Positions 1 to 40,611 of a stretch of 40,611 bases of DNA are shown one piece after another (the stretch's first letter is position 1; every line of letters begins with the position of its first letter). The notes under the pieces were generated by a model. The model saw only the letters and a program-made list of their open reading frames with translations. It had not been told where the DNA came from and made no database searches. Where the stretch lies: assembly GCA_019695335.1 (NCBI GenBank), contig JAIBAF010000029.1, positions 1 to 40,611 on the forward strand. Direction: 5' to 3'. A program made the translations under genes and the position numbers. Origin of the DNA: a bacterium. GTDB lineage: Bacteria; CLD3; SB21.

Positions 1-65
1 ATGCGAACTTCGGTACTTGAATTAAAAGGGCGGCGATGAGCCAGGTTATTCAGGATTTTAAACAT
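1..65 (-). CDS. possible start of a gene truncated by the window edge
   Basis: An ATG at 65 opens a minus-strand frame that stays open for 21 codons to the window edge (begins MFKILNNLAHRR). It lies just downstream of the terminator of the preceding gene, so a new transcription unit could begin here. A purine-rich GAAAGAAG stretch lies a few bases upstream as a weak ribosome site. There is too little sequence to name a family. A plus-strand frame running from base 1 to a TGA at 37-39 is the alternative reading, and I cannot exclude it. Confidence 0.3.
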   Translation of the reverse strand, partial: MFKILNNLAHRRPFNSSTEVR

Positions 66-84
66 ACTTCTTTCAGGAAAAACT

Positions 85-123
85 ATCGGGTTGGCTGAAA
101 TGTTTTACAAAGGCCAACCCGAT
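85..123 (-). terminator. rho-independent terminator of the beta-barrel gene
   Basis: An 11-bp perfect inverted repeat (ATCGGGTTGGC / GCCAACCCGAT) with a 17-nt loop lies 16 bases past the stop of the exported protein at 139-753. On the minus strand it is followed by AGTTTTTCC, a short U tract, as expected for an intrinsic terminator. Confidence 0.8.
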
Positions 124-138
124 TATCCTATTAAAAAA

Positions 139-753
139 TTAAAGACCAAATAAAACGCCGGCACTCAGGTAAGAATCTCTTTTATCGTTCACATTCAAAC
201 CGATTTCGCCGACGAAAGCCATTTTGCGTTGAAAGGGAATGTGGATGCCGCCGATTATATTGAATACGGTCACGTCTGTCGGATCAACGATGAATTTGGT
301 TTGCAATCCGCCGTAAATATTGACCTGAGAAAATTGGTTTCCAACCATTAACGACAAATCCAATCCGCTGCCGACGGGATCGTTGATAAAACCGCCGCCG
401 CGAAAGAGCATACCAAGCGACCCGGCGCGATCCGGCATAATTTGATAATCCACTCCGGCTCCGAAATAAAATTCACCGCGTTTAATGCCGATATCCGAAT
501 TGATTTCAAAACGCGGGACGAGACCATATCGTAAATGTCCGAGCACGCCGAATTTTTTTTCGTCGCTGAATTGGTACTGAGTTTCCGCGCCGATCATAAA
601 AGCGCCGCTGCGCACGACGGCCGCCGGTGCAAAAAATCCAGCTTCGCCGCCTTTAGTTATGACAGACGCTGTTTCCGATTTAGACGATTCGTTGTCCGAA
701 GCATACGCCGCCGTAAAAGCGAACAGGATCAGAGACATCAACAGAGTTTTCAT
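139..753 (-). CDS. exported beta-barrel-like protein, function unknown
   Basis: Start chosen at 753 (MKTLLMSLILFAFTAAYASD), because a GGGAGG ribosome site lies 7 bases upstream and a good signal peptide begins there; the longer frame to 798 only adds residues before it. After the signal peptide (cleavage near ASA/ASD, about residue 19) the roughly 185-residue mature part is Gly-rich with alternating hydrophobic/polar strands, such as the region reading YGGLQTKFIV and the last strand ending AGVLFGL. That pattern is typical of small outer-membrane barrels of the OmpW/porin-like type. No catalytic motif is visible. It is a single-gene unit with its own terminator. The family cannot be named with confidence. 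Confidence 0.7.
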   Translation of the reverse strand: MKTLLMSLILFAFTAAYASDNESSKSETASVITKGGEAGFFAPAAVVRSGAFMIGAETQYQFSDEKKFGVLGHLRYGLVPRFEINSDIGIKRGEFYFGAGVDYQIMPDRAGSLGMLFRGGGFINDPVGSGLDLSLMVGNQFSQVNIYGGLQTKFIVDPTDVTVFNIIGGIHIPFQRKMAFVGEIGLNVNDKRDSYLSAGVLFGL

Positions 754-809
754 GATAACCTCCCGAATGGTTTGGATGAATGTTTTGGGACAGTGCATAT
801 TATAGTTTT

Positions 810-1592
810 TTATTCCATAATGCTATCTAACCCGCGCCGCAATCCTGTAAACGTTTTGACTTTTCGAGCCGCGAGCAATGTGCCGGCCACGTATGGCGAC
901 ACAGGATCGATCGAATCATGACGGAGCGATAATTTTTCACCGGTTGTTCCGAAAATAACTTCACAGGATGATACAAATCCCGGGAGCCGAACGGAATGAA
1001 TTTGCGAACGATTGATCGTCGCGCCTCGGCTTTCAAGTGCGCCGATAGTTTTTTCAATGGGATATCCCGTTTCCGGTGATTTAATTTTCGAAAGCTGATA
1101 GGCTAATTCCCGTGAAGTTCCGCTCGGCGCATCCGGTTTGCCTTCATAACTGTAATCGAGGATTTCCCAATACGGAACATATTTCGCCGCCATTTCGGCA
1201 AATCGCATCATGAGTACGGCCGTGATTGCAAAATTACCGGCAGCCAGTACACCGACATTATTGGCCATGGCCGCATCGTGAATTTCATTGTAATCGTCAT
1301 CCGTTAATCCGGATGTTCCGATGACGACGGCCGTTCGGCTTCTGATCGCCGTAAGTACATGATTCTTAACGGCATCGGCTTTGGTATAATCGATCAGAAC
1401 GTCCGCCGGTACTTTCAGAGCTTCCGCGACAGTGCCGCTGATGCGAATATTCGTTCCGTCAATAGTTTTTCCTGCGTGCGTTCGCGAGACTGCGCCGGTT
1501 AAAATCAAATCACCCGAAGCCAAAATCGCTTTGACTAATCCGCTGCCGACGTGGCCGGTGGCTCCGGCAACGCATAGTTTTAATGAACTCAT
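810..1592 (-). CDS. dapB: 4-hydroxy-tetrahydrodipicolinate reductase-like protein (DapB family, variant active site)
   Basis: 260 residues, the usual DapB length. The N-terminal Rossmann domain carries GATGHVGS (G10, G13, G16) for NAD(P)H. The C-terminal part carries the family signature KPDAPSGT (K152 to T159), in which K152 and the PSGT loop bind the dicarboxylate substrate. In the family the enzyme reduces the DapA product in the diaminopimelate/lysine pathway in the cytoplasm. Unusual: canonical DapB has HHxxK, with the first His as proposed general acid; here the two positions are Ser148 and Tyr149 (the stretch reads DYSYEGK). The start codon overlaps the stop of csaA (ATGA), so the two are translationally coupled. 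DapB itself or a divergent paralogue acting on another substrate are both possible. Confidence 0.8.
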   Translation of the reverse strand: MSSLKLCVAGATGHVGSGLVKAILASGDLILTGAVSRTHAGKTIDGTNIRISGTVAEALKVPADVLIDYTKADAVKNHVLTAIRSRTAVVIGTSGLTDDDYNEIHDAAMANNVGVLAAGNFAITAVLMMRFAEMAAKYVPYWEILDYSYEGKPDAPSGTSRELAYQLSKIKSPETGYPIEKTIGALESRGATINRSQIHSVRLPGFVSSCEVIFGTTGEKLSLRHDSIDPVSPYVAGTLLAARKVKTFTGLRRGLDSIME

Positions 1593-1924
1593 GATACGGA
1601 CGATCCTAACGCGATATCAGCTTCCGGCTGCAAAAGCACGACCGCGTTGTCTTCTGTCACGATGCCGAGCACCAAAACTTCCGATTCAAAGTCGGCAATT
1701 TTTCTTGGTGTGAAATTAACAACCGCGAGAACCGTTCGATTGAGCAACGATTCTTTGGTGTACAATTTTGTCAATTGTGCGCTCGAGCGTTTGGTTCCAA
1801 GCGGACCGAAATCGATGGTCAGTTGATAGGCCGGTTTTTTGGCTTTCGGAAAATCATCAGCCTTGATAATTTTGCCGGTCCGGATGTCGAGTTTTTTAAA
1901 ATCGTCGATACTGATAAGTTCCAT
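1589..1924 (-). CDS. csaA: CsaA-like tRNA-binding-domain protein
   Basis: 111 residues consisting only of the EMAP-II/Trbp111-type OB-fold domain. It starts MELISIDDFKKLDIRTGKI, the usual opening of CsaA and of the C-terminal domain of methionyl-tRNA synthetase, and contains the conserved region with SAQLTKLY and VVNFTPRKI. CsaA proteins are dimers with reported export-related chaperone activity, and relatives bind tRNA. Start at 1924 with AGGAT upstream. It lies 6 bases after the DUF1223 gene and overlaps dapB by 4 bases, in a tight three-gene operon. Confidence 0.88.
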   Translation of the reverse strand: MELISIDDFKKLDIRTGKIIKADDFPKAKKPAYQLTIDFGPLGTKRSSAQLTKLYTKESLLNRTVLAVVNFTPRKIADFESEVLVLGIVTEDNAVVLLQPEADIALGSSVS

Positions 1925-1930
1925 ACAATC

Positions 1931-2725
1931 CTATAACTTCAATGATGTTGCCGCATAAATAGTTTTATCAAATGCATCCTGAATAAACGCCGCCGCTCCG
2001 ATATTTTTCAAATTCCAATTCTTATCAATCGGTATATCGATGGCCGAGTTCCATTTTTTCTTCCCGGAAATTTCTGAAATGTGGATCAATTTGCGAACGA
2101 CATAATCGTGATGCAATTGCCGTCCGCCGTTTTCACCGTGTTTGACCGACGTGGTCAGATCGTTTTCATACAAGGCAAGCCAAACATTCGATCGCGGCAA
2201 CTCCACATCCGAAACAGCTTCGACAGTGATTGCCGACCGGGTTTCATTAACAGCCAAAACAATACCCGCCAGGGCCGGATGATTCCTCGCGTTTGTAATC
2301 GCTTCTTTAATACGTTCACGGTTGGAACCTACGCATTCGAGACGGCCTTGAATGACGGTTTGCGGCGTATACAGCGTATTCAGCGACAACGCATTCGCGT
2401 ATTCATTTTGACGTTCGGTAAAAGTTTTTTGTGCGAAAGGATCTTTCCAACCGATATAATCCCAGTAATCCACGTGATAGGCGAGCGGAATAATATTCAA
2501 ATCGTTTTTCATCCCGAGATCGCTTAAAAGTTCGTCGGCCGGAGGACAGCTCGAACAACCTTCGGAAGTGAATAATTCGATCACTATCGGCTGCGATCCG
2601 TTAGTGGCGGATACGACGCTTACGACCGGTTCATTTTCTACAGGCTGCGTCGACGTGAAACGGGCAAGCGCCCACACCAGCGCCGAACCGATGATGCCGA
2701 CTATGGTTACGATTTTGATAATCAT
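1931..2725 (-). CDS. DUF1223 family thioredoxin-like protein, membrane-anchored
   Basis: 264 residues. One hydrophobic segment at residues 3-21 is probably an uncleaved anchor or signal peptide, placing the rest outside the cytoplasmic membrane. The DUF1223 signature follows: VIELFTSEGCSSCPPAD with Cys57 and Cys60 in a CxxC arrangement at the start of a thioredoxin-like fold, then a conserved HVDYWDYIGWKDPF stretch. Family members are uncharacterised; a redox role is an inference from the CxxC. The AAAGGAAATAGG stretch upstream supports the start at 2725. First gene of the operon with csaA and dapB. Confidence 0.82.
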   Translation of the reverse strand: MIIKIVTIVGIIGSALVWALARFTSTQPVENEPVVSVVSATNGSQPIVIELFTSEGCSSCPPADELLSDLGMKNDLNIIPLAYHVDYWDYIGWKDPFAQKTFTERQNEYANALSLNTLYTPQTVIQGRLECVGSNRERIKEAITNARNHPALAGIVLAVNETRSAITVEAVSDVELPRSNVWLALYENDLTTSVKHGENGGRQLHHDYVVRKLIHISEISGKKKWNSAIDIPIDKNWNLKNIGAAAFIQDAFDKTIYAATSLKL

Positions 2726-2869
2726 CCTATTTCCTTTGCTTAAAATGCGGTGATAATTTGTTATTTAACGCCGCAAAAGCAGGAATTATTCTTTAAAAAA
2801 TGATTATTTAGTAATTAACAATGTTGCTTCGAACCTTATGCCAAGGATCGAATTTTAAAACAAGTCGGA

Positions 2870-3517
2870 TTATTGATGCTCCAACAATGTCACGATATCC
2901 TGATAAACCTTGGCAACGGGTTGTTCACCATTGACGTGAGTCAATTGTTTTTTGTTACGATAATAATCGCGTAAAGGCGCCGTTTCATTTTCGTAGACTT
3001 TGAGTCGCTGCACGATGGCTTCGCGCGTATCGTCGGAACGCTGGTACACTTCACCGCCGCACTTATCGCATACATTGCTGACTTTAGGTGGGTTAGTAAG
3101 CTTATTGTAAACCGAGCCGCAGTTACGGCAAATAACGCGGTTCGAGAGGCGTTCCACAAGATTCGTTTGCGATACGGCAATTTCGATGACATGATCCAGG
3201 CCGATGTTTTTTTCATTCAGCAGCCGGTCCAAAGCTTCGGCCTGAGCAATCGTGCGCGGAAACCCGTCAAGAATAAAACCGTTGGCGCAATCGCTTGCCC
3301 GGATACGTTCCGCCGCCAGATCGATGATCACATCGTCCGGTACGAGCGAGCCTTTGTCCATAAAACTTTTGGCTTTAATACCGAGAGACGAGTTGGCTTT
3401 GATCGCTTCACGTAACATATCTCCGGTTGAGATCTGAGGAATTTTAAATTTTTCAACGAGCAGTTTCGATTGAGTCCCTTTTCCGACTCCGGGTGCGCCC
3501 AGCAACAACAGCCGCAT
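2870..3517 (-). CDS. adk: adenylate kinase
   Basis: 215 residues, the long-LID bacterial form. It converts AMP + ATP to 2 ADP in the cytoplasm. P-loop GAPGVGKGT at residues 7-15, NMP-binding region with STGDMLREA, and the LID domain with four cysteines (C130, C133, C150, C153) in two CxxC pairs, the zinc-binding LID of Gram-positive and many FCB-type enzymes. The conserved DGFPRT and the terminal VTLLEHQ-type tail are present. It is alone here rather than next to secY; the next gene upstream in transcription direction is 130 bases away. Confidence 0.97.
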   Translation of the reverse strand: MRLLLLGAPGVGKGTQSKLLVEKFKIPQISTGDMLREAIKANSSLGIKAKSFMDKGSLVPDDVIIDLAAERIRASDCANGFILDGFPRTIAQAEALDRLLNEKNIGLDHVIEIAVSQTNLVERLSNRVICRNCGSVYNKLTNPPKVSNVCDKCGGEVYQRSDDTREAIVQRLKVYENETAPLRDYYRNKKQLTHVNGEQPVAKVYQDIVTLLEHQ

Positions 3518-3618
3518 GATCGACTCCTATAAAGTTTAGCGCGATAGTTTACGGATTGAGACCAAAAAAATCAACCGAAAACATTGGTTAGGCAGGGTTT
3601 GGCGAGCTAACTCTAAAG

Positions 3619-3642
3619 GGATGCTTGGCAAAAACTGCATCC
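3619..3642 (-). terminator. weak hairpin after the unknown exported protein
   Basis: GGATGC / GCATCC inverted repeat with a 12-base loop, 7 bases beyond the stop of the gene ending at 3649. On the minus strand it is followed by CTTTAG, not a clean U tract, so termination activity is uncertain. Confidence 0.35.
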
Positions 3643-3648
3643 AAAAGT

Positions 3649-4836
3649 TTAATGTTTTATTTTTCTAAACCGCAGCCACCAAAGCCCAACAATGAGCAAC
3701 AGAAAACCCATTGAACAGATGACTTTAATAGCAACGGAAATGCCGGGTTTTTGTCGATTGGGAATTTCTAATGGGTGTAAGTGATTTTTTCCATCGAGAT
3801 AAGTTCTTGTTTCCTCCCTTCCATCAGCATAGATGTATGTTACTTCAGTTTCATATTCCTCATTAGCGAGTGAACGAATCCAGATCCGGTCATTACGTTC
3901 AAGTATGACATTGCTTGAGTCGACTAAATTTGGAGTATGGTTGCGGTTGGATAAGAATGTCCAATCCCATCCGGCTGCGAAAGAAGCGTATGAACGCCGT
4001 ACTTTGAAATAATCCTCAACTTCTGGCAATGAATCTTGTGTCGCAAATATTTCAGCCGTAGGCAATCGGTCAAAACTCTGTTTCAGTTTTCGGAAGATCG
4101 GCGTTCGTGTACTGTCGTCTGCAAATTCGACCATATAGTAATGCCACCCTGGAAAATCAGTAGCGTTTACTACTGTACAGGAATAAAGAATTTCTTTTTT
4201 TTCTTGTGGTATTGGGGCTTTCCACGGGGCGAGGACTTCCCATGGCATACGGGCAAGAATCGCTCCATTTTCATATTCAATTTCAGTGCAGTCATGCCGC
4301 GCTGTAAAACTGGTATTCGTCCGCGACAGAACCAGCTTTTGGACAACCAGACGCCATTGAGCCCAATCGGGAATGAGGCCGGCCGGCTTGATAATAGTAT
4401 CAAGCGGTATCTCGACAAATCCATTGGTTTTGAGAAAGCCCAGCGCAAGATTGTATAATTGAGAATCTTTCCTATATGCAGGATGCTGTCCAGATAGATC
4501 AAATGGGAAAAGAGCCGTTAAAGAACTGTCCTCCTGAAGAGAAAAGACAAGACCAAGCTTCTCAAATTGTTGACGATGGATAGAGTAGACTCTTACCGTG
4601 CTGTACATACCTGAAGTTATTAATTTGGTGCTTGGAGTGATAAGTTCTAAATTCGTGTTGCTCCTGTCACTTCCGAATGATTCATGTGCAATAAAAACAA
4701 ATTGTGGAAAAGAATCGATGTTAGTAAACGCAATGCGAAATGGTACATTCTTTTTTCCGGCCGGGACGATGTCGCTAGCCCAAGCTCCGCTAATTGAAGT
4801 GAGTAGCAATCCAATGAAAAAAAATCGATTTTTCAT
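3649..4836 (-). CDS. exported single-pass membrane protein, unknown function
   Basis: 395 residues. Signal peptide at 1-20 (hydrophobic FFFIGLLLTSISGAWA), a long extracytoplasmic part without a recognisable domain, and a C-terminal membrane helix near residues 367-388 (VICSMGFLLLIVGLWWL) followed by a basic tail RFRKIKH, giving an extracytoplasmic-out, C-in topology. The start at 4836 has AAGGAG, and that ribosome site overlaps the end of the cyclase gene, 12 bases upstream, so the two form an operon. Neighbourhood suggests a partner or effector of the cyclase-TPR protein, but nothing in the sequence shows this. I do not recognise the family. Confidence 0.75.
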   Translation of the reverse strand: MKNRFFFIGLLLTSISGAWASDIVPAGKKNVPFRIAFTNIDSFPQFVFIAHESFGSDRSNTNLELITPSTKLITSGMYSTVRVYSIHRQQFEKLGLVFSLQEDSSLTALFPFDLSGQHPAYRKDSQLYNLALGFLKTNGFVEIPLDTIIKPAGLIPDWAQWRLVVQKLVLSRTNTSFTARHDCTEIEYENGAILARMPWEVLAPWKAPIPQEKKEILYSCTVVNATDFPGWHYYMVEFADDSTRTPIFRKLKQSFDRLPTAEIFATQDSLPEVEDYFKVRRSYASFAAGWDWTFLSNRNHTPNLVDSSNVILERNDRIWIRSLANEEYETEVTYIYADGREETRTYLDGKNHLHPLEIPNRQKPGISVAIKVICSMGFLLLIVGLWWLRFRKIKH

Positions 4837-4848
4837 AACTGGATCTCC

Positions 4849-6597
4849 TTATTGATTCGTCGACCTCAATTCAGCAATTTGATTTCTTGCCAGGTCCACG
4901 CCCGGTGCGTTCGGATACAGGCGGATAAACTCCTGCAAAAGTTTCACGGCTTCGTCCACGCCGCGGACTTCTTTTACGGCATAAGCGCGGTCACGCTGGA
5001 TCGGAAAATAATCGGGCGTCAGCATCAACGCCTTTTCATAATTCTCAATGGCTTGTGCATAATTATGCCTGACGTAGTGTTGAAAAAGGGCGAGATAGTA
5101 ATAGCCTTCGCGATCATCCGGATAGAGCTCCGTGATTAGGCGATAACTGTTGAAGCACAGTTGTTCATCATTGTTCACCCATCCGAGATTACCGCGAAAG
5201 ATCAACGCTTCTTTACTTGTTCCTTTGAAACGATCTTTGAACGATTGAATCTTGTCGAGATAATATGGCGGCATTTTGTCTTCCATTTTCGCGAAGGAAT
5301 AGACGCAGCCGATCAGCGACCACGCGAGCGCGAAATTGGAATCCAAAGCAATCGCTTTCTCGAATTCCCCGATGGCTTCCAGCGAACGGCCGAACACATG
5401 CAATTCATATCCCTTCACAAAATGATGATACGCCTCCAGCGATGACGTCGTGAGATCTTCCAGCCGAATGGACGTTGTGGCCGTCGAATCTTTGACTTTG
5501 AATACTTCGGTAATTTTTTGTTGGAATTTCATGCAGAGCGAATCGATCAGCACACCCAAAATACTGCTTTCCATATCCTCTTTCACAACAAATGTCGCTA
5601 GAAGTTTTTCTTCTTCGAGATCATTGAGGTCAGCGGAAAGAATAAACGTATTGCCCAGTTTGCTGAGCTTGCCATTGATCATCAGCCGGCTGTTGGCTTC
5701 ACGTCCGATCTTCTCGGCCAGATCGGGATTATTGGACAATTCGTCGTCACTGATGTCGAAGTTTCGGGAGATTTTGGCGAGGCGAATAGGGCTGACAAGT
5801 TGAACGTGAGGGAATTCGTAAAATTTTTGAACCATCGCGTCCGTTATGATCTTACCGATATGAACGCTTTTTAAATGTTCGTCCTGCGTCTGATCGCTGA
5901 ATGACAACAGCGCGAGCGTCGGACGGCTGGATGCAGCTTTCTGCGGAGAAGGATTGATGAAAAGGAAATACCACAATGCAGCGAGAACGACCAATACAGT
6001 AGCAACGGCTCCCGATAACCGGCGCGATGCGGAGCGGTTTGTGGCGCGGACTCCCGGGCGTTTGATGCCAGTAGTTTGATCCGGATTCCATGCAACTTCA
6101 TACACATGAATCGGGCGGGCAATATTTTTAAGTTCCTGGCTGCCTAAATCAGTGAATTCGTAACTAAGCTTTCCGAGCGAAATCGAATAAACGTCATGGG
6201 AAATGAAAACCTGCCCGCCATCGGCCAGCGCCTGAATACGGCTGGCGATATTAACCCCGTCGCCGAAAACATCATTGTCACGGTAAAGCACATCGCCGAG
6301 ATGAATGCCAATCCGAACTTCTATCCGACGGTTGGGCGTTACCGATCGGTTGCGTTCATTCAGCTCTTTCTGAATGTCCACGGCACACTGAACGGCATTG
6401 AACACACTGTCGAAGTCGGCGAGAAACGCATCGCCGATCGTCTTGATCGTGCGCCCACGGTAAGTTTCGATCTGCTTTCCGAGGATTGCATTATGCTCTT
6501 TCAGCAATTCAAGCGCGGCGTCTTCATTGGCCTGCACTTTCTTACTGTAACCAACCATATCGGTGAACATGATGACGGCCAACTTGCGGCTTTCCAT
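4849..6597 (-). CDS. class III adenylate/guanylate cyclase with membrane segment and TPR-type C-terminal region
   Basis: 582 residues. The N-terminal class III cyclase domain (about 5-175) has the two metal-binding aspartates (D13 in FTDMVGYS, D56 in TIGDAF), the purine-selecting Lys52 and the transition-state Asn/Arg of GDGVNIASRI, so it looks catalytically complete and probably makes cAMP from ATP. One membrane helix follows (around 197-215, VATVLVVLAALWYFLFI). The remainder lies on the other side: first an FlgO-like region (about 225-345), then TPR-like helical repeats (about 375-580). The start at 6597 has GGAG upstream. This cyclase-TM-TPR architecture is common in FCB and proteobacterial genomes, with signals largely unknown. 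Followed at 12 bases by an unknown exported membrane protein. Confidence 0.9.
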   Translation of the reverse strand: MESRKLAVIMFTDMVGYSKKVQANEDAALELLKEHNAILGKQIETYRGRTIKTIGDAFLADFDSVFNAVQCAVDIQKELNERNRSVTPNRRIEVRIGIHLGDVLYRDNDVFGDGVNIASRIQALADGGQVFISHDVYSISLGKLSYEFTDLGSQELKNIARPIHVYEVAWNPDQTTGIKRPGVRATNRSASRRLSGAVATVLVVLAALWYFLFINPSPQKAASSRPTLALLSFSDQTQDEHLKSVHIGKIITDAMVQKFYEFPHVQLVSPIRLAKISRNFDISDDELSNNPDLAEKIGREANSRLMINGKLSKLGNTFILSADLNDLEEEKLLATFVVKEDMESSILGVLIDSLCMKFQQKITEVFKVKDSTATTSIRLEDLTTSSLEAYHHFVKGYELHVFGRSLEAIGEFEKAIALDSNFALAWSLIGCVYSFAKMEDKMPPYYLDKIQSFKDRFKGTSKEALIFRGNLGWVNNDEQLCFNSYRLITELYPDDREGYYYLALFQHYVRHNYAQAIENYEKALMLTPDYFPIQRDRAYAVKEVRGVDEAVKLLQEFIRLYPNAPGVDLARNQIAELRSTNQ

Positions 6598-6706
6598 AGA
6601 TCACTCCGAGGTAGACTGTGTAATGAGTTCAGGATGGGTCACTGCCTAATATTACCGATTGTGTAATTGATTTGCAAGTTGGACATTTCAACACCGTGAG
6701 AGCTCA

Positions 6707-7393
6707 TTATCTCGGCGATCTCATCATGACGCCCAAATAAACACCCAGAAATGATTTTGAATCGGTTTGGCCGACTTCACCGGTCAAGAGTAATTTTATA
6801 ACACTCTTGCCGGCGATTGTTGTTAAACGTGCGGATGTACTTGGCTGTATATTACTTTTACCTTCGAAAACAAACATTTTACTTAAACTCAGTTCGGGAA
6901 TTAGATCAACATTACCGAGCTTTATTTGATAACTGACACTGGGAGATAGTATAATGTGTTTGAATGGAATGTGAAGATTGTCTCCCTGCATGCTCAAATA
7001 GGAAGCAGCGAGTGCAACTGTCATCGGACTTTGTTCAATTTGTTTGGCGTAGAATTCAATGTGTACAGAAAAGCCTTTTCCGTGTGTTTTTTGATCATTG
7101 AATTCTCCGTAGAAAATTGTAGAAGTGAAGTAGGTGATGCCTATCTCAGCATATTGTCCACCAGTTCCGACTGAAATACCCGACTGTGAATTTTTTTTAG
7201 GACCACTGAGATAACCTATCGATGCGACGTAAATGGAGCCCCTTGTAGAATCAGCATACTTCGTTTGCCCAAAAACATAGTTTGGGCCAATGGAGATGAA
7301 TAAAACTGTCAGACACAAGGCGATGAACCCTTCTATAATGGTTCGTAAGTAGACAACACGCCGTCTATAAATCCCGGTATTTTTGTTATTCAT
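6707..7393 (-). CDS. exported protein, probable beta-barrel, unknown
   Basis: 228 residues. The first 42 include a basic start (IYRRRVVYLR) and a hydrophobic stretch (EGFIALCLTVLFISIG) ending near VFGQ, which reads as a long signal peptide. The mature part has Gly/Ser-rich alternating strands (for example SGISVGTGGQYAEIGITYF) and a final segment ending FLGVYLGVMMRS, compatible with an outer-membrane barrel of about 8 strands. No family is recognised. Monocistronic, with 109 bases to the cyclase gene. Confidence 0.65.
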   Translation of the reverse strand: MNNKNTGIYRRRVVYLRTIIEGFIALCLTVLFISIGPNYVFGQTKYADSTRGSIYVASIGYLSGPKKNSQSGISVGTGGQYAEIGITYFTSTIFYGEFNDQKTHGKGFSVHIEFYAKQIEQSPMTVALAASYLSMQGDNLHIPFKHIILSPSVSYQIKLGNVDLIPELSLSKMFVFEGKSNIQPSTSARLTTIAGKSVIKLLLTGEVGQTDSKSFLGVYLGVMMRSPR

Positions 7394-7608
7394 AAATTGA
7401 ATCCAATTGCAGTTTTAATCTATAAATAGTGATATACTGTGTACGAATGTGCCAGCGTTCGCTGCCGCAGTTTGAGAATGTAAATAAATTCATCCATCGG
7501 AAACTTCATTCAGTAATGACTAACATAGAACACGAAGAGAAAGGCTACAACCCAATTGTACTATGTAAACAAATCGTTGTCAAATAATTTTTCAGAAGAA
7601 GGATGGAG

Positions 7609-8322
7609 TTACAGAGTAGTTTTCAATACTTTATCACGCATTTTATCAAGAACAAATCGTAGATTCTGCGTCAGAATGTACTCATCGATATTGAGATGCG
7701 GTTCGGCGATTTTTTGAAATTTCATGTAGAATATATTCTTACCTTGCGCACGCCATTTTTTTTCATACTTGGTGGGATAGTAGCCTTCGAGCGTATGGAC
7801 GAAATAATCCGGATAGATTTTTTCGAAACATCGCGTTCCTTCGATGCATTCGATGACCCAATCCCGGTATTCTTCGTCATCCGTGGCTATTGTCAGGACG
7901 GATCGCATTTTCGAAGCGAGCATGCCCAGCGTCAGCGGATTGACTAAGCGGCGTTTTTTGTGGCGCTTTTTGAACCAGGGATCGGGGAAATTAATATAGA
8001 CGTTATCGATTGATCCCGGTGCGAAAAGTTTCCACGCCAGTAATTTGGCATCGCCGATCAGGATGCGGCCGTTGGATAAATTGTTTTTGACGAGATTTTT
8101 GTTGGCTTTACGGGCGTAGAAACTTTCTATTTCGATCCCGACCATATTGCGGCCGGCGTGATCGCGCACAAAAGGAACGAGGAAACTGCCATTGCCGATG
8201 CCAACTTCAAGATCGATCGGGTGATCATTTTGAAAAATCGATGACCAATCGAGCGGCGTGTCGTTCAGGATGCTTTTTACAATCGATTCATCCCGCCAGT
8301 TGACGATATAAGTGAGTGTCAA
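7609..8322 (-). CDS. trmB: tRNA (guanine-N7-)-methyltransferase
   Basis: 237 residues. It methylates G46 of tRNA using SAM. The class I SAM motif reads LEVGIGNGSFL, followed by VGIEIE (acidic loop) and the family hallmark INFPDPWFKKRHKKRRL with the catalytic Asp of the PDPW motif; the C-terminal region TKYEKKW is also typical. The start is TTG at 8322: no ATG or GTG in frame precedes the SAM motif at a suitable place, and the length then fits the family. The upstream region has no strong ribosome site, so translation may be weak. Confidence 0.93.
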   Translation of the reverse strand: MTLTYIVNWRDESIVKSILNDTPLDWSSIFQNDHPIDLEVGIGNGSFLVPFVRDHAGRNMVGIEIESFYARKANKNLVKNNLSNGRILIGDAKLLAWKLFAPGSIDNVYINFPDPWFKKRHKKRRLVNPLTLGMLASKMRSVLTIATDDEEYRDWVIECIEGTRCFEKIYPDYFVHTLEGYYPTKYEKKWRAQGKNIFYMKFQKIAEPHLNIDEYILTQNLRFVLDKMRDKVLKTTL

Positions 8323-8406
8323 AGTCTTTTAAAATTAATTCTGATTTTTCTTTGGTTCTTATTTGTACTACCGCAAAAAAAAATCGATTTTCGGTGTCTT
8401 CGGTAA

Positions 8407-9186
8407 TTACTTATCCTGAAAATTGGCTTTACGTTTTTCTAAGAAAGCCGCGACGCCTTCTTTCATATCATGGGTGCCGTACAATTCGCTGAAGCACGTC
8501 GATTCAATATCCATCGCTTTGCCAATATCGGCTTGCGAGCCCTGCGCAATCGATTTCAATGCTTTGCCGATTGACACGAGGCTTTTGGAAGTTATTTTTG
8601 CGGCCAATTTTTTTGCGTCCTCGACTAACGTATCTTTCGGAGCGATCATATTGACCAAACCGATAGCAAGCGCTTCTTCGGAGCGGACCTGGTCGCCCGT
8701 CAAAATCATTTGCGATGCTTTGCTGAGTCCGACGATACGCGGTAAGCGCTGCGTGCCACCGAAGCCGGGAATAATACCAAGCGAAATTTCCGGTAGTCCC
8801 ATCAGCGCGCGATCCGATGCGATCCGGATATGACAACTCATAGCCAGTTCCAACCCGCCGCCGAGACAGAATCCGTTGATCGCGGCAATCACCGGTTTCG
8901 GCCCGTTTTCCAATTTCAGGAAAACTTTCTGACCGAATGCCGACATGTCTTTGGCCTGGGATGCGTTGGTTAATTTTGAAATTTCTTCAATATCGGCGCC
9001 GCTGGCAAACGTTTTACCCGCGCCAGTGAGAATCATTACTTTGACGTCGGGATTGGCGTACATCTCATCCAGCATCCGGTCGAGTTCCTGCAGCAGTCCC
9101 ATTTTCAGGCTGTTGCTCGGAGGATTATTGAGCGAAATGACCGCGATTTTATCGGCAATTTCCAATTGAAGAAATTGATAAGCCAT
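8407..9186 (-). CDS. enoyl-CoA hydratase/isomerase (crotonase family)
   Basis: 259 residues, standard crotonase length. Oxyanion-hole elements ASGADI and GFCLGGG are present, and both catalytic glutamates of true hydratases are kept (E113 in LELA and E133 in LPEISLG, 20 apart as in rat ECH E144/E164), so water addition to 2-enoyl-CoA is plausible. PGFGGTQRLPR is also typical. The substrate chain length cannot be read from sequence. Start at 9186 with GGAGA upstream. It is not next to other beta-oxidation genes; it sits between the rplI operon and trmB. Confidence 0.93.
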   Translation of the reverse strand: MAYQFLQLEIADKIAVISLNNPPSNSLKMGLLQELDRMLDEMYANPDVKVMILTGAGKTFASGADIEEISKLTNASQAKDMSAFGQKVFLKLENGPKPVIAAINGFCLGGGLELAMSCHIRIASDRALMGLPEISLGIIPGFGGTQRLPRIVGLSKASQMILTGDQVRSEEALAIGLVNMIAPKDTLVEDAKKLAAKITSKSLVSIGKALKSIAQGSQADIGKAMDIESTCFSELYGTHDMKEGVAAFLEKRKANFQDK

Positions 9187-9289
9187 GAGCGTATCTCCGT
9201 TTTTGAATTAAAAAAATTAAATCGATTGGAATGGAATGAATATACATTCCAGCATTGATAAATGAAACACGAAAGTAGGAGTAAAAAAT

Positions 9290-9319
9290 AAAAGCAGTTT
9301 CTGTTCGAAACTGCTTTTA
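9290..9319 (-). terminator. terminator of the rpsF-ssb-rpsR-rplI operon
   Basis: Perfect 12-bp stem (AAAAGCAGTTTC / GAAACTGCTTTT) with a 5-base loop, located 25 bases past the rplI stop and followed on the minus strand by ATTTTTTA. A strong intrinsic terminator. Confidence 0.9.
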
Positions 9320-9344
9320 ATATTACTCTTAATTAAATCGGTAA

Positions 9345-9788
9345 TTACTGTTTGACGACCCAGACTTTGATTTTCGCAATCACTTCCGTGTGCAGCTTGG
9401 CGTCGACGGTGTACAAACCTAAAGCCTTGATCGGTTCATCCAAAATGATCCGGCGTTTGTCAATCTGCAGGCCTTGTTCGGCCAAATGATTGGCGATGTC
9501 CTGCGACGTAACGGATCCGAAAAGTTTATCGTCTTCACCAACCGAAACGGCAATGGTGACCGATGCGGCTTCGAGTTTGACGGCCAGTTCTTCGGCGCCT
9601 TTTTTCTCGCGCGCAATGCGGGAGGCGATCATTTTCTTTTCGTTTTCGTAAATCGCCTGGTTGGATTTATTGTATACCAGCGCCAAACCTTTCGGCACGA
9701 GGTAATTGCGGGCAAAACCCGGTTTGACATCGACCAACTCGCCGGCCTGGCCGAGGTTGTCTACGTTATCTCTTAAAATGACTTTCAT
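9345..9788 (-). CDS. rplI: 50S ribosomal protein L9
   Basis: 147 residues, the normal length. The N-terminal RNA-binding domain has MKVILRDNVDNLGQAGELV and GFARNYLVPKGLA, then the long connecting helix and the C-terminal domain with the conserved FGSVTSQDIA. Last gene of the classical rpsF-ssb-rpsR-rplI operon and followed by a strong terminator. Confidence 0.98.
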   Translation of the reverse strand: MKVILRDNVDNLGQAGELVDVKPGFARNYLVPKGLALVYNKSNQAIYENEKKMIASRIAREKKGAEELAVKLEAASVTIAVSVGEDDKLFGSVTSQDIANHLAEQGLQIDKRRIILDEPIKALGLYTVDAKLHTEVIAKIKVWVVKQ

Positions 9789-9819
9789 ACGGTTCTCCGT
9801 GTAGTTTTCAAAATTTCAT

Positions 9820-10086
9820 TTACTTGGTCATATCGCTTACGAACGGCAACAACGCCAGGTGACGCGCGTATTTGACGGCATTGATCAATTGACGTTGATG
9901 CAACGCGCAAACGCCGGACGTACGGCGGGTGAGGATACGGCCTTGTTCGGACGTAAATTTCTGCAGACGTTTCGTATCGCGATAATCCACATACAATGCT
10001 TTTTCTTCGCAGAACGGGCAGTTTTTTTGTTTGCCCATGACGGTTTTTTGTTCTCTGCGTTTATTACGATTTTCTCTCATGTTCAT
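9820..10086 (-). CDS. rpsR: 30S ribosomal protein S18
   Basis: 88 residues. Contains CPFCEEK and later GVCALHQRQL, that is a CxxC plus CxxH arrangement typical of zinc-binding (C+) S18 forms. The core YRDTKRLQKFTSEQGRIL and RRTSG matches the family; S18 binds the platform together with S6. The first ATG (10086) is preferred over the one at 10080, because AAGGA lies 7 bases before it. Third gene of the operon. Confidence 0.97.
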   Translation of the reverse strand: MNMRENRNKRREQKTVMGKQKNCPFCEEKALYVDYRDTKRLQKFTSEQGRILTRRTSGVCALHQRQLINAVKYARHLALLPFVSDMTK

Positions 10087-10101
10087 AATAAAAATCCTTG
10101 T

Positions 10102-10527
10102 TTAATTTTCCGATGGGGTCCACGTTTCGGAAGAGGATGCGTCGATGGACGATTCGTCTTCGTTCGTGTGGGTTTCCGTGCGGTTATGTTTGTCTAAAAA
10201 CTGAACGCGATGGGCTTTGATTTCAACCACGGTGCGGGCATCGCCGTCTTCGGATTTCCATAAACGGCTTTGCAATTCGCCGTCGACGAGTACCGCACTG
10301 CCGCGCGTCAGATTTTTGCCGCAACTTTCCGCAAGTTTATGCCATGCGACAACGCCGACATAACAGACTTCTTCGCGCCATTGGCCGTTTTGGTCTTTAT
10401 ATTTACGGTTGGATGCAACACAAAAATTGACAACCGGTGTCTGCTGGTTGGTCTGACGAAACGACGGATCGCGCGTCAGGTTGCCTGCAATGATGACCCG
10501 GTTAATGTCCGGCATTTTAAAAGCCAC
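10102..10527 (-). CDS. ssb: single-stranded DNA-binding protein
   Basis: 141 residues. The OB-fold (1-110) starts with INRVIIAGNLTRDP and includes VVNFCVASNRKY, VCYVGVVAWHKLAE and LVDGELQSRLW, clear SSB signatures. SSB coats single-stranded DNA in replication and repair. Odd: the short C-terminal tail is acidic/Ser-rich but ends TPSEN, with no DDIPF-type tip, the motif that normally recruits partner proteins, and no frame around the stop restores one. It sits in the usual position between rpsF and rpsR. Confidence 0.96.
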   Translation of the reverse strand: MAFKMPDINRVIIAGNLTRDPSFRQTNQQTPVVNFCVASNRKYKDQNGQWREEVCYVGVVAWHKLAESCGKNLTRGSAVLVDGELQSRLWKSEDGDARTVVEIKAHRVQFLDKHNRTETHTNEDESSIDASSSETWTPSEN

Positions 10528-10543
10528 AACCCATCTCCTTTAA

Positions 10544-10936
10544 TTAAATCGCCAAGGCTTCTTCAGCCGGCTTTTCCAAAGGCGCTTTTTCACGAAGGCG
10601 TTCCGCACGCAAACGGCTGTCGACGAGCGTCGTCAGGTAACGCAGCAAACCTTCCGTGATATGGTAATAATCTTCCAGCGCTTTGGCCGTCGTACCCATA
10701 TCTTCAAATTCAAATAGGGCGTAATAGCCGTAAGTTTTTTTGTGGATCGGGTACGCCAATTTGCGTTTGCCCCACTCGTCAACTTTTACGTTTTTGCATT
10801 GATGTTGGACGAGGATATCTTTGACTTTCTCGACGATGGCTTTGGTGCCGTCGTCGCCGATCTGCGGATCGATCACGATCATCGTCTCGTAGAATCGTGA
10901 TTGACCCGGTGTGCCCTTGCGGGTTTTTTTCGACAT
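10544..10936 (-). CDS. rpsF: 30S ribosomal protein S6
   Basis: 130 residues. S6 core with FYETMIVIDP, KVDEWGKRKLAYPI and YYALFEF, then DSRLRAERLREK near the C-terminus. An additional basic N-terminal extension (SKKTRKGTPGQSR) precedes the core. S6 forms a heterodimer with S18 on the small-subunit platform. First gene of the operon; a leader with a long hairpin lies upstream (see the regulatory entry). Confidence 0.97.
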   Translation of the reverse strand: MSKKTRKGTPGQSRFYETMIVIDPQIGDDGTKAIVEKVKDILVQHQCKNVKVDEWGKRKLAYPIHKKTYGYYALFEFEDMGTTAKALEDYYHITEGLLRYLTTLVDSRLRAERLREKAPLEKPAEEALAI

Positions 10937-10964
10937 AGGATAACTCCCTTTGGTCTGTTTATCG

Positions 10965-11008
10965 GCGTTAGCGTTCGGAGATACAGTTACATTTTCCGAT
11001 TCTAACGC
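10965..11008 (-). promoter_or_regulatory. candidate S6:S18 leader RNA upstream of rpsF
   Basis: In the 97-base gap upstream of rpsF the minus strand reads GCGTTAG ... CTAACGC, a 7-bp outer stem enclosing an inner CGGA/TCCG pairing and a CCGAACG strand on the 3' side. S6:S18 leaders, which let the S6:S18 dimer repress its own operon, have two stems with a conserved CCG on the 3' side of the internal loop, and this fits position and gross shape. I judged this by eye only; the conserved positions were not scored. Confidence 0.45.
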
Positions 11009-11033
11009 AGGGTTATTTAAAAAATTATAGTTC

Positions 11034-13496
11034 TTATTTTTGATCGGAACCGATTCTCATTCCGTAGAACGATCGTCTAACGAAGAAAACCGATACCGCG
11101 AAAAATGCAACCGCCATCAAATTGCTGACCGTTGAGCCGGCATCATGCGTCAGTGTTACGGCTAATTCTACGGCTAACAATCCGAACAAAGTTGTAAATT
11201 TAATAACCGGATTCATGGCGACGGAAGACGTGTCTTTAAAAGGATCGCCGACCGTGTCACCCACGACCGTTGCTGAGTGTAATTCCGTTCCTTTTTGTTT
11301 GAGCTCAACTTCGACAATTTTCTTTGCATTGTCCCATGCTCCTCCCGCATTCGCCATGAAAATGGCCTGATATAATCCGAAAATAGCGATGGAAACCAGG
11401 TAACCGATGAAGAAGAACGGTTCAGTAAATGCAAAGGCTAATGTTCCGAAAAATACAGCAAGAAAAATATTGAACATACCTTTTTGCGCATATTGCGTAC
11501 AAATTTCGACAACTTTTTTGCTGTCTTGCACGGATGCTTTTTCAACGCCTTCCAGTTTGATATTGGCTTTGATAAATTCAACCGCACGGTGTGCTCCGGT
11601 CGTCACGGCTTGGGTAGAAGCGCCGGTAAACCAATAAATCATGGCGCCGCCGGTGATAAGACCCAATACAAACGGTGCGTGCAATAATGACAAATTCTGA
11701 ATGGCGGCGGCATCTTTTAAACCGCCGGTAAGCGCCATAATAATTGAAAAAATCATGGTGGTGGCGCCCACGACTGCCGTTCCGATCAATACAGGTTTGG
11801 CTGTTGCTTTAAACGTATTGCCGGCGCCGTCATTGGCTTCCAGTAAATGTTTAGCGCGGTCAAAATTAGCCGTTATATTAAAATCTTTTTTAACTTCGTC
11901 TTTGACGTTGGGAATTTGTTCGATGAGCGATAACTCGTACACCGATTGAGCATTGTCCGTTACAGGGCCGTAGGAGTCGACGGCGATAGTCACGGGTCCC
12001 ATTCCCAAAAATCCAAATGCAACCAATCCGAAAGCAAATACGGCCGGCACCGCCATCAGAGCGCCCAAGCCGGTCGTGCTAAAATAGAATGACAATGACA
12101 TTAAAATGACGATGCTGATGCCGAGCCAGTATGCTGAAAAATTGCCCGCAACGAAACCGGAAAGAATGTTTAGCGATGCGCCGCCTTCCTTGGACGACAC
12201 AACCACGTCTTTGACGTGAGACGATTCGGTGGAAGTGAAAATTTTAACCAGTTCCGGAATGACAGCGCCGGCAAGAGTTCCGCAAGAAATAATCGAGGAT
12301 AATTTCCACCACAGCGTCGTATCGCCGCCGAGATTGGGAATCATCAGGTAAGAGACGAAATAGGTCAGAATGATGGATACAATGGATGTTACCCAAACCA
12401 ACGAGGTTAAAGGCGCTTCAAAATTCATTTCCATCGCTTGTCCGAAACGGCTTTTCGCGATGCTTTCGTTGACGAAGTATGATAAAGCACTGGCCACGAC
12501 CATCATGATGCGCATGACGAAAATCCATACCAGCAATTGCACCTGAATGATGGGATCGCTCACCGCTAGCAAAATAAAAGTAATTAACGCTACGCCAGTG
12601 ACGCCATACGTTTCAAAACCGTCGGCGCTGGGTCCGACCGAGTCGCCCGCGTTGTCGCCGGTACAATCGGCAATGACGCCGGGATTACGTGCGTCGTCTT
12701 CTTTGATTTTAAAAACGATTTTCATCAAATCGGCGCCGATGTCGGCAATTTTTGTGAAGATACCGCCGGCAATCCGCAATGCGGCCGCGCCCAGTGATTC
12801 GCCGATGGCAAAACCAATAAAGCAAGGTCCGGCATAATCTCCCGGAATGAAAAGCAAAATACATAACATGATCAGCAATTCAACGCTGATCAGTAACATA
12901 CCAATACTCATGCCGGCGCGAAGAGGAATGGCATAAATCGGATAAGGTTTACCCTCCAAACTTGCAAAAGCGGTCCGCGAATTGGCAAACGTATTGACGC
13001 GGATTCCAAACCATGCTACGCCGTAACTACCGCCGATTCCGATTAAACTGAACAATAAGATGATGAACACACGAACGGCTTCGAAATGTAAAAGTACGCC
13101 GAAATACAAAATGATAATAACGGCGATAAAAGCTTCGAGGATTAAAATGAATTTACCCTGCGTGACGAGGTACGTTTTACAGGTTTCATAAATGAGTTCG
13201 GAAATTTCACGCATGGCTTTGTGTACGGGCAATTGTTTAAGATTCATGTAAATCATCAATCCAAAAACCAATCCCAACACACAAACGACTAACCCGCCTA
13301 AAAGCAACGAGTGGCCGTCAACGCCAAGAAAATTGGCTTGAGAAAGGTCAGGCAATTTCAAATTAGCTTCACCGCCGGGTTGATGATCCTGAGCCAATAC
13401 TCCGGTGACGTTGAGAAGGACCATGAAAACGGTTGCCAACAGCAATCGGAATACCGGTGTCCATGGACGGACACTGCGATTCGTTGATAGTTGCAT
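11034..13496 (-). CDS. hppA: membrane-bound ion-translocating pyrophosphatase (divergent M-PPase)
   Basis: 820 residues, longer than the usual 650-770. It hydrolyses PPi and pumps H+ and/or Na+ across the membrane. N-terminal signal-like segment (about 15-35), then about 16 hydrophobic helices. Catalytic loops are present: EDDARNPGVIADCTGDNAGD (PPi/Mg site), DSYGPVTDNAQSV, and DTVGDPFKDTSS. The substrate-loop reads GPSADGFETYG rather than the common GMAADLFETY, marking a divergent branch also seen in Bacteroidota. GNTFKAT carries Lys at the position that makes M-PPases K+-independent. The ion cannot be decided from this. It stands in the ribosomal/prs gene cluster, between pth and rpsF. Confidence 0.95.
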   Translation of the reverse strand: MQLSTNRSVRPWTPVFRLLLATVFMVLLNVTGVLAQDHQPGGEANLKLPDLSQANFLGVDGHSLLLGGLVVCVLGLVFGLMIYMNLKQLPVHKAMREISELIYETCKTYLVTQGKFILILEAFIAVIIILYFGVLLHFEAVRVFIILLFSLIGIGGSYGVAWFGIRVNTFANSRTAFASLEGKPYPIYAIPLRAGMSIGMLLISVELLIMLCILLFIPGDYAGPCFIGFAIGESLGAAALRIAGGIFTKIADIGADLMKIVFKIKEDDARNPGVIADCTGDNAGDSVGPSADGFETYGVTGVALITFILLAVSDPIIQVQLLVWIFVMRIMMVVASALSYFVNESIAKSRFGQAMEMNFEAPLTSLVWVTSIVSIILTYFVSYLMIPNLGGDTTLWWKLSSIISCGTLAGAVIPELVKIFTSTESSHVKDVVVSSKEGGASLNILSGFVAGNFSAYWLGISIVILMSLSFYFSTTGLGALMAVPAVFAFGLVAFGFLGMGPVTIAVDSYGPVTDNAQSVYELSLIEQIPNVKDEVKKDFNITANFDRAKHLLEANDGAGNTFKATAKPVLIGTAVVGATTMIFSIIMALTGGLKDAAAIQNLSLLHAPFVLGLITGGAMIYWFTGASTQAVTTGAHRAVEFIKANIKLEGVEKASVQDSKKVVEICTQYAQKGMFNIFLAVFFGTLAFAFTEPFFFIGYLVSIAIFGLYQAIFMANAGGAWDNAKKIVEVELKQKGTELHSATVVGDTVGDPFKDTSSVAMNPVIKFTTLFGLLAVELAVTLTHDAGSTVSNLMAVAFFAVSVFFVRRSFYGMRIGSDQK

Positions 13497-13549
13497 GGGA
13501 CTTTCGAGCTCCTTTTTTTCTTGTTATGTATGTATCTCTATCTTCAAAC

Positions 13550-14125
13550 TTATTCAATAACCAAAGCGTTGAAGCCGTTCATGGCCTGCACAATCCCGTT
13601 TTTAATAAATTCCATGGCCGCCTGCGAAGAAGTTTTAATTACTTTCGAGAGTAACGGTTCTTCTTCTTTAGAAAACCGGGATAGAACAAAATCGGCCAAA
13701 TCCATTTGCGTCATCAGTGAATTGCTTATGCCAATCCGCAACCTCGGAAACTGATCGCTGTTCAAATGATAAATGACTGATTTAAGTCCATTCTGGCCGC
13801 CGTCCGAACCGGTAGGTCGGAGACGGATTTTGCCGAGCGGTAATGCCGCATCATCGCAGATAATTAAGGAATCCCGTAACGGGATCTTATAAAACTTCAC
13901 AATTTCTCTGACGGCCAATCCGCTGTTATTCATATACGTTGTCGGCTTCAGAAGTATGATCCGGTCATCACCTGCCGTCACGTCGGCATACTCAAAGTCG
14001 CCTTTACCGGCACGTAACGAACAGTTCCAGCTTTCGGCTAATGCATCGATCACCAGGAATCCCGCATTGTGGCGGGTCTGAGAATAGCGATTTCCGGGAT
14101 TTCCCAAACCGGCGATCAGTTTCAT
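13550..14125 (-). CDS. pth: peptidyl-tRNA hydrolase
   Basis: 191 residues, standard. It releases peptides from prematurely dissociated peptidyl-tRNA. GLGNPGNRYSQTRHNAGF contains the catalytic His19 and the substrate Asn9; NNSG and the CDDAALPLGKIRLR stretch supplies Asp92, followed by SDGGQNGLKSV. All match the family. Part of the prs-rplY-pth cluster, 81 bases after rplY, an order found in many bacteria. Confidence 0.97.
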   Translation of the reverse strand: MKLIAGLGNPGNRYSQTRHNAGFLVIDALAESWNCSLRAGKGDFEYADVTAGDDRIILLKPTTYMNNSGLAVREIVKFYKIPLRDSLIICDDAALPLGKIRLRPTGSDGGQNGLKSVIYHLNSDQFPRLRIGISNSLMTQMDLADFVLSRFSKEEEPLLSKVIKTSSQAAMEFIKNGIVQAMNGFNALVIE

Positions 14126-14206
14126 GCAGCCAATCCTCCTGAATAATTAAGGATATTGAATGGCCGCGATGGTGATAACCGGTAAGCGATATCCATTGTG
14201 AGAATA

Positions 14207-14884
14207 TTACTTCTTCTCGGTTTTTTCGGCTTTCGGAGCGGCTTCTTTCGTCTCTTCCGTAGCGCCTTCTTCTTTAGCCTTCGCACCCACCAATTCCGGT
14301 TCTGTCGGAGCGGCTTGCGCTTCCGCAAGAATCGATTCGAGAGCCTTCGGAATAACGACGGTACAGACCGATTCGCTGGCCGGATTGAGAATGGTAATGT
14401 TCTCGAATTTCAAATCGCGGACGTGGATACCGTGACCGATGTCAATGTTATCGACATTGACTTCAAGATGCAGAGGAATATTACCGGGCAGACATTTGAT
14501 GTGAAATTCAGTCATGTCGTGCTGGAAAATTCCGCCTTTGGTCTTGACGCCGATAGGTGTGCCTGTGAAAACGATCGGAACGTAAACGTCGATCGGGCGA
14601 TCCATACGAACACTCATGACATCCACATGCATGATTTGTCCGGTAACCGGATCTTTATCGAAATCACGAACCAGCGCTTTCAGTTCTTTTCCATCGAGGT
14701 TAAACGTGACCAAAGTATGTTCTTCCTGGAGAAATTTAACTAGCGACGGCGCATCGAATTCGATCGCAATGTTTTCCTGGCCGAAACCGTAGAAAATTCC
14801 GGGGACTTTGCCCGCGTGGCGCGATTTTTTAGCGCTGTGTTTTCCGGCTTCTCTGCGTTCAGCCTTGAGTGCAACGGCTTCCAT
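14207..14884 (-). CDS. rplY: 50S ribosomal protein L25 (Ctc/long form)
   Basis: 225 residues, the two-domain CTC/TL5 form. The 5S rRNA-binding domain begins VALKAERREAGKHSAKKSR with the YGFGQENIAIEF loop and TLVTFNLDGKELKALVRDFD; the C-terminal domain (about 95-190) has HVDVMSVRM and PIGVKTKGGI. A charged Ala/Glu/Lys-rich tail (last about 30 residues) is probably disordered. Lies between prs and pth. Confidence 0.96.
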   Translation of the reverse strand: MEAVALKAERREAGKHSAKKSRHAGKVPGIFYGFGQENIAIEFDAPSLVKFLQEEHTLVTFNLDGKELKALVRDFDKDPVTGQIMHVDVMSVRMDRPIDVYVPIVFTGTPIGVKTKGGIFQHDMTEFHIKCLPGNIPLHLEVNVDNIDIGHGIHVRDLKFENITILNPASESVCTVVIPKALESILAEAQAAPTEPELVGAKAKEEGATEETKEAAPKAEKTEKK

Positions 14885-14929
14885 GATATTTCCTCTATCG
14901 TTTGGTTTAATGTTTATTTTTAATTTTTC

Positions 14930-15868
14930 TTAATTGAACAATACGCTGATGGATTCCGCTTTGTGAATCCGTGCGATCGCTTCGGAAAAAACGTGTGTAA
15001 CCGTGATGACTTCGACTTTTTCACACGTATGTCGCAATGGAATCGTATCGGTTACGGTGATTTTTTCAATCGGGGACGCCATAATTTTTTCAATCGCAGA
15101 ACCTGACAAAATCGGGTGCGTACAGGCGGCATAAATATGACGCGCACCGTTGTTCTTCAGCGCCGTAGCCGCTTGCGTCAAAGTACCGGCCGTATCGATC
15201 ATATCGTCGATCAGCAGGATATCGCGTCCTTCGACTTCACCGATGATATTCATGATTTCCACGTCGTTTGCGCGTGGCCGCCGTTTATCGATAATGGCAA
15301 AATCGGCGTTCAAGCGTTTGGCGTACGCGCGGGCTAATTTTACTCCGCCAACGTCCGGCGAAACTACAACCGCGCCTGATGATAATTTTGTTTTCCAGTA
15401 TTCAGTCAATACCGGCGAAGAATACAAGTGATCGAGCGGAACGTTGAAAAATCCCTGGATCTGCGCCGAATGTAAATCCATAGTCAGCAGCCGGTCAACG
15501 CCTGCAGTGGAAATAAGATCGGCGGTTAATTTAGCCGTGATCGGAACACGCGGCTGATCTTTACGATCCTGACGGGCATATCCAAAGTAGGGAATGACCG
15601 CCGTCACACGATACGCCGATGCACGTTTTGCGGCATCAATCAGGATCAGAAGTTCCATCAGGTTATCGGCCGGAGGAAAAGTCGGTTGGATGATAAAGAG
15701 ATCTTTGCCGCGGATGTTTTCGACATATTTGGCGAAAATTTCGCCATCGCTGAAGTTGTAAATTTCTACTTCAGCGAGTGACACACCCATCTGGCGCGCA
15801 ACTTCTTCAGCAAAGGGCCGGTTACTGCGGCCGGCAACCAACATAATCTTGTTATTAAATTCAACCAT
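14930..15868 (-). CDS. prs: ribose-phosphate pyrophosphokinase
   Basis: 312 residues, standard. It makes PRPP from ribose 5-phosphate and ATP for nucleotide, His and Trp synthesis. SFPPADNLMELLIL-like segment near 65, the flexible-loop YFGYARQDRKDQPR, DLHSAQIQGFF, the DKRRPRAND stretch and the PRPP loop LLIDDMIDTAGTL are all present. It follows tRNA-Gln and ispE and precedes rplY, the widespread ispE-tRNA-Gln-prs-rplY-pth arrangement. Confidence 0.98.
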   Translation of the reverse strand: MVEFNNKIMLVAGRSNRPFAEEVARQMGVSLAEVEIYNFSDGEIFAKYVENIRGKDLFIIQPTFPPADNLMELLILIDAAKRASAYRVTAVIPYFGYARQDRKDQPRVPITAKLTADLISTAGVDRLLTMDLHSAQIQGFFNVPLDHLYSSPVLTEYWKTKLSSGAVVVSPDVGGVKLARAYAKRLNADFAIIDKRRPRANDVEIMNIIGEVEGRDILLIDDMIDTAGTLTQAATALKNNGARHIYAACTHPILSGSAIEKIMASPIEKITVTDTIPLRHTCEKVEVITVTHVFSEAIARIHKAESISVLFN

Positions 15869-15917
15869 GGTCTATATGTTCTCAAACGTATCGTATTGAC
15901 TGTTGCTGAAAAATTAA

Positions 15918-15963
15918 CCCGACATTTTGGGATAAATCCCATGATTAATCCCAATACATCGGG
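15918..15963 (-). terminator. hairpin between tRNA-Gln and prs
   Basis: Nested inverted repeat: outer CCCGA/TCGGG and inner TTGGGAT/ATCCCAA. On the minus strand it is followed by TTAATTTTTC. It may terminate the tRNA-Gln transcript or act as a partial attenuator in front of prs; the tract after it is only moderately U-rich. Confidence 0.5.
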
Positions 15964-15988
15964 CTGACGGACATACACAAAAAACATG

Positions 15989-16060
15989 CTGGGGTGCAAG
16001 GATTCGAACCTCGGAATGGATGGACCAAAACCATCTGCCTTACCACTTGGCTACACCCCA
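15989..16060 (-). tRNA. tRNA-Gln (anticodon UUG)
   Basis: 72-base cloverleaf: acceptor TGGGGTG/CACCCCA, D arm GCCAAGTGGTAAGGC, anticodon stem GATGG/CCATC with loop TTTTGGT (anticodon TTG), T arm GAGGTTCGAATCCTT. Discriminator G; CCA is not encoded. It lies between ispE and prs, as in many bacteria. Confidence 0.96.
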
Positions 16061-16158
16061 GTTTTTTTGATCATTCAAGTGCCTGTAAACACCTTATTTT
16101 AGGGCGTTTGCGGACATATTTCAGATCGAAAATACCCTGGTTTTCCAAAGGTGGGCTA

Positions 16159-16187
16159 AACATAATCGATTTTTGTTTCTTTGTCAA
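16159..16187 (-). promoter_or_regulatory. sigma70-type promoter for tRNA-Gln (and perhaps prs)
   Basis: TTGACA (16187-16182), 17-base spacer, TATGTT (16164-16159) on the minus strand. Predicted start about 90 bases before the tRNA 5' end. The match to the consensus and the spacing are ideal for the -35 box. Confidence 0.7.
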
Positions 16188-16210
16188 GATAAAACTTGAA
16201 TTTTCAGTAC

Positions 16211-17062
16211 TTAAACAAACCTGCAAACGGCTGTAAAATGACCGGAAAATTTCGATTGAATGCGGTCGATATCGGCCGTTGAATTGAATAGACCAAAAAC
16301 GGTTGAGCCGCTTCCTGACATCCTGGATATAACAGCGTTTTCTGATTCCAAGGCCTGTTTGATGGATCGGATTTGAGGAAATTCTGAAAAAACGAGTGGT
16401 TCAAAATCGTTTTCCATTGATAACGAAAAAGAAAGAGGCGCACTGAAGGCGTGAGTTAATTCGGTTTTCTTTTCTGGGCTCAAAAAGGTTTTGTAATTTT
16501 GGTAAGCCCAGGGTGTGGCAATATGGATGAGTGGATTGATCAACAAAACTTTTTCATTCAACGGCCATGGAATGAATTCGAGAATTTCGCCGCGGCCTCG
16601 GCCGATAGCTGTCGACCCTTTTCCCAGAAGTTGTCCGACAAAAAACGGAACATCAGAACCTAACGACGCGCCCAATTCAAACAATGTTTTTTCATCCAGA
16701 TTAAGCCCGAAAAGCCGGTTACATCCGATCAGTACGCCGGCGCCGTTGCTGCTGCCACCGCCGAGCCCCGCTCCGATGGGAATTGTTTTTTCAATGTGAA
16801 TCGACACATTGATTGATTGTTGAGTTACTTTTTCAAGAGCGTGCAAAGCCTTAACGCAAATATTGCTGTCGTCGAGCGGCACATCTTGTCGATTACACGT
16901 CAACGTTTGATGGGTATTTTTTTGAATGGAAATAATATCGTGGAGATCAATGGCTTTGAAAATGGTTTCGATATCGTGATATCCATCGTCGCGTCGACGT
17001 ACGATTTTCAGGCCGAGATTAATTTTGGCGTATGATATGATCTCTAATGTTTCGGTCGGCAT
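16211..17062 (-). CDS. ispE: 4-diphosphocytidyl-2-C-methyl-D-erythritol kinase
   Basis: 283 residues. GHMP-kinase fold acting in the MEP isoprenoid pathway. SYAKINLGLKIVRRRDDGYH supplies the catalytic Lys and the typical start; the ATP loop is IPIGAGLGGGSSNGAG; the C-terminal MSGSGSTVFGLF is the third GHMP motif. Start at 17062 with GAGAG upstream. Its presence shows isoprenoids are made by the MEP route. Divergent from the small exported-protein gene at 17194. Confidence 0.96.
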   Translation of the reverse strand: MPTETLEIISYAKINLGLKIVRRRDDGYHDIETIFKAIDLHDIISIQKNTHQTLTCNRQDVPLDDSNICVKALHALEKVTQQSINVSIHIEKTIPIGAGLGGGSSNGAGVLIGCNRLFGLNLDEKTLFELGASLGSDVPFFVGQLLGKGSTAIGRGRGEILEFIPWPLNEKVLLINPLIHIATPWAYQNYKTFLSPEKKTELTHAFSAPLSFSLSMENDFEPLVFSEFPQIRSIKQALESENAVISRMSGSGSTVFGLFNSTADIDRIQSKFSGHFTAVCRFV

Positions 17063-17193
17063 CGGTCTCTCTTTCCATTTTGGCGTTATATGTAAAAATA
17101 TTTCCGGTCAATTTCAATCAGAAGATTTCCTTGAGACACCTTTTTGCTTGCTTTTTTTATAAAAAATCTTACTCTTATAGTAGGACATTATCT

Positions 17194-17538
17194 ATGAATT
17201 ATCTGCGCAAAATAATTTTCCTTACCGTTTTGGCGGCCTATGTATCGGTTTCGTATGCCGTGTTGGTCAATTTCAATATTCCGGTATGCGTCGTCAATGC
17301 CGAAACGATATACCGGATGGACGGCAACGAGACCAAAGCGCCGCCGAAGCTGAAATGGATGTACCGCCGGCATTTGCCGATGGTCAAGTCAGTATCGGTA
17401 CCCATTGCCGACTGTGCCGTTCCTTTTATTTATCATACGCCGGATGTAGAATACGTCTGCATGACGCATTCGGTTAGCTTCACATTCATCACTGCATTTT
17501 ATTATTCTATTTCTGCCCGCGCTCCGCCTCAAGCGTGA
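17194..17538 (+). CDS. small exported protein, unknown
   Basis: 114 residues when started at the ATG at 17194 (MNYLRKIIFLTVLAAYVSVS), which has TAGGA 8 bases upstream and opens with a signal peptide or membrane helix; the frame is open further upstream but that part lacks a ribosome site. The mature part has three cysteines (in IPVCVV, ADCAVP and EYVCMT), several Lys/Arg and an aromatic end. No family recognised. It is the first of three closely placed plus-strand genes ending in the KamA-type enzyme, in a region otherwise transcribed leftward. The coding call rests on the signal peptide and context. Confidence 0.5.
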   Translation: MNYLRKIIFLTVLAAYVSVSYAVLVNFNIPVCVVNAETIYRMDGNETKAPPKLKWMYRRHLPMVKSVSVPIADCAVPFIYHTPDVEYVCMTHSVSFTFITAFYYSISARAPPQA

Positions 17539-17629
17539 GATTCCTCATTACATTAATTTAATCAAGCTCGTCAAATTTTTTACGACTGCAGGGTACGTAT
17601 CTGCTGGCTAATCCGCAGAAGGAGGAATC

Positions 17630-17749
17630 ATGAGTACCAATGCCGCTAAACCATCGGGAAAATCTGAAGGTACGTCGATGGAATTTAAACTCTTATTGTT
17701 TATCATCGCGTCAGGAATAGTTGCCGTTATTATCAAAATGATAATTTAA
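17630..17749 (+). CDS. 39-residue single-pass membrane peptide
   Basis: ATG at 17630 preceded by an almost perfect GAAGGAGGAATC ribosome site. The product has a hydrophilic Ser/Thr/Lys-rich first half (STNAAKPSGKSEGTS) and a single hydrophobic helix (FKLLLFIIASGIVAVII) ending KMII. The strong ribosome site, the clean topology and the position 85 bases ahead of the KamA gene make it likely to be real. Function unknown; small membrane peptides often assist a neighbouring enzyme or transporter, but nothing shows that here. Confidence 0.65.
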   Translation: MSTNAAKPSGKSEGTSMEFKLLLFIIASGIVAVIIKMII

Positions 17750-17771
17750 TCGAAACAAATCATTGCCAAAT

Positions 17772-17800
17772 TTCCGCGGGCCTTGATTGGCTCGCGGGAA
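17772..17800. promoter_or_regulatory. hairpin between small peptide gene and kamA-like gene
   Basis: TTCCGCG / CGCGGGAA outer stem (one bulged G) plus an inner GCC/GGC pair closing a TTGATT loop. No U tract follows, so it is not an ordinary terminator; it could slow or stabilise the mRNA between the two genes. Confidence 0.4.
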
Positions 17801-17834
17801 TCATGGTTCATAATATACAGGAAAGGAGGCCGTC

Positions 17835-19190
17835 ATGATCAGCCTTACTCCACCTTTGATGGTTTCAAACCAACGTAAGACATTTCATTACAAAGCATAT
17901 TCATTGCAAAATTATATGGAAATTCCTCACATCAAGAAACTGACTGAGGATGAACGATGGGCTATCGAAGTGGTGGGACACGTTTTGCCTTTCAAGACAA
18001 ACAACTACGTTGTCGATCAATTAATTCGCTGGAAAGACGTTCCGCACGATCCTATGTTCCGCCTCACCTTCCCGCAACGTGACATGCTGCTGCCGCATCA
18101 TTTTGACGAAATGGAAAAAGCTTTGCAATTAGGCGATCGTGAAATCATCAAACAAACAGCCAATCGCATACGTTTGCAACTTAATCCGCATCCCGCCGGA
18201 CAATTGGAACACAACGTACCGGTATTGGATGGCGAACGTTTGCACGGAATGCAGCACAAATACCGTGAAACTGTTTTATTTTTTCCAAGTCAGGGTCAGA
18301 CATGTCACGCGTATTGTTCGTTTTGTTTCCGATGGCCGCAATTTGTCGGAATGGAGAATTTCAAATTCGCCGCACGCGAGGCGGATCAATTGGTTCGTTA
18401 TCTTCAGGCACATCCGGAAGTGACGGACATACTTTTTACCGGCGGAGATCCAATGATTATGAAAGCCCGCAATCTGGCAGCTTATATCGAGCCGATTTTA
18501 GCGGCGGATTTACCGAATGTCAAACGTATCCGCATCGGTACGAAAGCGCTGAGTTACTGGCCTTATAAATTTGTCACGGACGACGATGCCAAAGAAACGC
18601 TGTCGCTGCTGAAAAAAATCGTAAAGTCCGGTAAACATCTGGCGATCATGGCGCATTTCAATCATCCGAAAGAATTGAGCACCTCTATCGTCCGGAAAGC
18701 GATCCGGAAAGTTCGCGATACAGGCGCTGAAATACGTACACAATCACCGGTGCTTCGCCATATCAACGACACTCCGCAAATTTGGTCGGATATGTGGAAT
18801 GAGCAAGTTAATCTTGGCTGCATTCCATACTATATGTTTGTCGTGCGTGACACAGGGGCGCAACATTATTTTGGGATTCCGCTCGTGAAAGCGTGGGAAA
18901 TTTTCCGCGATGCGTATCAGCGCGTTAGCGGATTATCACGAACGGTGCGCGGACCAAGCATGTCGGCAGGCCCCGGCAAAATTCAAGTGTTGGGCGTTAA
19001 TGAGTTGGGTGGTCAAAAAATCATCGTGATGCGTTTCCTGCAAGGGCGAAACCCTAACTGGGTTCAACGTCCTTTTTTTGCGAAATACGATGAGTTTGCA
19101 ATGTGGCTGGATGAACTGGCTCCGGCGGAAGGAGAGCGGTTCTTTTTCGAAGATGAATTAGAGAAATATTACAAGCGTCAGGCAGTTTAG
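17835..19190 (+). CDS. KamA-family radical SAM enzyme (lysine 2,3-aminomutase-like)
   Basis: 451 residues. The radical SAM cluster motif is Cys157-x3-Cys161-x2-Cys164 (CHAYCSFCF), followed by RWPQFVG where lysine 2,3-aminomutase has TRRRFAG. TGGDPM binds SAM; a TQSPVLRHIND-like segment is typical of the aminomutase family, and GPGKIQVLG keeps a Lys in the place of the PLP-binding Lys of lysine 2,3-aminomutase. An amino acid 2,3-aminomutase is therefore plausible, but the substrate is not clear. It is longer than EpmB and no efp/epmA lies nearby, so EF-P modification is unlikely. AAAGGAGG supports the start. Its stop overlaps the stop of the convergent TPR gene. Confidence 0.88.
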   Translation: MISLTPPLMVSNQRKTFHYKAYSLQNYMEIPHIKKLTEDERWAIEVVGHVLPFKTNNYVVDQLIRWKDVPHDPMFRLTFPQRDMLLPHHFDEMEKALQLGDREIIKQTANRIRLQLNPHPAGQLEHNVPVLDGERLHGMQHKYRETVLFFPSQGQTCHAYCSFCFRWPQFVGMENFKFAAREADQLVRYLQAHPEVTDILFTGGDPMIMKARNLAAYIEPILAADLPNVKRIRIGTKALSYWPYKFVTDDDAKETLSLLKKIVKSGKHLAIMAHFNHPKELSTSIVRKAIRKVRDTGAEIRTQSPVLRHINDTPQIWSDMWNEQVNLGCIPYYMFVVRDTGAQHYFGIPLVKAWEIFRDAYQRVSGLSRTVRGPSMSAGPGKIQVLGVNELGGQKIIVMRFLQGRNPNWVQRPFFAKYDEFAMWLDELAPAEGERFFFEDELEKYYKRQAV

Positions 19191-19891
19191 GTTTTTTTCA
19201 GTTTACTTCGGGCGCGGTCTAATTGTGCCTTGACGGCAGCGTCGGTTGGAAATTTTTCGAGTAATTTTTCCCAGACGGCCATTTCAGCTTTGACGTCGCC
19301 GGTATTGAAATAAATATATCCGAGTGAAACATACGCTTCTGTGTGATCCGGATCGATTTCCAGAACGCGCTCATAACATGAAATGGCTTTCGCATTGTTT
19401 TTCAGATCTTGATAGGTCAAACCCATGTTGAAGTGAGCGGATGCAGTGCGCGCGTCACAAGCGACCGCTTGTTGGAATTCTTCCATCGCGGCATGTAAAT
19501 CGTTGACGTCGCGGAAAGTGACACCGAGACTGTTGTGAATTTTGGCGTCGCGCGGACGGAATTGCAACGCCTGCTTAAAATAGAAAATCGACGCCGTATA
19601 ATCTTTTTGCTCACGGTAGATCAAGCCTAAATTATAATAAGCCCGCGCGTTTTTTGGCCGCAATGCCACAGCTCTCTTAAGCGCGTCAATGGCCGCACCT
19701 GCATTTTTCACTGCGTGATGCACGACGCCAAGATTGTATTGAGCATCGTAAAAATCGGGATCGATTTCGATTGCACGGATCAGCAACGGAAGCGCTTCAG
19801 CAAAGCGTTTTTTGGAAGCCAGGTCAACGGCCTGATTAAAAAGCTTAGTCGCTTCGTTTTGTCGTTTGAAATTTTTAATGAAATTAAACAT
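19187..19891 (-). CDS. TPR-repeat protein
   Basis: 234 residues, almost entirely tetratricopeptide repeats: at least five 34-residue units from about residue 30 to 210, with typical A..Y.LG.(I/V)....... P motifs such as AYYNLGLIYREQKDY and AYVSLGYIYFNTGD. No signal peptide is evident; the basic N-terminus (NFIKNFKRQNEATKLF) suggests a cytoplasmic scaffold. It converges on the KamA gene, with a 4-base overlap of the stop codons, and follows the M48 protease gene by 15 bases, hence is probably co-transcribed with it. Confidence 0.88.
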   Translation of the reverse strand: MFNFIKNFKRQNEATKLFNQAVDLASKKRFAEALPLLIRAIEIDPDFYDAQYNLGVVHHAVKNAGAAIDALKRAVALRPKNARAYYNLGLIYREQKDYTASIFYFKQALQFRPRDAKIHNSLGVTFRDVNDLHAAMEEFQQAVACDARTASAHFNMGLTYQDLKNNAKAISCYERVLEIDPDHTEAYVSLGYIYFNTGDVKAEMAVWEKLLEKFPTDAAVKAQLDRARSKLKKT

Positions 19892-19906
19892 GCAAAGTTT
19901 TTTCGG

Positions 19907-21139
19907 CTAAATTTTTTTCAAAGCTTCTATACGCTCTAAAACAGGCGGATGAGAATAATTTAAAAACACGTTAAGTCGGTGCGGTGTGAGATTGGATAAA
20001 TTACTCACGGATAATTTTTTCAGCGCATCGATCAACGCCTGGGGTTTTCCAAATGTTGTAGCAGCATACGCATCGGCTTCAAACTCATTTTTACGCGAAA
20101 ATATATTCATCAGAATCGACAAGATCATGTCGATAGGGGCGTACAACATTCCAAAGAAAATGAGACCTGCGTAAATCGAAGGCTTTTCCATAAAAAACGC
20201 ATCAAATAATCCTTGATGAGTTAGAAAGACTGAAAGCAGATAAAAAACGATCCCGGTTTGAATGAAACCAATGATCATTCCCTGAACAATATGTTTTTTC
20301 TTGTAATGCCCGATTTCATGGGCCACAACGGCTACCAACTCGTCGGTTGTATGTTTTTCGATAAGCGTGTCAAATAAGGCGATGCGTTTGTTTTTGCCGA
20401 AACCGGTGAAAAAAGCATTGGATTTGGAAGAACGTTTAGAGCCGTCCATCACGAAAATTCCACTCAACGGATATTTTACCGATTGAGCGTATTGTAAAAT
20501 GGCATCCCGAAGTTCCGCATTCTGAAGCGGCGTGAACTTATTAAACAGTGGCATGATCCATGTCGGTGCAATAAATTGAAGGATCAATGTAAATAATGTC
20601 ACGCCGATCCAGCAGTATAACCACGCCCAACTGCCTGCTGAATCAAAAAACCATAAAACTCCAGCCAAAAGCGGTCCGCCGAGAAGGATGCCTAACATGA
20701 GGCCTTTCAAAATATCGGTAATAAAAGTTTTGGCCGTCGTTTTGTTGAATCCGAATTTTTCTTCGATAACAAAAGTACCGTAAATACTGAATGGCAAACC
20801 GATAATGGTTTTAAGAGCAATCAATATTCCAATGTAAATCAATCCGTTCAGGAGATCATTTAATTCCCATGAACGTACGATACGGTCGAGAACGTTAAAT
20901 CCGCCCAAAAACCAAAACAACAAAGTTACTACAAGGCCGAATGTCGATGTGATCAAACCAAAACGTGTGTTAACGCGTGTGTATTGTTGAGATTGTTTGT
21001 ATTTATCGGCGTCGTAAACTCCATCAAATTCTTTGGGTAATTCATCCTTAAGTGAACGGATATTCAGATAGTCGGTAATGATGTCGACGATATAATCGAT
21101 AACGAGTGTCAGTAGAATGATAAGAGCATATAGATTCAT
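19907..21139 (-). CDS. M48-family (Ste24-type) membrane metalloprotease
   Basis: 410 residues. Zinc-binding HEIGH at 274-278 (VVAHEIGHYKKKHI) and the third ligand in NEFEADAYA match M48A CAAX-protease-like enzymes. Several membrane helices (about 1-20, 65-85, 105-125, 150-200, 285-340) surround the catalytic domain. In eukaryotes Ste24 cleaves prenylated proteins; bacterial members probably act in membrane protein quality control. AAGGAAC supports the start at 21139. Divergent from the outer-membrane protein gene at 21378. Confidence 0.93.
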   Translation of the reverse strand: MNLYALIILLTLVIDYIVDIITDYLNIRSLKDELPKEFDGVYDADKYKQSQQYTRVNTRFGLITSTFGLVVTLLFWFLGGFNVLDRIVRSWELNDLLNGLIYIGILIALKTIIGLPFSIYGTFVIEEKFGFNKTTAKTFITDILKGLMLGILLGGPLLAGVLWFFDSAGSWAWLYCWIGVTLFTLILQFIAPTWIMPLFNKFTPLQNAELRDAILQYAQSVKYPLSGIFVMDGSKRSSKSNAFFTGFGKNKRIALFDTLIEKHTTDELVAVVAHEIGHYKKKHIVQGMIIGFIQTGIVFYLLSVFLTHQGLFDAFFMEKPSIYAGLIFFGMLYAPIDMILSILMNIFSRKNEFEADAYAATTFGKPQALIDALKKLSVSNLSNLTPHRLNVFLNYSHPPVLERIEALKKI

Positions 21140-21263
21140 GTACAGTTCCTTAATTTATAAGTTTGCAATAATAATTGCCTTCGGTTAAAAACTCAATGAG
21201 AAATTTTTGGATTGTCATAAATCAGTCATTTTTCCCTGATTGTTTATTGGCACAGTTCGGATC

Positions 21264-21277
21264 ATGATTTATATCAT
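21264..21277. promoter_or_regulatory. FNR/CRP-like palindromic site
   Basis: ATGAT-TTAT-ATCAT is a perfect dyad of the FNR-family form (TTGAT-N4-ATCAA). It lies 101 bases before the ATG of the outer-membrane protein gene. Placing it at -41.5 would put the start near 21312, with an AT-rich TTTAAT-like -10 about 8 bases before. The same 14-mer with one change occurs at 40592-40605. No regulator is encoded in the window. Confidence 0.4.
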
Positions 21278-21377
21278 TTGGTGAAACGTAATTCGTTTTT
21301 ATTTTAATCCTGCAATTGAGATTCTCTCTCAATTGTCAGTTCATTATAAATTTCAAGTTTTGTTTAGGAGTTATGCC

Positions 21378-22163
21378 ATGAAAAAAGTGTTTATGATAAT
21401 GTTATTTTTGACGACATGTTCAATCTGGTCACAAACAGAATGGCCGGTCGCCATTGCGGATAATTCATTCCTGCTGGAGGAAGCGTATAATCAGGAATTT
21501 CGCGTAGTGCAACATATCTCAAATTTTATGTATTCGAATAAGACGAAAGATTGGGAATATGCATTTTCCCAGGAATGGCCCGTTTGGGGACAAGCCCATC
21601 AATTAAGTTATACCATACCGTATTCATTCATTGATCAGCGTTCAACGAAGGGTGTAGGCGATATTGCTATTAATTATCGCTATCAGGCGTTGACAGAGGA
21701 AAAAGGTTTAGCGTTTTCACCAAGGATTTCAGTCATTATTCCGTCCGGGAACGAGGACAAAAATCTGGGCAATGGCCGAACGGGGTACCAGCTTAATTTA
21801 CCTGCCAGCAAACGGTTGGATCGGAACTGGGTCATGCATTTTAATGCCGGTGCAGGCGCAACCCCGGGAATGAAAGTCGGTACGGGCAAAAAAACATTAT
21901 GGGATTTTACGATAGCGGGCAGCTTAATATGGCTTTTACATCCGAATTTCAATGTTATGACCGAACTGATACATATCGAGAGCGATGAAATAGTTTCGGA
22001 CAAAGTTAAACGATCCGGCACGACCATTTTGAATCCCGGTTTGAGATATGCATACAATGCCGGCAGTCTTCAAATCGTACCCGGCTTTTCAATTCCGATT
22101 CAGCTTAACGATAAAAAAGAAACCCAAATGTTTTTTTATTTGTCATTCGAACATCCGTTTTAG
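21378..22163 (+). CDS. outer-membrane beta-barrel protein, probable porin/transporter type
   Basis: 261 residues from the ATG at 21378, chosen because AGGAG lies 7 bases upstream and a signal peptide begins there (MKKVFMIMLFLTTCSIWSQ). The mature protein consists of alternating strands, for example AINYRYQAL, FSPRISVIIPSGNED and LQIVPGFSIPIQL, and ends with a C-terminal Phe strand (YLSFEHPF), a typical beta-barrel end. The pattern resembles the Phenol_MetA_deg-type 'transporter' barrels, but the resemblance is by eye. Separated from the tRNA-Ser locus by a bidirectional terminator. Confidence 0.78.
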   Translation: MKKVFMIMLFLTTCSIWSQTEWPVAIADNSFLLEEAYNQEFRVVQHISNFMYSNKTKDWEYAFSQEWPVWGQAHQLSYTIPYSFIDQRSTKGVGDIAINYRYQALTEEKGLAFSPRISVIIPSGNEDKNLGNGRTGYQLNLPASKRLDRNWVMHFNAGAGATPGMKVGTGKKTLWDFTIAGSLIWLLHPNFNVMTELIHIESDEIVSDKVKRSGTTILNPGLRYAYNAGSLQIVPGFSIPIQLNDKKETQMFFYLSFEHPF

Positions 22164-22183
22164 CTTCATAGTCAGGTAGAAAT

Positions 22184-22216
22184 AAAAAAGCTCAGGGATG
22201 TCTCTGAGCTTTTTTG
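22184..22216. terminator. bidirectional terminator, copy 1
   Basis: AAAAAAGCTCAG / CTGAGCTTTTTT, a 12-bp perfect stem with an 8-base loop, with A/T runs on both sides so that it can stop transcripts of the outer-membrane protein gene (plus) and of the GIY-YIG/tRNA remnant (minus). It is part of the 77-bp direct repeat. Confidence 0.88.
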
Positions 22217-22260
22217 CGGAGAAGGGGAGATTCGAACTCCCGGTACAGCTTTACAACCGT
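22184..22260 (-). repeat. 77-bp perfect direct repeat, copy 1 (terminator plus 3' third of tRNA-Ser)
   Basis: Identical over 77 bases to 22563-22639 (offset 379). It contains the terminator hairpin, the tRNA 3' acceptor strand, T arm and variable-arm region up to ACGGTTG. Together the copies flank the GIY-YIG gene, as expected of a duplication made when the gene inserted. Confidence 0.95.
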
Positions 22261-22287
22261 CGTGCGCCTGCGGCGCATGCCTTAAGC
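22217..22287 (-). pseudogene. tRNA-Ser(GCU) 3' remnant with replaced anticodon arm
   Basis: On the minus strand it keeps the D-loop segment GCTTAAGGCA and everything from ACGGTTG to the discriminator G of the intact tRNA-Ser at 22596-22686. The anticodon arm is replaced by TGCGCC-GCA-GGCGCA (22277-22263), a perfect 6-bp hairpin. The 5' acceptor strand is missing: the sequence before the D-loop is the 3' end of the GIY-YIG gene. It cannot form a tRNA. Confidence 0.85.
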
Positions 22288-22548
22288 TCTGCGCCTTCTT
22301 GAAAAATGCGGATAATTTTTATCCAACCATTCACGGCCAATGCCTAACTTTAAATATTTCTCACGCGAGGCCGCTTCGGTTTTTGCTTCAAATGATTCTG
22401 TAAAAATTATAATCCAAGGTCTTCCGTTTTTAGTTGATTGGTTGCCACCTGAGTTATGTTGCGATACACGGCGATCTATATTATCGGTCATGCCGATATA
22501 TCGCTTATTAAGCTTATCACTCCATAAAACATATACAAAATGCTTCAT
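22282..22548 (-). CDS. GIY-YIG endonuclease-domain protein inserted at tRNA-Ser
   Basis: 88 residues. GIY-YIG fold motifs: FVYVLWS then RYIGMT (in place of GIY...YIG), the Arg at 26/27 (DRRVSQH), and the metal-binding Glu63 in SREKYLK. This is the small UvrC/URI-like nuclease group. The C-terminus HFSRRRRA is encoded by sequence running into the tRNA remnant, and the TAA stop is part of the D-loop GCTTAAGGCA. Only 14 bases separate the terminator copy 2 from the ATG, with no clear ribosome site, so expression would need read-through from tRNA-Ser. A homing-type element is the most likely explanation. Confidence 0.88.
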   Translation of the reverse strand: MKHFVYVLWSDKLNKRYIGMTDNIDRRVSQHNSGGNQSTKNGRPWIIIFTESFEAKTEAASREKYLKLGIGREWLDKNYPHFSRRRRA

Positions 22549-22562
22549 AATTTTTTTAAATA

Positions 22563-22595
22563 AAAAAAGCTCAGGGATGTCTCTGAGCTTTTTTG
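22563..22595. terminator. bidirectional terminator, copy 2 (tRNA-Ser(GCU))
   Basis: Second copy of the 12-bp stem AAAAAAGCTCAG / CTGAGCTTTTTT, directly after the 3' end of the intact tRNA-Ser. It stands between that tRNA and the GIY-YIG gene. Confidence 0.88.
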
Positions 22596-22639
22596 CGGAG
22601 AAGGGGAGATTCGAACTCCCGGTACAGCTTTACAACCGT
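22563..22639 (-). repeat. 77-bp perfect direct repeat, copy 2 (within and after intact tRNA-Ser)
   Basis: Same sequence as 22184-22260. This copy belongs to the intact tRNA-Ser(GCU) and its terminator, so it is probably the source or the regenerated target. Confidence 0.95.
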
Positions 22640-22686
22640 ACGGCGGTTTAGCAAACCGCTGCCTTAAGCCACTCGGCCACCTCTCC
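22596..22686 (-). tRNA. tRNA-Ser (anticodon GCU)
   Basis: 91 bases: acceptor GGAGAGG/CTTCTCC (one G-U), anticodon stem GCGGT/ACCGC with loop TTGCTAA (anticodon GCT), long variable arm GTACGGTTGTAAAGCTGTAC as expected of a class II tRNA, T arm GGGAGTTCGAATCTCCC, discriminator G, no encoded CCA. This is the only complete copy of the three related units in the locus. Confidence 0.96.
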
Positions 22687-22727
22687 AAAAACTTTGATAT
22701 ATTTAAAAGAACATTTTCTAATTAAAA

Positions 22728-22795
22728 CCGACGGCGGTTTAGTCCCGGCCTATCGGGACTGCCTTAAGTTCCGATTTTATCGGAACCACCTCTCC
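22728..22795 (-). pseudogene. tRNA-Ser(GCU) 5' remnant with two replaced arms
   Basis: On the minus strand: GGAGAGGTGG (as in the intact tRNA), then TTCCGAT-AAA-ATCGGAA in place of the D-arm 5' part, then CTTAAGGCA (conserved), then GTCCCG-ATAGGC-CGGGAC in place of most of the anticodon arm, then CTAAACCGCCGTCGGTT, which again matches the intact gene except for one missing A. The variable arm, T arm and 3' acceptor strand are absent. The 5' flank also resembles that of the intact tRNA (GTTCTT..AAATATA). Confidence 0.8.
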
Positions 22796-22845
22796 GTTAC
22801 GAAATTCACTATATTTAAGAACACAGGGCTAATACCTGAAAACTG

Positions 22846-22928
22846 CGGAGGATGAGGGACTCGAACCCCCAAGTCCTTTCGGACGGCAGTTTTCAAGACT
22901 GCTGACTTACCAATTAGCCTAATCCTCC
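22846..22928 (-). tRNA. tRNA-Ser (anticodon UGA)
   Basis: 83 bases: acceptor GGAGGAT/ATCCTCC, anticodon stem GCAGT/ACTGC with loop CTTGAAA (anticodon TGA), variable arm GTCC-GAAA-GGAC, T arm GGGGGTTCGAGTCCCTC, discriminator G, no CCA. First gene of the minus-strand serine tRNA group, under the promoter at 22952-22980. Confidence 0.96.
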
Positions 22929-22951
22929 GGCGATTTGGAAATCGGGTCGGC

Positions 22952-22980
22952 AATATATACCAAATATCGTTTTGAGTCAA
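22952..22980 (-). promoter_or_regulatory. sigma70-type promoter of the tRNA-Ser group
   Basis: TTGACT (22980-22975), 17-base spacer, TATATT (22957-22952) on the minus strand, 24 bases before the 5' end of tRNA-Ser(UGA). Confidence 0.75.
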
Positions 22981-23004
22981 TATTTTAATTAGGGCTTAAA
23001 ACCG

Positions 23005-24117
23005 CTATAAAATATTCAGTTTCGTATTGGCGAAAAACATTTTCTGACCCATCAATTTGGCTTTATCCTCGGCCGTCCCGTGATGTAAAACGCTGATCAT
23101 CGACGCCAGTTTTTTTGCGACGTCCATCAATGCCTTGGCATTGGCTGATTCAGGTTTCGCAATGACGATCGGTTTGCCGGAATCGCCGGCAATACGGGTG
23201 TCGATATCGAGCGGAATTTCACCTAAAAACGGAACTTCGTATTTTTCGGATGCCTTTTGTGCGCCGCCGTGTGAAAATATATCCGCTCTATGGTTGCAAT
23301 TAGGGCATACATAATAGCTCATATTCTCGACGATACCGAGGATCGGAACGTTGACTTTCTGAAACATCCCAACTCCGCGCCGCGCATCGATCAAGGCAAC
23401 GTCCTGTGGTGTGGTGACAATGACCGCGCCGGTTACGTTTACGATCTGTGAAAGAGTGAGCTGCGCATCGCCTGTTCCCGGCGGCATATCGACGATCAAA
23501 TAATCGAGATCGCCCCAATTTACATCGCGCATCAGTTGTGTCAATGCCTGCGCCACCATCGGTCCACGCCACACAAGCGCCTGTTCATCCGACATCAAAA
23601 ACCCGATGGACATCATTTTAATGCCGTAGTTTTCGACCGGCTGTAATTTCCGGTCGTCGCCCATGACGGGTTTCCCGCTCACGCCCATCATCAATGGTAT
23701 GCTGGGTCCGTAAATATCGGAATCGAGCAATCCGACTTTGGCTCCTAATTGTCCGAGCGCAATGGCCAGATTGGTGGCTACCGTTGATTTTCCCACGCCG
23801 CCTTTACCGCTGGCTACAGCAATGACGTTTTTCACGTCAGGAAGAATATCTCCTTTTTCCGTTTTGTGCGTCATCATTTTAGCCGTCATTTCCACGTGAA
23901 CCGTTTTGACGCCGGGTAATTTGGATACAATTTCTTCGCATTGTTTTTTGAGTAAATCTTTGACGGGACAAGCCGGAGTAGTCAGCACGACTTTGAAAGC
24001 GACATCTCCGTTTTTGATAACAATGTCTTGTACAAAGCCGAGCGTGACGATATCTTTATGTAAATCGGGGTCTTGAATTTGTTTGAGCGCCTGCAAAAGA
24101 CTTTCCTGCGTAACCAT
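23005..24117 (-). CDS. mrp: Mrp/ApbC-type Fe-S cluster carrier ATPase
   Basis: 370 residues. N-terminal MIP18/DUF59 domain (about 1-80, with TTPACPVKD), then the ParA/MinD-like ATPase: deviant Walker A GKGGVGKST near 106-114, DSDIYGPSIP, and DMPPGTGD. The CxxC motif YVCPNCNH, which bridges the Fe-S cluster in the Mrp/NBP35 family, is present. It transfers Fe-S clusters to apoproteins in the cytoplasm. Start at 24117 with AGAAAGGAAG located in the 11-base gap after the DUF2085 gene, so the two are co-transcribed. Confidence 0.95.
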   Translation of the reverse strand: MVTQESLLQALKQIQDPDLHKDIVTLGFVQDIVIKNGDVAFKVVLTTPACPVKDLLKKQCEEIVSKLPGVKTVHVEMTAKMMTHKTEKGDILPDVKNVIAVASGKGGVGKSTVATNLAIALGQLGAKVGLLDSDIYGPSIPLMMGVSGKPVMGDDRKLQPVENYGIKMMSIGFLMSDEQALVWRGPMVAQALTQLMRDVNWGDLDYLIVDMPPGTGDAQLTLSQIVNVTGAVIVTTPQDVALIDARRGVGMFQKVNVPILGIVENMSYYVCPNCNHRADIFSHGGAQKASEKYEVPFLGEIPLDIDTRIAGDSGKPIVIAKPESANAKALMDVAKKLASMISVLHHGTAEDKAKLMGQKMFFANTKLNIL

Positions 24118-24128
24118 TGACTTCCTTT

Positions 24129-24779
24129 CTAGAAATTAAAGACGACAACGAATTCGACAATAAACATCATAAATCCGGCTGTCAAAATTTGTATAAAATG
24201 TTTTATATGATACACGCGATGCCGTACGTTATCGAAAATCAACACCAACATAACTGAATTGGTCACCGTAAATAACGTCACAACACCGAACAGAATCAAC
24301 GTCCATAGCGTAAAAAACGCTATGTTTTCAAGCGTCGGCAAGATAATGAAAACGACATTGATTGACAAGATAATAATACCGCTGAAGACGGACCAATGAT
24401 CGAATTTTCTTATGCTTTGTTCTTCCGGCTTCCAAAGAAAAAACGTTAAAACCGAAAAACCGCTTAATGCTGCCGCCCAGCCCCCAACGAATCCGTTTAC
24501 AAATCGTACAATGTTTGACGAACTATCCAGCCCCCAATCGATCAGAATATATAATCCGGACAAAAAAAGAAAGACAACAAACGTCCGATTAAATAAATAA
24601 CGTCCGCGGATTCCGTTTTTGAGTATGATCCATAAAATTCCAATGAATGTGCCTGAATAAAGCCCTGTGCATCGGGCGCAAACCGGGAGGAATGCATTTG
24701 AAAGAAAAAACGAGCGATCGGGAAGTTGATGGCATAACGCGGAACAAGCAGTATAAAGCCAACCTGCAAATTCATTCAT
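24129..24779 (-). CDS. DUF2085 family membrane protein
   Basis: 216 residues, mostly hydrophobic, with five or six membrane helices. The N-terminal motif CHQLPDRSFFL and PVCARCTGLYSG is the DUF2085 hallmark, with conserved His and paired cysteines that could bind a metal or heme; the role is unknown. It lies 11 bases upstream of mrp in the same direction; a link to Fe-S or metal handling is only suggested by this. Confidence 0.85.
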   Translation of the reverse strand: MNEFAGWLYTACSALCHQLPDRSFFLSNAFLPVCARCTGLYSGTFIGILWIILKNGIRGRYLFNRTFVVFLFLSGLYILIDWGLDSSSNIVRFVNGFVGGWAAALSGFSVLTFFLWKPEEQSIRKFDHWSVFSGIIILSINVVFIILPTLENIAFFTLWTLILFGVVTLFTVTNSVMLVLIFDNVRHRVYHIKHFIQILTAGFMMFIVEFVVVFNF

Positions 24780-24826
24780 AAATCATTCAAAAAATAGTTT
24801 TTATTTTTACAGAATATAAAAAAACC

Positions 24827-24855
24827 TTGCAAATAAAAAACCCGTTTTCTACATT
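24827..24855 (+). promoter_or_regulatory. promoter of tRNA-His
   Basis: TTGCAA (24827-24832), 17-base spacer, TACATT (24850-24855), 13 bases before the tRNA. The -35 box is the same as that of the tRNA-Glu promoter. Confidence 0.65.
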
Positions 24856-24868
24856 ACGTCCCCTTAAT

Positions 24869-24943
24869 GGTGGCTGTAGCTCAGTTGGTTAGAGCGTCAG
24901 GTTGTGGCCCTGAAGGCCGGGGGTTCGAGACCCCTCAGTCACC
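24869..24943 (+). tRNA. tRNA-His (anticodon GUG)
   Basis: 75 bases counting the extra 5' G(-1), which pairs with C73 as in all tRNA-His. Acceptor GTGGCTG/CAGTCAC, anticodon stem TCAGG/CCTGA with loop TTGTGGC (GTG), T arm GGGGGTTCGAGACCCCT. CCA is not encoded. Confidence 0.96.
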
Positions 24944-24949
24944 CGAAAC

Positions 24950-24999
24950 AAACCTTCGGAAGAACGTACTTCGTACGGAAAACTTTGGAAGGTTTTTTT
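24950..24999 (+). terminator. terminator of tRNA-His
   Basis: AAACCTTC / GAAGGTTT outer stem followed by a run of T, enclosing an inner hairpin CGTAC-TTC-GTACG. It begins 7 bases after the tRNA. Confidence 0.75.
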
Positions 25000-25019
25000 A
25001 ATTTCCGCAAAAAATGTTC

Positions 25020-25048
25020 TTGCAAAGCGCGGTTTTGTTTTGTATAAT
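25020..25048 (+). promoter_or_regulatory. promoter of tRNA-Glu
   Basis: TTGCAA (25020-25025), 17-base spacer, perfect TATAAT (25043-25048), 19 bases before the tRNA-Glu 5' end. Confidence 0.85.
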
Positions 25049-25067
25049 TGCCACGCTTTTTAAGCAT

Positions 25068-25140
25068 GTCCCCATCGTCTAGAGGCCTAGGACATCGCCC
25101 TTTCACGGCGGTAACCGGGGTTCGAATCCCCGTGGGGACG
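25068..25140 (+). tRNA. tRNA-Glu (anticodon UUC)
   Basis: 73 bases: acceptor GTCCCCA/TGGGGAC, anticodon stem TCGCC/GGCGG with loop CTTTCAC (anticodon TTC), T arm CCGGGGTTCGAATCCCCG, discriminator G. CCA is not encoded. Confidence 0.96.
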
Positions 25141-25144
25141 CAAT

Positions 25145-25181
25145 AAAAAACGCAGGTTCAGTTTGAATCTGCGTTTTTTAT
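25145..25181 (+). terminator. terminator of tRNA-Glu
   Basis: AAAAAACGCAG ... CTGCGTTTTTT stem with an inner TTCA/TGAA extension and a T run, immediately after the tRNA. Symmetrical enough to work in both directions. Confidence 0.85.
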
Positions 25182-25303
25182 TTTATCCAATTTTCATTCA
25201 AATTTCGCCTGCATTCTTTAATGCAGACCGATTCCGTTTTGTTGCTATTCAAAGACGCAATGTCTATATTTGATTTAACAATTTTAAAGAAAAAATAAAC
25301 AAC

Positions 25304-26449
25304 ATGGTTCGTTTCTTAACAGCCGGAGAATCGCACGGGCGAGGGCTTTTGGGGATCATCGAAGGCATTCCGGCGGGGCTGGATATCACTTCTGAATATA
25401 TCGACCGGCAATTATTTCGCCGTCAGCAAGGTTACGGCCGCGGCGGCCGGATGAAAATCGAATCGGATAAAGTTGAAATCATGAGCGGCGTTCGCTTAGG
25501 AAAAACCATCGGGGCGCCGATCGGGCTTTTGGTGTGGAACAAAGACTGGGAAAACTGGAAAGACATTATGACGGTTGAAGAAATTGACGCACCGATTAAA
25601 AAAATTACTTTGCCGCGGCCGGGACATGCTGATCTGGCCGGTGCGATCAAATACGGCTTTGACGATATCCGTCCGGTGATTGAACGCTCCAGTGCGCGCG
25701 AAACCGCCATGCGAGTAGCTTTGGGAAGCGTTGCCCGGAAATTTTTAGAAACATTTGGTATCCGTATCGGTTCGCACGTTCTTCAAATCGGAAAAGCAAA
25801 ACTTGATGACAACATTCGAACAACATTACCGTCCATTTCCGCCGAAGAAATTTCAGAAAAAGCGGACGCTTCAGAAGTTCGCGCTGTGGAAAATAACGCG
25901 AGCGAGCGTATGAAAACTGAAATTCAAGCGGCTCAAAAAAACGGTGATTCAGTCGGAGGGATTTTTGAAGTGTTTGTCGATGGCCTTCCGGCGGGACTTG
26001 GAAGCTACGTTCACTGGGATCGTAAACTGGATGCAATTATTGCTCAATATATGTGTTCGATTCAGGCTGTCAAAGGCGTTGAGATCGGCGATGCATTTGC
26101 TAATGCGCAGCAACGCGGCTCGGAAGTTCATGATGAGATTTTCTACAATGCACAAAAAGGATATTACCGTAAAACGAATCATGCGGGAGGATTGGAAGGC
26201 GGCGTCACGACCGGAGAAAGATTAGTCATCAGGGCTTCCATGAAGCCTATTCCTACGTTGGCACGCCCACTTCAATCGGTCGATTTAATGACAAAAGAAC
26301 CGGTAAGCGCCCACAAGGAGCGTACGGATTCCTGCGCCGTGCCAGCATGCAGTATTGTCGCGGAAGCCATGACGGCTCTCGCTTTGATCAATCCATTTTT
26401 GGAGAAATTTGGCGGCGATAGTATAGATGAGATAAGAAAAAGAATTTGA
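25304..26449 (+). CDS. aroC: chorismate synthase
   Basis: 381 residues, standard. It makes chorismate from EPSP using reduced FMN, the last step of the shikimate pathway. Start region VRFLTAGESHGRGLLGIIEG contains the conserved GESHG; GRGGRMKIE, RPGHADL, and RSSARETAMRVALGSVARKF are present, as are the typical GVTTGERLVIR and KPIPTL. The upstream ribosome site is weak (AAAGAAA). The gene stands alone, between tRNA-Glu and a terminator. Confidence 0.98.
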   Translation: MVRFLTAGESHGRGLLGIIEGIPAGLDITSEYIDRQLFRRQQGYGRGGRMKIESDKVEIMSGVRLGKTIGAPIGLLVWNKDWENWKDIMTVEEIDAPIKKITLPRPGHADLAGAIKYGFDDIRPVIERSSARETAMRVALGSVARKFLETFGIRIGSHVLQIGKAKLDDNIRTTLPSISAEEISEKADASEVRAVENNASERMKTEIQAAQKNGDSVGGIFEVFVDGLPAGLGSYVHWDRKLDAIIAQYMCSIQAVKGVEIGDAFANAQQRGSEVHDEIFYNAQKGYYRKTNHAGGLEGGVTTGERLVIRASMKPIPTLARPLQSVDLMTKEPVSAHKERTDSCAVPACSIVAEAMTALALINPFLEKFGGDSIDEIRKRI

Positions 26450-26468
26450 AAAATCTTCTCCATTAAAC

Positions 26469-26508
26469 AAAAATGTCCCAAAAGCGTTTTAGCTTATGGG
26501 ACATTTTT
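26469..26508 (+). terminator. terminator of aroC
   Basis: AAAAATGTCCCA / TGGGACATTTTT stem, 16-base loop, 20 bases after the aroC stop. The A/T flanks suggest it also ends the opposite lipoprotein gene at 26551. Confidence 0.85.
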
Positions 26509-26550
26509 CAGTGAAATGCTGGAAAGACAAAAGTAAGAGAATAACTGCAT

Positions 26551-26985
26551 CTATTCCACGTTGGTATGAAACGTTGATTCCTTTTGCCCTTCTGCAGCAT
26601 CACCAAGACATATCATAAAATTATTCGCATTAAAATTGTCTGAATGAAACGTCACTGTGTCTTTATCTTCAATATCGATGATTGTCAAATTTGCATTTGA
26701 CTGTATAAATTCAAAATCCCGAGTCTCTTCATTTCCAAAAGTGACGTGAAATTTATTTGCATCAATGGTATAGTTTATTTCTGAGTAAGAATAGCACTCA
26801 GAGTCATCTTCTTTAAAGTAATCTCTAATTGTGTTGGAAGTAAAATGAAGATATTCTTGCGAATCGTTTCCTGAAAATTTCCATTTCGTATTCTCAAGTA
26901 CGTTTTTGTCATCTGTTCCGCACGAATTGAGACAGCTAAAAATTATTAGCAACAAGCTTATCTTAAAATGCTTATTTTTATTCAC
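26551..26985 (-). CDS. small lipoprotein, unknown
   Basis: 144 residues, starting with GTG at 26985 (AAGGAG 6 bases upstream; no better ATG). Lipoprotein signal peptide with the lipobox LNSC, Cys22 as the lipid-carrying residue, after a basic MNKNKHFK and a hydrophobic ISLLLIIFS. The mature part is acidic and rich in polar beta-type strands, with a WKFSGNDSQEYLHF region resembling lipocalin-like small domains, but no family can be named. Codon use is more A/T-rich than in its neighbours. Confidence 0.68.
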   Translation of the reverse strand: MNKNKHFKISLLLIIFSCLNSCGTDDKNVLENTKWKFSGNDSQEYLHFTSNTIRDYFKEDDSECYSYSEINYTIDANKFHVTFGNEETRDFEFIQSNANLTIIDIEDKDTVTFHSDNFNANNFMICLGDAAEGQKESTFHTNVE

Positions 26986-27143
26986 AAAGTTCTCCTTTTA
27001 AAGTAAGTTATTTATAATAAGTTAAGCGTATTATTTGTGTACGAATACTGCCCGAATTAGTGGTTTTAGAGGCTGCACACTCAAAAAAAGACCCATTTTT
27101 CTGTCTTATTGCGCAGGTAGAAAGGTGACCGTGAATAACGAAA

Positions 27144-27689
27144 TTATTTGAAATCATTATAAAGTTGTTCCAGTTTAGTCAAAAGGGCGTTGGGATCGTT
27201 GGTGGAAACCCATGATGCGTCAAACTGTGTAATCAATTCATTGCAGACAGCATAATTGCCAAGATGGAATTGACTGTATGCTTGATGAACTTTAATGTCT
27301 TTATCGGTTATTCTCTTGTCATGCAAAAAGACATAAGTCGGTTTTTTCTGTAAAACGAATTGGGCTCTGTCTACGGAAGCTGCATAGTTATTCTTAGTCC
27401 ATCCGACAAAAGCCCATCCTGCATACGAATCGGTGAGGGAATCTCCTTCGATTGACTCGAAATGTGAGTCAGCCAGTTCAATCGAATCCATCATGAAAGC
27501 GCTCCATCCCTGGCCTTCAATGGCTGCCGAACCCTCGTCGGTCACCAAATTGGTGAATGCATCATAGGCTTCAGAATAGTGCTCATTTTCAAATAAATTC
27601 CATGCTTCATCCAGCGGCTGATCGTCTTCACATGAAAGAAAGAAAACTACCACTGCGGCTGTTAACAGATATTTCAATAAGTGTTTCAT
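27144..27689 (-). CDS. lipoprotein with helical (TPR-like) repeats
   Basis: 181 residues from the ATG at 27689, chosen because GGAGA precedes it and a lipoprotein signal peptide starts there (MKHLLKYLLTAAVVVFFLSC, Cys20 of the lipobox). The rest, acidic and helical (for example AWNLFENEHYSEAYDAF), looks like a short stack of TPR-type helix pairs, suggesting a protein-binding role at the cell envelope. It follows the very large secreted beta-helix gene by 51 bases and is probably in the same operon. Confidence 0.72.
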   Translation of the reverse strand: MKHLLKYLLTAAVVVFFLSCEDDQPLDEAWNLFENEHYSEAYDAFTNLVTDEGSAAIEGQGWSAFMMDSIELADSHFESIEGDSLTDSYAGWAFVGWTKNNYAASVDRAQFVLQKKPTYVFLHDKRITDKDIKVHQAYSQFHLGNYAVCNELITQFDASWVSTNDPNALLTKLEQLYNDFK

Positions 27690-27739
27690 TACATTATCTC
27701 CGTTTATAATTTTCGAAATTGTCAAATCAGTAAGTCAGA

Positions 27740-30700
27740 TCATTTGATCAGCAACATTTTTTTCATTTTGACGCCGCTGATCGTTTCAAGGCGATAAATG
27801 TATACGCCGCTGGCAACCTGTACTCCCGACTCATTCTTGCCGTTCCAGTCAACCTGGTGATATCCTGCCGACCGAGCCTCATTAACCAGCTCTTTGATTT
27901 TTTGTCCCAAAATATTATAGACCGTCAAGACTACGCGGCCTTCTTCCGGCAATCCAAAACGAATCGCAGTTGTCGGATTGAATGGATTAGGATAATTCTG
28001 TGATAATTCGAGGGATTTTGGTAAAACAACGTGATCGGGATTGTAGAAAGCTGCTATTTCCCCGACTTTGGTAATCTTGGCGTTTACTTGCATTTGATAG
28101 CCTTCGCCGCCCAGGTACATCCACGAACTGTTTTCTTCAGAATAATGGTAGAGACCTATTTTACGTTCATCGAAATCGGTGTAATTGGCTTTTAATTTAG
28201 CAACCTCATTTTGGTCATAATAGCTGCGAAGATTCATAAATTGACCTTCACTGAAATCAGCAGTTGTAAAGAACTGGAATTTGTTGCCAATTTGAGTCCA
28301 CTCAGAGGTCGCATTGGTTTTAGATAATCCTTTGTTTGCCGGAACGGCTGCAAGCATGACAAAACCAGTTTGAGGAATTGAATGGGTAGCGCTGAGCTCT
28401 ATGGTAGAGTATTTCATAGAAAAATAATTTTTACTGAAAGCACTGACAGTATAGGTTCGTGTCTGAGTGGCAGAATTACCGGCTAAGTCTTTCCCAATCA
28501 TGGTGATAGTCAGAATACCTTCAGCCAACCGATAAGTAGTCGAGAAGAGTTGATTACTCGTACCGATGTGTGAAGGAATTACATCAATAGTATTGTCGAG
28601 TGCGAGCCTACCCGTTAATTCTGATAAATCTTCGTCGGAACTAGTAATGATGTCGACGTAGTCCTGAGCGACCGTGCTGCGCAGAAGCTTGATGGACAGA
28701 GTCGGTACCTGGTGATCTACCTCTATGCCTTGTCCTTGGAGAATGATGGAGAATTCGCCACTCGAGGTAAGTAAAACCAGGGTGTCTTTAAATTGACCGG
28801 TTATATTTGGTTCGAAATCGAATGTCAGAGAAATAGTGTCAACACCAAGTTTGAGTGTATCCGGCAGAATCAGCAATGGTTGCATTTGAAACGGATCACT
28901 CAGTGCAGAAGCCGTTGAATTTAAGCGGATATTATCGCTTTGGCTGGCTAAACGAACTGTTTGCGAAGTGCTACTACCAATTTCAACGTTACCAAAATCG
29001 ATTGTGGACGACGGTAAAATTGAAAGTGAGCCGGTTAGAGATATAAATCCAACGGGTGTCGAAAAAGCTGAAGTGTTTTGGGCGCTATCCTGTAGTGCCG
29101 TGAGAACGTTTCCTGCTGAAAAATTGACCTGTTTGGTCCAATTTCCAGCGTCATCGGCAACGGTCGTACCCAGTAAAAAACGCCCCTGATTCGAAGGTAC
29201 CGAATCGGCATAGATTTGCACGAATGCATTGGGAGCGGAGTAGCCTGATACCGTGCCATCGACGGTCACATTGGTAATTCTCGGAGGAGCGATATTTTTT
29301 TGCGCTCCGTTTTGGAAGACTGTGCCGCCCAAAGAATTCTTGAAAATGGCGTTCTGATAAAATATCGAACTATCGGTCGCCGGGCCGTCGACAAGAATGC
29401 CGTAACCGTCATTAAATGCTATCCGGTTGGAGATTGCACTATCGATACGGGATCGTTTGCTGATGAATATACCGGAACGTACTCCTGAACCGTTAGGAAT
29501 GGGTAAGTTGCCGGTAGCGTCCGCGCCGATAATGTTGTCTTCAACGCGTACCAGGGCGCCGTTTTCGAGAAGCAATCCTTCCTGCGTATTTCCGGAAATC
29601 AGATTTTTTGATACGGCAATTGCTTTGGATGAATCGATCACTATGCCGATGTTATTACGTAACGCCGTAGTACCGGTTGGATTGGTTCCGATAAAATTTC
29701 CTGAAACCATATTCGAATCCGATTGGACTATCCATATTCCATGTACGACCGTGTTACCGGAAATAATATTACGACCGGATGCAAGACCATTTCCGATTTT
29801 ATTATGTTTGGGCCCTCTTTGCAAAATGATGCCCGGTTGATTGTTGGGGATAGCAGCGGTGCCGTTAGCATCCGTTCCTATATAATTGCCAAGGATAGCG
29901 TTATGTGTAACGCTCCTGTTATATAATGAAATGCCATTTACGGCATTACCGGAAATGACGTTTCTTCCTTCCGGTACCGTGTCGCCAATGGTGTTAAAAC
30001 AGACGCTGTCTATTCCGTTACTTGACAATAAAATGCCATAAAACGAATTGCCAAGCGACGCTAACCCGTCGGCTTTTAAGCCAATATAGTTGCCGGAAAT
30101 TTTGTTATGCGTTCCGCTTTGAATAACGATCCCATCGTGGTTACCGGATATGACATTTCGGCTTCCCGGAGTGGTTCCTCCAATCAGGCAGAACTTGCTT
30201 AACAGCATTCTCACTCCGGAATTTGAGTTACCGAAATTGATGGATCCGGTTATATCCGTGCCGATAAAGTTTCCCTGAACAATAGCCGAATCAGAGGCGT
30301 CGAGATAAATACCGCTTGCATTGTTTCCGGCAATAATATTACCTGCGCCTGGTAATCCGATGATGGTATTTTTCCCGCCGGAGTACACACCATGGCCACC
30401 AATGTTTGGTACCATAGCCGTTCCGTTCGCATTCAGGCCAATGATATTATTGAGGACGGAAAGGTTAGTACCGCTATTATTAATAGCCGTGCCGCTGTTA
30501 CCGGAAATGACATTACGCCCTGCCGGTGTTGTCCATCCGATGACGTTATTGTTTGTACCAGCCAGCAACTCGATTCCACCGCCGCCATTAGGCAGGGCTA
30601 GTGTTCCGGTTGCATTAAGACCGATATAATTACCAACGATGAGACAACTATCGACATTATTATTTATCACAATGCCTGAAGACAAGTTTCCAGAAATAAT

Positions 30701-31231
30701 ATTACGGCCATTGGCGTTGAAAGGGTCTCCGATGACGATATTACCAGCTCCACCGCCGTAGATAAAAATACCCATGCCATTTGCAGTAATTGAATTCGCA
30801 CTGAGACCATCAAGACTGGTGCCGATGTAGCAGCCGATAATTTTGTCTTTTCTCGATCCTTCGATAAAAACACCAGTGGAGCTGAAACCTCGGATATTCA
30901 AGTATGCGAGTACACAATTTGAACCGCGAACCACAATACCCTGTGCCACAGCAAAGTCATTCACGATTGAAACTTCCGGTTTAAGGGCGCCTGAAACTGT
31001 GCCTATAATGACTGTTCCGTTGTCTGTCAGTTCAAGCGATGAAAAAAGCGGAAATGTGTCTGAGATAGCAAATATGATCGTGTCTGGTCCGACATTGAGA
31101 TTACACTGTTTGATCGCCCACCGCAATGTGTTGGGGATATTCTCATCATCCTGCGTATTATCAACGGAAAATGTTCCAGCCCGTAAAGATACGGTTAAGA
31201 TAATGGTCAAAAGCATTACAAGTTTCTTCAT
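27740..31231 (-). CDS. giant secreted right-handed beta-helix protein with C-terminal sorting domain
   Basis: 1163 residues from the ATG at 31231, favoured over the ATG at 31240 because AAGGAG then has proper spacing and a signal peptide (MKKLVMLLTIILTVSLRAG) follows. Residues about 20-640 contain many repeats of the type GRNVISGN..GI and (GNYIG)T...G, i.e. a right-handed parallel beta-helix, often a polysaccharide-binding or surface adhesin fold. About 660-740 is a Big/Ig-like domain, about 745-850 a HYDIN/ASPM-like domain (FGNVEIGSS), later another Ig-like region. The last about 85 residues, with NYPNPFNPTT and a final GVYIYRLE...MLLIK, form a type IX-like/FlgD sorting domain. Surface display via a T9SS is likely, but no T9SS gene lies in the window. 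Confidence 0.88.
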   Translation of the reverse strand: MKKLVMLLTIILTVSLRAGTFSVDNTQDDENIPNTLRWAIKQCNLNVGPDTIIFAISDTFPLFSSLELTDNGTVIIGTVSGALKPEVSIVNDFAVAQGIVVRGSNCVLAYLNIRGFSSTGVFIEGSRKDKIIGCYIGTSLDGLSANSITANGMGIFIYGGGAGNIVIGDPFNANGRNIISGNLSSGIVINNNVDSCLIVGNYIGLNATGTLALPNGGGGIELLAGTNNNVIGWTTPAGRNVISGNSGTAINNSGTNLSVLNNIIGLNANGTAMVPNIGGHGVYSGGKNTIIGLPGAGNIIAGNNASGIYLDASDSAIVQGNFIGTDITGSINFGNSNSGVRMLLSKFCLIGGTTPGSRNVISGNHDGIVIQSGTHNKISGNYIGLKADGLASLGNSFYGILLSSNGIDSVCFNTIGDTVPEGRNVISGNAVNGISLYNRSVTHNAILGNYIGTDANGTAAIPNNQPGIILQRGPKHNKIGNGLASGRNIISGNTVVHGIWIVQSDSNMVSGNFIGTNPTGTTALRNNIGIVIDSSKAIAVSKNLISGNTQEGLLLENGALVRVEDNIIGADATGNLPIPNGSGVRSGIFISKRSRIDSAISNRIAFNDGYGILVDGPATDSSIFYQNAIFKNSLGGTVFQNGAQKNIAPPRITNVTVDGTVSGYSAPNAFVQIYADSVPSNQGRFLLGTTVADDAGNWTKQVNFSAGNVLTALQDSAQNTSAFSTPVGFISLTGSLSILPSSTIDFGNVEIGSSTSQTVRLASQSDNIRLNSTASALSDPFQMQPLLILPDTLKLGVDTISLTFDFEPNITGQFKDTLVLLTSSGEFSIILQGQGIEVDHQVPTLSIKLLRSTVAQDYVDIITSSDEDLSELTGRLALDNTIDVIPSHIGTSNQLFSTTYRLAEGILTITMIGKDLAGNSATQTRTYTVSAFSKNYFSMKYSTIELSATHSIPQTGFVMLAAVPANKGLSKTNATSEWTQIGNKFQFFTTADFSEGQFMNLRSYYDQNEVAKLKANYTDFDERKIGLYHYSEENSSWMYLGGEGYQMQVNAKITKVGEIAAFYNPDHVVLPKSLELSQNYPNPFNPTTAIRFGLPEEGRVVLTVYNILGQKIKELVNEARSAGYHQVDWNGKNESGVQVASGVYIYRLETISGVKMKKMLLIK

Positions 31232-31344
31232 GAAGCACATGCTCCTTTATGGTTAAATCAATAAGTGAATAAACTGGGGAAGGTAGGGAAGAGGGCACAA
31301 CTACCCATTGTTTTCAAGCACTAAAATAAAAATGCTTCATCATG

Positions 31345-31372
31345 AAAAAACCACCCGTATTCGTGGTTTTTT
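31345..31372. terminator. hairpin after the 31.2-kb region
   Basis: AAAAAACCAC / GTGGTTTTTT, 10-bp perfect stem with an 8-base loop. It lies in the gap between the beta-helix gene (starts at 31231) and the secreted protein ending at 31516. It is symmetrical and could insulate both. Confidence 0.7.
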
Positions 31373-31426
31373 GATTTAAAACCTGTCAAAAAGATGTATG
31401 GACTACTCGATTGGGTGGGCAAAATA

Positions 31427-31457
31427 AAAATCCCAAAGCTAATTGCTTTGGGATTTT
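31427..31457 (-). terminator. terminator of the 601-residue secreted protein gene
   Basis: AAAATCCCAAAGC / GCTTTGGGATTTT, 13-bp perfect stem with a 5-base loop and, on the minus strand, TTTTTATTTT after it. It lies 59 bases past the stop at 31516. Confidence 0.88.
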
Positions 31458-31515
31458 CTTGTTGATCATGCAAACAGAACCAGGTTTGCATACACATAAG
31501 AACTTTCTTCCGCGA

Positions 31516-33321
31516 TCATGGGCATCCTACAATCCAGTCATTGGCAAATGATGTGTACGTTGCGCCGTACGTGCCGCCTCCGGCGTAGTCCTGAATAAGG
31601 CTGACCTGATACAGGTGACAATAAGGATAATCATTGGTCGTATCGGTTACCCAAACATATCCGCGTTTAAAACGATTAATGGGAATACCTAATTCGTTTT
31701 TTTCGATCAACCACTCTTGATTGGCCAAACCAATTTTGTGAATTTTGAGTTTAGCCAAATCACCGAGTTTGGCTTTGATCATATTTTCATCGGCTGCATT
31801 GCGAAATGCAAAATAATCATTGCTCGGTTTGTTCAAGGGTATTTTTGTTTTACAAGTGGTTTCGAGAACGTTCAAGTAATGAGTGAGTTGTTTTTTCCCG
31901 GCTTCTTCGTAACCCCATTTGCCGACAAATTCGTCGCGTACTTTTTTTGAGACAGCGCGTTCAATAACTTCATTGCGGGCGATCCAAATATGTTTGGCTG
32001 GATCGTATTCCTTGACGATTTTTACCGCTTCTGCGATATCATCGATATGTGATAATAAGGCCACATCATTGATCGGATTAATCACCTTATCCATGCCTCC
32101 TTTTTTGTTTATGGATTGAGCTAATTCATCCAGCATTGTGTTGACTTTTTCCTGATAGAATTTCCATCGATAAAAATTTTGTTCAACCCAATCCGTACGT
32201 TCAGATGCTGAGACGGCGGCCTTGACGCACGTTTCTTCTTGTGAGAATTGACGATAAAGCGGCAGTTCCCCGTCCCATTGTTCAATAGTTTTCTGGACGC
32301 CGCTGATTAAATCCAGCTTTTCTTTTAAATATTGATCCAAGATTATAAGTTTTTCAGGACCGCCGATTTTATCGATGGATTGTTTCAAGGCTTCTAAAGC
32401 CGCCAAAGTCTTTTTAGTCATAGGGTGATCTGAGTCGCCGCCGAACCATCTGCTCGTCCACTCGTCATGTTCTTTTTTATCATAGATACGTTTCATCCAA
32501 ATGTCGGCACGGCCATTCTTTTCGTCCATTGAGCCGCTAAAATCATACAATGGTTTACCGGCATACTGGCCGACCTCAGCTTTAAAAGCATGAATGTCAC
32601 GCATAAAGTCATTATAAGGATAGTCCCATTTTGTCCAATCATCTTCATTGTCTTTGTCGTCGTAGACTTTTTGTTTTTTCTTGCTTCCGCTCGCCAGATC
32701 TTTCTTCATTTGTTCAAAATCTTTTCGTGCGCCGCTCCAGGCTGCCTGTTGTTTTGATATATCGGTGTAATCCGGAAAGTCTTCTTTGATCCTGTCGATC
32801 CGCTCTTTGGCCCGGTCGAAGTAAACGCTAAAACTGTAATCATCCAGCGACCCTAAAGCGATTTTTTCTTTTACTTCCTTGAGTTCTTCCCGCAAACGAT
32901 ACACTTCTTTCGGTGCCGCTTTTTTCAGATGATTGCCGGGAGCCCATGTTTCCATACGATCGCCGGATTCATTTTCCCATAGAACTTTATATTGATCGCC
33001 TTTGACTTCATCGATTTGTCCTTTTACCCAGTGACTGTCATCGCTGCCGTCTTTCCCGTCCATTAAAATTTCGACTTCATCACCCCATTCAAATTTATTG
33101 GTCTGAGCAGCCGAACTTATATTGTCATTCGTTTTGACCTCGGTGGTTTTTTTATCATTTTCAGTTTTTACATCTTTGACTTTTTTCTCTTTTTCATCTT
33201 TAGATTTTTTAGCTTTTTTTAAGCTTTTATCGAGTGATACTTGTGCCGATAAGTTTTGCGCCATAAAAGACAAAGTGAAAAACAGCGTTATGATCATTAT
33301 CGCTGCTGAATGTTTTTTCAT
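31516..33321 (-). CDS. secreted protein with Tudor/agenet-like domain, function unknown
   Basis: 601 residues. Signal peptide (hydrophobic AIMIITLFFTLSFMAQ, cleaved near LSAQ), a very Lys/Glu-rich linker (about 30-67), then a Tudor/agenet-like SH3 domain around 77-135 (the WGDEVEILMDGKD stretch with WVKGQIDEV and YKVLWENES). The remaining 450 residues are helical and rich in Trp/Lys/Asp, without a recognisable catalytic motif; the extreme C-terminus is Gly/Tyr-rich (DYAGGGTYGATYTSF) and ends in a Cys-Pro. GAGGAG lies before the start at 33321. It is separated by terminators from the beta-helix gene. Confidence 0.72.
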   Translation of the reverse strand: MKKHSAAIMIITLFFTLSFMAQNLSAQVSLDKSLKKAKKSKDEKEKKVKDVKTENDKKTTEVKTNDNISSAAQTNKFEWGDEVEILMDGKDGSDDSHWVKGQIDEVKGDQYKVLWENESGDRMETWAPGNHLKKAAPKEVYRLREELKEVKEKIALGSLDDYSFSVYFDRAKERIDRIKEDFPDYTDISKQQAAWSGARKDFEQMKKDLASGSKKKQKVYDDKDNEDDWTKWDYPYNDFMRDIHAFKAEVGQYAGKPLYDFSGSMDEKNGRADIWMKRIYDKKEHDEWTSRWFGGDSDHPMTKKTLAALEALKQSIDKIGGPEKLIILDQYLKEKLDLISGVQKTIEQWDGELPLYRQFSQEETCVKAAVSASERTDWVEQNFYRWKFYQEKVNTMLDELAQSINKKGGMDKVINPINDVALLSHIDDIAEAVKIVKEYDPAKHIWIARNEVIERAVSKKVRDEFVGKWGYEEAGKKQLTHYLNVLETTCKTKIPLNKPSNDYFAFRNAADENMIKAKLGDLAKLKIHKIGLANQEWLIEKNELGIPINRFKRGYVWVTDTTNDYPYCHLYQVSLIQDYAGGGTYGATYTSFANDWIVGCP

Positions 33322-33509
33322 TTCTTCTCCTCAATGATTATTAGTGATGGAATAAAAGTGAAAATTGAATTTACTACCGTAAAATGAGCCGGGTCTTTTG
33401 AAGGGGAAAGTAATCGATATGGTATGGCCGGGCAATAGGCATGATATACAGTAATTGAGACTACGATGAATAAAGCTGGATAAGGAGATAGTTTTAGTAG
33501 AATTTCATC

Positions 33510-34061
33510 TCAATAAAAATGTGGAAGCTCTAAAGCCATGCTTGATTCGTTAAAATATTTTCTCTTCCATTTGATTGCATTCAATTCGACTGAGAAAATT
33601 CTGAAACCATACTTTTTATATAGAGATTTTGCAGCATCGTTATGACTGAGGACGGTCAACCAGACTATTTCGATGCCTTTAATTTGCCGGATTCGTTTAA
33701 GTAATTCTTGCATAAGCAAATTTCCAATACCTTTTCTGCGGGCGTAGGGAGCGACATACATTCTGAATATCAGGCCTTTGTGGCGCAGTTTTTCTCTATT
33801 ATGGCCATCCCGTTGAAAACTGACAACGCCGATCAATATTTTATTTTCGTAAGCCCCCAGTGTAAAACTGTCAGCTTTGTCCGAAGTAGGAAATGGGGCG
33901 TTGATTTCATCTTCCGGAGAAATTCGAAATGCCTCTTCATCATGAATGAGACCGGCTATAAAGAATTGTTTGTAATGAGCCGATTCCTCTGAAGTAATTT
34001 CTCTGATTTCAACCGGCATGTTAATGGAAGTCATTGGAAGGGGAGATGAGTGTGTAATCAT
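33510..34061 (-). CDS. GNAT-family N-acetyltransferase
   Basis: 183 residues from the first ATG; the start is uncertain, because none of the ATGs at 34061, 34034 and 34019 has a good ribosome site. GNAT motif A is MYVAPYARRKGIGNLLMQELL (the R/Q-x-x-G-x-G acetyl-CoA loop), preceded by the beta4 strand and followed by the KKYGF motif typical of the C-terminal half. The acceptor substrate cannot be deduced. It lies 93 bases from the methyltransferase gene and may form an operon with it. Confidence 0.88.
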   Translation of the reverse strand: MITHSSPLPMTSINMPVEIREITSEESAHYKQFFIAGLIHDEEAFRISPEDEINAPFPTSDKADSFTLGAYENKILIGVVSFQRDGHNREKLRHKGLIFRMYVAPYARRKGIGNLLMQELLKRIRQIKGIEIVWLTVLSHNDAAKSLYKKYGFRIFSVELNAIKWKRKYFNESSMALELPHFY

Positions 34062-34154
34062 TTTTAAAATGGATGCAAGTGTGATTTAGTGTATTCAATA
34101 GAATGGGATCACGCTTGAAACACGCGATTTTTTTGTTATTTGAATGCCTGCGTT

Positions 34155-35000
34155 TTATTTTTCACCATAAATGACAAGGGCTCCTGATTCAATGACAACA
34201 TTGCCCGTCGGATAACGCTGGTTGATTGCTTGGAACACATCGTTTTTGATTGTATGTTTCATGGCATCGTCGGCCTTACTGAGCGCGGCGACAACAGGAG
34301 CCGCTAATTCCGTCATCACATTCCAATAAACATCGGCAGTTTGGCAATTTAATTTTCCTGTAATTTCTTTTACGGAGATATTTTTCAACCCGGCTTTGGA
34401 AAACAAATCGGCCATCAATCCTTCTTTAGCACAACGAAACATCCCGGGTGCTTCCGGAGGAGGAGGAACAATTTCCATATGCCTGTTAATCGTTCCCATT
34501 ATGGCCGTAATCCAGAAATTTTTTTCAGGAACGCCCCATACGGACGTAGCAATTCTACCACCCGGCTTCAGTACCCGTACCATTTCTTTTGCCGCTAAAA
34601 GCATATCAGGAAAGAACATAAAGCCAAAACGGCATGCGATAGAATCAAACGTATTGTCCGGAAAAGGCAGTTCCGTTACATCGCATACGCGGGTTTCGAT
34701 GTTTTTTATATTTCTACGTTCGGCATTTTCCGCAGCAATATCCAACATTTTTTCCGAAAGATCGGTGATAATCACTTTCCCGCCATTCAATTTAGTCGCT
34801 ATCGTAAGTCCGGGTTCGCCTGTACCTGATGCAACATCCAAAATGACATCCGTGCCTTTGGGATTGAGCAGGCGAATGATTTCCGTTCCTTTTGGTTCTA
34901 AGAAATTCATGAACAAGTCATCCCATTTTTTCCAGCCCGGTGAAAAAGTATTCCATGATTCTCGTTGTTGTTCACGAATTTGTTCGAGTTGTGTTTCCAT
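34155..35000 (-). CDS. class I SAM-dependent methyltransferase (UbiE/MenG-like fold)
   Basis: 281 residues. SAM-binding motif I DVILDVASGTGEPGLTIA, then IITDLSEKMLDIA and FDSIACRFGFMFFPDM, a standard Methyltransf_11/25 layout. The substrate is unknown; UbiE-like enzymes act on quinones or sterols but the motif is shared by many others. AAGGAGAG supports the start at 35000. Probably co-transcribed with the acetyltransferase gene. Confidence 0.9.
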   Translation of the reverse strand: METQLEQIREQQRESWNTFSPGWKKWDDLFMNFLEPKGTEIIRLLNPKGTDVILDVASGTGEPGLTIATKLNGGKVIITDLSEKMLDIAAENAERRNIKNIETRVCDVTELPFPDNTFDSIACRFGFMFFPDMLLAAKEMVRVLKPGGRIATSVWGVPEKNFWITAIMGTINRHMEIVPPPPEAPGMFRCAKEGLMADLFSKAGLKNISVKEITGKLNCQTADVYWNVMTELAAPVVAALSKADDAMKHTIKNDVFQAINQRYPTGNVVIESGALVIYGEK

Positions 35001-35355
35001 TCGTCATCTCTCCTTATTGATTGAGGACAGTTGTTCCAACTACAGCCTCGGGTTTTCTTTAAAAAAAATGAATCGGCTAAATTTTAAACAAAACAAAATA
35101 AGTGATGAAGGCAGGACTAACAATAGACACAATGTCCAGTAATCATTAATACGCCGCTATAACCTGGATTTAATGTTGGTGATTATTCACTACTGTAATG
35201 CTGAAAACATTTTACGCAATTTGAGCCGTCGGCTATACGCCGGAGTTCAACAATTCATGAAACGCTCGATAGGCCACGATTTAAAGACGACAGAATTATT
35301 AGGGGCAATAAGTCTTAAAAAACTACAACCCATTGGAAAGACGGCAGATTTAAAA
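35001..35355. other. intergenic region, no gene found
   Basis: 355 bases between the methyltransferase and the response regulator. Short plus-strand frames exist, but they lack ribosome sites and recognisable products. It presumably holds the promoter of the methyltransferase gene. I see no terminator, tRNA or repeat of note. Confidence 0.5.
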
Positions 35356-35997
35356 TCAGATAATTCCTTTGCGAAGAGCTTTTGCAACGGCTTCGGTTTG
35401 ATTGACTACATAAAGTTTTTTATAAATATTACCGATATGGTAACGCACGGTGCTGATGCTGATGAATAACGCTTCGGCGATTTCATCATAACTGCTGCCG
35501 TCGGCTAAAAGATTTAGAATGCGTCTTTCCTTTAGAGATAGCTGGACCGATTCAGCGGGATTTTCTTTATGCACTTCTTTATTTTTGAACAGGTTGACGA
35601 CTTTACGCGCGATATGTGCATTCATTGGTGAACCGCCTTCATGAGCTTCTTTAATAGCCTCCAAAATTCGAGCCGGTGGAGTGCGTTTAGTAAGATAACC
35701 GCATGCTCCTGCACAGAGCGCATTGAAAATCAAATCATCGTCTTCAAATACACTCAGCATAATGACATTGACATCCGGCAGGATTTTTTTTACGGCTTTG
35801 ACGCCATCAATACCATTCATGCCTTTGAGCCCGATATCCATCAGGATAATATGGGGCTTTAAAGACATTATTTTGCGCAGCATAGTCTCGCAATCCGAAA
35901 AAGTTTCAACGCATTCATAACCTTCCGTTCCGTCGACGAGTACGGCCAATCCCTTACGGATGTTGACGTTATCTTCTACGATACTGACTTTGATCAT
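35356..35997 (-). CDS. NarL/FixJ-family response regulator
   Basis: 213 residues. Receiver domain (1-120) with the acidic pair Glu8/Asp9, phosphoacceptor Asp54 (in LMDIGLKG) and the conserved Ser/Lys positions (MLSVFEDD, GYLTKRT). A LuxR-type helix-turn-helix follows (about 148-210: LSLKERRILNLLADG ... ISISTVRYHIGNIYKKL). It lies 17 bases after the histidine kinase gene, with GAGGTC as ribosome site, so it is the cognate partner. The target genes are not known. Confidence 0.95.
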   Translation of the reverse strand: MIKVSIVEDNVNIRKGLAVLVDGTEGYECVETFSDCETMLRKIMSLKPHIILMDIGLKGMNGIDGVKAVKKILPDVNVIMLSVFEDDDLIFNALCAGACGYLTKRTPPARILEAIKEAHEGGSPMNAHIARKVVNLFKNKEVHKENPAESVQLSLKERRILNLLADGSSYDEIAEALFISISTVRYHIGNIYKKLYVVNQTEAVAKALRKGII

Positions 35998-36014
35998 ACT
36001 GACCTCATTTTAAG

Positions 36015-39000
36015 TTATGCATTAGGCAGAAGTAGAGTAATGCGGGTACCTTTTCCTGCGGTCGAGTCGATAGTGACTTGACCGTTCATCAGGCGAACTC
36101 GTTGAACAATATTCGGAATACCTTCGCCGTCGGATTTCTGGTTGGGATCAAAACCAATACCATCGTCTTCATATCGAATCTGAAGCTTCCGGTGAGAGCC
36201 TTCAACTGACAGATTCATTGTTCGGCACTGGCTGTGTTTCAGACCGTTATTAATGGCTTCCTTTAATACAAAGTATAAATGTCTTCGTTGTTCCAGTGAA
36301 AGAGAAAAATGGCTCCATTCACTGACGGACGGGCATTTCAAAACTATATCTTTGTGGAAAAAGATCTCATCGTATGATTTTTTCAATTGTAAAAGTACAT
36401 CGCTCAGCGAGTCGTAACGAGGATTGACCAGCCAAACAATGTCGCTGATATTTTGGCCTAACTGGCGCGCCGTATCGCCAATCTTATTGAACCATTCGCG
36501 GGCTGCTTCCGGCCGGGCATAATGCTGCAACGCACCAACTTCACTTAGAATAGAAAGTTCAGTCAATCCGGTTCCGACGCTGTCGTGCAGGTCGGCTGCA
36601 ATTTTAATGCGCAGGCGCTCTACTTCCAGTAATCTGTGAATACGATAACTAATGGCTCCAAAGATGCCGCCGACGCTCACGATAATTGCCAATCCCATAA
36701 ACCACCACGTCTTCCAAAACGGGGGAGCGATATGGATGAGAATCGATTTACCACGTTCATTCCATATTCCTTCGTTGTTAGAGCCTTTCACATGGAAAAT
36801 ATATTCACCCGGATCAAGATTGGTATAGGTTACATCGTGTTTCCCTCCGATATAATTCCAATCCGAATCGAAGTTTTCCATTTTATAGGCATACTGATTT
36901 TTATGAGTTCTGTTATAATTTAAAGAAGCAAATTCAAACGAGAACACATAATCGTCATAATTCAGATGGATTTCATCGATCATTGAAGTCGCGATCGCGA
37001 GATCATACTCACGGTTGAATTTTTTGAACGCCGTTAAGACAATGGGAGGAACATAATGATTGTCTTTCAGACTGTCCGGAAAAAATGACATAAAACCGTT
37101 CAGGCCTCCGAAAAATATTTCGCCGTCATGGCCTTTAAAATAAGCCATTGTCGTAAATTCGTTACTCTGAAGACCGTCGCTTTTGTCGTAATTTCTGAAC
37201 GTTTCATGTTCACGATTAAATTGGACTAACCCGTTATTGGTGCTGAGCCAGAGGTTTCCCTGTGAATCGTCGACAATTCCAAGGATGATTTCATTGGGCA
37301 ATCCGTCTTCAATGAAGAAGCGTTTGAATTTTTCTGTCTGACGGTCAAATTTATTCAACCCATTGGCGGTCCCAATCCAGAGAATTCCTGCCTGATCTTC
37401 AAAAATATTACGAATCCGGTTGTGACTAATGGACGTTAAATTTTGGGCATCGTGACGATAATGAATGAATTCATTGCTACCGTGGTTCAGGCGATCGAGC
37501 CCGTTATTAGTTGCTATCCAATATGTTCCGGAACGGTCTTCATAAATTTGACGTACTTCATCGCTGGCGAGTGTTTTGGGATCATTCGGATTATTGCGAT
37601 AGACTTGATACGTAGTTCTGTTGCTGTCTAAAATAGCAATGCCATCAAATGTCGAAAGCCAGAGATTGTCTTTTGAATCGATCAGGATTGATCGGATATT
37701 GCGACTGCTGATATTGGCGGGATTATGCGATGGATAATGTCGAAATTTTTTGGATGATACATCCATAAGATCGAGGCCATTATCGGTACCAATCCAAATC
37801 TTCCCATGCCGATCTTCTTTGGCAACAAATATACGATTGGAAACGATACTGCTTGATTCTAGGCTGCTATGCTTAAAATGTTCTGCGGATTGAGAATGAC
37901 GATCGAGCCGGAATAAGCCTTCGTCGGTGCCGATCCATAAATATCCTTTCTGATCTTTATAAATCGACCAGACCACTTCACATGCAAATGAATGATAATT
38001 GAAAGAGTTGTAAGTTTTAAATCCCTTGTCGATTTCTATTTTATTGATACCGCCGTTATAAGTGCCAACCCATAATACGCCGGATTTATCAGAATACAAT
38101 GACGTAATACGGTTACTATTTATTCCGAAAGGATTGCCACGATCGTTTATAGTGTGAATAAAGTTTTCTGTTAAAGGATTCCATCGGTTGAGTCCGCCGC
38201 CATCGGTGCCGATCCACAATTGCCCTTCATTGTCTTTTGCAATACAAGTGATTGAGTTATGACTCAGACTTTTTGGATTATAAGGATCGTTATTGTAATG
38301 AATAAAACGTTGTTTTGTTTTGTCAAAAACACTCAATCCGCCTGCATTGGTTCCAATCCACAGATTGTCATCCGCATCAAGATACAGAGCCGTGACGTAG
38401 TCGTCAGTCAAACCGTTAGACCGGTCATACGTAAATATGTCACCGGTTTTTATATTGAGCAACACGAGTCCCGAGCGCGTCCCGATCCACAATCGGTCCG
38501 GACTTTCACGAATGATGGCCGATATATATTTACCGCTCAGGAATTTTCTCGAAACTTTTCCATTTTTGCGATCGAATTGATTTAATCCGTTATCCGTTCC
38601 CACCCAAAACGCATCGGGAGACGATTCATAAATGGTCAAAATGCGATCACTGCTCAAACTTGAATCGTTTTCTTTATTATGTTCGTATCGAGAGAACGTT
38701 TCATGTAATTGATCAAAACGATTAAGCCCGTTGAATCCACCACACCAAAGAACTCCCGCCTGATCCACATAAACCGCTTTCACATAACTGTCTGAAATCG
38801 ATTGGGATTTATTTAAATCGAATTTAAATATCTTGAAATTATAACCGTCATATCGATTCAATCCGTCCTGGGTTGCCAGCCAAATAAACCCTTGAGCATC
38901 CTGCGCTATAGATAGCACAGAACCTTGTGACAGTCCTTGCTCCATGGTGACATGAGAGAATTTAATGTCGGTTTTTTGTGGATGCAGTAAAAACGATCCG

Positions 39001-39047
39001 CAGATAACATGCATCCCAATCCAACAACTTGTGATTGATTTTCTCAT
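36015..39047 (-). CDS. propeller-sensor histidine kinase (two Reg_prop propellers, HisKA_3)
   Basis: 1010 residues. N-terminal signal-like segment, then about 14 Reg_prop repeats (LWIGT..GL..FD type, about 35-690) forming two seven-bladed beta-propellers, then a Y_Y_Y domain (about 690-770), one membrane helix (about 780-800) and the cytoplasmic kinase: HisKA_3 with phosphoacceptor His821 in ADLHDSVGTGL, and a HATPase domain with NGLKHSQ and the G-box EDDGIGF..., ending in LLLPN. The sensor part lies outside the membrane. The layout is the FCB-type of polysaccharide/nutrient sensing kinase, but here kinase and regulator are separate proteins. Followed by the NarL-type regulator. Confidence 0.95.
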   Translation of the reverse strand: MRKSITSCWIGMHVICGSFLLHPQKTDIKFSHVTMEQGLSQGSVLSIAQDAQGFIWLATQDGLNRYDGYNFKIFKFDLNKSQSISDSYVKAVYVDQAGVLWCGGFNGLNRFDQLHETFSRYEHNKENDSSLSSDRILTIYESSPDAFWVGTDNGLNQFDRKNGKVSRKFLSGKYISAIIRESPDRLWIGTRSGLVLLNIKTGDIFTYDRSNGLTDDYVTALYLDADDNLWIGTNAGGLSVFDKTKQRFIHYNNDPYNPKSLSHNSITCIAKDNEGQLWIGTDGGGLNRWNPLTENFIHTINDRGNPFGINSNRITSLYSDKSGVLWVGTYNGGINKIEIDKGFKTYNSFNYHSFACEVVWSIYKDQKGYLWIGTDEGLFRLDRHSQSAEHFKHSSLESSSIVSNRIFVAKEDRHGKIWIGTDNGLDLMDVSSKKFRHYPSHNPANISSRNIRSILIDSKDNLWLSTFDGIAILDSNRTTYQVYRNNPNDPKTLASDEVRQIYEDRSGTYWIATNNGLDRLNHGSNEFIHYRHDAQNLTSISHNRIRNIFEDQAGILWIGTANGLNKFDRQTEKFKRFFIEDGLPNEIILGIVDDSQGNLWLSTNNGLVQFNREHETFRNYDKSDGLQSNEFTTMAYFKGHDGEIFFGGLNGFMSFFPDSLKDNHYVPPIVLTAFKKFNREYDLAIATSMIDEIHLNYDDYVFSFEFASLNYNRTHKNQYAYKMENFDSDWNYIGGKHDVTYTNLDPGEYIFHVKGSNNEGIWNERGKSILIHIAPPFWKTWWFMGLAIIVSVGGIFGAISYRIHRLLEVERLRIKIAADLHDSVGTGLTELSILSEVGALQHYARPEAAREWFNKIGDTARQLGQNISDIVWLVNPRYDSLSDVLLQLKKSYDEIFFHKDIVLKCPSVSEWSHFSLSLEQRRHLYFVLKEAINNGLKHSQCRTMNLSVEGSHRKLQIRYEDDGIGFDPNQKSDGEGIPNIVQRVRLMNGQVTIDSTAGKGTRITLLLPNA

Positions 39048-39334
39048 GCTTCGGATTTCAATTGAAAGATGAAACTGATTGAGTCATGCATTGCAGCATT
39101 ATCAATAGAATGGCCAAATATGGTGTTGAATATAGAATCAGTAAAATTAACTATAAAATCAAGCCGTTTAAGGCGTAGGTACTGTCACTTTATACAGTTT
39201 TTCTGCAATTTTTAAACAAAACGGAATGATGAGTGTTAATTTTTTGAGGTAATGTAAAACGAAAATAGCAGACTTTAACGCCAGATTGGAAGGATGGAGC
39301 TTTGAGGTGTGTAAATAATTTTTCGAAAACAGTT
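39048..39334. other. intergenic region upstream of the histidine kinase
   Basis: 287 bases, AT-rich, probably carrying the kinase promoter and the 3' end of the aminotransferase transcript. No tRNA, repeat or clear terminator seen; no frame over 30 codons with a ribosome site. Confidence 0.4.
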
Positions 39335-40540
39335 TTAGTGTGCTACCGATGTTTTTTTCTTTTTTGCAAATAATTCTTTAATCGCATTGCCGAGTCTTTT
39401 GATGCCTTCTTCGATTTTGCTTTCATCCGAGTTTGTGAAATTCAGCCGCATGGAACTGCCGAGCGAACTGTCGCTACAGAATGCATTGCCCGGAACAAAT
39501 GCCACGTCTTTGGCGATTGCGAGATCGAACAATTCTTCGCTTGACCAGCCTTCCGGCAAAGTTGCCCAGACGAACATGCCGCCGGTGGGTTTGGTGTATT
39601 GAACCTCAGACGGGAAATAGCGCGGAATCATTTCCAGCATGCACCGGCATTGACGGCTGTATTGTTCCGTAATTCTCCGAATTTGCTGATCGATATCGTT
39701 ATCGGCAAGATACTGTGCGATTACTTTTTGTGAAAAATGACTCGTGTGCAAATCGTTGGCTTGTTTGGCAACCACGAGTTTTTCCATGAGCGGTTTTTTC
39801 GCGCAGCACCAGCCGACGCGTAAGCCCGGGGAAATGATTTTTGAAAATGAACCGAGCAGAATATGATTGGTATCGTAATATTCCCGGATCGACGGAAGCG
39901 GCTTTCCTTCGAAACGCAATTCATAATACGCTTCGTCTTCGATCAATAAAATTTCACGTTCCTTCAAAAGCATAGCCGCTTCGCGGCGTTTTGCCTCCGA
40001 GTACACGTTGCCGGTCGGATTTTGAAAATTGGGAATCAGGTAGGCGAGTTTAATGTCCTGTTGATTCAAAATTTTTTTGAGTTCAACCGTATCGACGCCG
40101 TCTTCGTCGATTTTTATCTGGTTAAAAATTGTTTCGTAAAATTCAAATGCCTGGATCGCACCGAGATAACCGGGTTTTTCCATGACAACGTGATCATTTT
40201 TTTCGAGGAAAGTTTTGCCGATAATGGCGACGGCTTGTTGGGCGCCATTGGTGATGAGAATTTCATCAGGTTTGATATCGACGCCGCGACGGGCATATCG
40301 GCGGCTGATCCATTCGCGCAACGACGGCAATCCCTCGGTAATCGTATATTGCAACGTATTCGCGCCGTCGGTTTCCATGACTTTCACGGCAGCATTTTTG
40401 ATTTCATCCACCGGGAAAAATTTCGGATTCGGCAGGCCACCGGCAAACGAAATAATGTCAGGGCTTTGAGTGACTTTCAGGATTTCACGAATAAACGATT
40501 TCCGTGATAATAAAGCGCGGCTTGCAAATAAATGTCCCAT
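39335..40540 (-). CDS. PLP-dependent aminotransferase, fold type I (2-aminoadipate/aromatic type)
   Basis: 401 residues. Class I/II aminotransferase: ISFAGGLPNPKFFP at the N-terminus, YTITEGLPSLREWI, ITNGAQQAV, YLIPNFQNPTGN, LIEDEAYYELRF, and the PLP-Lys motif SFSKIISPGLRVGW. These features match the LysN/MocR-related group (2-aminoadipate transaminase, broad specificity) rather than AspC. The exact substrate is uncertain. AAGGAGG lies 7 bases before the start at 40540; an FNR-like site lies further upstream. Confidence 0.92.
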   Translation of the reverse strand: MGHLFASRALLSRKSFIREILKVTQSPDIISFAGGLPNPKFFPVDEIKNAAVKVMETDGANTLQYTITEGLPSLREWISRRYARRGVDIKPDEILITNGAQQAVAIIGKTFLEKNDHVVMEKPGYLGAIQAFEFYETIFNQIKIDEDGVDTVELKKILNQQDIKLAYLIPNFQNPTGNVYSEAKRREAAMLLKEREILLIEDEAYYELRFEGKPLPSIREYYDTNHILLGSFSKIISPGLRVGWCCAKKPLMEKLVVAKQANDLHTSHFSQKVIAQYLADNDIDQQIRRITEQYSRQCRCMLEMIPRYFPSEVQYTKPTGGMFVWATLPEGWSSEELFDLAIAKDVAFVPGNAFCSDSSLGSSMRLNFTNSDESKIEEGIKRLGNAIKELFAKKKKTSVAH

Positions 40541-40591
40541 AAAAACACCTCCTTAACCGCTCAAAGGTAGGCGAAAAGGACATTACAACCT

Positions 40592-40605
40592 ATGATTTAT
40601 GTCAT
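40592..40605. promoter_or_regulatory. FNR/CRP-like site near the window end
   Basis: ATGAT-TTAT-GTCAT, one change from the perfect dyad at 21264-21277. It is centred about 58 bases before the aminotransferase start; it could equally serve a divergent gene beyond the edge. Confidence 0.4.
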
Positions 40606-40611
40606 GTTGGG

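Follow-up and report, generated by a model that had tools for sequence, protein, structure and literature searches.

A tRNA-Ser(GCU) locus arranged around a very small GIY-YIG nuclease gene, probably a homing-type element residing at bacterial tRNA genes

In the stretch of DNA analysed here (40,611 nucleotides, hereafter the window), a gene for a very small GIY-YIG nuclease stands between an intact tRNA-Ser(GCU) gene and a partial copy of it, and this arrangement is widespread. The architecture, its recurrence, the same-strand orientation, its presence or absence at corresponding sites, the tracking of tRNA isotype, the active site, and the enrichment and fixed position of hairpins are all read directly from the sequences. 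We think it probable that a very small free-standing element of the homing type, which resides at a tRNA gene and leaves an intact tRNA, has a copy inserted in the window. This reading accounts for the conserved active site, the empty sites and the partial copies of tRNA genes as well as for the same-strand linkage and the isotype tracking.

On the minus strand, with an mrp/ApbC-like gene and tRNA-Ser(UGA) upstream, the locus runs from a 5' remnant through the intact tRNA-Ser(GCU), a terminator and the GIY-YIG gene to a 3' remnant and a second copy of the terminator (Table 1). An earlier note had described three units of tRNA-Ser(GCU) around a GIY-YIG gene, and ARAGORN, Rfam, Pfam and alignment bear this out: alignment to the intact tRNA gives a score of 96.5 for the 3' remnant and, for the weaker 5' remnant, one of 41.5, compared with a maximum of 34 among shuffles (n = 2000). 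The perfect 77-bp repeat at offset 379 that it reported was recovered with the same coordinates and contents and is the longest exact direct repeat, and the nuclease stop codon TAA (22284-22282) does lie within the D-loop segment GCTTAAGGCA of the 3' remnant. The intact tRNA is uninterrupted according to ARAGORN, identical in G001 and 96-98% identical in other family members. Duplication of the upstream flank, when the 5' remnant is compared with the intact tRNA, is weak and is equalled by 3.4% of shuffles. An assembly error, as far as a single assembled contig allows this to be judged, is unlikely because the arrangement recurs in independent genomes, isolates among them. Elsewhere in the window (27740-31240, minus strand) lies a 1166-aa open reading frame that by eye appears repetitive and parallel-helix-like at its N-terminus and secretion-sorting-domain-like at its C-terminus.

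Table 1. Features of the tRNA-Ser(GCU) locus, in coordinates of the window
Feature	Position	Strand	Basis
5' remnant of tRNA-Ser(GCU)	22726..22795	-	no nuclease gene between remnant and intact tRNA
Hairpin TTCCGAT-AAA-ATCGGAA, replacing D-arm bases of 5' remnant	22769..22785	-	sequence, alignment
Hairpin TCCCG-ATAGGC-CGGGA, anticodon arm of 5' remnant	22743..22758	-	sequence, alignment
Intact tRNA-Ser(GCU)	22595..22686	-	ARAGORN; Rfam RF00005, 55 bits
77-bp exact repeat, copy 1 (tRNA 3' part + terminator)	22563..22639	-	
Terminator-like hairpin and T run 3' of intact tRNA, copy 1	22563..22594	-	sequence
GIY-YIG nuclease gene, 88 aa	22282..22548	-	ORF; Pfam PF01541 E=2e-16
3' remnant of tRNA-Ser(GCU)	22216..22287	-	alignments; 22216-22260 match at 100%
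Hairpin TGCGCC-GCA-GGCGCA, replacing anticodon arm of 3' remnant	22263..22277	-	sequence, alignment
77-bp exact repeat, copy 2	22184..22260	-	
Terminator, copy 2	22184..22215	-	inside 77-bp exact repeat

The remnants of the window are not plain truncations: short GC-rich hairpins stand where tRNA arm bases would. In the 5' remnant, TTCCGATAAAATCGGAA and TCCCGATAGGCCGGGA occupy the places of D-arm and anticodon-arm bases, and in the 3' remnant TGCGCCGCAGGCGCA occupies that of the anticodon arm. TCCCGAT-type hairpins, counted across the genome to which the window belongs, were few, and none lay in another tRNA remnant; in the clade of the window (G000:C70, G001, G002) the hairpin is located at the T-loop. 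As a separate observation, locus L053 of G001 (about 2690-2780) carries a 5' remnant of tRNA-Ser(UGA) with the hairpin TGAGCCTTAGGCTCA, followed by the intact tRNA-Ser(UGA); this hairpin-bearing partial duplication concerns another isotype and has no adjoining nuclease gene.

Small GIY-YIG genes, in the window's family and elsewhere, also adjoin tRNA-Ser(GGA), -Pro, -Ala, -Asn, -Asp and -Gly, most of them with remnants. A survey with a hand-composed consensus GIY-YIG protein, free of tRNA-derived residues, returned 80 loci from Bacteroidota, Ignavibacteriota, Fidelibacterota, Patescibacteria, Planctomycetota and others, including one Woesearchaeote; since the query was a composed consensus, these loci are biased to one subfamily and do not represent all small GIY-YIG proteins. 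A tRNA gene lies within 300 bp at 65 of the 80 loci, invariably on the strand of the nuclease gene, and at the remaining 15 none was detected within that distance. At least 48 of the 65 carry a partial copy of the same tRNA across the open reading frame. A separate sample of diverse genomes gave 17 tRNA-linked loci out of 29, all on the same strand and including the 13 best matches, as against 1 of 26, on the opposite strand, for a sister GIY-YIG subfamily. Two forms occur, either 5' remnant, gene and intact tRNA, or intact tRNA, gene and 3' remnant; 5' rather than 3' remnants are found in about half of cases (41 type D, 34 type U). Where the 5' remnant comes first, the stop codon of the gene falls inside the intact tRNA at many loci.

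Several observations accompany the survey. C-terminal tails such as SGSSVG, seen at many loci (for example L077, L090 and L122), are the translated tRNA 5' end GGT AGC TCA GTT GGA TAG, and tRNA-derived tails of this kind could mislead annotation. At L042 (G006:C602) the GIY-YIG gene and a tRNA-Ala 3' remnant with a hairpin occur in tandem copies, the second nuclease copy being broken by in-frame stops. Tandem arrays of tRNA-like units in which a hairpin forms the anticodon arm are present at L094 (867-1476, period 107 bp) and L130 (1113-1360, period 92 bp), directly upstream of a tRNA-linked GIY-YIG gene and with no nuclease gene between the units.

Is the arrangement mobile? The earlier note had allowed that it might be ancestral and conserved in all relatives, and the corresponding loci speak otherwise. 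After mrp, the family member G003 has two tRNA-Ser genes and lacks the nuclease gene; G001, of the same genus, has a decayed GIY-YIG gene and then a remnant of the T-arm in which a hairpin follows GTTC; and G002, which is built differently, has an intact GIY-YIG gene with a T-arm remnant of the kind seen in G001. Across Flavobacterium, a syntenic tRNA-Arg(UCG) locus is occupied in 6 of 121 genomes, for instance occupied in G096 and empty in G050. The two copies of the repeat are identical in the window, so that donor and native parts are indistinguishable there, and the copies in G096 are nearly so. Up to the T-arm, the tRNA-Ser of G002 resembles that of the family; the T-arm itself and the terminator, which directly precede the nuclease gene, are unlike their counterparts in G000, G001, G003, G004 and G005. 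Terminators related to GCTCAGA...CTGAGC/CTGGGC follow the tRNA in G001, G003, G004 and G005 and not in G002. Had the tRNA 3' end been co-converted along with the nuclease gene, such a pattern would be expected, and we take it as no more than suggestive because the differing bases are few (a few substitutions and the terminator) and lie on a 3-kb contig.

How might such an element spread? We envision that the GIY-YIG nuclease would cut an uninvaded tRNA gene in one loop, and that repair from an occupied locus would bring the nuclease gene and a piece of tRNA sequence into the cut gene. The host would be left with one intact, possibly chimeric, tRNA and a truncated copy across the nuclease gene, and the hairpin of the truncated copy would sit at the cleavage site, spoil it and travel with the element. 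What we infer from the comparisons is cleavage and its position, spread by way of repair, and what the hairpin does. The proposal of the earlier note, a homing-type element with the tRNA restored on one side, fits all the comparative evidence, from empty and decayed sites to the 6 of 121 Flavobacterium genomes; the cutting that it implies keeps the standing of a conjecture drawn from sequence. The generality of the arrangement, the isotype tracking and the remnant hairpins go beyond what that note contained. GIY-YIG homing enzymes with site specificity usually have a DNA-binding domain, and it counts against the homing-type reading that the window protein is a bare GIY-YIG domain in which a DNA-binding domain is not recognisable. 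Moreover, the restored intact tRNA should remain a target, so that limited self-cutting needs an extra explanation, and the 15 of 80 loci at which no tRNA gene was detected within 300 bp also count against the reading.

The hairpins speak for this scenario. A perfect hairpin other than a terminator was found in 39 of 63 remnant-side windows, where shuffles would lead one to expect 2.9; of 998 control windows, 36 had one. In about 20 tRNA-Arg/Met remnants from Bacteroidota, Ignavibacteriota and Chlorobiota, a palindrome of about 20 bp near CCTGCCTGCCGGCAGGCAGG is inserted at the same nucleotide, exactly after GG(A/T)TA in the D-loop, with no tRNA bases lost; in G096 a second palindrome stands exactly in the T-loop. 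Many remnants are already truncated, so spoiled tRNA folding would be an insufficient reason for a hairpin, and we infer that it acts as DNA, for instance by spoiling a cut site. Conceivably, the element is of the homing type and the hairpins are unrelated palindromic repeats that pile up in neutral tRNA remnants. This reading, compatible with the core of the one we favour, would suit the hairpins that replace tRNA bases instead of interrupting them, as well as the occurrence of CCTGCCTGCCGGCAGGCAGG, in few copies each, in ordinary intergenic DNA of Bacteroidota genomes (L154-L157), whereby the Flavobacterial palindrome is not exclusive to the GIY-YIG element; it sits poorly with a single nucleotide position shared by about 20 remnants across three phyla, and we consider it a serious possibility, if on balance an unlikely one. 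Rather doubtful, in our estimation, is the most far-reaching version of the homing-type reading, namely that many bacterial phyla, and one archaeal lineage or more, harbour a distinct class of minimal mobile elements (about 0.3-0.4 kb). In these, a bare GIY-YIG protein, specialised by clade on tRNA isotypes, would cut a tRNA loop and a palindrome, perhaps itself mobilised by the nuclease, would mark the element's own cut site.

The protein tree tracks tRNA isotype, also within phyla, and does not track host phylum. Isotype requires 28 changes on the tree, compared with 45.3 for shuffled labels (minimum 39, n = 1000), and 18 changes against a minimum of 22 when labels are shuffled within phylum; host phylum requires 18, compared with 20.8 for shuffled labels (minimum 18). 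As a sign of specificity for a cognate site, this tracking is indirect, and single branches of the tree are not to be trusted because it rests on few columns and has many open forks. These results weigh against the idea that the locus arose by local tandem duplication and decay, with the nuclease gene placed between tRNA copies by chance or by a recombination hot spot at tRNA ends, without targeting. Such a history is in keeping with a duplicated part that takes in the terminator and is homogenised within a genome, and with the hairpin-bearing arrays at L094 and L130. It would predict neither that the gene and the tRNA always share a strand, nor that the linkage is confined to one subfamily (65 of 80 against 1 of 26), nor that isotype follows the protein tree even inside a phylum, and we regard it as improbable.

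The window protein consists of a PF01541 domain (residues 2-67 of 88) and retains the catalytic Y6, Y17, R27 and E63; among the tRNA-linked proteins the two tyrosines and the arginine are present in 75 of 75 and the glutamate in 74 of 75, with one gap. Alternatively, the nuclease might act on the tRNA itself, as an RNase toxin or a processing enzyme, with the intact tRNA beside it serving as a resistant copy or a rescue copy. The match between protein clade and tRNA isotype and the position of hairpins at tRNA loops would agree with such an activity. A toxin module would predict neither truncated tRNA copies nor empty and occupied sites, and the nearest solved structures are the UPF0213 proteins 1ywl and 1zg2 and, weakly, SLX1, a DNA structure-specific nuclease, with weak family matches to homing endonucleases; a tRNA-acting enzyme is thus hard to credit. 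Integrases classically act at the 3' ends of tRNA genes, and integration there usually shows as a duplicated 3' part along with a restored tRNA. The 77-bp repeat could accordingly be read as attL/attR of an integrase-driven island remnant, which is very improbable given that the sole open reading frame between the repeats is the GIY-YIG gene, with no integrase, and that about half of cases carry 5' remnants. A group I intron with a homing endonuclease was rejected as well, for the window has no match to a group I family at the Rfam gathering threshold, and nothing interrupts the intact tRNA.

If the homing-type reading is true, very many bacteria have in their tRNA genes a parasite that ranks among the smallest elements of this type and that gets round the difficulty of an essential insertion site because an intact copy of the gene stays behind. 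It would also explain many partial tRNA copies, as well as GIY-YIG C-termini that are translated tRNA 5' ends, and would make it testable how an 80-residue GIY-YIG domain selects one tRNA isotype and what hairpins do at a fixed tRNA nucleotide.

Our search of the open-access literature found no description of tRNA-linked GIY-YIG elements of bacterial chromosomes, and a 2006 survey of GIY-YIG proteins, as far as its available text goes, brings up tRNA solely in connection with a methyltransferase fusion and in its references. Small UPF0213/YhbQ-like (SLX1-like) GIY-YIG proteins have the same domain and the same size, whereas the other small GIY-YIG subfamily tested is, unlike that of the window, not linked to tRNA genes (1 of 26). 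REP palindromes with RAYT transposases likewise are short palindromes that accompany a nuclease-type gene; here, by contrast, no RAYT was seen and the palindrome occurs in only a few copies per genome.

The closest known systems are phage SegB and the mobile open reading frames (mORFs) of fungal mitochondria. SegB of phages T4 and T6 is a free-standing GIY-YIG homing endonuclease of the tRNA region that cuts inside tRNA genes and is tied to tandem tRNA amplification and to microhomology that the 3' end of the nuclease gene shares with the tRNA 5' end (PMC13096335; PMC2988022). Its motif RAWTSGAAC (PMC13096335) has the reverse complement GTTCSAWTY, which is the T-loop, where the clade of the window has its hairpin. 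Both nucleases are GIY-YIG enzymes, free-standing and adjoining tRNA genes. Unlike phage SegB, the tRNA-linked genes belong to bacterial chromosomes, with only two relatives in viral contigs, and they combine a bare domain of 80-90 aa with a partial tRNA on the other side of the gene, hairpins in that remnant and clades that follow isotype. We do not place the window protein in the SegB family, since it has no SegB-type region in addition to its GIY-YIG domain (residues 2-67 of the 88 aa). In the mobile open reading frames of Allomyces and Glomus (at atp6, atp9, cox2 and nad3), an endonuclease gene brings a replacement 3' end of its target, and the native end is left downstream (PMC3630166). 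Replacement of the target's end by a foreign-looking one, for which G002 is suggestive, and a left-over native remnant of the target gene would be common to both; those mitochondrial elements concern protein genes and are mostly LAGLIDADG, whereas the elements considered here concern bacterial tRNA genes, occur in forms with a 5' and with a 3' remnant, and carry hairpins.
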